Below are positions 1 to 63,084 of a stretch of DNA of 63,084 nucleotides, in pieces; the stretch's first letter is position 1; every line of letters starts with the position of its first letter. The notes below the pieces were generated by a model. It saw only the letters and a list, made by a program, of their open reading frames with translations. It made no database searches and was not told where the DNA came from. The position numbers were made by a program, and so were the translations under genes. This DNA comes from a bacterium (GTDB lineage: Bacteria > SAR324 > XYD2-FULL-50-16), in assembly GCA_024275165.1 (NCBI GenBank), contig JAJRZQ010000004.1, positions 1 through 63,084 on the forward strand. Reading direction: 5' to 3'.

Positions 1-138
1 GGGTTCTCTGCGGGAATCAGCGGCAAAACCATCTTGATCGGAGCGGTATATGAAGCGTCCAATCAAACAACCATCACCACTACGACCAACGCCAACAATT
101 TTGCTTCCAGTTCTGGTGCCGCTTATGTCTTGCATTAA
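1..138 (+). CDS. FG-GAP-like repeat protein, C-terminal fragment
   Basis: Frame 1 is open from the window edge to a TAA at 136-138, giving 45 residues. The fragment reads like one FG-GAP/integrin-type beta-propeller repeat unit: a Gly-Phe-Ser start, 'SGKTILIGA', a Ser/Asn/Thr-rich loop and an ending 'GAAYVLH'. Repeats of this form ('GYSVSISGDTIVVGA...GAAYVF') occur in large secreted or surface bacterial proteins. The start lies outside the window, so length, signal peptide and repeat number cannot be judged. The family call rests on repeat shape only. Confidence 0.6.
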   Translation, partial: GFSAGISGKTILIGAVYEASNQTTITTTTNANNFASSSGAAYVLH

Positions 139-153
139 CCCCAGCCACCATGG

Positions 154-374
154 CTTAAGGAAACTCTGAAAAACGCGGAGTTTCCCAGCAAGGCAGGGAT
201 GCCTTGCCCAATCAAAAAGCGCGACTTATTGATTCGCGTTGGGATTGTGGATTTCATTCCCAACCGAAAAGACTAAAAAACTCGATGCGCCCCAAGGGCT
301 GTAATCAGCCCGAAGGGCATGAGCCTACCGCTTGAACAAGCGGTAGGCAAGAAGTTTTTCAAAGGCTCCTTAAG
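154..374. mobile_element. MITE-like inverted-repeat element, copy 1 (long form)
   Basis: This 221-base element begins CTTAAGGA (154-161) and ends with its exact complement TCCTTAAG (367-374). The imperfect terminal inverted repeat extends to about 20 bases through TGAAAAAC/GTTTTTCA. Inside are hairpins GCAAGGCA/TGCCTTGC (188-207), GGGCTG/CAGCCC (296-311) and a 12-bp stem with a 2-base loop, GCCTACCGCTTG/CAAGCGGTAGGC (323-348). A shorter relative lies at 37658-37816. The two match closely except for about 70 bases, carrying the last two hairpins, that are present only here. No ORF is present, so any movement would need a transposase supplied elsewhere. It starts 16 bases after the FG-GAP stop codon. 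Confidence 0.6.
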
Positions 375-387
375 TTAAAAAAGACAG

Positions 388-419
388 CAAGGCACCTCTG
401 AGTCTTCAGAGGTGCCTTG
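388..419. terminator. Perfect 14-bp hairpin downstream of the repeat element
   Basis: CAAGGCACCTCTGA (388-401) and TCAGAGGTGCCTTG (406-419) form a perfect 14-bp stem with a 4-base loop. There is no strong T-run on the plus side, but AAAAAA precedes it at 377-382, which would be a T-run on the minus strand. It sits between converging transcription units (FG-GAP protein and hflC), so a terminator role is the simplest reading. Bases 420-541 hold no gene I can support. Confidence 0.5.
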
Positions 420-541
420 GTCGCGTAAAAACAAAAGGATATGAAAAATTAATCTGTGGATGCGCGAATAGCCCCACCCCCACCTTGATTCGCTGTAAGG
501 AACAAGGCGTTCACCGCATTTTTATCTTGGTCAAGACCTTG

Positions 542-569
542 AAAAACCCCTCCCCGCAAAGGAGAAGGG
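542..569 (-). terminator. Rho-independent terminator of the hflK-hflC operon
   Basis: On the minus strand, 20 bases after the hflC stop, CCCTTCTCC (569-561) pairs with GGGGAGGGG (555-547), counting two G-U pairs, across the loop TTTGC. TTTTT follows directly (546-542). Stem, loop and T-run order match an intrinsic terminator. Confidence 0.65.
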
Positions 570-588
570 CGAGGCAAAAAACTCAATC

Positions 589-1524
589 TTACCTTCTAGG
601 CTTACCCTGAAGGTACTGATAAAGGGGGCTGGAAGCGCCGATAACCAGCCTCGTGTTGGAACCCAATACATCTTTATAGGTATCGAGGGTCATAAGGAAC
701 TTAAAAAATTCAGGATCTTTATTGTAAGCGTTCCCAAAAAGTTTGGTTACCTCCGCGTCGGCTTTACCGCGAATCTCCATTGAGGTGCGATAAGCCTTGG
801 AGCTGATTCCTTTTAAATTTTTAGCCATCTGGCCTAAAACCTCAGCCTTAATCGCTTCCCCCTCACTGCGTCGCTTGGTGGCAATTCGCTGCCGCTCCGA
901 AATCATTCTGGCAAAGACCTTATCGCGCACCTGGTCGGTATAGTTGATCCGGGTGACCAACACATCTAAAAGCTCAATCCCTAAGGCGTCGGTCTTGGCC
1001 GAAACATTGCTCAAGACCAATTGGCTAAAGCGATCCCTTCCCACCGAGACCACCACATCTTCTTCATCGCTCGCTCGTTCACTGGTTAAGCTATAGGCAC
1101 TGCTCCAATCCGAAGAGCGCACCACCTCGACCAACTTATTTTTGGTTACGAAGTCACGCACCGCGCCATTGATCAAGTCGCTTAAAACCACATCCGCGCG
1201 GTTTAGGTTGCCCATGCGCTGCAAAAAGAGCAAGGGATCGTCAATTCGCCAACGGGCAGTGGTATCGACCCAAATATAGGTCTTATCCTTCGTGGGGATT
1301 TCATTCGGCTCTCCATCCCATTTTAAGATGCGTTTATCAAAAAAACGCACCTTGTGGATCAGAGGGATTTTAAAATAAAGCCCGGCGCTGATCACCTTTT
1401 CCCCAATAGGGTCACCGAACTGCGTAGTAATGGTCTGCTCGCCTTCATTGACCACATAGATGCTGTCAAATCCCAAAAAAAGCAGCAAAGCGAGGAGAAC
1501 ACCGATAACTAAAGGTTTATTCAT
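589..1524 (-). CDS. hflC: Protease modulator HflC
   Basis: This is the SPFH/prohibitin-family inner-membrane protein that forms the HflKC ring complex around the AAA protease FtsH and modulates membrane-protein turnover. It has 311 residues, an N-terminal membrane anchor (about 4-22) and then the family sequence 'VNEGEQTITTQFGDP'. A coiled-coil-rich region with 'SERQRIATKRRSEGEAIKAE' and the stomatin-like C-terminal half follow. The ATG at 1524 is chosen because GGAG lies seven bases upstream and the membrane anchor begins there. An upstream in-frame extension would run into hflK. It follows hflK by 13 bases and ends the operon. Confidence 0.93.
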   Translation of the reverse strand: MNKPLVIGVLLALLLFLGFDSIYVVNEGEQTITTQFGDPIGEKVISAGLYFKIPLIHKVRFFDKRILKWDGEPNEIPTKDKTYIWVDTTARWRIDDPLLFLQRMGNLNRADVVLSDLINGAVRDFVTKNKLVEVVRSSDWSSAYSLTSERASDEEDVVVSVGRDRFSQLVLSNVSAKTDALGIELLDVLVTRINYTDQVRDKVFARMISERQRIATKRRSEGEAIKAEVLGQMAKNLKGISSKAYRTSMEIRGKADAEVTKLFGNAYNKDPEFFKFLMTLDTYKDVLGSNTRLVIGASSPLYQYLQGKPRR

Positions 1525-1537
1525 GTTTTCTCCTAAT

Positions 1538-2683
1538 TTACGGTTGAGGTTGCAGCAAAGGGCCACCGGGTTGCGCGGTCGCCGCGTCAATGGCCTGCTG
1601 TTTCGCCTGCGGCTTGCTCATCGTTGCCGCCGCGCCGATATTGATTAAGGGCATCATTCCCTTACTGCTTTGATCCACCACAATAACCTCTTGCACCTGG
1701 GGCAAGGCTTGCTTTAAAGCCTCTAGATACATCCTGGTACGGGTTACCGTTTTGGCATTGCGGTATTCTTTATAGATCGCGTTAAAGCGGGCGACATCCC
1801 CCTTGGCTTTGTTGATTCGCTCAATGGAATAACCTTCCGCCTCGTCGATCATTTTTTTGGCCTCCCCTTCGGCGCGGGGAACCAGTTCATTGCGCCTTTT
1901 TTGGGCTTCGTTCCCTAAACGAATCTTATCTTGCTCGGCCTCATTCACCTCGTTAAAGCTCGGGCGCACCGGGTCGGGGGGGTTTACATCTTGTAACTGC
2001 ACGACCACCAATTGAATACCGGAGTTGTATTTATCCAACAATCCTTGCATCTCTTCCAAGGTCGCCGTACCCAATTCCTCACGATTGTTCAAGACATAAT
2101 TGAAGTCGCGATTGCCCACCAAGCGGCGGATGACCGATTCGGAGCTGTCTCGAACCGCCGCTCTGGGGTTTTCGATATTGAATAAAAAATGTTCGGGGTC
2201 GCGGATTTTATACTGAACCACCCAATTGACCTGGATCACATTAAAATCGCTGGTGAGCATCAAGGATTCCAAGCCCAAGGCGTTGGAGCCCAAACCGCTG
2301 GTTCTACGAGTACCAAACTCTTCTTTGCGGATGGACTCCACATCGACCTTGATCACCTCTTCCACAAAGGGAATCAAAAAATTCAAACCCGACGAGGTGG
2401 TCTGATGGAATTGACCAAAGCGCAAGACAACGCCCTGCTCCCCCGGTTGAATCTGGTAAACGGAACGAAAAACCAAAAAAAGAGCCACCAGGGCTAATCC
2501 GATGGCAACCAGATTTAAACTGGGGACTTCAGGACCGGCGTTTTTTGGCCCTTGCCCCCAAGGGCTTTTCGGCTTGGTCTTACCACCAAAGAGTTTTTTT
2601 ATCCCCTTGATCAATTCGTCTAGTTCATTTGGCCTTTTAGGGCCGGTGTTCCGGGGCCCCCAAGGGTTATTGGGATCTGGCAT
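1538..2683 (-). CDS. hflK: FtsH protease activity modulator HflK
   Basis: HflK is the larger partner of HflC. It has 381 residues, a Gly/Pro/Asn-rich cytoplasmic N-terminus ('NNPWGPRNTGP' and 'KSPWGQGPKNAGP'), one membrane segment near 56-75 and an SPFH domain beginning 'QIQPGEQGVVLRFGQF'. The signature 'VQLQDVNPPDPV' and a Q/A/P-rich tail match the family. The ATG is preceded by AAAGGAGC. It lies directly upstream of hflC, as in many bacteria, but downstream of mltG and type II secretion genes rather than beside hfq-hflX. Confidence 0.93.
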   Translation of the reverse strand: MPDPNNPWGPRNTGPKRPNELDELIKGIKKLFGGKTKPKSPWGQGPKNAGPEVPSLNLVAIGLALVALFLVFRSVYQIQPGEQGVVLRFGQFHQTTSSGLNFLIPFVEEVIKVDVESIRKEEFGTRRTSGLGSNALGLESLMLTSDFNVIQVNWVVQYKIRDPEHFLFNIENPRAAVRDSSESVIRRLVGNRDFNYVLNNREELGTATLEEMQGLLDKYNSGIQLVVVQLQDVNPPDPVRPSFNEVNEAEQDKIRLGNEAQKRRNELVPRAEGEAKKMIDEAEGYSIERINKAKGDVARFNAIYKEYRNAKTVTRTRMYLEALKQALPQVQEVIVVDQSSKGMMPLINIGAAATMSKPQAKQQAIDAATAQPGGPLLQPQP

Positions 2684-2741
2684 GGTGCTCCTTTGTTTTC
2701 TGTATCGACTCTATCTATGATTCTTTGGATAGCTCGCTCTG

Positions 2742-3767
2742 TCAATAGGAGCGATAATTGCGTTTCCGCCTCTTTTGATATTTCCGCACCGCTTTGGTGT
2801 GTTCTTTAAAGCTACGAGTGAATTCATGGGTGCCATCACCGCGGGCAACAAAAAAAAGATACTCCCCCTTTTTAGGCTCTACCGCCGCATTTAGGCTTTC
2901 CAACCCAGGGCTGGCAATCGGGGTCGGGGGCAAACCGCGAATCATGTAGGTATTATAGGGGTGGTAGGTTCTTAAGTCTTTTTTGTGGATATTGCCCTGA
3001 TAATTTTGTATTCCGTAGATCACCGTCGGGTCGGTTTGCAATTTCATTCCTTGAGTTAAGCGGTTATGAAAAACCGCTGAGATCAGAGGTCGCTCAAAAC
3101 CCTTGCTCGTTTCTTTTTCTACAATACTCGCTAAAATAATGGCCTGGTAGTAGGTGAGCCCTACTTTTTTAGCCGCTAAGGCAAAGTCTTTCGGCACCTT
3201 TTCCTTAAAGGTCGCGACCATTTTGCTTAAGATCAGCTTTTCACTGGATTCTTGGGGGAAAAGGTAGGTTTCGGGAAAAAGAAAACCCTCCAAGGTCTTC
3301 ACCTTAACCGGCAAGTTTAAACTGTTGATCCAAGCTTGATCTGTTGCCCACTGGAGGTATCGACCTGAATTGACAAAACCCTTGGACTTTAAAATCTTAA
3401 AGATTTCAATCATCCGGTAGCCTTCGGGAATGGTAACCGTAATTAAAAGCTCACGCCCCTCTTGAAAAAGATCCATCAGATCACGAATGGATTGCTTGCC
3501 TTCAATGCGGTACAGTCCGGCCTTGAAAGCTCGATTTTTCCCTAAAAGCAGGGTGGACCACTTGAACAGACGGTGGGAAAAAACAAGTTGTTCCTTTTCC
3601 GCTCGTTTCGCAATCGAGGCCAAGCTCTCCCCCCGATGAATCGAGAAATCAACCGACTCCCCCCCGGTATCCTGATAAGGCATATAAATCACCGCCAAAA
3701 AACCAAGCGCAAAAACAAGCGTCAACACCAACAAAGCCGCGAGCCAAACTAAAATCTTGTTCTTCAT
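2742..3767 (-). CDS. mltG: Endolytic murein transglycosylase MltG
   Basis: This YceG/MltG-family membrane enzyme cleaves nascent glycan strands inside the chain and so sets peptidoglycan strand length. It has 341 residues, an N-terminal membrane helix (about 7-28) and a LysM-like subdomain. The catalytic core 'ASIVEKET' near residues 213-220 supplies the Glu, followed by 'AVFHNRL', 'LQTDPTVIYG' and 'GLPPTPIASPGL'. All family blocks are present. Its start overlaps the gspN stop by four bases, so it is probably translated by coupling. The C-terminus is unusually basic (KYQKRRKRNYR). Confidence 0.94.
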   Translation of the reverse strand: MKNKILVWLAALLVLTLVFALGFLAVIYMPYQDTGGESVDFSIHRGESLASIAKRAEKEQLVFSHRLFKWSTLLLGKNRAFKAGLYRIEGKQSIRDLMDLFQEGRELLITVTIPEGYRMIEIFKILKSKGFVNSGRYLQWATDQAWINSLNLPVKVKTLEGFLFPETYLFPQESSEKLILSKMVATFKEKVPKDFALAAKKVGLTYYQAIILASIVEKETSKGFERPLISAVFHNRLTQGMKLQTDPTVIYGIQNYQGNIHKKDLRTYHPYNTYMIRGLPPTPIASPGLESLNAAVEPKKGEYLFFVARGDGTHEFTRSFKEHTKAVRKYQKRRKRNYRSY

Positions 3768-4618
3768 AATTTCTCCACTTGAGGGCTGGATAAGCCCCCC
3801 GTCACTTTCATTCCTAATTGGCCTTGAGGGTTCAAAAAAGACTGGGCAAATTGGGCAATAAAACCTAAGTTCTCCCAGTAAGTCGGTTCGGGTTTGAGTC
3901 GCAGCTGGAGATTCATCCGAGCCTGCGCCAACGCATTCAGACTTACATATTGCAAGCGGCCCGTAATATTCCCACTCAGGTCGCCTTGGCTGGTAACCTT
4001 GATGCTTGCCCCTTCGGCCGTAAAATCAACTCGCCCCTCAATTTGCTTGAATCGGGTCAGGGGGAGGTCGAGCATCAAGCCTAAATCCTTTCCCTTTGCT
4101 TCTAAAGAAACCCCCTCAAGCCGTGCCTCCAACCACCCGTTGAGTTGGTTGTTGTCTAGGGTGAGATCCAAACTCAACGCTAAAGCGGGATTGGAACGCA
4201 CCACCCCCAGACCGCGTAGCGCCAAGTTGCGATTGGGCTGAATCCCCTGCCCTTCCAATTGCAGCCCTTCTTTAGGGAAAAAGCTTAACAAGCCTCGCAC
4301 CTCACCTGCGTAAATTTTCGCGTCCATCGCCGCCCCGCCTCGCGCTAAGTTCCAAGGGGCAAGGCTGAAAGAGACTTGTTCCGCCGCAAAAAACCTCTGT
4401 CCCGAACTTTTTTCCCAGAGGCTGAAACCTATCAACTCAATGCCAAACAAGGTTGGCTCGGCTTCTTCAATACGGATTAGATAGGCGGGGTCTAAGTTTT
4501 GATTGATCCGCAAGGCCGCGAAGCGGCCCAGTTTTTGGGCCGGCAAGTGCAACCAAAGGACTTCAAGCCAGCAAAAACAAATCAGCAAAACCCAGGCAAG
4601 CCGCTTCATCCAAACCAT
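3764..4618 (-). CDS. gspN: Type II secretion system protein N (GspN-like)
   Basis: The product has 284 residues with an N-terminal membrane segment followed by an all-beta periplasmic region resembling GspN/AsmA-like domains ('LDLTLDNNQLNGWLEARLEGVSLEAKG'). The ATG at 4618 overlaps the gspM stop (ATGA). A TTG one codon upstream is less likely. Position after gspL and gspM supports the call more than sequence does, since GspN proteins are poorly conserved. The other secretion genes (gspC-K) are not in this window. Confidence 0.75.
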   Translation of the reverse strand: MVWMKRLAWVLLICFCWLEVLWLHLPAQKLGRFAALRINQNLDPAYLIRIEEAEPTLFGIELIGFSLWEKSSGQRFFAAEQVSFSLAPWNLARGGAAMDAKIYAGEVRGLLSFFPKEGLQLEGQGIQPNRNLALRGLGVVRSNPALALSLDLTLDNNQLNGWLEARLEGVSLEAKGKDLGLMLDLPLTRFKQIEGRVDFTAEGASIKVTSQGDLSGNITGRLQYVSLNALAQARMNLQLRLKPEPTYWENLGFIAQFAQSFLNPQGQLGMKVTGGLSSPQVEKL

Positions 4619-5076
4619 CAATAGCCCTCCAGGGTCAACTGGATCTGTAACCGATTGGTTTTCTTTAAGCTCTCTTTCATCTCTAGGCTTTGGATTTCAA
4701 TCGGGGGGCGGTTGGCCTCGAGACGATAGATCAGGCTGGTCGCTTGCGCCAAGGTAACCCCATCGAGTTGGAGCGCAATCCCCCCACCAGGACGGGTAGA
4801 GGTATTCGCCTTTTTTTTCACCCCCCCTTGGGCTAAAATTCGCTCCAATTGTTGGTTAAACGGGGCTTTTTGCCCCCCGCTTTTCGAGAGAAAGTAGAGC
4901 AGCTCTTCCCCTTTTTTCCGGATTTGCGCCATCTCTTTTCTCCGCTCGACAATTCGACTGCTCAAGCTCTCTTTGTAGTCGATAAGCGGCAAGAGAAGAA
5001 AGCGCAAGAACATTACGGGGAGGATAACACCCAAACCGAGGGAAAGGAGAACGCGTTCTCGTGGAGATAACTCCAT
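4618..5076 (-). CDS. gspM: Type II secretion system protein M (GspM-like)
   Basis: This small bitopic protein (152 residues) has a short cytoplasmic N-terminus ('MELSPRERVLLSLG'), one membrane helix (about 10-30), a coiled-coil linker and a ferredoxin-like periplasmic domain, the architecture of GspM. GspM partners GspL in the inner-membrane platform of the type II secretion machine. The ATG at 5076 overlaps the gspL stop (ATGA) and is preferred over the GTG one codon upstream. Confidence 0.78.
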   Translation of the reverse strand: MELSPRERVLLSLGLGVILPVMFLRFLLLPLIDYKESLSSRIVERRKEMAQIRKKGEELLYFLSKSGGQKAPFNQQLERILAQGGVKKKANTSTRPGGGIALQLDGVTLAQATSLIYRLEANRPPIEIQSLEMKESLKKTNRLQIQLTLEGY

Positions 5077-6419
5077 CACCCCCCCTTTTTATTTAAAGTA
5101 AGGGTAAACAACACCCGGTCTGCCGTACTCTGTTGACTCAATCTCAATGCGTACCCCGCGTCGGCAAATTTTTGCCGCACTTGCAGTCGCAATTTTTCAA
5201 ATTGATCCAAATTGGTCACCTCGCCTTGAACACTCAAAGCCGTGCTGGATAAAGTGAGACGAATAATCTTCAACCCTGGGGCCACTTTCTTGAATTCACT
5301 CAACCGCAATAAAAGCTCACTGGTCGGATAAGGCGTAGCGAGAAACCCTCTTGAGGCTCCTTCCCGCTTTTTAAGCTCCCTTAATTTTTCTTCAATCACC
5401 GATAAAGCTTTAGCCTCGGGCACCCCTGGCTGATATTGCCGAGCCAGGCCTCGAAACTCGGTATCCAAGCGATCCAATATTTGCTGCTCCTTGTAAAATT
5501 GATAGCCGGAACCAAAAACAAACAATCCCACAAAGGCCGCAGCCCAAAAAGCGACTTTTTTTAATTCCCTCCAGACCTCTTTGAATTGCCCTAAGTTGAG
5601 CCCCGAGCGACTTAAGAGGTTGATGCTTTTAGCCTGTAATTTTAGATCACAGAGTTCCGGACTAAAAATAAGCTTTAAATTGGGTTTTAAGGCCCGGTCC
5701 TTGAGCTGAATTTCATAATCCGCGTCAACGCTTAAAAGGGTTTTTAAGTTCTCCGCCAGGGTGACTTGGGGCAGACCCGTCTCTAAAGCCATCGCTTTTA
5801 AGCGTCGGCTCGTTTCGGCCAAGAGATGGAAAAAGCGGCCCTCCGCCTCTTCCGTACTGCCTTGGGAGAGCAAAAACCCCTTTTGAAAAAGAAGAAAGCG
5901 ACTCGCCTGGGGCTCAACCCAGAGGTAAATGCCCTCGGGCGGCGCGCCCTTTGATTTTAAAGATTCTTCCAATAAAGAGGTCAGGGGGATGACTCGTTCC
6001 AACTCGAATTTGGCTTGACGGAGCGACTCGGCTATAGAGGCTAAAATCTGTTTGGAAACCAGATAAACCCCCACTTGATACAGTTTTGCGTTTTTGCTCA
6101 CGCTACTGTGAAAACGAAAGAGAACTTCTTCGGGAGAAAGAAGCAAATGATTTTCCAACTCAAAACGCAACATCTTTCCCACCCCCGCCCCCCGAACTTT
6201 AGGCAAGTGAAAGGACTGATAACGAGCCAGACCGGGCCCTAAAATCAGGCGGACCTTACGAGACTCCGCTTGCTGACTAAAAGAAGAAATAAAGGAAGGT
6301 AAAGCCCGAATCAGGTCAGCTAGCTGCCCTGGTAAAGCTTGTTGGGCAAGGCTCTTTGAGTTTTCCGGCCTGAAACAGGCCAAATGATTCAAAGAGCAGT
6401 AAAGATGGGTCGCCGTCAT
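5076..6419 (-). CDS. gspL: Type II secretion system protein L (GspL/PilM-like)
   Basis: The product has 447 residues. The first ~270 form an actin-like ATPase-fold cytoplasmic domain of the GspL/PilM type ('RYQSFHLPKV', 'LRFELENHLLLSPEEVLFRF'). A membrane helix follows near 290-308, then a coiled coil and a small periplasmic domain. In the family, GspL recruits the ATPase GspE to the membrane. AAGGAG lies upstream of the ATG. accA lies directly upstream with a 9-base gap, so accA and gspLMN may share a transcript. No GspE or secretin lies nearby. Confidence 0.8.
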   Translation of the reverse strand: MTATHLYCSLNHLACFRPENSKSLAQQALPGQLADLIRALPSFISSFSQQAESRKVRLILGPGLARYQSFHLPKVRGAGVGKMLRFELENHLLLSPEEVLFRFHSSVSKNAKLYQVGVYLVSKQILASIAESLRQAKFELERVIPLTSLLEESLKSKGAPPEGIYLWVEPQASRFLLFQKGFLLSQGSTEEAEGRFFHLLAETSRRLKAMALETGLPQVTLAENLKTLLSVDADYEIQLKDRALKPNLKLIFSPELCDLKLQAKSINLLSRSGLNLGQFKEVWRELKKVAFWAAAFVGLFVFGSGYQFYKEQQILDRLDTEFRGLARQYQPGVPEAKALSVIEEKLRELKKREGASRGFLATPYPTSELLLRLSEFKKVAPGLKIIRLTLSSTALSVQGEVTNLDQFEKLRLQVRQKFADAGYALRLSQQSTADRVLFTLTLNKKGG

Positions 6420-6428
6420 GGGGACTCC

Positions 6429-7385
6429 TTAGCCCTCTGCGAACTCCCCCATTTTTCTGAACTTTTGGTAGCGGTCTTCTACCAATTGAGGCCCGGTGAG
6501 GCCTCGCAAGTCATTAAAATGGCTTAAAGCAGCTCGTTTGAGTTGGTCTAACGCTTCATCGGGCTTGACATGCGCCCCACCAAGAGGTTCGGGAATAATT
6601 TCATCAATGAGGTGAAAACTCAAGAGGTCTTGAGCGGAGTAGCGTAACGATTGGGCCGCTTCCTGGGCGCGCGTTCCATCGCCGAAGAGAATCCCGGCAC
6701 AGCCCTCGGGACTGATCACCGAATAAATGCTGTGCTCGTACATCAAAACCCGGTTGGCGACCCCGAGGGCAATCGCCCCCCCACTGCCGCCCTCACCGGT
6801 AACAATCGCGATAATCGGGGTCTCTAAGGCGGCCATTTCACGCAAACTAACGGCAATCGCTTCGGATTGCCCTCGCTCTTCCGCGCCGATTCCCGGATAA
6901 GCGCCGGGGGTGTCGATAAGGCTTAAAATAGGCACCTTAAAACGGCTGGCCATCCGCATGAGCCTTAAGGCTTTCCGGTAGCCCTCGGGATGGGGCATGC
7001 CAAAGTTGCGTTTGACATTATCTTGCGTGTTGCGGCCTTTTTGATGCCCCACCACCATGAAGGGCTGGCCGTCGATGCGGCAAAGACCGCCTATAATCGC
7101 CGGGTCATCGCGAAAATTACGGTCACCATGCAATTGCGTAAATTCCGTGGTGCAATGCTCAATAAAGTCTAAGGTATAGGGGCGTTTAGGGTGGCGAGCG
7201 AGCAGGGTTTTTTCCCAGGGGTTCAGGGTCGAGTAGGTTGTTTTTTCCAATTCCTTAGTTTGCCGCTCTAGCTTGTTGATCTCTTTGAGCAGTTTTTCAT
7301 CACCGCGGGTTTGCTGCTGCATCCTAAGCTCTTCGATTTTGCTTTTTAGAGCAAGGATCGGTTTTTCAAATTCGAGAATATACAT
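6429..7385 (-). CDS. accA: Acetyl-CoA carboxylase carboxyltransferase subunit alpha
   Basis: AccA, with AccD, transfers carboxyl from biotin to acetyl-CoA in the first committed step of fatty-acid synthesis. It has 318 residues, the usual length. Diagnostic blocks are present: 'NPWEKTLLARHPKRPYTLDFIE', 'DDPAIIGGL', 'SLIDTPGAYPGIGAEERGQ' and 'EGGSGGAIALGVANRVLM'. The start 'MYILEFEKPI' aligns with the family N-terminus. GGAG lies only two bases before the ATG, which is unusually close. A terminator separates it from cfpA upstream, and gspL follows downstream. Confidence 0.97.
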   Translation of the reverse strand: MYILEFEKPILALKSKIEELRMQQQTRGDEKLLKEINKLERQTKELEKTTYSTLNPWEKTLLARHPKRPYTLDFIEHCTTEFTQLHGDRNFRDDPAIIGGLCRIDGQPFMVVGHQKGRNTQDNVKRNFGMPHPEGYRKALRLMRMASRFKVPILSLIDTPGAYPGIGAEERGQSEAIAVSLREMAALETPIIAIVTGEGGSGGAIALGVANRVLMYEHSIYSVISPEGCAGILFGDGTRAQEAAQSLRYSAQDLLSFHLIDEIIPEPLGGAHVKPDEALDQLKRAALSHFNDLRGLTGPQLVEDRYQKFRKMGEFAEG

Positions 7386-7393
7386 AGCTCCAT

Positions 7394-7429
7394 AAAAAAA
7401 GCCCTTAAAAACAAGTCTTAAGGGCTTTT
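7394..7429 (-). terminator. Intrinsic terminator downstream of cfpA
   Basis: GCCCTTAA (7401-7408) and TTAAGGGC (7418-7425), extended by AAAA/TTTT, form a 12-bp stem. On the minus strand it is followed by seven T residues (7400-7394). It lies between the cfpA stop and the accA start and would end cfpA transcription. The symmetric A/T flanks could make it bidirectional. Confidence 0.75.
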
Positions 7430-7446
7430 AAGAGGGGGTGAACAAT

Positions 7447-9261
7447 CTAATCGACAGTCGCGAAAACCTCTGCCCCAGAGCGAGTCACATCGGTCTCACT
7501 GGTAAAGGGGACGATTCCGGTTTCGCTGAATCCTTGAGAGACAGAGTGAAGAAACTCATTGATCACATTCGACATGTTCATCATGGTGGTCTTCTTTTTC
7601 TTAATACTCACAATGTCGATATCCAACAAAAGCCCCGGTTGAATATGGAAGGGATTGATTTGGTTTGCGAAGCTATCGTACTGCTCACGAACAAAGCGAA
7701 GGCGCGCCTCGAAAACCTGACGGACCTCATTGCTCTCTCGTCCAAAGGCCTTTTCCATTTTTTCCAGCATCAGAGGGAAACGGGCACCCAATTCTTCTAA
7801 TTCCGCTTCACCTGTTGGGTTTTCCTGGTCCACAACCGTGGGCTCGGGCTGAATGAAATTGATTTCATTCCAACGGCTTTCAGGGGCGCTGGCTAGGGAC
7901 TCGTCTTTAACCTGACCTTCGCTGAGGATTTTTTGAGCCAAGCTGTGCCAGTCGTCTTTACCGTGTTTTTGTAAGCTTTCTTTATAGATCCCTTCGCAAA
8001 CATCCCACAGGTGGTAGGCCTCTCGTTTCAATTCCTCGAGCTGGGTTTTGTAGGTTTCCCTTAGGCCCTGCAACTGATCTTGATCATAGTAAACCAATCG
8101 CAGCTTATAGCGCTCATCGGGAAGGCGAGAGGCATCTTCCTCTTCATATTCACGAATTAAGCATTCGCGGGCATTTTTGAAATTTTCGATGTATTGATAC
8201 CCCATCTTGGAGGTATCTAAGATACTGGTAATGGCATTGACCGCGCTGTTGAACCCACGATTACGGATATTTTGGTTATCAATGATTTTTTTGATGTTTT
8301 CTCGAATGTGGAGGGCGTCAAAATCGGTTGCGTCGATTTCCGCTTGGATGTTCTCCACCGCGTCATAGAACTTCTTGGCTACATACTGGTAGCGAATGCT
8401 GTCTTCGGATTCATCGTCCGAAACATATTTGTTCATGACCCGGAACTTTTCAAAAAGGCGGCTGGTTTCGTTTAATTCAGCGGCGCCCTCTTCTTGGAGT
8501 CTTTTATTGGTATCTTCAATCTCGGCGTCAATCAGGCGTTGAATGTGCTTGGCCACCACATCTTTAATCAGGCTGGCTACGGGCACCTGATAGTGGTAGA
8601 TAGGGCTGATCAATTCAGAGTCATGAATGGCAATGGAGAGTTTTAAATCCATTACATTTTTTGGCCTGCGAGGGTTATCGCGAAAACTGCATTTGGCAAT
8701 GGCATAGCTGTTTTCACCGCGGATAAAGGCGCCGACATCGGACTTTTCCTTCAACAGGGCATTGGTGTGATCCTCGATTTCAGAGATGCCCCTTTGAATA
8801 TGACTTTGCATCTGCCCAAACATGTTCACCACGGAGCGCTCGATCTCTCCCGTATTTAAGGTGCCGGCCCCGGCGACCTTGTCAATGATGTCGGTGATTT
8901 CTTTGGGGGTGTAGCGATTGAGGATGCGAACCTCTTCTTTATCCACCAAGTCGCGAAACTTTTTGCCCATTTCGTCTTCCATCGTAACGATGTAGCGATT
9001 GAGCATGTTTTGGAAGTCTTGGTTGAAATAATTGTGGAGCTTCGATTTAATCGAGCCCATGACATCTAGTTTCTCCAACACCTCAGGGGGAAGCTTCGCA
9101 TGGATGTGGTTGATAACTTTATCCACCTCTTCATCAATGATGTGCTTTGCCTCCTCGTATTCATTCCGATCGTCTCGATTGATCGAGTTTCGGCTGCCCA
9201 CGGCGCTGGGCTTTTCGGGGTGAATAAAATTGGGTCCCCGAGTGATAGAGTCACGAGCCAT
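7447..9261 (-). CDS. cfpA: Cytoplasmic filament protein A-like (CfpA)
   Basis: The 604-residue protein is soluble, acidic and largely helical, with no signal peptide. Stretches such as 'LNRYIVTMEDEMGKKF', 'LNRYTPKEITDIIDKVAG', 'IRGENSYAIAKCSFRDN', 'SELISPIYHYQV' and 'NPFHIQPGLLLDIDI' match, from memory, the treponemal CfpA family. That protein (about 680 residues) forms a ribbon of cytoplasmic filaments below the membrane. AGAGGT precedes the ATG. It is transcribed alone, with a putative promoter at 9357-9385 and a terminator at 7394-7429. Lineage and function in this organism are inference; an alignment with Treponema CfpA would decide. Confidence 0.75.
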   Translation of the reverse strand: MARDSITRGPNFIHPEKPSAVGSRNSINRDDRNEYEEAKHIIDEEVDKVINHIHAKLPPEVLEKLDVMGSIKSKLHNYFNQDFQNMLNRYIVTMEDEMGKKFRDLVDKEEVRILNRYTPKEITDIIDKVAGAGTLNTGEIERSVVNMFGQMQSHIQRGISEIEDHTNALLKEKSDVGAFIRGENSYAIAKCSFRDNPRRPKNVMDLKLSIAIHDSELISPIYHYQVPVASLIKDVVAKHIQRLIDAEIEDTNKRLQEEGAAELNETSRLFEKFRVMNKYVSDDESEDSIRYQYVAKKFYDAVENIQAEIDATDFDALHIRENIKKIIDNQNIRNRGFNSAVNAITSILDTSKMGYQYIENFKNARECLIREYEEEDASRLPDERYKLRLVYYDQDQLQGLRETYKTQLEELKREAYHLWDVCEGIYKESLQKHGKDDWHSLAQKILSEGQVKDESLASAPESRWNEINFIQPEPTVVDQENPTGEAELEELGARFPLMLEKMEKAFGRESNEVRQVFEARLRFVREQYDSFANQINPFHIQPGLLLDIDIVSIKKKKTTMMNMSNVINEFLHSVSQGFSETGIVPFTSETDVTRSGAEVFATVD

Positions 9262-9356
9262 AATACCTCTTTAGGTCAAGGGTTTCTCAAGTCTTGCGGG
9301 CTGAGAAGCAAGCTTTGGAAAGGTCAATGATTCTCGAAAGAATTCGATTAGCTTAA

Positions 9357-9385
9357 GTTTTATCAGGCCATGACGCAAATTGCAA
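9357..9385 (-). promoter_or_regulatory. Putative sigma70-type promoter of cfpA
   Basis: On the minus strand TTGCAA (9385-9380) and TAAAAC (9362-9357) are spaced by 17 bases, about 95 bases upstream of the cfpA ATG. Each box matches consensus at four of six positions. The -35 box abuts the stop codon of the upstream peptidase gene. Confidence 0.4.
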
Positions 9386-12118
9386 CTATTTAGCACCCAG
9401 GTAGCGAACATAAATCGCTTTCTTCGCGTCTACATTCTGGTCGTCCCGACTGACAATAATGATACGGTTCACTTTATCTTCCAATTCCAAGTCGAGGCTT
9501 AATTTCACCTCACCCCGCTGGTTTTGCTTGAGGTAGTTTTTATAATAGATTTTTTTATTGTTCAGCAACACGAAGAGATCCTTGACCCCGCCTTGGTCAA
9601 AGACCGTCCCGCTAAGATGTAGTTTGCGGCTTTTACTTTGGTTGGCGACTTGGCTGAGGGTGATTTGCGGAGCGTCGTTTTTTAAATCCAATCGACTCAA
9701 GGGGAGCTTGAGCTTTTGATTGATGCCCGCTAGGGGAAAGGTGCCGTCAATAATATCTAAAGAGAGGTCGAGATTGCCATCTAACGGTTTCTCATGCAGT
9801 TCAAACAAAAACCGCGCCTTGGCCTCTTCCCCTGGTTTTAAAGGTTTAAGGCTTTGGCGGCCCTGCTTTAAAAAGATATGGTTGCCTTCTCCGTTTTTCA
9901 AAAGCAGGGTGAGTTTACCGCTTTGGCCTTGGCCCTGATTTTTTACGGTGAGTTCCAGGGTCACCTTGTCGCCTGCTTCGATTCGTTTGGCCTTTTGTTT
10001 GATTTCATAGACAAAAGAAGGCCGGGCCTTTTCTACAATGGCCAGTTCGATCTGATCTCGGTGCAGGCTGCGCTTTTTCCCGTCTTGGAATTCAAAACGG
10101 ATGATATCGCTCCTGCTGAAGCCCCCTGAGGTAATCTGCAAGGGAATGTACCATTTGCGCGCTTGCCCGGGGGCAAGGCGACCAAAGGCGAATTGACGAT
10201 CATCCAAAGCGTTGTTTTCACTTTTGCTGACGGCGATTAAACGGTCTAGAGTCTTTTTCCCGATATTTTTGGCTTCGAGGTAGAGTTTCAAATCCGCGTC
10301 CGCGGGGATGGGGCCCCTATGCTTTCGATATTTCCCATCCTTGCCCTTGAGCTCAAACCAAGCCCGACTCAAAATGCGAGAGCCGGAGCGACTCGGGTAG
10401 GGCTTCCAATTGATGCCGAGCTCGGCAAAGCGCTTTTCTACCTTTAGGGTCTGCTCTGCTTCTTCTTTTTGAAAATAAGAGAACGAGCTTTTTAAAAGCC
10501 GCTTTTGCCCTCCCTTAAAGTCATAGGGGTTTTTATAACCCCTGCGTTGGTTTTGAAATAAAATCTGAATCGCTGACTGGAGGAGGTGATCCTTTTTCCG
10601 TTGCAACTCAGCCAACTCTTTCGGGGAGAGGTCTTCTGCTTTTTTTGCCTCTTTCGTATCTTCAACCAGATAAAAGGTGGATAGGTCTGGGTTTTCTGCT
10701 CGGTCCCCCCATTCGGCAAAGTTTTGCTCCAATTCGTTTTCACCGATGTCTTCTTTTGCCGGGGTGAGGCGCAAGAACTTCGGCGTAACCTGCACCGGAT
10801 AAACCTCAATGTGCGGAGCCACCCCCACCGATTGAATGCTGTGATTGCCCGGGGTTAGGTATTTCGACATGGTGATTTTCAAACCCGACCCGCCCGCCAT
10901 GGGGATGATTTGCTGCACACTGCCCTTGCCAAAGGTGCGACGCCCCATCACCACGGCCCGGCCATGGGCCTTTAGAGCGGCGGTGACGATCTCGCTGGCG
11001 GAAGCCGAACCGTTGTTCACCAAGATGATAATCGGGAAGTCGAGCAGGCTGCTCGGCCAACTGGCATGCATGCTGCGGATGCTTTTCGGGTCGAGCCCCG
11101 CGGTGGAAACAATGACCCCCTTATCCAAAAAGCGATCCGAAATGGCAATCGCTTGTTGCAACAAGCCACCGGGGTTGTTTCTCAAATCTAAAATCAAACC
11201 TTGAAAGCTGGTTAGATCCGCGTCCAATTCAGACAAGGCCTCGTTCATCTCATCGAGGCTGCTTTTCCCAAAGGTTTTAAGCTTAATATAACCGACGGTC
11301 TTGCCTTTGTCTTCAAAGCGATGACTCTCCACCGAATTGATGGTAATCACCGCGCGGGTCAACACAAAGGGCCTGGGCTTGGAAAAGCCGTCGCGCAAAA
11401 TATAGACCGTCACCTGGGTGCCGGGCTTCCCTTTCAGTTTCGCCACCGCCTCACTCAAAGAGATATTGATGGTCGACTCGTCACCGATCTGCATGATCCG
11501 GTCTTTCGGGTGCAGCCCCGCCTTGGACGCGGGCGTATCGTCAATGGGGCTGATAATCGTAAGCTGGCCCTCGCGCAAACCGATCATCATGCCCACTCCG
11601 CCATAGTTGCCGGTGGTCGATTGGTTGAAATCGGAATAAACATCGGGAACCAACAGCATGGTATGGGGGTCGAGCTTTTTTAAAAAGCCGTTGATCAAGG
11701 CGTAGTCTACATCTTCAAGGTTTTCCCCCGGTTCAAGGTGCTCTTTGGTAAAGTGGGAAACCTTTTGCAGAATCTTGTTTAAGGCGAGGGAGGTTTTCGG
11801 CTTAGCAAAAATAAACTCCTTGCTGAATTGATCCACACTGACGGTGACCTTGAGTTTACCTGACTTTTGATTGAGCCGGGTCATCACCGGAACCACCGAG
11901 ATGGAAAGCCGCTCTAAGCTGCCGGCCAGCATCACCTCGGGTTTTAAGCGGCTCGCATCGACATAACTCCGATTCACGGTGCTGAGTACGGCGGGAATCA
12001 GGTCTGATTTGGGGATAAAGCGTTCCGCCTGTAAAGAGCCGGAAGCCCAAACCCCCAGAGAAGCCAAGAGGATTAAACCTAAAAAAATACTTTTTTTCAT
12101 GTGTCGTTGCAGTTTCAC
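9386..12118 (-). CDS. Secreted S41 C-terminal-processing peptidase with PDZ and Ig-like domains
   Basis: A 910-residue exported serine protease of the CtpA/Prc class. It has a signal peptide (about 7-31), a PDZ domain (about 170-250) and an S41 core. Serine 373 in 'NNGSASASE' and lysine 398 in 'FGKGSVQQ' form the Ser-Lys dyad with the family's 25-residue spacing. Residues after ~560 form beta-rich, CARDB/Ig-like domains not found in ordinary Ctp enzymes. The architecture resembles the large myxobacterial MXAN_5808-type peptidases. The start is uncertain: GTG at 12118, or ATG at 12100, which begins a more typical signal peptide (MKKSIF). Likely role: periplasmic envelope quality control. Confidence 0.85.
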   Translation of the reverse strand: MKLQRHMKKSIFLGLILLASLGVWASGSLQAERFIPKSDLIPAVLSTVNRSYVDASRLKPEVMLAGSLERLSISVVPVMTRLNQKSGKLKVTVSVDQFSKEFIFAKPKTSLALNKILQKVSHFTKEHLEPGENLEDVDYALINGFLKKLDPHTMLLVPDVYSDFNQSTTGNYGGVGMMIGLREGQLTIISPIDDTPASKAGLHPKDRIMQIGDESTINISLSEAVAKLKGKPGTQVTVYILRDGFSKPRPFVLTRAVITINSVESHRFEDKGKTVGYIKLKTFGKSSLDEMNEALSELDADLTSFQGLILDLRNNPGGLLQQAIAISDRFLDKGVIVSTAGLDPKSIRSMHASWPSSLLDFPIIILVNNGSASASEIVTAALKAHGRAVVMGRRTFGKGSVQQIIPMAGGSGLKITMSKYLTPGNHSIQSVGVAPHIEVYPVQVTPKFLRLTPAKEDIGENELEQNFAEWGDRAENPDLSTFYLVEDTKEAKKAEDLSPKELAELQRKKDHLLQSAIQILFQNQRRGYKNPYDFKGGQKRLLKSSFSYFQKEEAEQTLKVEKRFAELGINWKPYPSRSGSRILSRAWFELKGKDGKYRKHRGPIPADADLKLYLEAKNIGKKTLDRLIAVSKSENNALDDRQFAFGRLAPGQARKWYIPLQITSGGFSRSDIIRFEFQDGKKRSLHRDQIELAIVEKARPSFVYEIKQKAKRIEAGDKVTLELTVKNQGQGQSGKLTLLLKNGEGNHIFLKQGRQSLKPLKPGEEAKARFLFELHEKPLDGNLDLSLDIIDGTFPLAGINQKLKLPLSRLDLKNDAPQITLSQVANQSKSRKLHLSGTVFDQGGVKDLFVLLNNKKIYYKNYLKQNQRGEVKLSLDLELEDKVNRIIIVSRDDQNVDAKKAIYVRYLGAK

Positions 12119-12190
12119 CCCCTATTGCTTTAGAGGCTTCCCAGGGCCTCTGAACCATGGAGAGGCTTTAGGATGATAAAAAAATAAAGC

Positions 12191-13225
12191 TTATAATTTT
12201 CGCGCCAACTCCACCATTAAGGAGTAATAGGCCTTCGCCTCGTTCAAAGCTTCTGTATGGGGCTCTTCTTGAGCTTCTTGGCTGCATTTTAATCCGGCCT
12301 TTAAGGCCTTTAGGGTTTCAAACAGAGGCAGTAGGGTTTTACAGCCTGTATCTCCACCCGCTTCAATATAACCTTCGACCAAAACATCAACTAAAGCGGA
12401 CAGGTTGTTTTTACGCAAGGCCAGGGTTAGATCGGCCAAGTCGCTGGTGAGGTCCATTTCCGGGTTTTTTAAAGGGTCCCCCGAAAGAGCCAAGGCCAGC
12501 ACCGTTTTCCCCGCGATATGGACCTTCGAGGGCCTGAGGTCCCCTTGTAGGGGCTTGACAAAGCCTTTGCGAAATCGCTGCCCCAGCAATTTTTTTACCT
12601 CTTTGAGATGCTGCTCAAAGGGGCGGACGGTTAAGTCAAGCTGACCTTGGGTTAAGGGTTTGCCCAAATGTTTTTTGGCTTGGTATAAGTCGTCGTTTAA
12701 AAGACGCAGCAAAAACTCAGGCGAGCCCACCTCTTTATTTGTCCCAGGGGGCAACTGAGCGTGAAAATCGGCCAGCCAATGCCCTAAAAGCCGTGCCTGC
12801 TCCACTTTCAGCTTCCCCTTACCCAACAAAGAAGCAAGAAAACCGCGCTCGGATAATTGCCGCTGCTTTAATACATAATATCCCCTCTGGTTCCCAGAAG
12901 CAAGCAGAGGCTCTAAGCGCCATTGTTCCTTTTCTTCAAAAAGCAAATAGACACTTGTTTCCAAGGCCTTTGCGCTGAGTTCGAGGCGGGTTTGCATCTC
13001 TTTGCAAAACAACTCGTCTAGATTGATCGCGCTATCGGGGTGAACCGGCTTTTTTACCTTATAGACCCAGTCGCCCGTTTTATAGATCCAATAATTAGAG
13101 CTTTCATGAGCTTGGACCTTGATCGTAGCGTCGACAAAAAAGTCGGACTGATTTAAGGCCCGATGAAAAGGGGGTTTAATGATTTTCACTGGATGCGTTG
13201 ATGGAGGTGCGAAAGGCTTTCTCAT
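12191..13225 (-). CDS. Aminoglycoside phosphotransferase-like protein, catalytic motifs degenerate
   Basis: The 344-residue protein resembles the kinase-like N-terminal half of two-domain 'aminoglycoside phosphotransferase/ATP-binding' proteins. It has the 'WVYKVKKPV' strand (55-61), a helical C-lobe and a 'GDL' loop. The expected HGD-L-H-x-x-N catalytic loop reads QGDLRPSKV (227-235): catalytic-loop His, second His and Asn are all replaced, although Asp229 remains. The ATPase half is missing. It may be a pseudokinase or a divergent enzyme. No clear ribosome site precedes the ATG, but an in-frame stop lies shortly upstream, so no longer start is available. Confidence 0.6.
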   Translation of the reverse strand: MRKPFAPPSTHPVKIIKPPFHRALNQSDFFVDATIKVQAHESSNYWIYKTGDWVYKVKKPVHPDSAINLDELFCKEMQTRLELSAKALETSVYLLFEEKEQWRLEPLLASGNQRGYYVLKQRQLSERGFLASLLGKGKLKVEQARLLGHWLADFHAQLPPGTNKEVGSPEFLLRLLNDDLYQAKKHLGKPLTQGQLDLTVRPFEQHLKEVKKLLGQRFRKGFVKPLQGDLRPSKVHIAGKTVLALALSGDPLKNPEMDLTSDLADLTLALRKNNLSALVDVLVEGYIEAGGDTGCKTLLPLFETLKALKAGLKCSQEAQEEPHTEALNEAKAYYSLMVELARKL

Positions 13226-13416
13226 GCAGCTTTCGGGCTGACAAAAAAGGCGTTAAAAGAGAAGCGGGGTCAATGCTTTTATCGCCTTGATGAGTTACCG
13301 AAAATTCGTTTGAGGGGAACTGATTTTTATGAAAACCTACCTCCTCAAAAGGGCTTTGTCGATAAAAAACCCTTCTGCTCCAAAAAACCATGGAGGGTGC
13401 AAAAATCCGTTTTAGA

Positions 13417-13638
13417 TCAATGAGTTTGGTGTTTGCGGGTTTGGCGGTAGAGTTGGCGCAAGGCCTCCTTGCGGGATGCCCCCGAGGCCCGGTAAGCCTC
13501 TTCATCTAAAACCAAGGCGCAGATAAACGCTTCGTCTTGATGGGGCAGCCCTTTGCGAGAGCGGGTTTCCATCTTAAAACTTCCGCGGTTTTTTTCCGCT
13601 AACCCGTCAAAAAATTGCAGATAACTGATTACATTCAT
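13417..13638 (-). CDS. Small hypothetical protein (73 residues)
   Basis: I do not recognise this family. The product is 73 residues, charged, without signal peptide or membrane segment, and ends in a basic His/Lys-rich tail (RQTRKHQTH). A strong ribosome site (GGAGAGG) lies eight bases before the ATG, which is why it is called over other open frames here. It is divergent from mnmG and first in the minus-strand block. The 191 bases between it and the kinase-like gene hold nothing I can support. Confidence 0.55.
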   Translation of the reverse strand: MNVISYLQFFDGLAEKNRGSFKMETRSRKGLPHQDEAFICALVLDEEAYRASGASRKEALRQLYRQTRKHQTH

Positions 13639-13738
13639 CGCGACCTCTCCTTCGCCTCTAAGGCGGAGTGTGGTTTACTTCTTTTAATAAGCATGCGATT
13701 TTAATGCCAAAGGGTGTAAATATTTAAAGACAGGGAAA

Positions 13739-15613
13739 ATGCCGCAAAATTGGGATGTAATTATTGTAGGAGCAGGCCACGCAGGCTGCGAGGCGGCCTT
13801 GGCGGCGGCTAAAATGGAGCAAAACACGCTATTGCTTACCCAAAGCGTTGATCAAGTCGCGGCGATGAGCTGCAACCCGGCCATTGGCGGGCTCGCCAAG
13901 GGGCACCTGGTCAAGGAGATAGATGCCCTAGGCGGCGCCATGGGCTTGGTGGCCGACGCCACGGCAATTCAGTTTCGCACCTTAAACCAAAAAAAGGGGG
14001 CCGCCGTACAGGCGACCCGCTGCCAGTCGGATATGCTCGTTTACAAAACGGTAATGCGCCGCCGCATTGAAGGGCAAAACAAACTGGTTTTAAAACAAGC
14101 CGAGGTGATCGGCCTTTTAGAAGAGCGAGGCCGGATCAACGGGGTCTTGACCCAATTGGGAGAACAGCTCTCCGCCAAGACCGTAATCGTAACCACAGGC
14201 ACTTTTTTCAACGGCTTGATCCATATTGGAGATCGCCGTTTCCCCGCTGGCCGGGCTTGGGATTTTCCCTCCCTGACCCTCCCGGAAGAGTTAAAATCTC
14301 TGGGTTTAAAAATGGGACGGATGAAAACCGGCACCACCCCGAGGCTCGACCGCCGAACCATCGACTTTAGCAAGCTGGAAGTCCAACCCGGAGAAAAGCC
14401 GATCAAACCCTTTTCCTTTTGGGAAACCTCCGTCCCCCTGCCCCAAGTACCCTGTCACATCACCTACACCGGGAAGGCCTCGCAAAAGATCATTGAGGAC
14501 AATCTACACCGTTCCGCCATGTATTCTGGAGCGATTACGGGAATCGGCCCCCGCTATTGCCCGAGTATTTAAGATAAAATCCAAAAATTCCCTGATAAGG
14601 ATCGACACCAGATTTTTTTAGAACCCACCAGCCTGCAATCTAACGAGATTTACCCCAACGGCATGAGCACCAGCCTACCCGTAGAGGTGCAGCTTGAATT
14701 CATGCGCTCCATCATCGGGTTGGAACAGGTGGAAATCGTACGCCCCGGTTACGCGATTGAGTACGACTTCATCCACCCCACTCAATTGAAATCCAGTTTG
14801 GAGAGCAAAAACCTCCCCGGTTTGTTTTTAGCCGGACAAATCAACGGGACCTCCGGTTATGAAGAGGCCGCGGCCCAAGGCCTGATCGCGGGGGTCAACG
14901 CCGCTTTGAAAAATCAAGAAAAAGAGCCCTTGGTCCTCCTGCGCAATCAGGCTTATATTGGGGTCTTGCTCGACGACTTGGTCAGCCAAGGCACCGAAGA
15001 GCCCTACCGGATGTTCACCAGCCGGGCGGAATACCGCTTGCTGCTGCGCGAAGACAATGCCGACGCTCGCTTAAGCAGCATCGCCTACCACTTGGGTCTG
15101 CTGGATGAAGCCCAATGGAGGCGCTTTCAAAACAAACAAGATTCCATCCACCGCCTGCACCGCCAGATCAAAGAGGTGAAACTCAACCCCACTCCCAAGA
15201 CGATTGAGGTTTTAGGAGAGGAGGCCGCCGCTTTATTGCCCCATAAACTGGCTTTAAGCGAATTTTTAAAACGCAACCGAGCGACCATGAAGCTCGCTTT
15301 AAGTTTGCCCGATCAGGATTTAGGCCTGGAGAGCTATGACACCGCCGTGCTGGAGTTCGTTGAGACCGAAATCAAATATGCCGGCTATGTGCAACGACAA
15401 GAAACCCAAGTTAAAAAATATCTCGCCACGGAATCAATCAAGATTCCCGAGGATTTTAATTTTACCGCCCTTGCGGGGCTTTCTAAAGAAGTGATCCAGA
15501 AACTCAATGCCCAGCGACCTCAAAATTTAGGTCAAGCCGCCAAGATTAGCGGTATCACTCCAGCAGCCATTGTGATTTTGCTCGCGGCCATTGAAAGGAG
15601 AAGAAAGACATGA
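13739..15613 (+). CDS. mnmG: tRNA uridine-5-carboxymethylaminomethyl modification enzyme MnmG, interrupted by one in-frame TAA
   Basis: MnmG (GidA) with MnmE builds the cmnm5U34 wobble modification of tRNA. Read through a single TAA (codon 278, 14570-14572), the frame gives a full-length 624-codon protein. It has the FAD-binding 'VGAGHAGCEAALAAAKM', 'CNPAIGGLAKGHLVKEIDALGG', the second signature and a normal C-terminus. The TAA falls inside the PROSITE GidA signature 'GPRYCPSI-E-DK', where family members have Glu, so GAA to TAA is the minimal change. Both halves are in the same frame and equally well conserved. It overlaps mqnC by the ATGA arrangement. Readthrough, recent mutation or sequence error cannot be separated here. 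Confidence 0.9.
14570..14572 (+). other. In-frame TAA at the invariant Glu of the MnmG signature
   Basis: This codon separates 'GIGPRYCPSI' from 'DKIQKFPDKDRHQIFLEP'. In E. coli and B. subtilis MnmG the same place reads SIEDK. The next base is G. No frameshift is needed to join the halves. TAA is also the regular terminator of at least a dozen other genes in the window, so general reassignment is excluded. Confidence 0.95.
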
Positions 15614-16653
15614 ACTTAGAAGAAATATATCAAAAATTAGATCAAGATCAACGCATCAGTAAAGCAGAGGCTTTTTTTCTCTATCAAAAAGCGGACTGGC
15701 TCACCCTGGCCCAAAAGGCGCAAGCTCGCAGGGCGCAGAGGTTGGGCGCCAACTGGGCGAGTTATACCCTTTTTCGCGTCATCAACTACACGAATATTTG
15801 CAATATTGATTGCAGCTTTTGCAGCTTCAAGCGGCATGAGGGGGAGCAAGGGGCCTATGTCATGAGCCAAGAAGAGGTCTTGGCAAAGGTGAAGTCCACC
15901 CTGGAGTTGGGCGTAGGGCAGATCTTTTTGCAAGGCGGGGTTCACCCCGATTTGCCCTTTAGCTATTATACCGAGTTGCTGCGAGCGATTAAGGCGACCT
16001 ACCCGGTGCATATTCGAGGTTTTTCCCCCGTGGAAATCCAATATATGGCGCAATTGGAAGGGCGACCCAGCTTGGGAATCATTCAAGAGTTAAAGGCGGC
16101 GGGGCTGGATTCCGTACCCGGCGCGGGGGCGGAGATTTTAGTAGAGCGGGTGCGCCAAATTCTTTCCCCGCAAAAATGCACGGTCGAAGAATGGGGGCAA
16201 ATCTTAAAAGAATGTCACTCCCTGGGTTTACGGGGGTCGGCAAACCTGGTTTTCGGCAGCGTGGAAACCAAAGAGGAAATCTTTGAGCATTTAGACTTTA
16301 TCCGCCGCCTGCAAGAGGATACCGGCGGGTTTGACAGCTTTATCCCCTGGACTTTTCAGCCTCAAACCAAAGCGTTTGAGGTCCAGAAGGTGCCCCCCCA
16401 AGAATACCTTAAAATATTGGCGCTCTGTCGTCTTTTTTTAGACAATATCGAAAACATCGAGGTTTCGGTCATGGTCCTCGGAAAGGAAATCGGAGAATTG
16501 GCCCTCGGTATGGGCGCCAATGATATCTCTTCTCCGGTGATCGAAGAAAAGGTACTGCGCAGCTACGGCACCAAGTCGGAAAACGAAGCTCAGCTATTGA
16601 TTGAAGACGCCGGTTATCAAGCTCGCTATCGGGATTTCAATTACCAAAGCTAG
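15610..16653 (+). CDS. mqnC: Cyclic dehypoxanthine futalosine synthase MqnC (radical SAM)
   Basis: MqnC converts dehypoxanthine futalosine to its cyclic form in the futalosine route to menaquinone. The 347-residue product has the radical-SAM CxxxCxxC motif in 'CNIDCSFCSFKRHEG', the block 'QIFLQGGVHPDLPFSYYTELLRAIK', 'DSVPGAGAEILVERVRQILSP' and the MqnC-typical 'FDSFIPWTFQP', which separates it from MqnE. It overlaps mnmG by four bases. mqnB, acting just before it in the pathway, is nearby on the opposite strand. MqnA, MqnD and MqnE are not in the window. Confidence 0.9.
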   Translation: MNLEEIYQKLDQDQRISKAEAFFLYQKADWLTLAQKAQARRAQRLGANWASYTLFRVINYTNICNIDCSFCSFKRHEGEQGAYVMSQEEVLAKVKSTLELGVGQIFLQGGVHPDLPFSYYTELLRAIKATYPVHIRGFSPVEIQYMAQLEGRPSLGIIQELKAAGLDSVPGAGAEILVERVRQILSPQKCTVEEWGQILKECHSLGLRGSANLVFGSVETKEEIFEHLDFIRRLQEDTGGFDSFIPWTFQPQTKAFEVQKVPPQEYLKILALCRLFLDNIENIEVSVMVLGKEIGELALGMGANDISSPVIEEKVLRSYGTKSENEAQLLIEDAGYQARYRDFNYQS

Positions 16654-16659
16654 CCGGTC

Positions 16660-16681
16660 AAACCCGGCAAAACCCGGGTTT
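16660..16681. terminator. Hairpin between convergent mqnC and ferredoxin genes
   Basis: AAACCCGG (16660-16667) and CCGGGTTT (16674-16681) form an 8-bp stem with loop CAAAAC. It lies six bases after the mqnC stop. T-runs are short on both sides, so it may serve both convergent genes weakly. Confidence 0.5.
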
Positions 16682-16717
16682 AACGGTTTTAGGCGGGGAA
16701 GGGGCCCCATCCGCGCT

Positions 16718-16918
16718 TTACCCTGCTTCGTCTTTCCAGTGAATGCACTCCCCAGGGCAGGTGTCAATTTCTTCTTGCACCGCGTCTTCCGCAGCGCCTT
16801 CATGATCAATGACAGTTGCGATATCTTCATCGTCCATGGCAAAAACCTCCGGCAGGTTGTCGGCGCATTGTACGCAAGAAGTGCATTCGTCACGATCAAT
16901 ATAGATTTCCCTAGCCAT
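16718..16918 (-). CDS. Single-cluster [4Fe-4S] ferredoxin
   Basis: A 66-residue acidic protein with CxxCxxC in 'DECTSCVQCADNLPEVF' and a fourth cysteine in 'DTCPGECIHW'. This is the pattern of monocluster ferredoxins of the Fer4_13/Fer4_15 type. It would act as a soluble low-potential electron carrier. It follows mqnB on the same strand and may serve radical-SAM enzymes such as MqnC, but that link is only positional. AGGTGAT lies just before the ATG. Confidence 0.88.
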   Translation of the reverse strand: MAREIYIDRDECTSCVQCADNLPEVFAMDDEDIATVIDHEGAAEDAVQEEIDTCPGECIHWKDEAG

Positions 16919-17057
16919 ATCACCTCATAGATTGTTCAGCCTATAAATCCAGACTGAATCAGGGTTCAAGGGGGAAAGAGCATCTCTCCCCGGTAAGTCG
17001 AAACCAAGATTGCGGAAAAAACCTTTTTTGAAAAGCGAAAAGTTGATAAAAGGGCAT

Positions 17058-17681
17058 TTAAGCTAATTTTTTCAATAAAATCAGTCCGTTTTGCTTTTCT
17101 ATTTCTTCGCGGTTTCTTTTCCACTGGTCATGCCCTTGGGGCCCCACCTCATTGGTGACCCCCAAACAGGCGTTCCAGCTTATATTTTTATTTTTACACG
17201 CCTGGGCTAAGCTGAAAAGCTCCATGTTTTCCAAGAGACAATTTTGTCGCTCCTCAATCCGCCTCGCTAGCTCTACATCTAGAGTCAACCCCAGCAAACA
17301 GGCAACGGAAACCTGAGGCAGACCCCACTGAGGGGGAGAGGCATGGCAAACCTGATCCTTCATCAAGCTCGGGTAGCGCGCCAAACCCATTTCGCAGGCC
17401 CCGTCCAAAAGCTTTACCTCTTTCACCAGGCAACTTTGCCCCACCTCGACCCCTGAATAGGGATAGGCCCCGGCAGTACCGACAAACCAGACCTCTCGGG
17501 TCTCGGGCAAGCTTGTCAAAAGCCGTTCCAAACCCTGGCCCGCGGCCATCCAACCCACTCCAACCGTGGCCAAGGCCAGGCCCTGGGGCTCTGCCCAGGC
17601 GTAGCCCGGTTGGGGCAGGGGCTCTAAAGCCTCGCGCAAGACGGCCAATTCAGAGGGGATGGCCGAAATGATCAGCTTCAC
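17058..17681 (-). CDS. mqnB: Futalosine hydrolase MqnB
   Basis: MqnB cleaves futalosine to dehypoxanthine futalosine and hypoxanthine, the step before MqnC. The 207-residue product has a nucleosidase/phosphorylase fold: 'ATVGVGWMAAGQGL', 'VWFVGTAGAYP' and the late 'ENMELFSLAQAC...LGVTNEVGP' block carrying the purine-ribose-binding ENME and NxxG features. The GTG start overlaps the ddl stop (GTGA), so the genes are probably coupled. Generic MTA/SAH nucleosidase is the alternative, but mqnC nearby favours MqnB. Confidence 0.82.
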   Translation of the reverse strand: MKLIISAIPSELAVLREALEPLPQPGYAWAEPQGLALATVGVGWMAAGQGLERLLTSLPETREVWFVGTAGAYPYSGVEVGQSCLVKEVKLLDGACEMGLARYPSLMKDQVCHASPPQWGLPQVSVACLLGLTLDVELARRIEERQNCLLENMELFSLAQACKNKNISWNACLGVTNEVGPQGHDQWKRNREEIEKQNGLILLKKLA

Positions 17682-18739
17682 AACTTCTCCAAATTGGTAT
17701 AAATTTGCCTCTGCCGCCCGGCCCGTTGGATTCCCAACTCAATCAAGCGATGGATCAACTCAGGATAGGGGGTCCCCGCGATCTCCATCATTTTGGGATA
17801 CATGCTAATATGGGTAAAGCCGGGCAGCGTATTGGGCTCATTGAGCCAGAGCTTTCCCCCTGGATCTAAAAAAAAGTCGATCCGCGCCAAACCGGAAAGC
17901 CCTAAAAGGCGAAAAAGCCTCTTGGCTTTTTCTTGGATTTCCAAAATCGTTGGTTTGCTCAAGTCGGGCTTTAAAATCAACTGACTGCCCCCGGTAATGT
18001 ACTTTGCCTCATAGGAATAAAATTCAGCGTCGGGGATGACCTCGCCAGGATAACTGGCGATCAGCTCTCGATTCCCCAGCACGGCGACTTCCAGCTCCCG
18101 CCCAGCAATAGCCTGCTCCACCACCAATTTGTCATCGAAGCGAAAGGCTAAGTCCAAGGCTTGGTGGTATTCGGTTTCATTTCCGACCTTGCTGATTCCG
18201 ATGGAGGAGCCCTGCCGGGCAGGCTTCACAAACAGCAGGCCCCCCAGCAACTCCTTGGCGTTGTCGTAGGTTAGGGGGGGCTCGCCGGCATAAAGGGTGA
18301 CAAAGGGAGCGGTGGCAATCTCGGCGGAGAGGGCAATGCGTTTGAGCAGGTCTTTATCCATCCCAATGGCAGAGGCGCTGGAACCGCTACCGATAAAGGG
18401 AACCCCCTGCATCTCCAAAAAGCCCTGCATGGCGCCGTCTTCCCCCAAGGTGCCGTGCAGCACGGAGAAAACACAATCAATGCTGAGGCCGTTGAGCTTG
18501 CCCTTTTCGAGTTGCGCCTCCTCTAAATTGAAGCCCAACTGAATGGTTTTGGGGTCCTCTGGGTTTTGAATCAAGGGTTCCCCGGTAAACCAACGACCTT
18601 TTTTGTCGATCCCCACAAAAATCGGTTCATAGCGGTCTGTGGGAATAAACTTTTTCACGCTCAACCCCGAGAGCAAGCTCACCTGATGTTCACTTGATTG
18701 GCCCCCGCAGAGGATGAGAATTCGTTTTTTCGCGCTCAT
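17678..18739 (-). CDS. ddl: D-alanine--D-alanine ligase
   Basis: Ddl joins two D-Ala residues for the peptidoglycan stem peptide. It has 353 residues, with an ATP-grasp fold: N-terminal 'LCGGQSSEHQVSLLSG', 'PFIGSGSSASAIGMDKDLLK', 'FVKPARQGSSIGI', and metal-binding 'IDFFLDPGGKLWLNEPNTLPGFT'. The DdlA-type length and C-terminus are normal. The ATG overlaps the rimI stop (ATGA). It lies in a tsaB-rimI-ddl-mqnB chain rather than with mur genes. Confidence 0.95.
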   Translation of the reverse strand: MSAKKRILILCGGQSSEHQVSLLSGLSVKKFIPTDRYEPIFVGIDKKGRWFTGEPLIQNPEDPKTIQLGFNLEEAQLEKGKLNGLSIDCVFSVLHGTLGEDGAMQGFLEMQGVPFIGSGSSASAIGMDKDLLKRIALSAEIATAPFVTLYAGEPPLTYDNAKELLGGLLFVKPARQGSSIGISKVGNETEYHQALDLAFRFDDKLVVEQAIAGRELEVAVLGNRELIASYPGEVIPDAEFYSYEAKYITGGSQLILKPDLSKPTILEIQEKAKRLFRLLGLSGLARIDFFLDPGGKLWLNEPNTLPGFTHISMYPKMMEIAGTPYPELIHRLIELGIQRAGRQRQIYTNLEKL

Positions 18740-19173
18740 AGTTCTTTTTGGTAAACCAGGGCATCCTCCCTGGGTTGTTGATAATAGTCACGGCGCAGGC
18801 CCACTTGAAAAAAACCCAATCCCTCATACCAGGCTTTCGCTTGCCCGTTCGAGGCCCTCACCTCCAAAAACAGTTTATTGGCCCCCTGTTGCCTTAAGAG
18901 TTCAACTCCTTGACTCATCAAGGCACTCCCCCAACCCTGCCTTTGGTACTGGGGGGATACGGCAATTTTAATCAGCTCTGCCTCTCCCGCGTTTTGCGCA
19001 AAGAGGGCAAAGCCTTTAGAGGCGATCAGCAAAAGACATGCTCGCTGGAGTAAAAATGCCTGCCACAGGGGCTTTTCCCAGCGCTCCCCCGGTAAAGCTT
19101 CCCTTTCGATGGCCAAGAGCCGGTTCAGCTCGGCTTCAGTCGGTAAGCTTGCGGGGGCGAAAATTTTTCTCAT
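18736..19173 (-). CDS. rimI: Ribosomal-protein alanine N-acetyltransferase RimI
   Basis: A GNAT-fold acetyltransferase of 145 residues. It has the acetyl-CoA pyrophosphate loop 'VSPQYQRQGWGSALM' and the RimI-typical end 'EGLGFFQVGLRRDYYQQPREDALVY'. In the family it acetylates the N-terminus of ribosomal protein S18. The start overlaps the end of tsaB by 38 bases with GGAG seven bases upstream. tsaB-rimI adjacency is widespread in bacteria and supports the call. Confidence 0.9.
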   Translation of the reverse strand: MRKIFAPASLPTEAELNRLLAIEREALPGERWEKPLWQAFLLQRACLLLIASKGFALFAQNAGEAELIKIAVSPQYQRQGWGSALMSQGVELLRQQGANKLFLEVRASNGQAKAWYEGLGFFQVGLRRDYYQQPREDALVYQKEL

Positions 19174-19855
19174 AATTCAACTCCGCCTCACTGGCCCGAA
19201 GATAGATGGGCTCTAAGACTGAAATAAATGGGGGTTGCGCCTCGAATTCCCTTAAGGATTCCGCCAAAACCAAGGCATTGGGTTGACGGGCAAAACTAAA
19301 ATCAGCCTTTGCCCCCTTGGCCTTTAGATCCAAACCCTTTTGCTCTAAAATCGCCAGCCCCGTGCCCACCACCAGGTCGCCCGGTTGCAGGGAGTCATAC
19401 AGGTCTTGCGGGCTTAAGGCCTTGAGCGAACCGAGTTGCTGGGGAAAAGCGCCCGAGCAGTCGTAAAGCCCATGATAAAATTCGCCTTTATAGGCATTTT
19501 GCGCCACCTGCACCCTTTTTGGCCCAAAGGCGATGGTAGCGGCAATGACCTCTAAAAGCCCCAAACCATAACAGGGCACATTCAACCCAAGAGACAACCC
19601 CTCTGCCGTAGAGAGGGAAACCCGCAAACTCGTAAAGCTGCCCGGGCCTAGGCTGACAGCGATGCCTTGCAGTTGACCCTTGTCTTTTTTGCTCAACTCC
19701 AAGAGCTGGTCAATGGAACTTAAAAGGGTTTCTGAATTGTTGGCCGCGACCTCCAGCCAGATTAGGCCGAGGGGTTTGCCTTGGTCTAAGAGAGCCACCG
19801 AAACGGGATGGGTCGCCGCTTCGAGGCTTAAGATAAGTTGTTCTTTGAGTTTCAT
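19136..19855 (-). CDS. tsaB: tRNA N6-threonylcarbamoyladenosine biosynthesis protein TsaB
   Basis: TsaB is the non-catalytic ASKHA-fold partner of TsaD in making t6A37 in tRNAs that read ANN codons. It has 239 residues, starting 'LILSLEAATHPVSVALLDQG', with the family block 'IAVSLGPGSFTSLRVSLSTAEGL'. AAGGA lies upstream of the ATG. It heads the minus-strand block tsaB-rimI-ddl-mqnB and is divergent from the FAH-family gene. TsaD is not in the window. Confidence 0.92.
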   Translation of the reverse strand: MKLKEQLILSLEAATHPVSVALLDQGKPLGLIWLEVAANNSETLLSSIDQLLELSKKDKGQLQGIAVSLGPGSFTSLRVSLSTAEGLSLGLNVPCYGLGLLEVIAATIAFGPKRVQVAQNAYKGEFYHGLYDCSGAFPQQLGSLKALSPQDLYDSLQPGDLVVGTGLAILEQKGLDLKAKGAKADFSFARQPNALVLAESLREFEAQPPFISVLEPIYLRASEAELNYEKNFRPRKLTD

Positions 19856-19970
19856 GTTTATTTTCCTTCAAGGGCATTGTGGTAAAAGGCCCCTAGGCTG
19901 TAAAGGGGATTTTATCCGTTGCTTGATTGGAACAAAGTCCCTAAAATATTCCTTTTGTATTCGAGGCTTT

Positions 19971-20600
19971 ATGAACCCTACCGCAAAGGCGGTCTGCATT
20001 GCCCGTAATTATGCGGCTCACGCCGAGGAATTGGGTCATCAGGCCCCGCAAAAACCCATATTTTTTATCAAACCCGCCAGCGCGATGCGCCCCTTTGCCT
20101 TGCCGATCCGCTGGCCAACAAACCAAGGGGCCTGTCATTTTGAGCTGGAACTGGCCTGCTTCATGGGGAAAAAGCTGGTTCAGGCAGGCAGGCAAGAAGC
20201 GAAAGAGGGGATTGGCGGCTACGGTTTGGCTTTGGATTTAACCCTGCGGGACTTGCAAAAGCGCCTCCAACAAGCGGGGCGCCCCTGGGAGATGGCCAAG
20301 GCCTGGGATGGCAGTCTGCCCCTCAGCCCGTCCCTTCCCTTTAAGGATTTACCGGAGGCGGAAGATTGCCTCTTAGAATTGGAAATCAATGGCGAAACCC
20401 GCCAAAAGGAACGAACAAGCCGCATGATCACCCCTATTTTCGACCTCATCGCCCAAGCGAGCCATTGGTTTACCCTCAATCCAGGGGACATCGTCCTGAC
20501 AGGCACCCCCGCCGGAGTGGGGCCCTTGGCCCCCGGGGATCAGATTACGGCTCGCCTGGCAGGCCAATGGGAATTTAAAACTCAGGTCGCGGATTCATGA
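19971..20600 (+). CDS. Fumarylacetoacetate hydrolase family protein
   Basis: The 209-residue product is a short FAH-fold enzyme (YcgM-like). It has 'CIARNYAAHAEELG', 'PIFFIKPASAM', the metal-ligand strand 'CHFELELACFMGKKL', 'GYGLALDLTLRD' and 'NPGDIVLTGTPAGVGPLAPGD'. Such enzymes act as acylpyruvate or oxaloacetate hydrolases/decarboxylases; the substrate here is unknown. The ATG at 19971 has GAGG five bases upstream, and the open frame further 5' lacks family similarity. The stop overlaps the queC start. Confidence 0.88.
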   Translation: MNPTAKAVCIARNYAAHAEELGHQAPQKPIFFIKPASAMRPFALPIRWPTNQGACHFELELACFMGKKLVQAGRQEAKEGIGGYGLALDLTLRDLQKRLQQAGRPWEMAKAWDGSLPLSPSLPFKDLPEAEDCLLELEINGETRQKERTSRMITPIFDLIAQASHWFTLNPGDIVLTGTPAGVGPLAPGDQITARLAGQWEFKTQVADS

Positions 20601-21265
20601 AAGCCTTGGTGATTTTTTCGGGCGGGCAAGACAGCAGCACCTGCTTGGCCTGGGCCCAGCGCCGCTATGATGAGGTCGAGGCGATTACCTTTTTTTATGG
20701 GCAAACCCACGAGATCGAGATTCGCCAAAGCGAAAAGATCGCCACCGCCTTAGGGGTCAAGCAACATTTGGTGGATATCTCCTTTTATAAAAACATGGTG
20801 CATAGCGTGTTGACCGGCGACGCGGGAAAAATCGACGACCAACACCCCGACAACGCCCATCTGCCCGCGAGCTTTGTGCCCAACCGCAATGCCTTGTTCA
20901 TCCTATTGGCTCATAGCTTTGCCCAAACCATCAAGGCAGGGGCCTTGGTGGCAGGGCTTTGCCAAACCGATTATTCGGGGTACCCCGACTGCCGAGAAAA
21001 CTTTGCCAAAGAGATCCTCCACGCCTTAAATTTAGGCAGCGACCAAGCCATTGAGCTGATCACCCCCTTGATGCACCTCACCAAGGCGGAAACCTTTCAA
21101 CTGGCTGAAACCGAAGGGGTATTGGACTTGGTGGTACAAGAATCCCACACCTGCTACCTCGGCTCACCCCGGCCCAATCCATGGGGCCGCGGCTGCGGCC
21201 ATTGCCCAGCCTGCTTATTGAGAAAAAAAGGTTATTTTGAATTCATTACCCAAAAAGGAGCCTAA
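20597..21265 (+). CDS. queC: 7-cyano-7-deazaguanine synthase QueC
   Basis: QueC converts 7-carboxy-7-deazaguanine to preQ0 with ATP and ammonia in queuosine synthesis. The product has 222 residues, the PP-loop 'IFSGGQDSSTCLAWA' and the Zn-binding cysteines 'CYLGSPRPNPWGRGCGHCPAC'. It is directly followed by queF with no gap. QueD, QueE and the transferase Tgt are not in the window. The ATG overlaps the end of the upstream FAH-family gene. Confidence 0.96.
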   Translation: MKALVIFSGGQDSSTCLAWAQRRYDEVEAITFFYGQTHEIEIRQSEKIATALGVKQHLVDISFYKNMVHSVLTGDAGKIDDQHPDNAHLPASFVPNRNALFILLAHSFAQTIKAGALVAGLCQTDYSGYPDCRENFAKEILHALNLGSDQAIELITPLMHLTKAETFQLAETEGVLDLVVQESHTCYLGSPRPNPWGRGCGHCPACLLRKKGYFEFITQKGA

Positions 21266-21670
21266 ATGGCCATTGCCGAAGGAAAAAATTTTGCGTTTGA
21301 CTCCCCCGAGCAAATCCGCGCCGATCACTTAGAAACCTTTGAGTTTTTCAGCCCGGACCAATACATTAAAACCGAAACCAACGAGTTCAGCGCGGTCTGC
21401 CCCTTTTCAGGCTTGCCCGACTATGGCGATTTGATCATCGAATACCGCCCCCGAGGGAACAAGTGCGTGGAACTCAAATCCTTAAAGTATTACATCGTCT
21501 CTTTTCGCAGCGTCGGCCTGTATCAAGAGGGGGTCACAAAACGCATTTATGAAGACCTAAAAAATCTTTTGGAAACCGAAGAAATCCAGGTCACCACCCT
21601 CTACAAGCCCCGTGGGGGATTTGTGACCACCTGTGTGGAAGGTTCGATGGAGCGGCCCAACCATGATTGA
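21266..21670 (+). CDS. queF: NADPH-dependent preQ0 reductase QueF
   Basis: QueF reduces the nitrile of preQ0 to the amine of preQ1. The product has 134 residues, the short unimodular form, with the catalytic cysteine in '[13 protein letters not shown]', then '[22 protein letters not shown]'. The ATG follows the queC TAA immediately and AAGGAG lies inside the queC end. Its own end overlaps the cysS start, making one polycistron. Confidence 0.95.
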
Positions 21671-23078
21671 GATTTACTTCACCAACAGCCTGAGCAAAAA
21701 AAAGGAACGCTTTGTTCCCCTTGAGCCGGGTCGGGTCAAGATCTACAACTGCGGGGTCACCGTCTATGACCGTTGTCATTTAGGCCATGCCAGGGGCGCG
21801 ATCAACTTTGATGTGCTGCGCCGCTTTTTAGAGGCCGTCGGTTATCAAGTAACCTATGTCAAAAACTACACGGATATTGATGACAAAATGATCGCCCGCG
21901 CCGCGGAGCGAAAGATCACCGTAGCGGAACTGGCCAAGGAAAACATTGCCCTGCATGATCGGGATATGGCGAGTTTGGGCATCCAGCCGCCGCATATCGC
22001 GCCCAAGGCAACCGAGCATCTGCCCGAGATCATCCAGATGATCGAGCGACTCGTCCAGGGGGGCCACGCCTATGCCGCGGGGGGGGATGTTTATTTTAAG
22101 GTGCGGAGCTTTGCCGCCTACGGCGAGCTTTCGGGCAAATCCATTGAGGATCTGATTTCCGGCCACCGAGTGGCCTTGGGTACCGAGAAGCAAGACCCCT
22201 TGGACTTTGCCCTCTGGAAGGCGAAAAAGCCGGGGGAACCCTTTTGGCAAAGCCCCTGGGGCGAGGGGAGACCCGGCTGGCACATTGAATGTTCCGCCAT
22301 GAGTGAGAAATACTTAGGCGAGAGTTTCGATATCCATGCCGGGGGCTCGGATTTAATCTTCCCCCACCACGAAAACGAAATCGCCCAATCGGTTTGCGCC
22401 CACCACCAGCCCTTTGTCCGCTACTGGCTGCACAACGGCATGATTCAAATCCAGTCGCAAAAAATGAGCAAGTCCTTAGGCAATTTTGCCGCGATAGAAG
22501 ATTTACTCCTGGTCTATGAACCGGAACTGATCCGTTTTTTCATCCTTTCCAGCCAATACCGAGCCTCCATTGATTTTTCCAAAGAAGCCCTACACAAGGC
22601 CTTAGAGGGATTGGATCGGCTTTATACCGCCTTGAGGAGCGCTCAAGAAAACCGGCCCCAGCTCCCCCCCGGCCCGGCCCCCAACGAATTAAAGCAGAAA
22701 AAAAAACAATTTTTTGCCGCTCTAGCCGACGACCTCAATACCCCCGCGGCCTTGGCCGTACTTTTTGATTTGGCGCGCGGCCTCAATATCGCGAGCGACC
22801 CCGCGACAGCGGGGCGGATTTTCGGGTTGCTCCAAGAGCTGGCCCAAGTTTTAGGCTTGCTGGAGCAAGACCCCTCCCTTTGGTTCCAACGCCCGAGAAT
22901 TCGCGAGGGGAAGGAGCAAGGCCCCAGCGCCGCGGAGATTGAAAGCCTGATTCAACAAAGGATTCAAGCAAGAGCGGAAAAAAACTGGGCCGAGGCGGAT
23001 CGCATCCGTGACCTTTTAAGGGCTCAAGGGATCGTGATTGAAGATCAAGCAGGAAAAACCATCTGGAAAAGGAAATAG
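21663..23078 (+). CDS. cysS: Cysteinyl-tRNA synthetase
   Basis: A class I synthetase charging tRNA-Cys. The product has 471 residues from the ATG at 21663. It has Zn-binding '[17 protein letters not shown]' containing the HIGH-equivalent, '[20 protein letters not shown]' and the 'KMSKSLGN' signature. The start is set by alignment ('[11 protein letters not shown]') and overlaps queF by eight bases. The upstream extension of the frame has no family similarity. Confidence 0.96.
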
Positions 23079-23079
23079 C

Positions 23080-23847
23080 TTGAGCAAAGAAATTCTATAC
23101 GGCGTCAATCCGGTGCGTCAGGCCCTCCAAGCCCAGCGACGAGAGTTCTTTTGCCTGGTTACCCGCCGGGGCAAAGTGAGCCCCCGCTTGCGGGAGTTGG
23201 TGGATTTGGCGAAGGCCAAAAAGGTAAGGATAAAGGAACTAGACCCCCAAGCCTTAACAAAGCTCTCCGGCTCCGAACAGCACCAGGGGGTTTTGCTCGA
23301 GTGCGGCCCTCTCCCAAGCCTCGACCTCTACGACCTGATTGAGCCTGGGCCCGAAACGAGCCTGATCTTAGCCCTGGACCAGATTGAAGACCCGCAAAAT
23401 TTAGGGGCCTTGGTCCGTAGCGCCGCCTTTTTAGGGGCAAAGGGGATCGTTCACCTTGCCCACAAGGCCGCCCCCCTCAGCCCCGCGGCAAGCAAAGCCA
23501 GCGCCGGAGCCTTGGAAAGCTTTCCCCTCGCCTTGGTGGGAAACCTCGCCCATGACTTGGCGCGCTTGCGGGAAGAAGGATATTTTATCTACGGCGCTGA
23601 CGCGGGAAAGGGCTCCCAACCTTATTGCAACCAAGTCAGGCAAGATAAGCTGGTCTTGGTGATGGGCAACGAAGGGCGCGGCTTGCGCGAATTGACGGCA
23701 AAACGCTGCGACGCTTTGGTGCATATTCCGGGGCAGCCGGGAACCGAGTCCTTGAATGTCTCAAATGCGGCGGCCATCTTGCTGGCCCATTTCGGCATGG
23801 TGGCTGGGGGGGGGGGAAGTCAAAAAGGGCCTAGTCACAAAGCGTGA
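23080..23847 (+). CDS. rlmB: 23S rRNA (guanosine-2'-O-)-methyltransferase RlmB (TrmH/SpoU family)
   Basis: The product has 255 residues: a substrate-binding N-terminal domain ('LYGVNPVRQALQA') and an alpha/beta-knot SpoU domain with the three family motifs 'DQIEDPQNLGALVRSAAFLGA', 'LVMGNEGRGLR' and 'PGQPGTESLNVSNAAAILL'. RlmB methylates G2251 of 23S rRNA in E. coli. TTG at 23080 is preferred as start since AAGGAA lies in front and it follows cysS directly; an earlier TTG at 23038 would overlap cysS. The last ~12 codons follow an 11-G run (23806-23816). Confidence 0.88.
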   Translation: MSKEILYGVNPVRQALQAQRREFFCLVTRRGKVSPRLRELVDLAKAKKVRIKELDPQALTKLSGSEQHQGVLLECGPLPSLDLYDLIEPGPETSLILALDQIEDPQNLGALVRSAAFLGAKGIVHLAHKAAPLSPAASKASAGALESFPLALVGNLAHDLARLREEGYFIYGADAGKGSQPYCNQVRQDKLVLVMGNEGRGLRELTAKRCDALVHIPGQPGTESLNVSNAAAILLAHFGMVAGGGGSQKGPSHKA

Positions 23848-23889
23848 TCCCCTGTAATATTGGGATACTCTTTTGCGACCAAAGGATTT

Positions 23890-24330
23890 ATGAAACATAA
23901 AGTTCTCTTGATCAATGGCCCGAACCTCAACCTTTTAGGGAGCAGGGAACCGGAGGTTTACGGTTTTGACACCTTAGAAGGGGTGGAAAATCGGGTCAAA
24001 GCGATTTTAACCCCAAAAGGGGTCGAGGTACTCTGCCACCAAAGCAACCAAGAAGGCTGGATGATTGATTTTATTCAAGACCAAGCCGACGCAAGCTACG
24101 CGATTGTCAATGCCGGGGCCTTGACCCACACCAGTATCGGCTTGCGGGACGCCCTCACCGGAGTGGGCCTCCCCTTTGTGGAAGTGCATATCTCGAATGT
24201 TCATGCCCGTGAAGAATTCCGCCAAAAATCCTACCTCTCCGATATCGCCCAAGGGGTGATTATCGGCTGCGGGGTAATGGGCTATGAATTTGCCGCCCAG
24301 TTGGCCCTACATCGTTTAAAGCTTGTTTAG
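23890..24330 (+). CDS. aroQ: Type II 3-dehydroquinate dehydratase
   Basis: AroQ removes water from 3-dehydroquinate in the shikimate pathway. It has 146 residues, the usual length, with 'NGPNLNLLGSREPEVYG', 'CHQSNQEGWMIDFI', 'NAGALTHTSIGLRDAL' and 'VEVHISNVHAREEFR'. The ATG at 23890 has AAAGGA in front. The frame is open further upstream but that part has no family similarity. rlmN follows closely. Confidence 0.95.
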   Translation: MKHKVLLINGPNLNLLGSREPEVYGFDTLEGVENRVKAILTPKGVEVLCHQSNQEGWMIDFIQDQADASYAIVNAGALTHTSIGLRDALTGVGLPFVEVHISNVHAREEFRQKSYLSDIAQGVIIGCGVMGYEFAAQLALHRLKLV

Positions 24331-24335
24331 CCCCC

Positions 24336-25388
24336 GTGCAATCCCTCCTTGATCAAACCTACCCTCAATTGGCAGAAACCTTAGCCAAAGAAGGGGAAAA
24401 ATCCTTTCGGGCCAGCCAAATCTTTAACTGGCTTTATCAAAAACGAGTCGCAGGGGTTGAAGAAATGAGCAACCTTTCGCAGGGACTGCAAAACAAACTC
24501 AGCCAGAGCTTTACCCTAAAGCGGGAAAAACCGCAAAAAGCACAACAGGCAAAGGATGGAACCATTAAATTCCTCACTCCCCTAGCCGATGGGTTGCAGA
24601 TTGAGACGGTTATTTTAAGGCATGGGGACCACAATACGGTTTGCCTCTCGACCCAGGTCGGCTGTGGAATGGGCTGCCGCTTTTGCCTCACCGCCAAGAT
24701 GGGGCTGAAACGCGACCTCACCCCCGGTGAAATCGTTGCTCAGGTTTTAAACGCCTACGACTTATTGCCCCCTGGAGAAAAAATTCGCAATCTCGTGTAC
24801 ATGGGCATGGGCGAACCCTTTCACAATTACGAAAGGGTAATCCACAGCTTGATGATCTTCACCGACCCTCAAGGCTTTGCCTTCTCCTGGCGGCGGATCA
24901 CCGTTTCCACCAGCGGGCTGATTCCAGAAATCATCCAGTTTGGTAAAGACCAACGAGCCAAGGCGAACCTCGCCATCAGCCTCAACGGGGTCACCGAAGA
25001 GGCGCGCCAACAGATCATGCCCATTACCAAAAAACATTCTTTAACCAAACTCATTCAGGCTTGCGAGGCCTATCCGGCAGAAAAAAGAGAACGGATCACC
25101 TTTGAGTATGTTCTGCTCCAAGGGGTCACGGATTCGCTTCGAGACGCCAAGGCCTTGGTGAAGCTTTTAAGCCGCGCCAAGGCAAAAGTGAACTTGATTC
25201 CCTTCAACCCCCACTCCGGCTTGGAGTTTGCGGCCCCGACCCCGGCTAGGGTGAAGGAATTTCAAGAATATTTATTAAACCATGGCCTGCCGGCTACCTT
25301 GCGCAGCCCGAGGGGGCAGGGAATCTCCGCTGCCTGCGGTCAGTTGGCGGCCCAAAGGAAAAAAGAAAATGAAACCGAAGCCGTCTAA
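24336..25388 (+). CDS. rlmN: Dual-specificity RNA methyltransferase RlmN
   Basis: A radical-SAM enzyme that methylates C2 of A2503 in 23S rRNA and A37 in some tRNAs. The product has 350 residues with a GTG start. It has the N-terminal RNA-binding domain ('FRASQIFNWLYQKRV'), cluster motif CxxxCxxC in 'CGMGCRFCLTAKMGLKRDL', and the late catalytic cysteine in 'GISAACGQLA'. The start lies five bases after the aroQ stop. The end overlaps folE by 20 bases. Confidence 0.95.
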   Translation: MQSLLDQTYPQLAETLAKEGEKSFRASQIFNWLYQKRVAGVEEMSNLSQGLQNKLSQSFTLKREKPQKAQQAKDGTIKFLTPLADGLQIETVILRHGDHNTVCLSTQVGCGMGCRFCLTAKMGLKRDLTPGEIVAQVLNAYDLLPPGEKIRNLVYMGMGEPFHNYERVIHSLMIFTDPQGFAFSWRRITVSTSGLIPEIIQFGKDQRAKANLAISLNGVTEEARQQIMPITKKHSLTKLIQACEAYPAEKRERITFEYVLLQGVTDSLRDAKALVKLLSRAKAKVNLIPFNPHSGLEFAAPTPARVKEFQEYLLNHGLPATLRSPRGQGISAACGQLAAQRKKENETEAV

Positions 25389-25950
25389 AGAAGAGGCCTT
25401 AGCAGCCGTACGCACCTTGATTCGCTACCTTGGCGACGACCCGGAACGAGAGGGGTTGTTAGAGACCCCAGACCGGGTGATCCGCAGCTATAAAGAGATT
25501 TTTCAGGGCTACCAACAAGACCCGAAAGAAATTTTGGAAAAGCGCTTCTCCACCCGCAGCCATGAAATGGTGGTGCTTTCCAACATCGAGCTGTATTCCA
25601 CCTGCGAGCATCACATGATTCCCTTTGTGGGGGCCTGCCATATCGCTTACCTGCCCAAGGATCAAGTGGTGGGAATCAGCAAGCTGGCTCGCTTGATGGA
25701 GGTTTTTTCTCGTCGTTTACAAATTCAAGAAGAATTGACCTACCAGATCGCGCAGGCGCTCTGCGACTTTGTGCAACCCAGGGGGGTGGCGGTGATGATC
25801 GAAGCCAAGCACATGTGCATGAGTTGCCGCGGGGTGGGCAAGCAGCACAGCAGCATGATCACCACCTGCACTCTCGGTGAGTTTGAAAGCAATCCCAGTT
25901 TGAAAAACGACTTTTTTCACCTCATCGAAAAGGGGCGAACAGCGAGCTGA
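25369..25950 (+). CDS. folE: GTP cyclohydrolase I FolE
   Basis: FolE turns GTP into 7,8-dihydroneopterin triphosphate, the entry to folate and also the precursor for queuosine through QueD. The product has 193 residues with the Zn-site segments 'YSTCEHHMIPFVGACHIAYLP' and 'KHMCMSCRGV'. The ATG at 25369 aligns with the family start ('KPSKEEALAAVRTLIRYLGDD'). An upstream ATG in frame overlaps rlmN too far. Location downstream of queC/queF fits a shared pterin/deazaguanine supply, though that is inference. Confidence 0.95.
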   Translation: MKPKPSKEEALAAVRTLIRYLGDDPEREGLLETPDRVIRSYKEIFQGYQQDPKEILEKRFSTRSHEMVVLSNIELYSTCEHHMIPFVGACHIAYLPKDQVVGISKLARLMEVFSRRLQIQEELTYQIAQALCDFVQPRGVAVMIEAKHMCMSCRGVGKQHSSMITTCTLGEFESNPSLKNDFFHLIEKGRTAS

Positions 25951-26003
25951 GACAGGTTGCACGCATGCCTTGGGGTTTCACTTTTATTTCACTTAAGTTT
26001 AAC

Positions 26004-26033
26004 TTGTAAAGCGCAATTGGCCTTAAATATAAT
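26004..26033 (+). promoter_or_regulatory. Sigma70-type promoter upstream of the TerB-like gene
   Basis: TTGTAA (26004-26009) and a consensus TATAAT (26028-26033) are spaced by 18 bases, 26 bases before the ATG at 26060. This is one of the clearest promoters in the window and would give the TerB-like gene its own transcript. Confidence 0.65.
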
Positions 26034-26059
26034 GACCTTACCTTTCAACCCGAGGCAAG

Positions 26060-26584
26060 ATGAGCATTGTATTTCAGGTGACCCAACTCCCTCACGAACT
26101 CAGGCAGTGGTTATATATGTTGATCTGGAGATTGATTAAATGCGATCACTGGATCTCTATCGCAGAGATGGATGCCTTGCACGAGGCCATGCGCTGGGTG
26201 CGGAAAAAGGACATGGAAAAACTCGCTCAAAAGCTCAGTAGCGACTTCCCCTTAGAGCCCCCAAGCGGGATTTCCGATGAGCAGGCAAAATTAATGTGGA
26301 TGGAGATTGTACGGGTTGCCGCTGTGGATGGAAAAGTATCCCTCGCGCAGATGTGTTTGATTGAACAGGCAGGCCGGGTTTTGGGGTTTTCGGAAGCAGC
26401 GATCCTCAAAGCCCTGGGTTTGGCCGAAAAGTTAGCGAAAAAAAAGCTCAAAGAATTGTTGCGGAAACCCAACAAAGCAAATTTTTTCCGCCGCTTGGAC
26501 GACCTCGATTACGACCCGACCGGTCAAAGAGACCTAAACCTCCTGCTCTTTCGCTTTGGCACCCCCAACCGAGTCTATGTCTAG
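26060..26584 (+). CDS. TerB-like helical protein (tentative)
   Basis: The 174-residue soluble protein is mostly helical. Two acidic half-motifs, 'KCDHWISIAEMDAL' (28-41) and 'AAVDGKVSLAQMCLIEQ', resemble the paired metal-binding helices of TerB/DjlA-N-type domains, and 'GFSEAAILKAL' follows as in that family. The rest is basic and ends 'FGTPNRVYV'. GAGG precedes the ATG, and it has its own promoter and terminator. Function is unknown; TerB-like domains occur in envelope-stress and chaperone-linked proteins. Confidence 0.55.
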   Translation: MSIVFQVTQLPHELRQWLYMLIWRLIKCDHWISIAEMDALHEAMRWVRKKDMEKLAQKLSSDFPLEPPSGISDEQAKLMWMEIVRVAAVDGKVSLAQMCLIEQAGRVLGFSEAAILKALGLAEKLAKKKLKELLRKPNKANFFRRLDDLDYDPTGQRDLNLLLFRFGTPNRVYV

Positions 26585-26588
26585 CTCT

Positions 26589-26609
26589 AAGGGGCGCTCC
26601 CTTCTTTTT
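26589..26609 (+). terminator. Intrinsic terminator of the TerB-like gene
   Basis: AAGGGG and TCCCTT (26589-26603, one G-T pair, loop CGC) are followed by CTTTTTG. It sits five bases after the TAG stop and between converging genes. Confidence 0.6.
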
Positions 26610-26610
26610 G

Positions 26611-28257
26611 CTATTGCCCCTTCAGCCAAGCGGCGCGATAAGCGGGAAAAATTTGATCCTCCAGGATTTTGTTGATTTTTGTCGAAGCGCTCTTTAACCC
26701 CTCTTTTCTAAAAACACCGGCCGCGCGAATCACCTCCGCATCCACTTGCCTTAACCCAGGGGGGAGTTTTAAAGGCCCCCGCAGGGCCCGTTGCAAACTG
26801 CCGGGGCCATAATAGGCCTGATCCCCGGCCAGCCAAAAACCCCAATCCCCAAAACTGGGAATGGCTTGGTGCAGGGGTAGGGTTTCAAAACCGGCGGCCC
26901 GCAAGGTGCGCCCGATGAGTAAAAAGGCCTCCTTGGCAAAGGCGGGACTGGTGGACTGTTGGATCATCAAACCGCCAGGGTTGAGCTTTTCTTTCAAGGC
27001 TTGGTAAAACTCCAGACTGTAAAGCTTCGACAGGCTGGGGCTGTTGGGGTCTGGAAAATCCAAAATCACCGCGTCCCAGCTTCCCGGTAGTTCGTGCACA
27101 AACCGGTTCGCGTCTAGGTTCATCAAGCGTACCACCCCTTTGACCTCTTTTTTCCGACGAAAAAACCCCTGCCCCTGCATGGATAGCTCGACCCGCTCCC
27201 CAGGAGAAACCCCCTGCGGGTTTAAGATCGTCGCTTGTTGCAGGCTCCCTTGGTTGAGGCGCACCAAGTCGGGCTGGGTGGCGGCAAGCTTCGTCATCGC
27301 CGGGTCTAAATCCACCAAGGTGATTTCAGTCAACTGAGGGTATTTCAGCAACTCCCGCACCGCTAAGCCATCGCCCCCGCCTAAAACCAAGACTCGTTTT
27401 GCCTCTGGAAGCAGACCCAAAACAGAGTGCACTAAAATTTCGTGGTAAATCCCCTCATCCGCGCTGGAAAATTGCAGGTGTCCGTTGATGTATAGACGAA
27501 CCTCCCCCGTTTTTCGCCTGGTCATCACCAACCGTTGGTAGGGGGTGCTGGCGGTAAATACGATGGGGTCCGAGTAGAGTTTTTGCTCCAAGGCGATTTG
27601 CAGCGGCTTGGACTGAACAAGGCCGCCCCCTAAGGTAACAAGGGTCAACAAGATCAAACCCAGGTGCGGTTTGGCCCGGCCCTGGCAAAAAAGCCCCCAG
27701 GCGAGCAAAGCGACTAAAGCGTTGAGCATCCCTAAAAACAGCCCTACTTGCAAAAAATCAAACCAAAGGGGCAGGACCAACACCCAGAGCAAGGCCCCCA
27801 CAAAGGAGCCGAGGTAATCCATTTTTAGAATCCAGCCTAGGTTTTCTTTTAAACTGGGGAGTTGCGTCTCGTTGAGGCGGGTAATGAGAGGGATTTCTAA
27901 ACCAATTAAAAACCCCACCAGAGAAACCAACAAATAATGGGCCGGTAAAAAAAAGTCGTGGGCATTGCCAAAAAACCACAGACTCAAGCCCGGCCCCAGC
28001 CCACCCAATAACCCCAAAAGAAGCTGCGCCTCCACTAAGCTCGGGCCTAAGCGGTGATCCTTCACTCTTTTTTGCCAGTCCGCCCCCAAACCCATGCAGG
28101 CCATCATCAAGCCGATGGTAATGGCCCATTGGCGAATCGGGTCGCCCAAAACATCACTGGCGAGCTTGGAAAAGGAATATTCATAACTGATCCCCGTCAC
28201 CCCCACGGTAGCCATGATAAAACCCAGCAGCAAGGCTAGGGCTTTCGGGTGGGTCAT
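26611..28257 (-). CDS. speE: Membrane-anchored spermidine synthase-like protein
   Basis: The product has 548 residues. The first ~220 form about seven membrane helices ('MTHPKALALLLGFIMATVGVT...'), followed by a polyamine aminopropyltransferase domain. That domain has 'RVLVLGGGDGLAVRELLK' (cofactor loop), 'ITLVDLDPAM' and 'DAVILDFPDPNSPSLSKLYS', where the Asp pair binds amine substrate in SpeE. This architecture occurs in several phyla; aminopropyl transfer is inferred. The ATG at 28257 overlaps the stop of the DUF4340 gene (ATGA). It is last of a five-gene block with a Gld-type ABC transporter, an unusual place for a polyamine gene. Confidence 0.85.
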   Translation of the reverse strand: MTHPKALALLLGFIMATVGVTGISYEYSFSKLASDVLGDPIRQWAITIGLMMACMGLGADWQKRVKDHRLGPSLVEAQLLLGLLGGLGPGLSLWFFGNAHDFFLPAHYLLVSLVGFLIGLEIPLITRLNETQLPSLKENLGWILKMDYLGSFVGALLWVLVLPLWFDFLQVGLFLGMLNALVALLAWGLFCQGRAKPHLGLILLTLVTLGGGLVQSKPLQIALEQKLYSDPIVFTASTPYQRLVMTRRKTGEVRLYINGHLQFSSADEGIYHEILVHSVLGLLPEAKRVLVLGGGDGLAVRELLKYPQLTEITLVDLDPAMTKLAATQPDLVRLNQGSLQQATILNPQGVSPGERVELSMQGQGFFRRKKEVKGVVRLMNLDANRFVHELPGSWDAVILDFPDPNSPSLSKLYSLEFYQALKEKLNPGGLMIQQSTSPAFAKEAFLLIGRTLRAAGFETLPLHQAIPSFGDWGFWLAGDQAYYGPGSLQRALRGPLKLPPGLRQVDAEVIRAAGVFRKEGLKSASTKINKILEDQIFPAYRAAWLKGQ

Positions 28258-29264
28258 GGTTGACTTTGCAAGAGGTTTTCGGGGTTCCACTTCACCCCTT
28301 GCCAAGCGGCAATTTCAAAGAGCCAATGTTGGCTCAATCTAAAAAGAGAGGCAAAGGCCTTTTGCCCCGCCTCGTTGGGGGGGGGGAGCAGGTTCAGGTA
28401 GTACCTTTGATCTTCCTTGCTCCCTTGGCTGTAAACCTCAAAGGCCAAGCCCCCCCCCGAAAAGAGGGTGAGCAAGGCCTTGGCTTGCAGCCGAAGCTTC
28501 AGTTGCCCCATTTTCGCCCTCGGTACGGCGTCGAGTAGGGTGAATTGGCTTAAGTCTTGGAGCAGGGTTTCAACCTCCGCTAAGCTGACTTGTTGTTGAT
28601 TTTTTTCTAAAAAAGGGTCCTCTTTTGTTTTGCGAGCTAAACTCAAACGACTTGGGCCTTTTTCCAGTTGCAGGCTTTGCACCTGGGCCGGATCGAGTCG
28701 CAAGAGCTGGATCCGCATCCAATCTTCGGGCATGTAGGCGATCTCGAAATGCTCTTTTAAAAGATAAATCTTCGACTCCTGAGCAAAGCGGACATACTGC
28801 CCCCCTGCCGCTCCACTAGAACTACTGCGGTCTTTACCAAAGAGAATCTCCACTACAGGGTCACTCCCTTTAAAAAACCGCAAGGCCATCCCAAAAGAGC
28901 TTTCTGTGGAATCTGTGGGGGCTAAGAGGTCGAAATCCGCAAAGCGGGTCGGGTCTTGGCTCACCATGGCCGAGATCGGGATACTGCTCAAGCGGTCTAA
29001 AAGTTGGAGCAGCTTTTGCTTATTGACCGGAAACCCTTCTTTCTGCTCAATCTTCCACTCCTCCCCCTCTTGTCGCAAGGTGAGGCGCAGCGCCCCCTTT
29101 TCAATCACGATTTTATCAATCCCCTCGACTAGACCGGGCTCGATTAAGGCCTCCCCCACCCTAGAGTCAACCCTTACCGAGTGGCTCCTCGTTATCCATT
29201 GACTCATGGCGGCAAGCCCTAAGGCGGTGAGGGTGATTAAAAAAAGCTTTTGCGTTGAGATCAT
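28254..29264 (-). CDS. DUF4340 domain-containing protein
   Basis: A 336-residue protein with one N-terminal membrane helix and a mainly beta periplasmic region. 'KIVIEKGALRLTLRQEGEEWKI' and 'LLQLLDRLSSIPISAMVSQD' are typical of DUF4340, which is nearly always encoded beside GldG-type proteins. It contains a 10-base G run on the plus strand (28377-28386, Pro-Pro-Pro in the protein). Starts and stops overlap both neighbours by four bases, so the operon is tightly coupled. Biochemical role unknown. Confidence 0.8.
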   Translation of the reverse strand: MISTQKLFLITLTALGLAAMSQWITRSHSVRVDSRVGEALIEPGLVEGIDKIVIEKGALRLTLRQEGEEWKIEQKEGFPVNKQKLLQLLDRLSSIPISAMVSQDPTRFADFDLLAPTDSTESSFGMALRFFKGSDPVVEILFGKDRSSSSGAAGGQYVRFAQESKIYLLKEHFEIAYMPEDWMRIQLLRLDPAQVQSLQLEKGPSRLSLARKTKEDPFLEKNQQQVSLAEVETLLQDLSQFTLLDAVPRAKMGQLKLRLQAKALLTLFSGGGLAFEVYSQGSKEDQRYYLNLLPPPNEAGQKAFASLFRLSQHWLFEIAAWQGVKWNPENLLQSQP

Positions 29265-31111
29265 TTTGCCTTTTTAAACTTGCCGAAGCGGTAAAGATAA
29301 AGCATTGCGCCTGCGATAACCAGCAAGAACGGCATGAAAAGCAGATTGAGCCAAATGAGCCCGTTGGTCGAGCTTTCAATATCTTGGCGCAAGAGTTTAC
29401 GGATTTCTCGGAGTTCGCTGCGGGTTTTCTTTTCTTCTTGATGAAAGTCTTGGATTTTTTCCAATTGCTCTTTGCTTAAACTCGGCTGAACCTCCGCGTC
29501 GCTTTGGGAGAGGGATCGCAGTTTACCTTGCAAATCATTGAGCTTGCTTTCTAAACGAGTTTGCGCCTCCTGGTAACGGGTTTGCGCCTTTAAACTCAGC
29601 TCTTCAAAATGGGTAAAGGGCCGCTGAAATCGGCCCCGGGCGCGAATCTCCAATAGTTCTTCCGCCCCACCTAAAAAATCAACCAGATTGACGAAAAAAG
29701 CGAGATTGTCATTGCGCGCTTGGGCGATAACCTGGCCTAAAAGCTGAATTCGCTCGACGGCAAAAGGATCAGAGAGAAAGTCCACATCGGTCAGCAAAAA
29801 CACCTGCGCCCCTGGTTTCGACTGGGCGATGAACTCCCCCTCACCATCTAAAGGCCCCTCAAAAGCGCTTTTGAATTTCCCCTTGAGCAGCCCGGCAAGG
29901 TAATGCCGCTTCCCATCCGCCTTGACTCGCTTGTTCAAACCCATCACGGGGGTGAAGGGGATTAGGTAGCTTTCGATTAGCCCCGCTTCGGCGCTGGCGG
30001 TGATTAAGGGAATCAGCTCTAAGGGGCTGTCTTGCTTTAAGCGAAAACTCCCCGGCTCGATAAAGAGGCCGTTTTTCAGCCCCTTGGTGGCAATCAGCTC
30101 TTGATTAAAGGCCTCTTTGCCCAGTTGCTGCCAGAGATAAAAGGGGACCACGCCCAAACCGCTGGCCTGTACCCGGGCCGGGCGCAAAGGGTCGCCTAGA
30201 ATCTTGTGACTGTCGTATTCCACCCCCCACGCCTGGAGCAGCTTAGGCAGATCGCTCGCAGCGTTGCCCCTGCGGCCTAGTTTTTGCGCGAATTTAGCCA
30301 CCTGATCAATCTTCGCGCTGGGGTCGAGCGATAAAATCAACTTCCCTCCCGACATGAGATATTGATCTATGGCGTACTGGGCCGCTTCGCTCAACCCCTT
30401 GGGATGAACGACCCATAAAAGGGATAAGTCAGGGGGAAGGCTGGGGGAAGCTAAATCGAGGTCTAAAATCTCAAAGCTTTTTTCCAACTCATGAATCACC
30501 GCCCAGGGGGCTTGCCCCCTTTGCCCTTGCGCGCGGCTCACCGGGTCGGGAACGGAACCCAAAAGGGGCAGGCTGCTGAGCAGGCCCAAGCGTTTGCCCC
30601 CTTTGCGGGTCACCTGCGTAATGAGCTGACTGATGTCATATTCTAGGTACTCTTCCCGCCTGGGGTCTAAAAAAGGGAGGACTGCTTCTTGGTCTTCCAA
30701 CAGGGCGACCAACCCCAAATAAAAACTCTCCCCGGCACCCATCTCCGCACCGGTCAATTGGTAGCGGTTGGCCCATTCCTCCGCGTCCGAGTCGGGCTTG
30801 GGGTTGACTTGCTCTACAATGATTTTCCCCGGGGCCAAGGCCTGGTATTCTCGCAATAACTCCGCCACCTTTCTCCCATAGTTTTTATATTGCAAGGGGA
30901 CTTGGGTCGCGTCTTTGGAAAAGTAAAACTTTAGGGTGACCGGTTTTTCAAGGTGTTCCAACAGTTTTTCACTGCCCTTTGAAAGGCTATAAAGCCCCTC
31001 TTGGGTCACATCCCAGCGAAAATGAAAGGCGCCGGCAATCAAATTGACCGCGGCGATGAGCAGCAAAACGAAAAAAATATTGAGGCTGGTGAATTGGAAT
31101 TGGGGTTTCAT
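29261..31111 (-). CDS. GldG-family ABC transporter auxiliary protein
   Basis: The product has 616 residues with a membrane helix at each end. The N-terminal 'WDVTQEGLYSLSKGSEKLLEHLEKPVTLKFYFSKD' block is diagnostic of the GldG-like family, and a long coiled coil (about 515-585) precedes the last helix. In Flavobacterium, GldAFG is needed for gliding; elsewhere the same three-gene set has no known substrate. It lies between the permease and DUF4340 genes. No gliding genes of the Gld/Spr secretion type occur here. Confidence 0.85.
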   Translation of the reverse strand: MKPQFQFTSLNIFFVLLLIAAVNLIAGAFHFRWDVTQEGLYSLSKGSEKLLEHLEKPVTLKFYFSKDATQVPLQYKNYGRKVAELLREYQALAPGKIIVEQVNPKPDSDAEEWANRYQLTGAEMGAGESFYLGLVALLEDQEAVLPFLDPRREEYLEYDISQLITQVTRKGGKRLGLLSSLPLLGSVPDPVSRAQGQRGQAPWAVIHELEKSFEILDLDLASPSLPPDLSLLWVVHPKGLSEAAQYAIDQYLMSGGKLILSLDPSAKIDQVAKFAQKLGRRGNAASDLPKLLQAWGVEYDSHKILGDPLRPARVQASGLGVVPFYLWQQLGKEAFNQELIATKGLKNGLFIEPGSFRLKQDSPLELIPLITASAEAGLIESYLIPFTPVMGLNKRVKADGKRHYLAGLLKGKFKSAFEGPLDGEGEFIAQSKPGAQVFLLTDVDFLSDPFAVERIQLLGQVIAQARNDNLAFFVNLVDFLGGAEELLEIRARGRFQRPFTHFEELSLKAQTRYQEAQTRLESKLNDLQGKLRSLSQSDAEVQPSLSKEQLEKIQDFHQEEKKTRSELREIRKLLRQDIESSTNGLIWLNLLFMPFLLVIAGAMLYLYRFGKFKKAK

Positions 31112-31118
31112 AGGGGGC

Positions 31119-31844
31119 CTACTGCGCTTTTTTTGCTTCTAAGATCATGGCGTTGATCACCAACCCCCCAATCATGATCGAGAGGAAAAAAACCAAACTG
31201 CGGCTGTCGATCACGCCTCGGGTAATGGAATTGTAATGGGTGGAAAAGGAAAAACCGCTGATGGTTTCCGTAACAATGACCCCCAGCCAGGGCTCTAGAA
31301 AATCAGTCAACACCCCCCAACCCAAAAGAACCAGTAAAAAGCAAATCATCACGCTCACCACAAAAGCAATGACCTGATTGCGGGTTAAGCTACTGATCAC
31401 TAAAGTGATGGACAAATAAGCCCCCGCCATCAACAGGCTACCTAAATAACTCGCTAAGATCACGCCTCCATCGGGATTGCCGAGAAAGTAGACGGTCAGC
31501 ACCATGGGAAAGGTCAAAAACAAAGCCAAGGCGATAAAAGCCCAGGCCGCGAGAAACTTAGCGATCACCGCTTGGGCAAGCCCAATGGGTAAAGTAAAGA
31601 GCAACTCAATGGTGCCTTGACTGCGCTCTTCTGCCCAAAGCCCCATGCCCACAGCAGGAATCAAAAAAAGATACAGCCAGGGGTGAAAGAGAAAAAAGGC
31701 CTCTAGGCTCGCTTGATTGGCCTCAAAAAAACGGCCCAAAAAAAAGGTGCTGCCCACCGTAGCGAGCAGAAAAATAATGATGAACACATAAGCGACGGGG
31801 CTATAGAAATAACTCATCAACTCTTTTTGAAACAGAGCTTTCAT
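31119..31844 (-). CDS. ABC-2 type transporter permease (GldF-like)
   Basis: A six-helix integral membrane protein of 241 residues, starting 'MKALFQKELMSYFYSPVAYVF' with the ABC-2 motif 'MGLWAEERSQGTIELLFTLP'. This matches GldF/NosY-like permeases that pair with an ATPase and GldG. Its ATG overlaps the ATPase stop by four bases. The substrate is unknown. Confidence 0.88.
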   Translation of the reverse strand: MKALFQKELMSYFYSPVAYVFIIIFLLATVGSTFFLGRFFEANQASLEAFFLFHPWLYLFLIPAVGMGLWAEERSQGTIELLFTLPIGLAQAVIAKFLAAWAFIALALFLTFPMVLTVYFLGNPDGGVILASYLGSLLMAGAYLSITLVISSLTRNQVIAFVVSVMICFLLVLLGWGVLTDFLEPWLGVIVTETISGFSFSTHYNSITRGVIDSRSLVFFLSIMIGGLVINAMILEAKKAQ

Positions 31845-32770
31845 GGGCTCTCTCCTAAAGTAATTTCACGAAAAACCTCATCGAGCTTTCCCTTTTCTAA
31901 ATATAGTTCCAAAAGATGAGCATGGTAATCAAAAAGCAGGTGATTCACCGCCGCTAAGAGATTCTCCCCCCCCTGAGGGCGCAGAATCAAAATGGAACCC
32001 TGAACAATCCGCACCTCGGCAACCTCTGGCAAACTATTCAACTTCTCTACCAACTCTGGGGGAACCGCCCCCTCAAAGGTGATGCGGATTTCATTGTGGT
32101 GCCTTGATTTTTGCAGTAATTCTAAAGGAGTACCGTTAAAAACGATACGCCCTTGGTGGATCACAATCGCCCGATTGCATACCGCTTCCATCTCTTCTAA
32201 ATTATGGGTAGAAAGGATCACCGCCTTTTGTGGGGCCATGGAACGAATGAGCTTTCTCATCTCTTGTTTTTGATTGGGATCGAGCCCATCGGTGGGTTCA
32301 TCCAAAATCAAAATCGGCGGGTCATGCACCAAGGCCTGGGCAAAGCCCACCCGTTGGCGGTAGCCTTTCGATAGGGTACCAATCGTTTTGTTTTGTACCT
32401 CGGTTAAACCGGTTTGCTCCATCACCCGCAATAAATGGGTTTGGAGTTCTTTGGCAAAAAGGCCCCGCGCCTTGGCGATAAAGCCTAAAAATTCCTTAAC
32501 GGTCAGGTTTTTATAACTGGGGCTGCTTTCGGGAAGGTAGCCGATGAGTTGTTTCACCGCTAAAGGCTCCGCGCTCACCTCCTTGCCCTTAATCCAGGCC
32601 TGACCGCTGGTGGGGGTTAAAAATCCGGCCAACATCTTCATGGTGGTCGATTTCCCCGCCCCGTTGGGGCCTAAAAAAGCGAGTACCTCCCCCTGGGCCA
32701 CCTCAAAGCAAATCGAATCCACCGCCACCAGCCCCGCAAATTCCTTGCGCAATTCTTCTACCTTAATCAT
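31841..32770 (-). CDS. ABC transporter ATP-binding protein (GldA-like)
   Basis: A 309-residue ATPase with Walker A 'GPNGAGKSTTMKML', signature 'LSKGYRQRVGFAQAL', Walker B 'ILILDEPTDGLDP' and switch His in 'ILSTHNLEE'. The extra ~90-residue C-terminal domain is typical of ABC-2 and GldA/NatA-like subunits. It is first of the block GldA-GldF-GldG-DUF4340-SpeE, with a good promoter just upstream. Confidence 0.9.
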   Translation of the reverse strand: MIKVEELRKEFAGLVAVDSICFEVAQGEVLAFLGPNGAGKSTTMKMLAGFLTPTSGQAWIKGKEVSAEPLAVKQLIGYLPESSPSYKNLTVKEFLGFIAKARGLFAKELQTHLLRVMEQTGLTEVQNKTIGTLSKGYRQRVGFAQALVHDPPILILDEPTDGLDPNQKQEMRKLIRSMAPQKAVILSTHNLEEMEAVCNRAIVIHQGRIVFNGTPLELLQKSRHHNEIRITFEGAVPPELVEKLNSLPEVAEVRIVQGSILILRPQGGENLLAAVNHLLFDYHAHLLELYLEKGKLDEVFREITLGESP

Positions 32771-32806
32771 GGACTTTTTCGCTTAAAGGATGGAGTATTG
32801 TTCCCT

Positions 32807-32835
32807 ATCTTAAAAAGGCTGCCGCAGTTTGGCAA
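32807..32835 (-). promoter_or_regulatory. Sigma70-type promoter of the Gld-type ABC operon
   Basis: On the minus strand TTGCCA (32835-32830) and TAAGAT (32812-32807) have the ideal 17-base spacing, 37 bases before the ATPase ATG. It lies in the divergent region shared with lolC. Confidence 0.6.
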
Positions 32836-32928
32836 GGGGAAGGTCGCAAAACTAGCAGGGAAAAGGATTGACGCTATTTATCCGCGCCTGATAGGCAAAG
32901 GAAGAAACCAACTCATCCGAGGCTGCCT

Positions 32929-34266
32929 TTGTCTTTAGAACGATTTATCGCCACCCGCTATTTAAAAAGCCCTCGCAGCGACAAAAGCCTCTCCTTCATC
33001 ACCGGAATTTCAATTTTTGGCGTCGCCATGGGAGTGATGACCTTAATTGTGGTCTTGAGCGTCATGAACGGCTTTGAGCGCGACCTAAAAAGAGCCTTGC
33101 AGGGGGCGAACGGACATTTAATTCTCCAGTCTTATTCTGGGATGCCTTGGGGAGAGGAAAAAGAATTTTACCGCCCCTTAAGAGAGCACCCCGGCATTGA
33201 GGCTTACGCCCCCTTTGCCACCAGTCAAGCTCTCTTAATGGGGCCGGGCAAGCCGCAAGGCGCTTTGATCAAAGGCATTGACCGAAAAAAAGAACCCCTG
33301 GCCAGTCAACTCATTCATTTTTTACGCCTAGAGAGCTTTTTGGTCCGCCGCGACAATCGGGTGCAAGGCCAAGCCAATGAAAACCAGCAAGTCTTGGCTC
33401 AAAAAATTTTGCAAGGCTTGCCCCCCCATGAAGTCGCAAGCCGAGACGACCAAGGCAAAATACGGCCCCAGCGGCTGGCGGGCATCATCTTAGGGAGTCA
33501 GCTCGCCAGAAACCTAGATGTCGATATCGGCGGCTTTGTGACCTTGGTCAGCCCCGCGGAACGCATGACCCCCTTTGGCCCCATGCCCAGAGCAAAGAAA
33601 TTTGTGGTCGTGGGTTTGTTTGAATCCGGTTTGATGGGCTATGACGAGGTCTTGGCCTTAGTGGATCTTTCCGTTGTACAGGCCTTGGAAAAAAGTCCGG
33701 GGAAAATCGGAGGCCTGACCATCCGCGTCAAACCAGGAGCAGACCCCGACGAAGTGCAAAAAGATTTACAAGAAGCTTACCCCTTCCCCTTTCATGTGAC
33801 CAGCTGGAAAGAGCAAAACAAAAACCTCTTTGCCATGTTCCGTTTAGAAAAAATCGGGCTCGCGGTCGTCTTGACCTTGATCATCCTCATCGCTGCCTTT
33901 AACATCATTTCCAGTCTGGTGATTCTCGTGAAGGAAAAAAGGCGGGACATCGCTATTTTAAAAGCCATGGGGGCAACCCGGCAAAGCATTCAAACCCTCT
34001 TTTTCTATCAAGGGGCGGTTATTGGCTTGACGGGAACGGTGATCGGCGAGATTCTAGGGACTTCTATTTGCTGGGTCTTAAGTCATTTTGAGGTGATTGA
34101 AGTACCTGCCGGGGTTTATGTGGGGAACCGCATTCCGGTACATATGGAATTTTGGCAGCTCAGTTTAATTGGAGTTGTGTCTTTGGTGATTTGCTTCAGC
34201 GTGACCCTCTGGCCCGCCAAAGGAGCCGCAGACTTAGACCCCGTTGAAACCCTGCGCTATGAATAG
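32929..34266 (+). CDS. lolC: Lipoprotein-releasing ABC transporter permease LolC/LolE
   Basis: The product has 445 residues, four membrane helices and a large periplasmic loop, as in LolC/LolE. 'FIATRYLK', 'SIFGVAMGVMTLIVVLSVMNGFERDL' and the late 'KEKRRDIAILKAMGATRQSI' are family signatures. It extracts outer-membrane lipoproteins for LolA. Only one permease gene is present here, so a homodimer (LolF-like) is possible. The start is TTG at 32929 with GAGG seven bases before it. A weak TTGACG box at 32868 could be its promoter. It overlaps lolD. Confidence 0.92.
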   Translation: MSLERFIATRYLKSPRSDKSLSFITGISIFGVAMGVMTLIVVLSVMNGFERDLKRALQGANGHLILQSYSGMPWGEEKEFYRPLREHPGIEAYAPFATSQALLMGPGKPQGALIKGIDRKKEPLASQLIHFLRLESFLVRRDNRVQGQANENQQVLAQKILQGLPPHEVASRDDQGKIRPQRLAGIILGSQLARNLDVDIGGFVTLVSPAERMTPFGPMPRAKKFVVVGLFESGLMGYDEVLALVDLSVVQALEKSPGKIGGLTIRVKPGADPDEVQKDLQEAYPFPFHVTSWKEQNKNLFAMFRLEKIGLAVVLTLIILIAAFNIISSLVILVKEKRRDIAILKAMGATRQSIQTLFFYQGAVIGLTGTVIGEILGTSICWVLSHFEVIEVPAGVYVGNRIPVHMEFWQLSLIGVVSLVICFSVTLWPAKGAADLDPVETLRYE

Positions 34267-34957
34267 CCCTCTGATTGAGACCCGCGCCTTAAAAAAGTAT
34301 TATCAAGAAAAAGGTGGTGAGGTTTTAAAGATCTTAAAGGGAATCGACCTCGCCTTGAACCCGGGAGAGGCGCTGGGGATTCAAGGCCGCTCAGGGAGCG
34401 GCAAGAGTACCCTCTTGCATTTGTTGGGCGGCTTAGATCAACCCACCAAGGGAGAGGTTTTATTCCAAGGGCAAAACTTAGCGCAAATGGAAGCCAACGA
34501 ACTCAACCGCTACCGGAACGAACAAATTGGTTTTGTCTTTCAGTCGCATCATTTACTCGGTGATTTTTCCGCCTTGGAAAATGTCATGATTCCCGCTCTG
34601 ATCCAGGGTAATAATCCGCCAGAGGCTAGGGCTAGAGCCAAGGAACTCTTAGAACGAGTGGGCTTGAGTGAACGAATCGAGCATCGACCCGGCGCTCTCT
34701 CGGGGGGAGAGCGCCAACGGGTGGCCATTGCCCGCGCCTTGGTCAATCGGCCCAAACTGCTTTTATGCGATGAACCCACAGGTAGCCTGGATGTAGTTAC
34801 AGGCAAACAGGTGGCCGACTTGTTGTTTGAAGTCAGCCGAGATGAGACCACCAGCCTGATTTTGGTCACCCATAGCCAGGAACTGGCACAGCGTTTACAA
34901 CGACAAATGGAACTGCGACAAGGTGTTTTGCAACTACAAAACGAATCGAGACCATGA
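34259..34957 (+). CDS. lolD: Lipoprotein-releasing system ATP-binding protein LolD
   Basis: An ATPase of 232 residues that drives LolC/E. It has Walker A 'GRSGSGKSTLLHLLGGLD', the LolD-typical 'FVFQSHHLLGDFSALENVMIPAL', signature 'LSGGERQRVAIARAL' and Walker B 'LLLCDEPTGSLD'. The ATG at 34259 overlaps the permease end by eight bases. The stop overlaps the bamA start (ATGA), so lolC-lolD-bamA is a single unit, an arrangement found in many proteobacteria. Confidence 0.95.
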   Translation: MNSPLIETRALKKYYQEKGGEVLKILKGIDLALNPGEALGIQGRSGSGKSTLLHLLGGLDQPTKGEVLFQGQNLAQMEANELNRYRNEQIGFVFQSHHLLGDFSALENVMIPALIQGNNPPEARARAKELLERVGLSERIEHRPGALSGGERQRVAIARALVNRPKLLLCDEPTGSLDVVTGKQVADLLFEVSRDETTSLILVTHSQELAQRLQRQMELRQGVLQLQNESRP

Positions 34958-37422
34958 GATTTCCCCCCCCCCGCCGTTTTTCAACCCTTTTTTTGGCCCT
35001 AAACCTTTTTTTCACGCTTTTAGTCTATCCGGACCTCCTTTCTGCCGCAGCCCCGAACCGGATTATCCAGATTGACGCAAAAGGCCTTTCTTTAATTGAT
35101 AAGGGAACCATTTTCAGCACCATTCAATCCCACATCGGCGGAGAACTCACCCAAAAACAGGTTTCTCAAGATATCCAAGCTCTCTTTGAACTCGGATTCT
35201 TTGCCGATATTGATGCCAGGGTGGAAAAAACATCTCCAAAGCAATATCGCTTAATCTTTCATTTCAAAGAAAAACCACGGATCCGCAAACTTCGCGTTAA
35301 AGGGGTGCATAAAATTGGAGACAAAAAGTATCAAGAGGCCTTGCAGGTTTTTGAAAAAAACATGCTCGACTTAAGCCGGGTACGGACGGACCTACAAACC
35401 TTTAAGCAGATGTATCGGGAAAAGGGGCTTTACAATACCGAGATCAACTATACGGTTACCCCCGCGGGAAAAGGTTGGGTCGATTTGACCTATGTGATTC
35501 AAGAGAGCCCGAAAATCTATCTCACCGAGATTAAAATAACGGGAAGCAAGTTCTATTACCCCTTGGATATCGAGCGCTTGATGCAATCGGCAGAGGTGGA
35601 TTGCTTTTCTTGGGTGAATGACTCGGGGGTTTATTTTGAAAATAAAATCAACGCGGACTTACAAATCATTGCCCAAGCTTACATGAAAGAAGGCTTTATC
35701 AAGGTGCAAATTGACAAGCCAAAGGTCACTTTAGTGAAAGCGAGGGACTTTAATAAAGTGATCGTAGAGTTGCATATTGAAGAAGGCGCCCGCTACTATA
35801 CAAATAAGCTCGAATTTCATTCCGAGGACGGCTACGACCTGCTCTTTAAACCCAAAGAGCAACTGGAAAAGCTCCAACTCAAAAAGGGCGAGCCCTTCAA
35901 CCCCTTTAAGGAACAAAAAGATCAATTCAACTTAAACCAGATCTATCTAGAGCAGGGCTACGCCTTTGCCCGCGTGCGTGCTGTACGCCGCCTTGATGAA
36001 AAGACAAAAAAGGTGAATGTCGCTTTTTTGGCGACCCGTAAACACAAGGCCTATATCGGTCGCGTGGATATTCGGGGAAACTATGAAACCCAAGATTATG
36101 TCGTCCGCCGTGAATTGGAAATCCACGACAACGAACTCTTCAACGGAGTTAAATTGCGTGAAAGTATGACCAATATCAATAGATTGGGTTACTTTGAGGC
36201 CAGAGGCGGAATCGGCTTTGAGCGAGAACGGGGCAGCAACGAGAACGAAATCAACTATGATATCAACCTCTATGAAGCCCAAACAGGAACCTTTTCCGCC
36301 AATCTTTCTTATTCCGCCTTGAGAGGCATGGCCTTACAATTCAGCTTAAGCAAAAAGAACTTTTACGGTACCGGTAAAACCCTAAGACTATCCCTGCAAA
36401 AAGAACAAAGGGGGGATACCCTCTTTAATTTTTCCATGGTGAACCCCTACTTCTTCGATACCGAGGCGATCAACAGTTTCTCTTTGTTTCGATCCTATGT
36501 TACAGATCCAATCTATTCGACTCGCGCTACCGGCGTAAGTCTCGGCTGGAGCTATCCCTTGTGGAAAAAGCTTTACGGCTCTGCCCGCTATGGCTACAAA
36601 CGAGAAACCTATGAAAACATCAGCGAAGCGGGGGTTACCTCCTTGCGTGGAGCCGAATTCAATATCTATCAATCCATGCGTTTTGGCTTGATCTATAATA
36701 CCGTGGATAACCCGATGTTCCCCAGTGAAGGGGGGAACTCCCAATTTTTTGTAGAGCGTTTTGGCGGACCCTTTGGAGGAACCATCGACTACCAATCCAC
36801 CACCTTGGTCCACAGTCAATATCAGTCCTTCAACGCAGATCAAACCATTGTGGGAATGGCTCGCTTTAGCAGCGGCATCTTGACTAGAACCAGCTCAACT
36901 CAAGAAATCCCTCTGCTCCAGCGCTACCGCAAAGGCGGCATTACCAGCATGCGCGGTTATGATTACTATGAAATGCAAGGGGCTACCAGCCAAAACATCG
37001 GCACCCCCTTTTCCATCAGTAAAGCCTACCCCTATCAAGGTGATTTTTCAGATTGCGCCGCTACCCCCGGCTGCTCGGGTTTAAGCAACAGTAAAGACCC
37101 AAACCGGATTTATTGGGAAGAGCATATCGGTGGGAACCTGTATCGTATTTTAAACTTAGAACTCCTCTTTCCCTTAACCCGCGAGGGGAAAAACGTAAGA
37201 GGCGTGTTCTTTTATGATATCGGAAATGTATGGAGCGAAGATCGCTTATACCGCATTCGGGGAATCGAAAAAGACCTCAATAACTATCGCCGGTCAGCAG
37301 GCTTTGGAGTTCGGTTTATCACCCCCATGGGGGTGATCCGCTTTGAATACGGGGCAAAGTTGGATAAACAGCCTAGAGAAAGCCCGAGTAAATTTGAGTT
37401 CAACATCGGTGGGTTGTTCTAA
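34954..37422 (+). CDS. bamA: Outer membrane protein assembly factor BamA
   Basis: BamA inserts beta-barrel proteins in the outer membrane. The product has 822 residues: a signal peptide (about 1-31), five POTRA-like repeats to ~430 and a 16-strand barrel. The barrel carries 'GITSMRGYDYYE' (the conserved RGY/RGF element of lid loop 6) and a terminal Phe (FNIGGLF). A Cys pair in that loop region ('DCAATPGC') could form a disulfide. Codons 4-7 contain a 10-C run (34963-34972). No terminator is obvious; a MITE-like repeat lies 236 bases downstream. Confidence 0.95.
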   Translation: MRFPPPRRFSTLFLALNLFFTLLVYPDLLSAAAPNRIIQIDAKGLSLIDKGTIFSTIQSHIGGELTQKQVSQDIQALFELGFFADIDARVEKTSPKQYRLIFHFKEKPRIRKLRVKGVHKIGDKKYQEALQVFEKNMLDLSRVRTDLQTFKQMYREKGLYNTEINYTVTPAGKGWVDLTYVIQESPKIYLTEIKITGSKFYYPLDIERLMQSAEVDCFSWVNDSGVYFENKINADLQIIAQAYMKEGFIKVQIDKPKVTLVKARDFNKVIVELHIEEGARYYTNKLEFHSEDGYDLLFKPKEQLEKLQLKKGEPFNPFKEQKDQFNLNQIYLEQGYAFARVRAVRRLDEKTKKVNVAFLATRKHKAYIGRVDIRGNYETQDYVVRRELEIHDNELFNGVKLRESMTNINRLGYFEARGGIGFERERGSNENEINYDINLYEAQTGTFSANLSYSALRGMALQFSLSKKNFYGTGKTLRLSLQKEQRGDTLFNFSMVNPYFFDTEAINSFSLFRSYVTDPIYSTRATGVSLGWSYPLWKKLYGSARYGYKRETYENISEAGVTSLRGAEFNIYQSMRFGLIYNTVDNPMFPSEGGNSQFFVERFGGPFGGTIDYQSTTLVHSQYQSFNADQTIVGMARFSSGILTRTSSTQEIPLLQRYRKGGITSMRGYDYYEMQGATSQNIGTPFSISKAYPYQGDFSDCAATPGCSGLSNSKDPNRIYWEEHIGGNLYRILNLELLFPLTREGKNVRGVFFYDIGNVWSEDRLYRIRGIEKDLNNYRRSAGFGVRFITPMGVIRFEYGAKLDKQPRESPSKFEFNIGGLF

Positions 37423-37885
37423 GGCTCCCTTTGCTGCCCTCGGCTTTTACAAGCGCTCATCAGAAAAATCCGCCTTGAGCAGCAAACCCATACCTCGAGC
37501 CAGAAAGATGTAGAACCTCACCAGCCGCCGCAGGCTACGCCATAACGCCTACCCCCAAAAACTCAAAAACCTAGCTTTTTCACCACCTCTAAGGTAATAT
37601 TTTATCTTCCCGCTACCCTGAAAAACGAAAAGTCAATGCGCAATCATCCAGCTAAAACTAAGGAAACTCTGAAAAACGCGGAGTTTCCCAGCAAGGCAGG
37701 GATGCCTTGCCAAATCAAAAAGTGATACTTATTGATTCGCGTTGAGATTGTGGATTTTATTCACAACCGAAAAGACTGAAAAACTCCAAGGAGGGAGTTT
37801 TTCAAAGGTTCCCTAAATTAAACAAGTCGAGGTAAATTCGCCCCTCAAGATACAACTCAAGGTGCCTGGGCGATTTTAAACTGAT
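37423..37885. other. Intergenic region after bamA
   Basis: Apart from the MITE-like repeat copy at 37658-37816, I see no gene, RNA or strong promoter here. The first ~230 bases have no well-supported ORF on either strand. The last ~70 bases precede the receiver gene, whose start lacks a strong ribosome site. Confidence 0.5.
37658..37816. mobile_element. MITE-like inverted-repeat element, copy 2 (short form)
   Basis: This copy aligns with the element at 154-374 from 'AGGAAACTCTGAAAAACG' through the GCAAGGCA/TGCCTTGC hairpin and 'AACCGAAAAGACT' to 'AGTTTTTCAAAGG'. It lacks the ~70-base block with two hairpins. Its own right half is a hairpin, GAAAAACTCC/GGAGTTTTTC (37778-37803). The ends CTAAGGAAAC and GGTTCCCTAA are imperfect inverted repeats. 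Base differences from copy 1 are spread through the element, so the copies are not recent duplicates. No coding capacity. Confidence 0.6.
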
Positions 37886-38308
37886 ATGGAGCAATTTATA
37901 CAGGGGCAAGATCCAAAAAAATGGCGGATCATGATTATCGATGACGACAAAAAAAGCCTCCACGAGCTGACGACTTTCTTTTTACTCCATGGCTTTGAGG
38001 TTTATGCCAGCCACCATGCTTTAGTGGCTTTGCGGGTCTTTCAGCTTTTCCCTGCTGATTTGGTGATTACCAATCTGTTTATGCCTGAGTTAGATGGCGT
38101 TGAATTGATTCAGAGCATGAAAGCCATTCAAACCAACACTCACTTTATTGTAACCAGTGTACGGGAAAAGTCGGCGAATCTAGATTTCATGCAGATCAGT
38201 CGTGATGTCGGCGCGGCCTACGCCTTAAAAAAGCCAGTCAATTTACCGCATGTATTCGCCAAGGTGGTCCAGCTGTTAGGCTCGGCAACAAGAGGCACGG
38301 CCTCTTAA
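37886..38308 (+). CDS. Atypical response-regulator receiver protein
   Basis: A 140-residue stand-alone receiver domain. The acidic pocket 'IMIIDDDKK' (Asp19-21), Ser/Thr in 'IVTSVRE' and Lys in 'YALKKPV' are present. The usual phospho-acceptor Asp is Asn63 in 'DLVITNLFMPELDG' (codon AAT). It therefore probably cannot be phosphorylated in the classical way and may act as a constitutive or partner-binding module. No kinase gene is adjacent. It is convergent with the Bax-inhibitor gene across a terminator. Confidence 0.85.
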   Translation: MEQFIQGQDPKKWRIMIIDDDKKSLHELTTFFLLHGFEVYASHHALVALRVFQLFPADLVITNLFMPELDGVELIQSMKAIQTNTHFIVTSVREKSANLDFMQISRDVGAAYALKKPVNLPHVFAKVVQLLGSATRGTAS

Positions 38309-38316
38309 TCGAGGAT

Positions 38317-38346
38317 AAAAAAAAGCCGCCTAAGCGACTTTTTTTC
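38317..38346. terminator. Bidirectional terminator between receiver and Bax-inhibitor genes
   Basis: AAGCCGC and GCGACTT (one mismatch) form a stem with loop CTAA, flanked by a run of A on the left and of T on the right. It therefore looks like an intrinsic terminator read from either side. It lies between the convergent stops at 38308 and 38361. Confidence 0.65.
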
Positions 38347-38360
38347 TCTCAAAAACCCCT

Positions 38361-39035
38361 TTAATCCCGCTGACCGCCCAAAAGGTACAACAAATGAACA
38401 AAGAGATTTAAAATATCCACATACAACGCAAGCGTCGCTGAGATGTACTCATCTGTGGGGTAGCGTTTTAAAATGTTTTGGGTATCATAAAGAATAAAAC
38501 CACTAAACAAAAAAACCGCAAAACTGCTGAACAAAAAACTAGCGGCAGAGGAATGAAAGAAAAAGGCATTGAGCAAGCCCCCAAAAAACAAAACCATCAA
38601 CCCCACAAAAAGCAATCCCGAAAGAAAGCTTAAATCTTTTTTGGTAAAGATCGCGTAAAGCGACAAGCTGACAAAAATCACCGCAGTCAAGGCCGCGGCT
38701 TGACCCGCGACATGCTGATAGGTATAAATCATCGGCGCGATCGTCACCCCCGTCAGCCCCGTAAAGCTAAACAGGGCAATGAGCCCCACACTGGCTTTAT
38801 GGCGGGCCCAAAAAACAAAAAAGATAGCCGCAAACTCTAAAAGAATAAAGAGAAACTGCGCTTGGAAAACAACTTGCAGCAAAGCCTCATTACTTAAAAC
38901 CAAAGTGGCGGCGGAAAAAGCGACTAAAATGCTTAAGGTCAAGAGACCGTAGATTTTCTTTAAAAAACTCAGCCGCTCCCCGACCGGGGCGTGAGCGGCA
39001 ACATGATAGGCTGAATAAGATCCCATGGGTTCCAT
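38361..39035 (-). CDS. Bax inhibitor-1/YccA family membrane protein
   Basis: The product has 224 residues and about seven membrane helices. The N-terminus is hydrophilic ('ERLSFLKKIYGLLTLSILVAF') and the end carries the family block 'SGFILYDTQNILKRYPTDEYISATLALYVDILNLFVHLL'. Bacterial members are putative Ca2+ or H+ leak channels, or FtsH-linked in the case of YccA. AGGAG lies five bases upstream of the first ATG. It is transcribed alone from a strong promoter that contains a palindrome. Confidence 0.93.
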   Translation of the reverse strand: MEPMGSYSAYHVAAHAPVGERLSFLKKIYGLLTLSILVAFSAATLVLSNEALLQVVFQAQFLFILLEFAAIFFVFWARHKASVGLIALFSFTGLTGVTIAPMIYTYQHVAGQAAALTAVIFVSLSLYAIFTKKDLSFLSGLLFVGLMVLFFGGLLNAFFFHSSAASFLFSSFAVFLFSGFILYDTQNILKRYPTDEYISATLALYVDILNLFVHLLYLLGGQRD

Positions 39036-39065
39036 AAAACTCCTCTAGATGGACTGAATGATTCT

Positions 39066-39095
39066 ATTGTACTGCGAAGTACAGACTCTTGGCAA
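39066..39095 (-). promoter_or_regulatory. Promoter of the Bax-inhibitor gene with a palindrome in its spacer
   Basis: On the minus strand TTGCCA (39095-39090) and TACAAT (39071-39066) are spaced by 18 bases. Within the spacer and -10 box lies the perfect palindrome TGTACT-TCGC-AGTACA (39083-39068 on the minus strand). A dimeric repressor bound there would block RNA polymerase. The regulator is not known. Confidence 0.6.
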
Positions 39096-39114
39096 GGGAC
39101 TACGGGCAAAAACC

Positions 39115-40770
39115 CTATCTATAGGTATAACTGGTCACAACATAGGCCGCTGTTCCCTGATCATTGAGGTCATAGGGAATGCTGGAAATCAAGAAATCGT
39201 TGCTGTCGTATTGGTACAGGGTGTACCCCGCTTTCACGGCTTGCCCGGCGCTCACCGTATAGTCTTGTTTCTTGGTCACCGCGCCTTTGGAATTATAGGT
39301 GTATTCGGTTTGCCCCGTTAATTCGGCGGCAGGGCCGACAAAAGTATAGGTTTGCACCACCAAGGGCTGCATAAAGGCATTATAGGTTGTGGCGGTGGCT
39401 GCGCTGGGGCTGGAAGAAACGGTAGCCCCACTGCAGGGAAAGGTGGTTTGCGTTATTTTTTTATAGGTTCCTGAGCTGCTTGTCAGGGTTTCATAGGTTT
39501 TGTCATAGTTTGCCCCGGTGCAGGTTTCATTGCCCGTATTCGGGTCGACGCTCACCGCCCTTAACTGGGTCAAGCGGCCCTGAGTATCACGGGTATAGGT
39601 GGTTTTTGCCGTCACCTGCCCCGAAGTGTTTTTGACCTGATAGAGGGTAATTTGCCCTTGAGCGTCTCGGGTAAAAAGCTCAACGCTGGCTAAACTCGCT
39701 TTCCCACTCGCGACCGTATAATTATCGATCTCAGCGACAAAGCCGTTTGCGTAAATTTGCACATTCTGCTCAATCAGGGTTTTTGTACTCCCTGTCATAT
39801 TGTATTTTTTTACGGTGTAACTCGATTTTTTGCTGAAATGATAATCAGTATATAAAGTGGTCTCAACTTGCTGCCACACTAAACTCGTTTCATCGGAATA
39901 AAGGGAAAGGGTTTGCACCAGGGTATTTTTGGCTATGTCCCCCGAAGCGGCAAGATATTTGGCTTTTGTCGTCACTCGCTTCACCACCGTTGCCCCATTC
40001 GCGGTGCCGAAACTATTGTTCGTAAAATCAGCCAAGGCCCCAGCCGCGTCATAATTTCGCTCTTCCACCTGTTCGCTGTCGAGGGTGGCGCTCACGCTCA
40101 GAATAATCTTGGTATTGGTGATGCCTGTAATGGTACTGTTGACCCCACTGCGTAAAATGTAATTCTCTATAAAAAACTCCGCGCTACTTCGGGGGTCGGA
40201 CGCAAAATTATAACTCTTCACCGTGGAAAGCGCCCCGGCGGTATCATAAGCGGTTTCTATATAACTTTCCAAAAGCCCGGTCTGGGCATTGTATACGGCC
40301 TGGTAGGTATCGGGTTTGACCGGAGGCACCTCAACGCCCGAAGCGCTGTAATTGGTCCGCTTCATCGAGAGAATGTCCGCGGGGCGCAAGGCCCCGGTAA
40401 ATGCTTCATTATAGGGCAAAGTCCCATCGCCATAGGGCCCAAAAAAACGAAAGGAGAGGGTGGTAATCGGCAGGGGGTTGGCAAAGGTTTGAATACCGCT
40501 GATCACCCGATTGCCCCCTTCCAGAAAAAAGCTCGGCTCTTCCCACCCCCAATGATTGGCGTCAAAAGCCTGATTGGCCATTAAGCTCAACTTAAAGACC
40601 CCTTTCAGGCGATTTTTCGGACCATAGTTGTATTTGATTTCTTTGGCAAAGTCAGAAATCAAGGCGGAAGCAGCTAAATTATCGCTCAATCCGTTGTCCT
40701 TCCTACAGCCCCCCAAAAGGGGCAGAACCAAGACAAGGAACCATAGGATTTGCGGCTTGCCTTTCATCAT
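39115..40770 (-). CDS. Lipoprotein with YD-like repeats
   Basis: The product has 551 residues, a lipoprotein signal peptide with lipobox 'LLGGC' (Cys near 22), then several degenerate YD/RHS-like units such as 'YDTAGALSTVKSYNF', 'YDAAGALADFT', 'YTRDTQGRLTQLRAV', 'FTRDAQGQITLYQV' and 'YTYNSKGAVTKKQDY'. It is rich in Thr, Ser and Tyr, as beta-structured surface proteins are. It overlaps the upstream beta-barrel-like gene by four bases, suggesting the two act together. No toxin core domain is seen. Confidence 0.7.
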   Translation of the reverse strand: MMKGKPQILWFLVLVLPLLGGCRKDNGLSDNLAASALISDFAKEIKYNYGPKNRLKGVFKLSLMANQAFDANHWGWEEPSFFLEGGNRVISGIQTFANPLPITTLSFRFFGPYGDGTLPYNEAFTGALRPADILSMKRTNYSASGVEVPPVKPDTYQAVYNAQTGLLESYIETAYDTAGALSTVKSYNFASDPRSSAEFFIENYILRSGVNSTITGITNTKIILSVSATLDSEQVEERNYDAAGALADFTNNSFGTANGATVVKRVTTKAKYLAASGDIAKNTLVQTLSLYSDETSLVWQQVETTLYTDYHFSKKSSYTVKKYNMTGSTKTLIEQNVQIYANGFVAEIDNYTVASGKASLASVELFTRDAQGQITLYQVKNTSGQVTAKTTYTRDTQGRLTQLRAVSVDPNTGNETCTGANYDKTYETLTSSSGTYKKITQTTFPCSGATVSSSPSAATATTYNAFMQPLVVQTYTFVGPAAELTGQTEYTYNSKGAVTKKQDYTVSAGQAVKAGYTLYQYDSNDFLISSIPYDLNDQGTAAYVVTSYTYR

Positions 40771-41327
40771 AACCCCACCGCAATCGTCAAAAGGATTTGA
40801 TTTGCCCCCGTGGCAAGTGGAATGTCGGTATACACCGATTTAGAAGAAAAATAAGACCATTGGGCGCCAAGCAGCAAGCCGTTCAAATCAATACTTGTCC
40901 CCAAGCCCAGGAGAAACCCAAAATCTTGGGTCGATTGAGTCGGCACCCCATTGCCCAGGTCGAGACTTGTGATGAAATAACCTCCACCCAAAAGAGCATA
41001 GGGGCCTTGACCGGCTTTCTCCCCTAAAGGGGCCTTCCACGCCATGAACAAGGTTTCGGTCTTGAGATAGATATTCCAATAACGATCAAACAGAGCGAGA
41101 TCACTTTGGGCTGCCGTTTGGTTATAACCCACACGGAACTCTCCGAGATCAAAAAAGAATTCCGAAGTTTGCCCCCCCTTTGCCAAGCTCTGCTCTTCGG
41201 GGGTCGCGCTCACGGCAATCCCCAACCCGAGAAGCATGTCGCTTTCTTGCGCCCAAACCGAGTTCGGGGCAAAGCAAAACAACAAAAAAGGAAGGAGAAT
41301 TTGAAAGAAGAAGCCATTTTTTTTCAT
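40767..41327 (-). CDS. Small outer-membrane beta-barrel-like protein
   Basis: A 186-residue exported protein with a signal peptide ending 'SVWAQE' (about 1-26). Alternating hydrophobic strands follow ('YALLGGGYFITSLDLG', 'FGFLLGLGTSIDLNGLLLGAQWSYF'), and it ends 'LLTIAVGL', consistent with an eight-strand barrel. I do not recognise the specific family. It is coupled to the YD-repeat lipoprotein by overlapping stop and start. Confidence 0.6.
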   Translation of the reverse strand: MKKNGFFFQILLPFLLFCFAPNSVWAQESDMLLGLGIAVSATPEEQSLAKGGQTSEFFFDLGEFRVGYNQTAAQSDLALFDRYWNIYLKTETLFMAWKAPLGEKAGQGPYALLGGGYFITSLDLGNGVPTQSTQDFGFLLGLGTSIDLNGLLLGAQWSYFSSKSVYTDIPLATGANQILLTIAVGL

Positions 41328-41409
41328 CTAGACCTAAGTGTCAATCTAAGATCAAAATTCATGCAAACTTCATACCTTAAAAAGGCAAAGGGGCTCTGAT
41401 TAAAGCGCC

Positions 41410-42537
41410 TCAAGCGAGGGAGCGCTGTAAAAATTCCGCTGTTTTATCATAAGCGCCGACTGCTCCCAGTTGAGATTTTAAGGCTTTCAAGTCCGCCTTT
41501 AAAAGGCTCAGCTTATGGGCATCACCCAGATATTCGCTCACCATGGCCGTTAAAGCCTCGGGGGAAAAGTCGTGCTGAATCAACTCGGGAACGATCTTTT
41601 TACGGGCAATAATATTAGGCAGACCGACATTGCCGATCTTTAAGATGTTCCGCCCCAACCAGTAGGTCGCCTTGGTGACCTTGTAAAAAATGATCAAGGG
41701 GGTTTCTAAAATCGCGGTTTCTAAAGTCGCCGTCCCGCTGGCGACCAAAGCCAAGTCCGCGGCGGCAACCACATCATAGGTCTGCCCTTGAGCAAAAGCC
41801 ACAGGGGGGCCGCCTTGAAAAAAGGGCTCCACTTCAGCCCGTTGGATGGTCGGGGCCAAGGGATAAACAAATTGTAAATCCTCTGCTTTCTTGGCCAAAA
41901 GCTTTATGGTTTCACTCAATAAGGGCAAATGCTTGTGAATTTCATTTTCGCGGCTGCCGGGCAAAATCGCCAAGGTGTTTTTGGCTGGGTCCAGCCCCAA
42001 GCCTCGCAACACCTCCGCCCGACTTCGGCTCGCCCGGCAGATATCCAACAGGGGATGACCGAAGCAATGGGCGCGCAACCCCTCTTTTTGAAAAAATTCC
42101 ACCTCAAAGGGAAAAAGGACGATCAATTCATCAACATATTGCTTGATGGTAATCACCCGATTCTTTTTCCAGGCCCAAACCTGAGGGGCAATATAAAAAA
42201 AAACCTTGACCCCTCGCTTTTTCGCTTCCTTGGCAAATTTCAGGTTAAAGCCCGCGTAATCCACTAAAAAAACAGCATCGGGTTGTTCTTCATCCAACAG
42301 GCGAACCATGTGATCAAAGATACCCTTATAATAGCGGTATCGCTTTAAGACCTCCCAAATACCGATCACCGCCAACTCCTCCACCCGGTAGTGCAGCTTG
42401 ACCCCCGCCTCTGCCAAATGACTGCCCCCGGTACCAAAGAGTTCAAGGTTCGGTTGCAGCGCCTTTAAGCGACGAATCACATTTCCCGCGTGCAGGTCGC
42501 CCGAAGCCTCCCCGGCAATCACCATCAATTTAGCCAT
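41410..42537 (-). CDS. lpxB: Lipid-A-disaccharide synthase LpxB
   Basis: LpxB joins UDP-diacyl-sugar and lipid X to form the lipid A disaccharide at the inner membrane. The product has 375 residues starting 'MVIAGEASGDLHAGNVIRRL', with 'FGTGGSHLAEAGVKLHY', 'LVDYAGFNLKFAKEAKKRG', 'YIAPQVWAWK' and 'ASGTATLETAI'. It follows gnnB by 11 bases, at the end of the skp-fabZ-lpxA-gnnA-gnnB-lpxB block. Confidence 0.95.
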   Translation of the reverse strand: MAKLMVIAGEASGDLHAGNVIRRLKALQPNLELFGTGGSHLAEAGVKLHYRVEELAVIGIWEVLKRYRYYKGIFDHMVRLLDEEQPDAVFLVDYAGFNLKFAKEAKKRGVKVFFYIAPQVWAWKKNRVITIKQYVDELIVLFPFEVEFFQKEGLRAHCFGHPLLDICRASRSRAEVLRGLGLDPAKNTLAILPGSRENEIHKHLPLLSETIKLLAKKAEDLQFVYPLAPTIQRAEVEPFFQGGPPVAFAQGQTYDVVAAADLALVASGTATLETAILETPLIIFYKVTKATYWLGRNILKIGNVGLPNIIARKKIVPELIQHDFSPEALTAMVSEYLGDAHKLSLLKADLKALKSQLGAVGAYDKTAEFLQRSLA

Positions 42538-42548
42538 CTGGGCCGACC

Positions 42549-44033
42549 CTAGGCAAAGAATTGGCGAATCTCACGGGCTACCTTTTCGACCTCGGGCTTA
42601 CCCAACTCCGGGAACATCGGGAGGCTTAAAAGATGACTCGCGTTATACTCCGCATTGGGGAAACTTCCCTCTTTCAAACCCATGAATTCATAGGCTTTTT
42701 GCAAGTGCAAGGCCTTGGGATAATGAAAGCCCGTAAAGACCCCTTGGGTCTTTAAATATTCATGCAACTTTTGCGCGTCCGGCACATGAATCACAAAAAG
42801 ATGCCAGACGGGCTCCGCGCCCTCTGCCACCTCAGGCAGCTCGACCTCGGTTAGGCCCGATAAGAGTTCTTTGTACCAAGTCGCGGCTTGACGGCGCTCG
42901 TTGTTCCAACCCTCCAAATGGGGCAGCTTCGCCTGCACCGCGGCGGCTTGCAGGTTATCCATACGGCCGTTGTAGCCTTCGATATCGTGATAATACTTCT
43001 GCGCCTGACCATGCTCGCGAATCATCCGTATCTTTGCGGCCAAGGCCTCATCATTGGTGGTGACCACCCCCGCCTCGCCATAGGCGCCTAAATTTTTCCC
43101 CGGATAAAGGCTAAAGGCGGCCGCGCGGCCCCAAGAACCGACTTTTTTACCTTGATACCTTGCCCCGTGGGCTTGGCAGGCGTCTTCCAAAAGCTCTAAA
43201 TGATGTTTTTCACAAAGGGCTAAAAGAGGCTCTAATTCAGCGGGTTGCCCATAAAGATGCACCGGGAGAATCGCTTTGGTTTGAGCCGTGATCTTTTTTT
43301 CCACTGCAACAGGGTCTAAGTTCCAAGTCCCCCGCGACACATCGGCGAAAACAACCGTTGCCCCCGCTTGGCGGATCGCTTCGGTGGTGGCGATAAAGGT
43401 ATTGGGCTGGGTGATGACCTCATCCCCGGGGCCGATCCCCATCGCCAATAAAGAAAAGAGCAGGGCCTCGGTTCCGCTCCCCACCCCGACAGCGTACCCC
43501 GTACCGCTGTATTCGGCAAAGGCCTTTTCAAAGGCGGCCACATGCTTGCCCCCGGCAAAAGCGGTGTTTTGGATAATCTCCATATGCCAACCGTCCACTT
43601 GATTGAACACGGCATGAATGGGATAGGTGAGGTTTAAGAACTCCACCTTATCCGGGAGGGGCTCCTTCCAATCCATTAAGGCATCGGTGGTCATGCCTTC
43701 GAGACTACCCAATTTGCTCCCTTTTAGAGAAACAAAAAAACGGCATTTAAAGGCCTCCCCCGCTTTTTGATACAAAGCTTGGTCGAAGTTGCCGCCCAAG
43801 GCTAAAGCCTCTCCACTCAAACGAGCGTTTAAGGGGATTAAAGCGAGGTTTTTGGTCAAGGACTCAATTTCGTTTTGCGTTGCTCCGGCAAAACTCAAGC
43901 GTTGGATCAAATCCCCTAAGGCCCAAGGGAGAATCCGCCGTTCCTTCAAGGCATGGTGAATCGCCGTTTCACAGCGTTGATCCCCCCGCAAAGCGGATAA
44001 AAACAAATCGTGATGCAACAATAGTTTAATCAT
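42549..44033 (-). CDS. gnnB: GnnB-type UDP-sugar aminotransferase with N-terminal PIN-like domain
   Basis: Residues ~132-494 are a DegT/DnrJ PLP-dependent aminotransferase: 'VGVGSGTEALLFSLLAMGIGPGDEVI', 'LPVHLYGQPAEL', 'LLEDACQAHGARY' and PLP lysine 313 in 'FSLYPGKNLGAYGEAG'. Next to gnnA and between lpxA and lpxB, it should convert UDP-3-keto-GlcNAc to the 3-amino sugar. Residues 1-125 are an extra domain resembling a PIN domain ('MIKLLLHHDLFLSAL', 'GNFDQALYQKAGEAFKCRFFVSLKG', 'MTTDALM'); the usual first Asp appears to be His. The ATG at 44033 overlaps the gnnA stop (ATGA), so the extension lies inside this gene. Family members are usually ~370 residues. Confidence 0.85.
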   Translation of the reverse strand: MIKLLLHHDLFLSALRGDQRCETAIHHALKERRILPWALGDLIQRLSFAGATQNEIESLTKNLALIPLNARLSGEALALGGNFDQALYQKAGEAFKCRFFVSLKGSKLGSLEGMTTDALMDWKEPLPDKVEFLNLTYPIHAVFNQVDGWHMEIIQNTAFAGGKHVAAFEKAFAEYSGTGYAVGVGSGTEALLFSLLAMGIGPGDEVITQPNTFIATTEAIRQAGATVVFADVSRGTWNLDPVAVEKKITAQTKAILPVHLYGQPAELEPLLALCEKHHLELLEDACQAHGARYQGKKVGSWGRAAAFSLYPGKNLGAYGEAGVVTTNDEALAAKIRMIREHGQAQKYYHDIEGYNGRMDNLQAAAVQAKLPHLEGWNNERRQAATWYKELLSGLTEVELPEVAEGAEPVWHLFVIHVPDAQKLHEYLKTQGVFTGFHYPKALHLQKAYEFMGLKEGSFPNAEYNASHLLSLPMFPELGKPEVEKVAREIRQFFA

Positions 44034-45046
44034 TGAGGCTCCAAGGGAATAATCCGACCCTGCTCTTGTAAGCTTTGCTCCGCCGCTTCGAGCATCGCCA
44101 CAATGGTTAGACCAAAGCGGCCCGAGGTAAGGGATTCTTTTTTGTTTTGAATACAATCTAAAAAATGGGCGCATTCAACGCGCAAGGCCTCTTGATTCTC
44201 CAACTTCGGGGCCCACATGTCACCGGTACGATATTGTACCAGACTTTTATAAACATCTTCACGGCTATCGGCAAGATGAACCCCCGTATCATAGACCTTG
44301 ATCTTTTCGGTATTGAGCAAGTCATCCCAAACGATCATCTTTTTTGCCCCCGCGATCATGGTGAGGCGAACCTTGATCGGGCTGAGCCAGTTGACATGAA
44401 AGTGAGCCAGGGTTTGATCGGCAAAATACACGGTAAGGTAGGCGATGTTTTCAGGCTGCCCCTTCACATGCGCCATGCCGTGAGCGCTCACCGCGGTGGG
44501 CTGCTTTTTGAGGGCGTACAGCATGATCGAAAGGTCATGGGGCGCCAAGTCCCAAAGCACATTCACATCATTTTGAAAAAGCCCCAGATTAACCCGCACG
44601 GAATCGAAATAATAGACCTCGCCGATCTCACCGGAAGAGACCAATTCTTCGATTTTCTTCACTGCCCCCGTATAGATAAAGGTGTGGTCGGTCATCAAAA
44701 CCAAGCCCTTTTGCTCTGCCAATTCACAGAGTTCCAACCCCTGGGCCGAAGTCTCGGTCATGGGTTTTTCGACCAACACATGCTTGCCGGCCAACAAGGC
44801 GGCCTTGGCCAGGGGGTAATGGCTGCGGGTGGGGGTGGAGATGGCCACGGCATCCACGCTCGCGTCTTGCAAGACCTCATTGTAATCGGTGGTTAGCTTT
44901 TCCACATTGGGAAACATGGCCGAGACTCGCTCCAATTGACTTAGGTCTTGATCACAAACGAATTTAACCTCCGCCCCTTGCGTCCAGGTGAAGTTGCGCA
45001 CGAGGTTCGGCCCCCAGTAACCATATCCGATAACAGCGATTTTCAT
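44030..45046 (-). CDS. gnnA: GnnA-type UDP-N-acetylglucosamine 3-dehydrogenase (Gfo/Idh/MocA family)
   Basis: A 338-residue NAD-dependent oxidoreductase: Rossmann 'IGYGYWGPNLVRNF', 'ISTPTRSHYPLAKAALLAGKHVLVEKPM' with the catalytic EKP, and 'LWDLAPHDLSIMLYAL'. In Acidithiobacillus and Leptospira, GnnA oxidises the 3-OH of UDP-GlcNAc and GnnB aminates it, giving lipid A with amide-linked chains at both positions. The gnnA-gnnB pair between lpxA and lpxB is the known arrangement. Function is inferred from family plus context. Confidence 0.85.
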   Translation of the reverse strand: MKIAVIGYGYWGPNLVRNFTWTQGAEVKFVCDQDLSQLERVSAMFPNVEKLTTDYNEVLQDASVDAVAISTPTRSHYPLAKAALLAGKHVLVEKPMTETSAQGLELCELAEQKGLVLMTDHTFIYTGAVKKIEELVSSGEIGEVYYFDSVRVNLGLFQNDVNVLWDLAPHDLSIMLYALKKQPTAVSAHGMAHVKGQPENIAYLTVYFADQTLAHFHVNWLSPIKVRLTMIAGAKKMIVWDDLLNTEKIKVYDTGVHLADSREDVYKSLVQYRTGDMWAPKLENQEALRVECAHFLDCIQNKKESLTSGRFGLTIVAMLEAAEQSLQEQGRIIPLEPQ

Positions 45047-45052
45047 GATAGT

Positions 45053-45823
45053 TTATCTGCAAACCCCCCGCTGCGACGATTCCACAAAGTCGATAAAGCG
45101 GTTGAGGTGGTTGGTAGGGGGCAACTCGGCGCGCATCTTGACCACCGCGTTGTCTTTCGAGAGCCCACTAAGAAAAAAGATTCGGTAAAGTTTATTGATT
45201 TCGTCAATATCTTGAGCGGAGAAGCCGTTTCGTTCCAACCCCACATAGTTCAAACCAGCTACCTTGGCGCGGTTCCCCGCGGCGATGATGTAAGGCACGA
45301 TATCCTGAGCGATCATGGATTGCCCCCCTGTTAAGGCGTAGGCCCCGATGCGGCAAAACTGATGCACCGCGGTCAGGCCCCCTAATACCACATAGTCTTC
45401 AATCAGAACATGGCCCCCCAGGGTGGTGCCGTTGGCCATCACCACCTGATTGCCGATCCGGCAATCATGGGCGATATGGCAGTAGGCCATGATCCAGTTA
45501 TGGTTCCCTACCTGGGTGAGCCAACCCCCGGCCTCACTCCCTCGGTTGATGGTGACATACTCCCGAATGGTATTGCCTTCCCCGATTTGCAATTTTGAGT
45601 CTTCCCCATGGAATTTTTTATCTTGAGGTTCTAAACCGATACTGGCAAAGGGAAAAATACGATTCTTGGCGCCTAATCCGGTGGGGCCTTCGATAATTAC
45701 ATGATGACCAATCTCGGTATCTGGGCCAATCTCCACCCCCTTGCCGATCACCGTATAAGCGCCTACAGAAACGCCTTCATGAAGGCGCGCGGAAGGATCA
45801 ATCAGGGCAGTAGGGTGAATCAT
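45053..45823 (-). CDS. lpxA: Acyl-ACP--UDP-N-acetylglucosamine O-acyltransferase LpxA
   Basis: LpxA starts lipid A synthesis by acylating the 3-position of UDP-GlcNAc; with gnnAB, the acceptor would be the 3-amino analogue. The product has 256 residues of left-handed beta-helix hexapeptide repeats, beginning 'MIHPTALIDPSARLHEGVSVGAYTVIG', with the catalytic His in 'IMAYCHIAHDCRIGNQVVMANGTTLGGH'. It ends with the usual helical domain ('VGLERNGFSAQDIDEINKLYRIFF'). It follows fabZ by 56 bases. Confidence 0.95.
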   Translation of the reverse strand: MIHPTALIDPSARLHEGVSVGAYTVIGKGVEIGPDTEIGHHVIIEGPTGLGAKNRIFPFASIGLEPQDKKFHGEDSKLQIGEGNTIREYVTINRGSEAGGWLTQVGNHNWIMAYCHIAHDCRIGNQVVMANGTTLGGHVLIEDYVVLGGLTAVHQFCRIGAYALTGGQSMIAQDIVPYIIAAGNRAKVAGLNYVGLERNGFSAQDIDEINKLYRIFFLSGLSKDNAVVKMRAELPPTNHLNRFIDFVESSQRGVCR

Positions 45824-45879
45824 ATCAAGCCCTTGAAATTAAAGGCTAGAACTGCTGAAAATTGCGCCAACACCGTCAT

Positions 45880-46314
45880 TTAAGCAGCAGGGTCTGGAAT
45901 CATGGCCAAGGTAAACTCTGCCTTCGCGACTAAAACCCCGTCAACAAAGGCTTCCCCCTTCATAAACGAGATGTTGCGCTTTGATTTTAGGATCTCCGCT
46001 TTTAAAATCAACTGATCCCCGGGGACCACCGGCTTTTTGAATTTCACCTTATCAAAACCCGCAAAGAAAGACAGCAGCCCATCGGGGTTGAGGCTGTGAC
46101 CGGCAATCCCTACGGTCTGCGCCATGGCCTCTACAATCAACACCCCGGGGAAAATCGCCCGACCTGGAAAATGACCCATAAAAATAGGCTCATTGATGGA
46201 GACATTCTTAATCGCCGTACAGCTTTTACCCTCTTCTAACTCAATGACCCGATCAATCATTAAAAAAGGGTACCGATGGGCAATGCGTTTTTTAATCTCT
46301 TGGATATCCAGCAT
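45880..46314 (-). CDS. fabZ: 3-hydroxyacyl-ACP dehydratase FabZ
   Basis: FabZ dehydrates 3-hydroxyacyl-ACP in fatty acid elongation and competes with LpxA for 3-hydroxyacyl chains. It has 144 residues, a single hot-dog fold: 'IKKRIAHRYPFLMIDRV', then 'GHFPGRAIFPGVLIVEAMAQT' carrying the active-site His and Glu. Placement before lpxA is classical. lpxD, which often lies between skp and fabZ, is absent here. Confidence 0.95.
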   Translation of the reverse strand: MLDIQEIKKRIAHRYPFLMIDRVIELEEGKSCTAIKNVSINEPIFMGHFPGRAIFPGVLIVEAMAQTVGIAGHSLNPDGLLSFFAGFDKVKFKKPVVPGDQLILKAEILKSKRNISFMKGEAFVDGVLVAKAEFTLAMIPDPAA

Positions 46315-46320
46315 GGGGTG

Positions 46321-46836
46321 TTAATTCGCTTTGTCGTAGGCCTTCACCACCTCTTTGGTGATGTCGAGGGGCTTAAAACGGGTATAGAGAAATCCTTGCG
46401 CGATTTGAGCCTCGACCACAATGTCGAGCCCTTTTTTCTTCGCTACCTGGTCGATAATGGTACGCAAATCGGAAATAATTTTTTGCGTATGACTTTGCTG
46501 CTCTTTGCCAAATTTGCTTTGCGCCATCTGGGCGTCCCTGCGGAGTTCTTGCTGCAACTTAATGAGCTCTTCCTGCTTGCGCTGTTTCTGGTCGGGACTC
46601 AGCATCAGGCTCTCTTGCAGCTCCTTTGACTTTTGAAATAGGGTTTTTTCCTTTTTCTTCAGTTCTTGCCCCTGTGCCTTGGCCCGCTTTTCGAGAAAAT
46701 TCCGCGAGCGCTTCCCTTCTTTCGAATTTAACAGGCAATATTGCACATCAACCACGGCGACCTTCAAGGTCTCTGCCATTACCGGTAAAGACCAAAAGAA
46801 GACCATCAATAAAAGAACGATTTTTTTTCTGCTCAT
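46321..46836 (-). CDS. skp: Periplasmic chaperone OmpH/Skp family
   Basis: A 171-residue exported protein with a signal peptide ending 'PVMAET'. The start of the mature part 'LKVAVVDVQYCLLNSKEGKRS' is typical, and a long basic coiled coil (about 45-120) forms the tentacles, with 'GLDIVVEAQIAQGFLY' closing the body domain. Skp holds unfolded outer-membrane proteins for BamA. It heads the fabZ-lpxA-gnnA-gnnB-lpxB row. bamA lies elsewhere in this window, not adjacent as in E. coli. Confidence 0.88.
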   Translation of the reverse strand: MSRKKIVLLLMVFFWSLPVMAETLKVAVVDVQYCLLNSKEGKRSRNFLEKRAKAQGQELKKKEKTLFQKSKELQESLMLSPDQKQRKQEELIKLQQELRRDAQMAQSKFGKEQQSHTQKIISDLRTIIDQVAKKKGLDIVVEAQIAQGFLYTRFKPLDITKEVVKAYDKAN

Positions 46837-46923
46837 GGAATATCTCGATACAAAAGAAGTGCCTTAGAATGAATGAAGTTTGCCCCCTTTTCAGGGCTTC
46901 GTCAAGCAGGGGGGGCGAGTCTC

Positions 46924-46946
46924 AAAAGCCTCTACTCCTTTAGAGG
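46924..46946 (-). terminator. Intrinsic terminator overlapping the CPBP gene stop
   Basis: CCTCTA and TAGAGG (46929-46946, loop of six) pair, and on the minus strand CTTTTGAG follows. The stem includes the TAA stop codon of the CPBP gene. Confidence 0.55.
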
Positions 46947-47641
46947 TTGCCTAAAATAATCAAGATATCATAAAAGGCATGCGCGAGCGCGGTCACGGCA
47001 AAACCCCTCCCGGCGTATAGGGCCGTAAACCAAAAGCCCCCCAAAAAACGATAGGTAAATGAATAAAAGGAAAAGGCATCGCCCGCCCCCGTGTAATGAG
47101 CCAAAGAAAAAAGAAAACTCGCCACCGTAATGGCCAGCAAAATCGCCCCCAAACGCCAGCGAAACACCTGTGCGAACCCGGCAATCAACAAACTCGTTAA
47201 AAGCACCCGAAAAAACAGCTCTTCAAATAAACCCGCCCCAACCGCCAAGGCCAAGTCGCTGAGCAAATGACCCGTAATCCGGCCTTGGGCCAACAAAAGG
47301 CTTCTTAAGACAAACTGGATCACCAGCCCGCTTAAGGCCCCCCAGACCAAAGCCTCGACCATAAGCCAGACTAAGGTCTTCATGGAGAGCTGGACCCCCT
47401 TGCGATAAAGCAGGGGCAAGGCGACCAGCCCTAAGGTGAGCCAGAAGAAACTGACATGCGAGTGACTGAGCCCAAAAAAATGCAACAACCCTCGAAACCA
47501 AGCCTCGGGGGCGTTACGATACAAGACCTCTACGCCCGGGGTCCAAACCAAGGCGATCTCATAAAAAAGCAGCATCCCCAAGGCGACCGCGGCCCCGTAA
47601 AAGGGGTGGGCCGAATCCTTGAGATACCCCTTAAGCGGCAT
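46940..47641 (-). CDS. CPBP family intramembrane metalloprotease
   Basis: A 233-residue membrane protein with about seven helices carrying the CPBP (CAAX protease and bacteriocin-processing) motifs. 'GLFEELFFRVLL' gives the EExxxR motif, 'FSLAHYTG' the first His, and 'ALAHAFYDIL' the second His. Substrates of such proteases are rarely known. It overlaps the end of the upstream secreted protein gene by 11 bases, suggesting the two are made together. Confidence 0.85.
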   Translation of the reverse strand: MPLKGYLKDSAHPFYGAAVALGMLLFYEIALVWTPGVEVLYRNAPEAWFRGLLHFFGLSHSHVSFFWLTLGLVALPLLYRKGVQLSMKTLVWLMVEALVWGALSGLVIQFVLRSLLLAQGRITGHLLSDLALAVGAGLFEELFFRVLLTSLLIAGFAQVFRWRLGAILLAITVASFLFSLAHYTGAGDAFSFYSFTYRFLGGFWFTALYAGRGFAVTALAHAFYDILIILGNL

Positions 47642-48863
47642 GGGTTTTGGCTTCCTTGGGTAGCTTGATCTTCAAGTGCCAAAACAAGCCGGTAAGCAAA
47701 AAAATCAGCAAAAAGGTAGCGGGGAAAAACAATTTTTTCTGGGGCAGGCCCATGCCCGAAACCTCCACCCCGATCTCGCTTTGCCCTGCGGGCAGCAAGA
47801 CCTTTTGGGTAAAGAACACCTGACCTTGATGCTCTTGTTTGGACTCAACGACTTGATTTTGGGTGCCCGTAAAATCCAGCCGCATCCCCGAGCCCGAATG
47901 CACCAGCTCAACCTCTTGAGTCCCCGGCAAGAGCCCCCACAGGTACTCCCCCGCTTCAGGAGGCAGGTTGTAACTTAGAAAGATCTCGCTTTTTCCTAAG
48001 GGGAGCATGGTTTTAATCACCGCTTGCCCCTTTAAGTACATCACTTCCATGCGGTCATTGCGCCTGGGCTCAAACCCCGTCACCCCGCTCGGAAGCCGCT
48101 GCGCCCAAGGAGAAGCGAAGAGATCGACCACCGCGCCCCCTTGGTTATCGACCAGCAAGACCTCGCCCACCTCCAGGCGATCCTCGTACCGGTCAAAAAA
48201 GAACACCATTTTGGCGACCTTGACCCGGCTGGTATCGCTGGTCACCTGAGGCACCTTGATATCGAGCTGGATTCGCTTTTTCTTTTTGCTGAAACCAAAA
48301 AGCTCGGTTCCCGCCTGCACCCGGCCTGAACGCAACCCTAAAAAATATTGAGCCCTTAAATCGACCTCGCTTAAGGGAAACACAAACCGCCCCTGGGCAT
48401 CGCTCTTGCGCATCATGATCATCTTTTGACCCTTCCCCTTCACCTGAAACAACAAGACCTGCTGGGGTTGACCGCTTTGCTGGTCCAAGGGAAAGATCAC
48501 CTTGCCGGTCACCCGAAAATCACCTTGGGTCAACTCCCCCTCCCCCTTTAGGTTGATCACCACCTCCTTTTGCCCCCCCTGGATGACAAAAGGATCTGAG
48601 GCGATCAATGCCCCCTCGACGCGGCTCCCAATACGGTAGCGGCTCTGCGGGTCAGCAACCTCTAATTGAATTTCAAACTGCCCCCGGGCGTCGGTGGCAA
48701 CCCGAGCCAAAGGGCCTTGGGGTGTCTTGTTGGGATTTTCTTCCAGCAAAACCACGCTCCGGCCCTCCGCGGCGGGCATAACCTTGCCGTGAATCCGTAC
48801 CGCCGCCCACAGGTCGGTTTGGGCGATAAACAACAACAACAAAAAGGGAATGAATCTTTTCAT
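47631..48863 (-). CDS. Exported beta-sandwich protein with C-terminal membrane anchor
   Basis: The product has 410 residues: a signal peptide (about 1-20), repeated Ig/carboxypeptidase-regulatory-like sandwiches ('VRIHGKVMPAAEGRSVVLLEE', 'FRVTGKVIFPLD...DAQGRFVFPL') and a late membrane helix near 385-402 with a basic tail. The bulk would lie in the periplasm. AGGA precedes the ATG. It shares an operon with the CPBP protease, which may process it or a partner. No specific family recognised. Confidence 0.7.
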   Translation of the reverse strand: MKRFIPFLLLLFIAQTDLWAAVRIHGKVMPAAEGRSVVLLEENPNKTPQGPLARVATDARGQFEIQLEVADPQSRYRIGSRVEGALIASDPFVIQGGQKEVVINLKGEGELTQGDFRVTGKVIFPLDQQSGQPQQVLLFQVKGKGQKMIMMRKSDAQGRFVFPLSEVDLRAQYFLGLRSGRVQAGTELFGFSKKKKRIQLDIKVPQVTSDTSRVKVAKMVFFFDRYEDRLEVGEVLLVDNQGGAVVDLFASPWAQRLPSGVTGFEPRRNDRMEVMYLKGQAVIKTMLPLGKSEIFLSYNLPPEAGEYLWGLLPGTQEVELVHSGSGMRLDFTGTQNQVVESKQEHQGQVFFTQKVLLPAGQSEIGVEVSGMGLPQKKLFFPATFLLIFLLTGLFWHLKIKLPKEAKTHAA

Positions 48864-49093
48864 AATAATATCCTAAGGTTGGGGCATGGATACGCTTTGC
48901 GGTGATTTCCAACCCACAAAGACCCCTCATCTGGAATGGCCTTTGCATTAAAAAGCGCAAAACTAAAAACAGCGCAATCGAAGGGCGAAAAAATATAAAA
49001 AACTAATCCAATTTAAACAAAACAAAGTTAGACCAAAATCAAAGCGCATGCCTCTGCAAGAGGCGATAAAAACCTAAATTTGTCAAGGTTACC

Positions 49094-51251
<2,158 letters not shown>

Positions 51252-51342
51252 CTAATCGTGAAGCAAACGAATTTAAATGGCAAGAGGGAGGGAAAAAACC
51301 GCAAGCCTGTTACCGGCAGGGCAAGTCACCTAACGCTTTCAC

Positions 51343-51551
51343 TTACAACAGGGTTAAGACCTTTTCTGGAGGGCGGCCCAAGGCGGCTCGAGCCCCAAGG
51401 CCCGCAAAACCTGTTTTAGCCGCTCCACCGTCAAGGAAGTCTGAAGATAGGCGAACAGTTCCGACTCCATCCCTTGTTCCCTCAAGAGGGCTAAGGTTTC
51501 GCCCGATTTGCCGCAACGGGGGTTGTGCCAGAGTCTCCCTTGGTTTTTCAT
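51343..51551 (-). pseudogene. arsC: ArsC/Spx-family reductase remnant with internal deletion
   Basis: The ATG at 51551 has a good ribosome site (AAGGAGAGGG) and encodes the ArsC N-terminus 'WHNPRCGKSGETLALLREQG', including the redox Cys. After ~52 residues the frame leaves the family and stops at 51354. In the next frame the ArsC C-terminus 'RAALGRPPEKVLTLL' ends at 51343. The ~45 central codons of a ~115-residue ArsC are missing, together with a frame change. The gene is therefore a deletion remnant, although a 65-residue product could still be made. Confidence 0.75.
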
Positions 51552-51615
51552 GTTTTTCCCTCTCCTTATTGTTCAACAGAGCAAAGGCGCTCTATCGCCA
51601 AGGCGTCATCATTAT

Positions 51616-51638
51616 GGGGCTTCTAAAAACAAAGCCCC
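51616..51638 (-). terminator. Hairpin after uvrA
   Basis: GGGGCTT (51616-51622) and AAGCCCC (51632-51638) form a 7-bp stem three bases after the uvrA stop codon. No T-run follows on the minus strand, so terminator strength is doubtful. Confidence 0.4.
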
Positions 51639-51641
51639 CCG

Positions 51642-54470
51642 CTATGGCCGCAAGACCCGCTGCAAGTACTGCCCCGTGTAGCTCTTTTTGCTTTTAGCCA
51701 CCTCTTCGGGGGTGCCTTGAGCCACGACTTGCCCCCCCTTACCGCCCCCTTCGGGGCCTAAGTCGATGAGCCAATCGGCTCCCTTGATCACATCCAAGTT
51801 ATGCTCGATCACCACCACGCTGTTGCCTAAGTCCACCAGCCGTTGCAAGACCTCCATCAAGCGGGCGATATCATGAAAATGCAAGCCCGTGGTAGGCTCG
51901 TCCAGCACATATAAGGTCTGCCCCGTGGCCCGTTTGGAGAGTTCCGCGGCGAGTTTGATCCGTTGCGCCTCCCCCCCCGACAAGGTCGGGCTCGGCTGAC
52001 CCAGTTTGAGATAACCAAGACCCACATCCACTAAGGTTTTTAGACCGGGGTAGATTTTTTTGTGGTTCTGAAAAAAGTCCGTTGCCTCTTCAATGCTCAT
52101 GGCCAGCAATTCAGCGATGTTTTTATGCTTGTAGGTGATTTGCAGGGTTTCGCGGTTGTAGCGGGTGCCCTTGCAGGCCTCGCAGGGTACATGCACATCG
52201 GGTAAAAAATGCATCTCAATGGTTTTGATCCCCTGCCCCTGGCAAGCCTCGCAACGCCCCCCCTTGACATTAAAACTGAAACGGCTCGCCGTATAGCCCC
52301 GTACCTTTGCCTCGGGCACCTCGGCAAAAACCTTGCGCATGCCGTCAAAAATCCCCGTGTAGGTCGCCGGATTGGAACGGCTGGTGCGGCCAATGGGGCT
52401 TTGGTCGATGTCGATGATCTTGTCAATCTTCTCCCCTCCCTGAAGGGAGGCAAAAGCCCCGGGGCGAACTCGGCTCCCCCTCTCCTTTTGCAGGCCCTTG
52501 AGCAAGCACTCGTTAACCAAACTCGATTTACCGGACCCCGAAACCCCGGTAACGCAGATCAAAAGCCCTAAAGGAAAACGGACCTTCAGCCCTTGAAGGT
52601 TGTTTTCCTTCACCCCCTTTAAGGTGATCTCCGCCCCCTTTTTTGCTTTTCGTCGTTGTTGGGGGATGGGGATTTTTAAATCCCCCCGTAAATACTTTGC
52701 CGTCAGACTTCGTTTCGATTCCAACACCTCGGCGGGGAGGCCTTCCGCCACCACTTCCCCCCCGTGCAACCCCGCGCCAAGCCCCATATCGACCAAGTAT
52801 TCGGCAGCGCGGATCACATCCTCGTCATGCTCCACCACAATCACCGTATTACCTAGTTTTTTTAGCTCAATCAGGGTAGCCAAAAGCCGATCATTGTCTC
52901 TTTGGTGCAGGCCGATGGTGGGCTCGTCCAACACATAGGTTACCCCCACCAACTTGGCCCCCACTTGGCTCGCCAGCCGAATGCGCTGGGCCTCGCCCCC
53001 AGAAAGGCTGTTGGTGGTTCGGTCCAGGGTCAGGTACTCTAAACCGACATCCTGCAAAAACCCCAGCCGCTCCAACACCGCTTTTTGAATGGGTTCGGCA
53101 ATTTTCGCCTGCTCCGGGGGCAAGCGCAGGGCGCTGAAATAAGCATGCGCCTTTTCAATCGACATAATACTGATGTCATGGATATTCGTCCCTTGAATCT
53201 TCACGCTCAAGATTTCAGGCCGCAAACGCTTTCCCTGGCAGGTGGGGCAGGGGAGGTAACTCATAAACTCGTGCAGTCGCTCTTTTTGATTATTGGACTC
53301 GGTGGAATAAAACCGCCGTTTGAGGTTGCGGATCACTCCCTCAGAAGGGGTGCCCTCGGTGTAGGGAGCCAGGCCGAACAAAATTTGCCGCCGTACCTTT
53401 TCGGGAAAGTCTTCCCAGGGGGTATCAAGATCCAATTTAAAACGACGGGCAAGCTTACGCACCCCGCTGCTGTAAAAGCCGCCCAACCCGCTGCCTGCGC
53501 TCTTCCAGGCCTTGATTGCTCCCTCGTTGAGACTCAAACTGCCATCAGGCACCACCAAGTCCGGCGCGGGCTCCATCAAACTGCCGAGCCCCAAGCAATC
53601 GGGGCAAGACCCAAAAGGGCTGTTGAAACTGAACACCCGGGGGGAGAGTTCCTCTAAAACACTCCCGTGTTCTGGGCAGGCGTATTTCTCGCTGAATTTT
53701 TCTTCTTTCGGGGGCGAACCGTCTTTCAATTCCAAAAGAGCGACCAGTAGGCCGTCGCCCAAATGCAAGGCCGTTTCCACCGAATCGGTGAGGCGCGAAC
53801 GCGCCGAATCCTTGATCAAAATTCGGTCTACCACCGCCTCAATATCATGCTGAAAGGTCTTTTTTAAAGGCTTGACCTCTTCAATGGGGATGATGTTGCC
53901 ATCGACCCGCACCCGAGTAAACCCCTCTTTACGAATGTAATCAAAGACTTCCTTATGCTCCCCCTTTTTCCCCCGTACCAGACAGGTCAGCACCTGCAAG
54001 CGAGTTCCCTCGGGATAGGCCAAGAGGTGGTTGACGATGTTTTCCGCTGTTTGAGCGCTGATCTCTTGGGCGCAATGGGGGCAAAAAGGGGTGCCTGCTC
54101 GAGCAAAAAACACCCTCAAATAATCATAAATTTCAGTGGTAGTGGCAACGGTAGAACGAGGAGTGGCCTTGCCGGTTCGTTGCTCAATAGAAATCGTGGG
54201 GGTTAAGCCTTCAATGGATTCCACCTGAGGCTTTTGCATCTGGTCCAAAAACTGCCTCGCATAGGTGGAAAGACTTTCCACATAGCGGCGCTGACCCTCG
54301 GCGTAGATGGTGTCAAAAGCCAGGCTCGACTTACCGGAACCAGAAAGCCCGGTGATCACGATAAAGTGATCTCGGGGCAGCAATAGATCGACATTTTTTA
54401 AGTTGTGTTCCGCCGCTCCTTGAATGCGAATACAATGGGCGGGGTCGAGTTTCGTTTTGGCTTGGGTCAT
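51642..54470 (-). CDS. uvrA: Excinuclease ABC subunit A UvrA
   Basis: UvrA finds bulky DNA lesions and loads UvrB in nucleotide excision repair. It has 942 residues, full length. It has two ABC modules (Walker A 'GLSGSGKSSLAFDTIYAEGQRRYVES' and 'GVSGSGKSSLVNECLL'), two 'LSGGEAQRI' signatures and Zn fingers ('CPHC' and 'CEACQGQG...CEACKGTR'). The start ATG at 54470 sits directly beside a GC-rich hairpin with no Shine-Dalgarno of its own. A 34-codon membrane ORF precedes it on the same strand. No LexA-like box was identified. Confidence 0.96.
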   Translation of the reverse strand: MTQAKTKLDPAHCIRIQGAAEHNLKNVDLLLPRDHFIVITGLSGSGKSSLAFDTIYAEGQRRYVESLSTYARQFLDQMQKPQVESIEGLTPTISIEQRTGKATPRSTVATTTEIYDYLRVFFARAGTPFCPHCAQEISAQTAENIVNHLLAYPEGTRLQVLTCLVRGKKGEHKEVFDYIRKEGFTRVRVDGNIIPIEEVKPLKKTFQHDIEAVVDRILIKDSARSRLTDSVETALHLGDGLLVALLELKDGSPPKEEKFSEKYACPEHGSVLEELSPRVFSFNSPFGSCPDCLGLGSLMEPAPDLVVPDGSLSLNEGAIKAWKSAGSGLGGFYSSGVRKLARRFKLDLDTPWEDFPEKVRRQILFGLAPYTEGTPSEGVIRNLKRRFYSTESNNQKERLHEFMSYLPCPTCQGKRLRPEILSVKIQGTNIHDISIMSIEKAHAYFSALRLPPEQAKIAEPIQKAVLERLGFLQDVGLEYLTLDRTTNSLSGGEAQRIRLASQVGAKLVGVTYVLDEPTIGLHQRDNDRLLATLIELKKLGNTVIVVEHDEDVIRAAEYLVDMGLGAGLHGGEVVAEGLPAEVLESKRSLTAKYLRGDLKIPIPQQRRKAKKGAEITLKGVKENNLQGLKVRFPLGLLICVTGVSGSGKSSLVNECLLKGLQKERGSRVRPGAFASLQGGEKIDKIIDIDQSPIGRTSRSNPATYTGIFDGMRKVFAEVPEAKVRGYTASRFSFNVKGGRCEACQGQGIKTIEMHFLPDVHVPCEACKGTRYNRETLQITYKHKNIAELLAMSIEEATDFFQNHKKIYPGLKTLVDVGLGYLKLGQPSPTLSGGEAQRIKLAAELSKRATGQTLYVLDEPTTGLHFHDIARLMEVLQRLVDLGNSVVVIEHNLDVIKGADWLIDLGPEGGGKGGQVVAQGTPEEVAKSKKSYTGQYLQRVLRP

Positions 54471-54497
54471 GGTGAGGGGGCGAGCCGCCCCGTCACC
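54471..54497 (-). promoter_or_regulatory. GC-rich hairpin abutting the uvrA start codon
   Basis: GGTGA-G-GGGGCG and CGCCCC-G-TCACC pair over 12 positions with one G-G mismatch and loop AGC. In the mRNA this stem ends at the base before the uvrA ATG, where a ribosome site would normally be. It could limit initiation unless ribosomes arrive from the small upstream ORF, which stops just 5' of it. A terminator role is less likely as no T-run follows. Confidence 0.5.
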
Positions 54498-54498
54498 C

Positions 54499-54603
54499 CT
54501 ACAGCATATTTGCCGGCAGGATATTGACGAAAAGCAAGGCGAAGCTCGTTAGAAAAAAAATGTAGAAAAAAAGAATCTTGTAAAATATAAAGTCACGACG
54601 CAT
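54499..54603 (-). CDS. Putative 34-residue single-pass membrane peptide
   Basis: The ORF encodes MRRDFIFYKILFFYIFF followed by a further hydrophobic stretch ending 'NILPANML', then TAG. It has two N-terminal arginines and one long hydrophobic helix, the form of real bacterial small membrane proteins. A weak GGGA lies eight bases before the ATG. It lies 28 bases upstream of uvrA on the same strand. A role as a leader peptide for uvrA is possible but unproven; chance is not excluded at this length. Confidence 0.4.
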   Translation of the reverse strand: MRRDFIFYKILFFYIFFLTSFALLFVNILPANML

Positions 54604-54922
54604 AGGATTTCCCTTTTTTTAGCCTCGGTCAAGATGATTGACGCCAAGGGCTTGAGTGACTAGGGCAAAGCAAAAGCCGGGCCAGAAAAAGCAAAAAAAT
54701 TAATCGTCTTCCAGGGTAATAAAATAATCATAGCAAATCGAGTCCTGCTACAGCCGTAAACCAAGCTACCGGTCGGCTTCATTCCCTTAAGCCTTGATTG
54801 AGGGTTGATCTTTAAGGGGAAGGCAACGGTAGGGCTTTGCAGGTGACAAAAGCCGCCTGATCGGTTAAGATTCCCAGACAGGCCAAACCAAAGGCTTTAA
54901 AAGAATTTAAACCAATCCGACC
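54604..54922. other. Intergenic region between the uvrA leader and gyrA
   Basis: These 319 bases separate divergent units. I see no gene or tRNA, no clear sigma70 promoter with good spacing, and no ribosome site before gyrA. An A/T-rich patch at 54697-54740 is the likeliest place for promoters of either direction. Confidence 0.4.
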
Positions 54923-57379
54923 ATGACTCAAGAAAGCAACACCAGCAACATTATCCCCGTCAATATTGAAGACTCCATGCGCTCGGCCTACTTAGAGTAT
55001 GCCATGAGCGTCATTGTCGGTCGAGCCTTGCCCGATGTCCGCGATGGCTTAAAGCCCGTTCATCGACGAATTCTTTACGCCATGCACGATATGAATGCTG
55101 CCCACAATCGGCCCTATATGAAATCGGCCCGCATTGTCGGTGAAGTGATCGGGAAATATCACCCTCACGGCGACTCGGCAGTTTATGACGCTACCGTACG
55201 GATGGTGCAGAGCTTCTCTCTACGCATGCCCTTGATCGACGGTCAGGGCAACTTCGGCAGCGTCGATGGCGACTCCCCCGCGGCCATGCGTTATACCGAG
55301 GTTCGTCTGCACAAGGTTGCCCAAGAATTCTTAGAGGATTTAGACAAAAATACGGTGGATATGCAGGACAACTACGATGGTAGCCTGCAAGAACCAACGG
55401 TCATGCCCACCAAGATTCCCAACCTGTTGATCAACGGCAGTACCGGCATTGCCGTGGGCATGGCGACCAACATCCCCCCCCATAACTTAGGCGAGGTGAT
55501 TGATGCCTTGCTCTATTTTATCAACAACCGCGCAAGTTGCACGATACAACACATCCTGCCCCTAATCCAGGGGCCTGACTTCCCCACCGGGGGCCTGATC
55601 ATGGGAAAAGAGGGCATTCTCTCCGCCTACAAGACCGGGCGGGGAATCGTGCGTATCCGCGCGAGGGCCGAGATTGAAGAGCAAAAAGGAGGCAAAGAGG
55701 CGATTATCGTCACCGAACTCCCCTTCATGGTCAACAAGGCAAGACTCATCGAGCGGATCGCCGAATTGGTGAAAGACAAAAAGATTGAGGGGATATCCGA
55801 CCTCAGAGACGAGTCCGACCGCAGGGGCATGCGCATCTACATCGAGCTCAAACGAGGCGAGCCCGCGCAGACGGTACTCAACAACCTCTATAAGCACACC
55901 GCCATGCAGTCGAGCTTCGGCATCATCATGCTCGCTGTAGTGGATGGTCAGCCCCGGGTGTTGAATATTTTAGAAGTCCTAAAACTTTTTGTAAATCACC
56001 GCATTGATGTGGTGATCCGCCGCACCCAGTTCAACCTGAAAAAAGCCCAAGACCGCGCTCATATCTTAGAAGGGTTAAAAATAGCGCAAACTCAAATCGA
56101 CGCCGTAGTCAGCCTGATCCGCAAAAGCCAAGACAGTAAAGAAGCGAAAAAAGACTTAATCCATAACTTTAAGCTGAGCGAAATTCAAGCCCAGGCGATC
56201 TTAGACATGCGTCTCGCCCGCTTGACCAGCATGGAGGTCGATAAACTGACCCAAGAGTTAAAAGAACTCTTAGAAAAAATCGAACAATACCAAAAAACCT
56301 TGGCCGATGAGCATCTCGTCTTAGAGATCATCAAAGAAGAATTGACCCATATCAAGGCCACCTACCCCACCGAGAGGCGCACCGAAATCGCGGAGGACGC
56401 AGCCTTAATTGATGAAGGGGATTTGATCCCCGAAGAAAAAATGGTGGTCACCATGAGCCGGGCAGGCTATGTCAAACGCTTGGCCATGGATACCTACCGC
56501 GCCCAAAATCGCGGAGGCAAGGGCAAAATCGGCATGGGAACCAAAGAAACCGACGACTTGGAACGCATCTTCGTGGCCAGCAGCCATGACATCTTGTTGA
56601 TCTTCACCAGCGCGGGAAAGGTGTATTGGAAAAAGGTCTATGAATTGCCTCTCGCGGGGAGAACCGCCAAAGGCCGTGCCTGGGTCAATATCCTGCCCCT
56701 GGCGGAAAACGAACGGGTCATGTTCTGCACCCCCATTGAAAATTTTGAAGACCCCGATCACTCCATTTTGTTTATCACCGAACAGGGTACCATCAAGAAA
56801 ACAGCCCTCTGCGAATACTCCAACCCCCGCAGCAAGGGAACCAAAGCCTTGGTGATCGACGCAGGCGACCGCTTGCGAAATGTCTCTTTAGTCAGCGAAA
56901 AAGACTTGATCTTTATTGCCACCAAAAACGGCATGGCCCTCAAATTCACCTCAGAACAGCTCCGCACCCAGGGCCGAGTGACCAGAGGTTGCAGGGGGAT
57001 TATGCTCAAAGATCAAGATCAGGTGATCAGCATGGAGGTCTTACAACAAGAAGGCACCCTATTGACCGTAACCGAAAACGGCTTTGGTAAAAAATCCCCC
57101 AGCGCGGGCTACCGCTTAGGCAGTCGGGGCAACATGGGGGTGATGAACCTCCGCGCTTCGGCCCGCAACGGCTCGGTCGTAGGTAGCCTCTTAGTCGATG
57201 AAGAGACCCAATTGATGATCATCACCCAAAAAGGGAAAATCATCCGCCTAAAAACCGACCAAATCCGCATGACCAACCGCATCACCCAGGGGGTACGCTT
57301 GATTCATATGGAGGAGGATGAAAAGGTCGTTTCGATTGCGAAGATTGTAGAAGAAAACACGGAAGAGGCAGACGAATAG
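54923..57379 (+). CDS. gyrA: DNA gyrase subunit A
   Basis: GyrA is the DNA-cleaving subunit of gyrase. It has 818 residues. The catalytic Tyr124 lies in '[10 protein letters not shown]', and the quinolone-determining region '[18 protein letters not shown]' has Ser85 and Asp89 as in susceptible enzymes. The C-terminal beta-pinwheel has a GyrA box reading QNRGGKG (about 528-534), one residue off the classical QRRGGKG. This box favours GyrA over ParC. gyrB is not in the window. Downstream genes follow closely (5-base gap), so gyrA may head a unit with parAB. Confidence 0.95.
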
Positions 57380-57383
57380 AGCT

Positions 57384-58202
57384 ATGCGAAGGCACTGGGT
57401 TCCTCTTTTTATGCTTTTATTGCTCTTTGCGCCCCTAGCGGCGTGCCAGAGCAACGGCAGCAGCCAGATGTTTGACCGAGCTTTACGCCTATGGCAAGAA
57501 CGCCATTATGACGAAGCGGCACAGAACTTCATTGCCCTAACCACCGCCTACCCGGACGACGAGCTGGTTGACGACGCTCTTTTTTGGATCGCCAACCTCT
57601 ATGAGCATTACCTCCATGAACCAGAGCAGGCTTTGCGCTACTATCGCAGCTTGACCAAACGCAGCGAGGAAGCGGAATATTACCTGCCGGCCATGAAGGG
57701 GTTGGCTCGGGTTTATGAGTCCCAAGGGGAAGAGGGGCGCTCAAAGGCCCTCTTGATCTATCAAAAGCTTCAGCAAAAACAACTTTCTCCGAATCGTTTT
57801 GTAGAAAATCAAACGCTTCTGGCTCAGCTGTATATTCGCGCGGGACAGTTTGAAAAGGCCAGGGTCGAACTCAAACGAATCCTTCAAGCCAAGCCCGACA
57901 GCCGTAGCGATATTATCCCCAAAACCTACCATCTCATCGGATTGAGCTATTACATGGAAGGGCGCAAGGACTTAGCCGAGGTCACCTTTGCAGAGATCGA
58001 CCAAAAGTACCAACAAGGCAAAGCGACCTTAGCCAGCGCCATGAGCCTTGCCCAACTCTATGAAGAGCAGGATCAATTGCAATCGGCAATCACCATCTAT
58101 AAAAGTATTCTCTCCCGTTTAGAGCAAAGAGATGTTTTTTATCAAATGGCAAACGATCGCATTCAAAAACTAAAAAGCCGCCATCGGCAGACGAAAAGCT
58201 AA
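57384..58202 (+). CDS. TPR-repeat lipoprotein
   Basis: The product has 272 residues, with signal peptide and lipobox 'LAAC' (Cys near 21), then TPR-like helical pairs: 'FDRALRLWQERHYDEAAQNFIALTTAYPDDELVDDALFWIANLYE', with later units at ~100-135, 145-200 and 215-250. It resembles BamD/YbgF-type outer-membrane lipoproteins in plan but is longer than BamD; the exact family is unclear. It lies between gyrA and parA with almost no gaps. Confidence 0.78.
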   Translation: MRRHWVPLFMLLLLFAPLAACQSNGSSQMFDRALRLWQERHYDEAAQNFIALTTAYPDDELVDDALFWIANLYEHYLHEPEQALRYYRSLTKRSEEAEYYLPAMKGLARVYESQGEEGRSKALLIYQKLQQKQLSPNRFVENQTLLAQLYIRAGQFEKARVELKRILQAKPDSRSDIIPKTYHLIGLSYYMEGRKDLAEVTFAEIDQKYQQGKATLASAMSLAQLYEEQDQLQSAITIYKSILSRLEQRDVFYQMANDRIQKLKSRHRQTKS

Positions 58203-58203
58203 T

Positions 58204-58983
58204 ATGGGTAAAATCATCGCCATCAGCAACCAAAAGGGCGGGGTGGGCAAAACCACAAGCTGCATCAATTTAGGAGCCAGTTTAGGTATTTTAGGCAAAA
58301 AAACCCTCATCATCGACTTCGACCCTCAAGGCAACTCGACCAGCGGGCTCGGGTTTCATCCGGCAGACTGCGAAAAGAGCATCTACCCCGCCTTGATCGG
58401 CAAGGCAAAGCTGCAAGACCAGATCATTGATACCGAGGTCCCCAATTTAAAGCTTATTCCCGCCAATGTGGATTTAACCGGCGCGGAGGTCGAGTTGGTG
58501 GGGGCCATTGCGCGGGAGATGAAACTAAAAAAAATCATCAACGAAATCAAAGAGCAATACGACTATATTCTCATCGACTGCCCCCCTACCTTAAGCCTTT
58601 TGACAGTCAACAGCCTAACCGCCTCGGATTCCGTTCTCATCCCCCTCCAATGCGAGTATTACGCTATGGAGGGCTTGAGCCAACTTTTGCTCACCATCAA
58701 TATGATTAAGGACTCGCTCAACGAGAATTTAAAAATCGAGGGCATTTTACCCACCATGTACGATGTCCGCAACAACATCTCCAAACAGGTGATCGACGAG
58801 GTAAAAACCCATTTCCAAGACTTGGTTTTTCGCACCGTCATCCCACGAAATGTACGGCTTTCCGAGGCGCCAAGCTTTGGCAAACCCGTCTTTATGTATG
58901 ATCGAACCTCTAAAGGAGCGATCAGTTATTTAAACCTAGCCAAAGAACTCTTAGAAAAACACCTTCGCGAAAAAGCATCATGA
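58204..58983 (+). CDS. parA: Chromosome partitioning ATPase ParA (Soj)
   Basis: A 259-residue deviant-Walker ATPase starting 'MGKIIAISNQKGGVGKTTSCINLGASLG', with 'LIIDFDPQGNSTSGLG', 'YDYILIDCPPTLSLLTVNSL' and 'TVIPRNVRLSEAPSFGKPV'. This is the chromosomal Soj type. It moves ParB-bound origins. It starts one base after the upstream stop and overlaps parB by four bases. Confidence 0.96.
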   Translation: MGKIIAISNQKGGVGKTTSCINLGASLGILGKKTLIIDFDPQGNSTSGLGFHPADCEKSIYPALIGKAKLQDQIIDTEVPNLKLIPANVDLTGAEVELVGAIAREMKLKKIINEIKEQYDYILIDCPPTLSLLTVNSLTASDSVLIPLQCEYYAMEGLSQLLLTINMIKDSLNENLKIEGILPTMYDVRNNISKQVIDEVKTHFQDLVFRTVIPRNVRLSEAPSFGKPVFMYDRTSKGAISYLNLAKELLEKHLREKAS

Positions 58984-59846
58984 AACAGCCCCAATCGCGC
59001 CAAGCCTTGGGTCGTGGGTTTTCAGCCCTCTTGCGCCCCGCTGAGGATTTACCCCAAAAAGATCAGGCCAGGGTTGCCCAACTTAAGATCAGTGAAATTC
59101 AGATCAACCCCAAACAGCCTCGTTCTCATTTTGATGAAGAAAAACTGGAAGAACTAGCCCAATCCATCCGCATTAAAGGGGTCATCCAGCCGATTTTAGT
59201 CCGAAAAAAAAAGGAGGGCTACGAACTGGTAGCGGGAGAGCGACGCCTTAGAGCCTCTAAACTGGCAGGTTTTATAGAAATCCCCGCCTTGATCAAGGAA
59301 ATCGCCGATAAGGACCTTTTAGAAATCGCCTTAATCGAGAACATCCAGCGCCATGACTTAGACCCCATAGACGAGTCTTTAGCCTATAAAAACCTTTTGG
59401 AGGAACACGGCTTTACCCAAGAAGACCTAGCCCGCAGGGTGGGAAAGAACCGCAGCACCGTGGCCAATATGCTGCGGCTGCTGGCCCTACCCAAAGAAAT
59501 TCAAACCGATCTGGCCCAAGGGGCCTTGAGTGTCGGTCACGCCCGTTGCCTGCTCTCCGTAGAGAGCCAGGACAAACAGCTTGCCTTAAAAAACCGGATT
59601 ATCAAAGACCGGCTCACGGTGCGTGAAACCGAATCCTTGGTGAAGGAAAAAAAACCTTCCCCGACCCCCAAACCCGCCTCACCCATCAACCGGCAAATGC
59701 AGGCAAACCAAAAACGCTTAGAAGAAGCGCTCTCCACCAAGGTGCGTATCAAGCACCAAGGGGGAAAGGGGAAAATCGAACTGGATTACTTTAATGAAGA
59801 AGAGTTCAATCGAATCTTTTCTACCCTACTAAAACTCAAGCCTTAA
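58980..59846 (+). CDS. parB: Chromosome partitioning protein ParB
   Basis: A 288-residue CTP-dependent DNA clamp. It has 'LGRGFSALL' near the start, the CTPase motifs 'NPKQPRSHFDEEKLEELAQSI' and 'YELVAGERRLRASKLAG', 'DLLEIALIENIQRHDLDPIDESLAY', a helix-turn-helix ('TQEDLARRVGKNRSTVANMLRLL') and a dimerising tail. No parS-like palindrome was found in the window, so the centromere sites lie elsewhere or differ. Confidence 0.96.
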   Translation: MKQPQSRQALGRGFSALLRPAEDLPQKDQARVAQLKISEIQINPKQPRSHFDEEKLEELAQSIRIKGVIQPILVRKKKEGYELVAGERRLRASKLAGFIEIPALIKEIADKDLLEIALIENIQRHDLDPIDESLAYKNLLEEHGFTQEDLARRVGKNRSTVANMLRLLALPKEIQTDLAQGALSVGHARCLLSVESQDKQLALKNRIIKDRLTVRETESLVKEKKPSPTPKPASPINRQMQANQKRLEEALSTKVRIKHQGGKGKIELDYFNEEEFNRIFSTLLKLKP

Positions 59847-59852
59847 ACCTCC

Positions 59853-60272
59853 ATGGCCAGCGAGAAAAAAACCCAAAAAACGACCAGTTTTCTCTCTGAA
59901 AATATCGAGTTGAAGGGAAACCTCAAACTGGAAGGAGGCATCCGCATTGACGGCCACTTCAGTGGGAATATTCAAGCAGGGAATGTGGTGTACCTTGGGG
60001 AAAGCGCCCGAGTAGAAGGCTCTTTGGTCGCAGAGGGCTTGATCTCCAGCGGGGTTTTGATCGGAGAGGTGCGCGCCAGAGAAACCGTAAAAATCAATCA
60101 TCCCGGCAGCCTGAAGGCGCAAGTAGAAGCGGCGGCCTTGGTGCTGGACGAAAATGTATTTTTTCAAGGGCAATGTCGACTGATCGAGCCGGAACAACAA
60201 AGCAAACCCAAATTGGCAAAGCCGCGGTTCCCTCGAATCGCGATCCCCAATCGGGAAGAAAATAAAAAATAA
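59853..60272 (+). CDS. Bactofilin family cytoskeletal protein
   Basis: A 139-residue protein with the bactofilin beta-helix core: 'IELKGNLKLEGGIRIDGHFSGNIQAGNVVYLGESARVEGSL' and repeated 6-7 residue turns, with a flexible basic Pro/Lys-rich tail ('KPKLAKPRFPRIAIP'). Bactofilins form stable membrane-linked filaments. In Myxococcus they position ParAB, so the direct parA-parB-bactofilin order here suggests a similar link. It lies six bases after parB and is last in the unit. Confidence 0.92.
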   Translation: MASEKKTQKTTSFLSENIELKGNLKLEGGIRIDGHFSGNIQAGNVVYLGESARVEGSLVAEGLISSGVLIGEVRARETVKINHPGSLKAQVEAAALVLDENVFFQGQCRLIEPEQQSKPKLAKPRFPRIAIPNREENKK

Positions 60273-60284
60273 ACCCCTTTGAAA

Positions 60285-60678
60285 GAGTCAAGCCTTCAAT
60301 AAGCCGGGTTCTGTGACTATTTAGGTCGCCCTAAGACAGCAGGCAATCATTTATCTGGGATCACGATTACCCGTGACCTCCTGCATCCTACCCGGCGGCT
60401 GGGCGAGAGCACCCTTAACGCCGCCCTATTTGGACTTGCTCCAGATGGGGTTTACCGAGCCAACCCAGTCACCTGAGTTGCGGTGGGCTCTTACTTTAAA
60501 GGAAAAACCTCCCACCTTTTCACCCTTACCTGTACCTCATGGTCATTGGCGGTATATTTTCTGTGGCACTTTCCATGGGGTCGCCCCCTCTGGCCGTTAG
60601 CCAGCATCTCTCTCTGCGGAGCCCGGACTTTCCTCCAGCAGGTAAAACCTGCCAGCGATTGCCTTTCGGGCTTGACTC
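60285..60678 (-). ncRNA. rnpB: RNase P RNA, bacterial type A
   Basis: On the minus strand the ends GAGTCAAGCC (60678-60669) and GGCTTGACTC (60294-60285) pair perfectly as helix P1. After it come the conserved blocks 'GAGGAAAGTCCGGGCTCC', later 'GGTAAACCCC' and 'GAGCAAG' and, near the 3' end, 'ACAGAACCCGGCTTAT'. The length (about 394 bases) fits type A. It is the catalytic RNA that removes tRNA 5' leaders. It lies between bactofilin and priA on the opposite strand; the priA start is only 69 bases upstream. Confidence 0.95.
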
Positions 60679-60747
60679 CAGGTTTAAACTAACACCGCCG
60701 CCCCAAAGGGTAAAGCAACAAAGCGGCGGCCAAACCGCTCCCCTCTT

Positions 60748-62961
60748 ATGATCGCTCAAGTCGCCCTCCCCCTGCCCCACCTCGAGGTTTTCGATTACCT
60801 CTTGAGCGAGGAAATCCAACCCAAGGCCAAGGCAGGCTGCCGGGTACTGGTTCCCTTCGGGCCCAGAAAAATGGTTGGGCTTTTGGTTCGGCTCCAAGAA
60901 GCAAGCACAATCCCGAAAGAAAAACTCAAACCCCTCTTAGCCGTGGAGCCGGGCAGCCCCTTGATCCATGAAAAACAATTGTAACTCTTTCTTTGGATCA
61001 GCCGTTATTACCTAGCCAGCCTGGGCCAGATCTTCGATAGCGCAATCCCCGCGGGTTTGAAAAACAAGATTGTAGAATCCAAACCTAAAAAGCAATACCA
61101 CTTAGAGCGACCCGACTTGCTGAGCCAGCCCTGGCTGAGCCTAGGGAACCCTCTTACAAAACCACCCCGAGAAGGCAGCAAAAAGGCCCTCCTACTTGCG
61201 GCCCTATCCCAAGGAGCCAGACCCGAAGCGGCATTGCGCAAGGAATTGGGCAATGCCGGCGAGGCGATTGCCCCCTTGATTCGTCTCGGCGCGGTGACCC
61301 GAACACAAAGGCCGACAGAAGAAGAGGCAAAAAAAATCTTCGCTTCGCTCTTTATTCCACTCAACGAGGAGCAATCCCTTGCGTTGAGCCCCATTACCAA
61401 AAATTTAAAAGAAACTCAATTTCGCGTCTTCTTGCTCTCTGGGGTAACGGGAAGCGGAAAAACAGAGATCTACCTCCAAGCGGTAAAAACCTGTTTACAA
61501 CTCCATCGTCAGGCCTTGATCCTCCTCCCAGAAATCAGCCTCACCCCGCAAGCGGTGGAACGATTCCAAGAACGCTTTGGCAGCCGCGTCGCGGTGCTGC
61601 ATTCGGGACTGGCCGAAAAGGAACGAGCCCGACAATGGCAAAGAGTGGAAAAAGGGTTTGCCGATGTGGTCATCGGAGCCCGTTCCGCCATCTTTGCCCC
61701 CTTGAGCAATATCGGCTTGATCGTCGTCGACGAGGAACACGACCAAAGTTATAAACAACAAGAATCCCCCTACTACCAAGCCCGCGACCTCGCCGTAAAA
61801 TGGGGAATGAGCCATCAAGCAACGGTATTGTTGGGCACGGCAACCCCCTCGGTGGAATCCTTTTTCAACGCGGAAAAAGGCAAATACGAACTGCTCACCC
61901 TAAAAAACCGCGCAAACAACCAGCCCCTACCCCCCATTGAGGTAGTTAATTTACAAGAAAGCCCGCGCCAAAAAGGAGTTTTTTACCTCTCCTTAGAACT
62001 CTACCAGAAACTCAAAGAAAATTTAGCCGCAAAGCGACAAGCAATGATCTTTCTCAACCGCCGGGGTTTTGCCGCTTTTTTAACCTGCCGCGCCTGTGAG
62101 GCTCCGGTGCTGTGCGATCATTGCAGCCTTGCTTTGACCTGGCACCAAAACCAACAAAGTTTGATCTGTCATTCTTGCGGGGCAAGAAAATTTTACCCTC
62201 GAAGCTGCGCAAGCTGCGGACATGAGAAGTTTCAAAACGAAGGAATCGGCACCCAAAGGGTGGAACGGGATTTATCCAGGCTCTTTCCCCAGGCGAGGTT
62301 TTTACGCATGGATCGAGACAGCTTAAGCCGCAAGGGGGAGCTGGAACGACAAATGAGCCTCATCCATCAAAAAAAAGTGGATTTTGTGGTGGGAACCCAG
62401 TTGATCAGCAAGGGGCACGACTTTAAGGGTATCGGTCTCGTGGCGGTGCTGCTTGCCGATATGAGCCTCAACATCCCTGATTTTCGGTCCTCTGAGCGCT
62501 CCTTTCAGCTTTTCAGCCAAGTGGTGGGGCGGGCAGGCCGCGGCGAAGAAGAAGGCATGGCCTTGATTCAAACCTACAACCCTACCCACCGGGCTTTAGA
62601 GGCGGCCTTACAACATGATTATCTCAAATTCTTTCAAGAGGAAAAAGAAAAGCGAGAACTCTTAGGCTATCCCCCTTTTGCTCGGTTGTTGCTGATTCGC
62701 ATCAGTCACGAAAAAGAGGAAAAATTACATTTGGAAGCAAAGCGTCTGGTCGCGATATTCCAAGGAATTCTCGAAGGAGAACGGCTCTTAGGCCCGAAGG
62801 AAGCGCCTCATTACAAGGCGGCGGATCGCTTTTATCTACAAATCCTGATTCAAGGAAAAAGCCTAACCCGCTTTAAGGGCCGCCTAAAGGCTCTTTTAGT
62901 GAGCGGCTCCTTGAAAAGCCCGGCCCGCATCAGCTTTGATGTGGACCCGGCGACCGCTTAA
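60748..62961 (+). CDS. priA: Primosomal protein N' (PriA helicase), interrupted by one in-frame TAA
   Basis: PriA restarts stalled replication forks. Read through one TAA (codon 79, 60982-60984) the frame gives a full-length 737-codon protein. Its DNA-binding start is 'MIAQVALPLPHLEVFDYLL', followed by Walker A 'GVTGSGKTEIY', 'VVDEEHDQSYKQ' (DEEH box), eight Zn-binding cysteines ('CRACEAPVLCDHCS...CHSCGARKFYPRSCASCG') and 'GRAGRGEEEGMALIQTYNP'. The TAA precedes 'LFLWISRYYLASLGQ', where relatives have 'LLELARWIADYYL', so Glu (GAA) is the likely ancestral residue. Both halves share the frame. No ribosome site is seen before the ATG. Confidence 0.9.
60982..60984 (+). other. In-frame TAA in priA at a probable Glu position
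   Basis: The codon follows 'PLIHEKQL' and precedes 'LFLWISRYYL'. It is the second case in this window of a single TAA where homologues carry, or usually carry, Glu. The next base is C, a weak termination context in E. coli. The true end of priA is also TAA. Confidence 0.9.
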
Positions 62962-62983
62962 AAAAAAACTCGCCGCCCCTTTT

Positions 62984-63084
62984 TTACTCTACGATTTTAC
63001 CGGTGGACATATCCACGCGAATGGTTCGTTGAATTTTTTTAGGAATGTCATAGGACAACAATGTTTCTCCCACACCCACTTCCA
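62984..63084 (-). CDS. C-terminal fragment of an unidentified protein
   Basis: On the minus strand a frame runs in from the window edge for 32 residues to a TAA at 62984-62986. It reads 'EVGVGETLLSYDIPKK' and then 'IQRTIRVDMSTGKIVE'. The even mix of residues and the convergent position 22 bases after priA suggest a real gene end. I do not recognise the family from this piece. Confidence 0.5.
   Translation of the reverse strand, partial: EVGVGETLLSYDIPKKIQRTIRVDMSTGKIVE

Follow-up and report, generated by a model that had tools for sequence, protein, structure and literature searches.

A CfpA-family filament gene in a SAR324 genome, and a gene cassette that its relatives share with spirochaetes

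The DNA analysed here, referred to from this point on as the window, is a 63,084-nucleotide stretch of the bacterial genome G000 (assembly GCA_024275165.1, contig JAJRZQ010000004.1). On its minus strand an ORF scan finds a frame open across 604 codons which, judged by its sequence, is a real member of the CfpA family of cytoplasmic filament proteins (Table 1). The window also encodes an Omp85/BamA-type protein, UvrA and GyrA. An earlier note on this stretch had set the gene in a context of type II secretion and BamA; the Omp85/BamA-type protein stands, while the GspL assignment is a Pfam match just short of its cut-off. The same note's proposal of two filament systems holds at the genetic level, with a bactofilin gene in the window and three CfpA loci in the genome, and the formation of filaments in cells is presumed. 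In all seven loci of named relatives (L006-L012), the S41 peptidase gene adjoins the window-type cfpA, with the gspL-like cluster (c2) on the other side. Between cfpA and the gspL-like gene, accA is present in the window genome, L008 and L012; the ORF maps of the other five loci (L006, L007 and L009-L011) do not show it there.

Table 1. Genes and signals of the window at and around cfpA, with the second candidate filament gene
Feature	Position	Strand	Basis
gspL-like type II secretion gene	5076..6419	minus	PF12693 27.1 bits, just under cut-off 29.6
accA, acetyl-CoA carboxylase alpha subunit, 3' neighbour of cfpA	6429..7385	minus	PF03255 461 bits
Intrinsic terminator-like hairpin and U-run, between cfpA and accA	7397..7429 (about)	minus	folding
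cfpA, cytoplasmic filament protein, 'alpha' paralogue, 604 aa	7447..9261	minus	ORF and NF040882 match
Intergenic gap 5' of cfpA, 124 bases	9262..9385	minus	no promoter recognised
Shine-Dalgarno-like AAGAGG, 5' of the cfpA ATG	9266..9271	minus	read from sequence
S41 peptidase with PDZ domain, 5' neighbour of cfpA	9386..12118	minus	PF03572, PF00595
Bactofilin, second candidate filament protein	59853..60272	plus	PF04519 78.6 bits, cut-off 27.9

Against NF040882 (NCBIfam, cytoplasmic filament protein CfpA), an equivalog profile with a curated cut-off of 500 bits, the window protein scores 744.7 bits (E 9.4e-224), and the match spans residues 6-590 (585 residues) and profile positions 2-592 of 605. 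The label 'CfpA-like' given in the earlier note is thus borne out, with significant similarity across most of the length. Identity is 65-69% to SAR324/Lambdaproteobacteria proteins and about 50% to spirochaete proteins; the protein can be aligned with 45 spirochaete CfpA sequences at the latter level, and the invariant positions are scattered along most of the alignment. A Pfam search returned no family above its cut-off, and the matches beneath (IFT20 at E 0.006, and others) were discarded. A sequence search of the PDB found no relative up to E 10, and the AlphaFold (AF2) model is poor (pLDDT 58.8).

The signals flanking the gene are of unequal quality. Folding supports the terminator that had been claimed for cfpA, as the hairpin reaches -18.7 kcal/mol with a z of -3.81 and is equalled by 1 of 200 shuffles; a terminator pattern scan of the window gave 14 matches against 13.0 in shuffles, and this hairpin is not among them. 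The companion claim, that cfpA has its own promoter, did not hold up: no sigma-70-like site was recognised on the minus strand of the intergenic gap, in a scan that performs at chance level across the window (6 sites against 6.0 expected). Nor does the gap show visible conservation among seven relatives. The promoter must lie within the gap or further upstream, and the cfpA transcript probably covers this gene alone, stopping at its own terminator.

Genome comparisons place the host as a SAR324/Lambdaproteobacteria bacterium and not a spirochaete. The genome (2.69 Mb, 98.35% complete) belongs to a family, f1, that includes contigs named Candidatus Lambdaproteobacteria and SAR324 cluster bacterium; the cfpA stretches of L006, L008, L009 and L010 are identical to those of G050, G051, G048 and G047, respectively. 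The window GyrA is 71% identical to that of four genomes that belong to the family or bear the SAR324 name (one genome, under two handles, accounts for two of them). Identity falls to 57-58% with family f3, 54-55% with f2 and f4, and 43-48% with six spirochaetes; against G057 the protein matches in two pieces, at 66 and 85%. FlaA, the spirochaete flagellar sheath protein, was found in none of the 52 genomes of the SAR324 phylum and in none of five genomes reached via SAR324 loci, with five of five spirochaete controls positive. Of the two alternatives that the earlier note had offered, an unusual spirochaete-like genome is contradicted by both GyrA and FlaA, and a wider range for CfpA proved correct.

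This wider range takes in 20 of the 52 genomes of the phylum, namely all ten of f1 and all ten of f3; the single f2 genome and the 31 f4 genomes have no CfpA. Three separate cfpA loci occur in 16 of the 20. Of the others, G007 has one whole cfpA and two fragments at contig ends, and G001, G043 and G044, which are 68-79% complete, have two loci each. The window genome has three, the other two copies sharing 44% and 39% identity with the window copy. Its third copy (G000:C3:90432-92161; L116:6415-8249) is split over two frames and forms the longest end branch of the CfpA tree; either decay or an assembly error would explain the split. The possibility that CfpA goes together with flagella in this phylum was considered and rejected, since FliF is present in 48 of the 52 genomes, CfpA-free families included. 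To illustrate, 30 of the 32 SAR324 genomes without CfpA have FliF (29/31 in f4, G011-G041; 1/1 in f2, G042).

Among Spirochaetota, 137 of 392 sampled genomes carry CfpA. With up to three candidates scored per genome, only one spirochaete genome (G369) among the matches listed has two full-length copies. In a draw of 383 relatives, CfpA matched solely in the same 20 SAR324 genomes; if all 52 genomes of the phylum belong to that draw, none of the roughly 331 genomes beyond the phylum has the protein.

An unrooted tree was computed from 103 CfpA rows, 54 from SAR324 and 49 from spirochaetes, the latter being every third or fifth locus together with divergent ones; SAR324 rows shorter than 450 aa and spirochaete rows shorter than 500 aa were left out. 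This phylogeny, which the earlier note had proposed as a check, places the SAR324 and spirochaete proteins on opposite sides of one branch with an SH-aLRT of 100. The window-type copy of f1 and the gspL-adjacent copy of f3 make up a single clade (SH-aLRT 99), and separate clades are formed by the cassette-bearing copies of f1 and f3 (see below), by the third copy of f1 and by the third copy of f3. From these clades, the split into three types of paralogue is probably older than the split between the two families. The tree resolves its deep order poorly and includes some long rows; the other two copies of G000 sit on long branches. One spirochaete match, G272:C1:2249885-2251645 (L170), contains one internal stop, lies within a 2159-aa open frame and also has a long branch.

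Many cfpA genes of both phyla are followed by two further genes, c5 and then c3. In spirochaetes the cassette is built on the single cfpA; in SAR324 it is built on a different copy from the window type, and is found in 16 of the 20 CfpA-bearing genomes (10/10 in f3, 6/10 in f1). Among the f1 genomes, the corresponding cfpA locus of G000 and G049 is without c5 and c3, and in G043 and G044 the cassette could not be judged. A search of G000 for c3 gave nothing beyond weak matches, at around 22 bits and within a single 582-aa frame, and a search for c5, run without a positive control, gave no match; G000 thus appears to have lost the cassette partners. The spirochaete survey covered 73 loci (L013-L085), selected for matching the window protein most closely. 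Both partners are present in 54 of the 55 loci with at least 4.2 kb of downstream sequence, the exception being L018, and of the 18 loci with less, ten have both, five c5 only and three neither. Each of the 64 spirochaete c3 matches has the same orientation as cfpA. Among divergent spirochaete regions, L173-L175 have neither partner within several kb, and L176, L177, L180 and L181 have c5 with no c3 nearby. The presence of the cassette in many relatives from the two phyla suggests that dedicated partners or regulators usually accompany the filament.

The c3 protein is related to pyruvate phosphate dikinase (PPDK). Three SAR324 members score 270.6, 465.5 and 577.3 bits against TIGR01828, all under its cut-off of 843.45. 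Residues were compared in an alignment of 77 c3 sequences (62 spirochaete, 9 f3, 6 f1), rows shorter than 780 aa having been dropped. The ATP-site positions follow what we take to be the numbering of C. symbiosum PPDK; a literature search turned up no paper giving these residues. At the ATP site, none of the 77 sequences retains Lys22 or Glu323. Arg92 is replaced in 62/62 spirochaete, 9/9 f3 and, depending on the alignment, four or five of six f1 sequences, and Arg337 is retained in 46 of the 62 from spirochaetes. The phospho-histidine, His455, is retained throughout (77/77), and the PEP-site residues R561, N768 and D769 are retained in every spirochaete (62/62) and f1 (6/6) sequence. As a control, nine canonical spirochaete PPDKs all keep Lys22 and Glu323, together with every other ATP-site, histidine and PEP-site residue tested on them; they form a clade apart from c3 with a support of 100. 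The support for SAR324 c3 as a single group is just 10. In f3 (L118-L125 and relatives), R561 and D769 are lost in nine of nine sequences, besides the ATP site, and with these PEP-site residues gone as well the f3 protein is probably a dead scaffold, or pseudoenzyme.

The c5 proteins of f3 and of spirochaetes align as one family (f3 c5 against the spirochaete profile, hhalign probability 100). A model of a spirochaete member (pLDDT 82.9) has two domains with a predicted beta-alpha-beta-beta-alpha-beta-alpha topology. HPr accounts for nearly all of the top Foldseek rows for this model (best E 0.014, probability 1.00, TMt up to 0.75), and VIA-align also places HPr first, with a Z of 8.7 over residues 72-166, the N-terminal domain; the C-terminal domain aligns to HPr with a Z of about 6, a level which unrelated rows equal there. 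It is this C-terminal domain that carries a His immediately ahead of the first helix, and it does so in every one of the 116 complete ORFs (a strict pattern recovers 115, and L079 was recognised by eye); the active His15 of HPr occupies the same spot in the available text of PMC8509676. Homology of c5 to HPr by sequence was considered and rejected: a PF00381 search of 18 genomes at E up to 10 left c5 unmatched while detecting true HPr in 18/18, and hhalign gave non-significant probabilities of 5-7% for the C-terminal and 1.5% for the N-terminal domain. The protein is HPr-like by predicted fold only. In the literature, no link between the cassette and HPr was found among the best 10 of 544 entries.

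The cassette has been encountered in treponemes, as far as the accessible parts of the sources go. TDE0842 (cfpA), TDE0843 (conserved hypothetical) and TDE0844 ('pyruvate phosphate dikinase, putative') are listed as repressed in T. denticola co-cultures (PMC3914990), and TP0746 is treated as a glycolytic PPDK enzyme (PMC10013896), for which the available portion describes no assay. In our sample, cfpA, c5 and c3 are consecutive on one strand of G117, the c3 gene being L210:4672-7377 on the minus strand. G117 is probably T. pallidum. Its best PPDK-family E among the matches listed is 2.4e-183; since an E of 5e-173 corresponded to 577 bits in SAR324, this match would lie well below the cut-off of 843. 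If the coordinates are equal, both TP0746 positions in the available portion of PMC10013896 fall within the G117 c3 gene, and the gene annotated TP0746 (Ppdk) would seem to be this cassette c3, degraded ATP site included.

Taken together, the window gene is, with good probability, a genuine cfpA of a SAR324/Lambdaproteobacteria genome, and its product most likely a subunit of a cytoplasmic filament ribbon as in treponemes. By analogy, the ribbon would run along the cell and act structurally in cell division and in the arrangement of chromosomes; a treponemal cfpA mutant is described, in the accessible part of PMC3398590, as having no cytoplasmic filaments, with chromosome condensation and filamentation. 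The three SAR324 paralogues would be filament subunits that assemble into one or more related filaments, and the window copy is best read as a stand-alone subunit. In keeping with this, the window-type copy is conserved across two SAR324 families. In favour of spirochaete DNA contaminating the assembly, or of a recent transfer from a spirochaete, CfpA is described, in the available text of PMC2776988, as exclusive to spirochaetes, and its cross-phylum identity of about 50% slightly exceeds the 43-48% of GyrA. Such an origin is most improbable, given that cfpA is embedded in a 63-kb contig and flanked as in named SAR324 MAGs, that 20 genomes of the phylum carry the gene, and that the tree places no SAR324 sequence within the spirochaete group, a fully supported branch parting the phyla. 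One ancient transfer, cassette included, from the ancestor of one phylum to that of the other has about an even chance of being correct, the alternative being vertical inheritance from a common ancestor. The absence of CfpA from f2, from f4 and from the other relatives in the draw of 383 (some 331 genomes, on the proviso given above), the linked three-gene cassette common to both phyla and the same slight excess over GyrA identity all speak for transfer; nevertheless, the other phyla are thinly sampled, and an unrooted tree cannot tell direction, nor transfer from loss.

A change of function is a further consideration, in that the SAR324 proteins could derive from CfpA and no longer form filaments, serving as a repurposed scaffold. 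The triplication, the two copies on long branches and the failure to find cassette partners in G000 are compatible with this, and the long branches and the split third copy suggest that part of the G000 system may be decaying. Repurposing is nonetheless unlikely for proteins whose window-type copies are 65-69% identical between SAR324 genera and about 50% identical to spirochaete CfpA, with widely spread invariant positions. Beyond the filament subunit itself, cfpA, c5 and c3 could constitute a functional unit in which c3 takes phosphate from PEP on its His and passes it to the HPr-like c5, regulating filament assembly. This is possible, if on the unlikely side. Order and strand are kept in 54 of the 55 sufficiently long spirochaete loci and in 16 of 20 SAR324 genomes; c3 universally keeps its phospho-His and, in spirochaetes and f1, its PEP site, having lost the ATP-site Lys/Glu that all nine canonical PPDKs keep; c5 has predicted HPr-like folds with an invariant His before the first helix; and the T. 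denticola trio TDE0842-44 is listed together as repressed (PMC3914990, in the part available). Against it, the c5-HPr sequence similarity is not significant, several divergent spirochaete loci are without one or both partners, and adjacency is not interaction. The degraded PEP site also makes the f3 sequences misfit a phosphorelay, unless the relay was lost there. A broader and more doubtful proposal is that both phyla regulate their cytoplasmic filament by a PEP phosphorelay of its own, from a PPDK-like c3 lacking its ATP site to an HPr-like c5; TP0746 would then be a filament-linked protein and not a working dikinase, and parts of SAR324, including G000, would have lost the relay and kept a multiplied subunit.

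By profile and phylogeny, CfpA is present in SAR324, having previously been thought confined to spirochaetes, at least in the accessible text of PMC2776988. No report of CfpA from another phylum was found among the literature matches listed, and the search gave none of a cytoplasmic filament in SAR324. Its occurrence there, usually in triplicate and without FlaA, implies that the filament is separable from the spirochaete body plan, and a comparison of SAR324 with spirochaetes could reveal what the filament does. The shared cassette names two candidate partner proteins, c5 and c3. It also yields a prediction, namely that the T. pallidum gene taken as a glycolytic PPDK (PMC10013896, in the portion available) is impaired at its ATP site and associated with the filament.

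Among known systems, the closest is the Treponema CfpA (NF040882; T. pallidum TPANIC_0748, T. denticola TDE0842), which the window protein resembles in its full-length match, its identity of about 50% and many invariant blocks. It differs in length (about 604 aa against 646-702 aa in spirochaetes), in usually having three paralogues where spirochaetes mostly have one, and, unlike Treponema cfpA, in being encoded by a copy without cassette partners; its host has no FlaA, whereas in treponemes a periplasmic-flagella body plan accompanies CfpA. The bactofilin (PF04519) of the window is likewise a filament protein but by profile an unrelated family, and the window CfpA gives no bactofilin match. 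The c3 of relatives is homologous to PPDK (TIGR01828, 270-577 bits) and has the phospho-histidine motif, but lies under the cut-off of 843 and has lost ATP-site residues. Similarly, c5 resembles HPr (PF00381) in predicted domain topology, Foldseek probability and VIA-align score for residues 72-166; it differs in having two such domains without significant sequence similarity, and in carrying the invariant His solely in the C-terminal one, the weaker match to HPr (Z of about 6).
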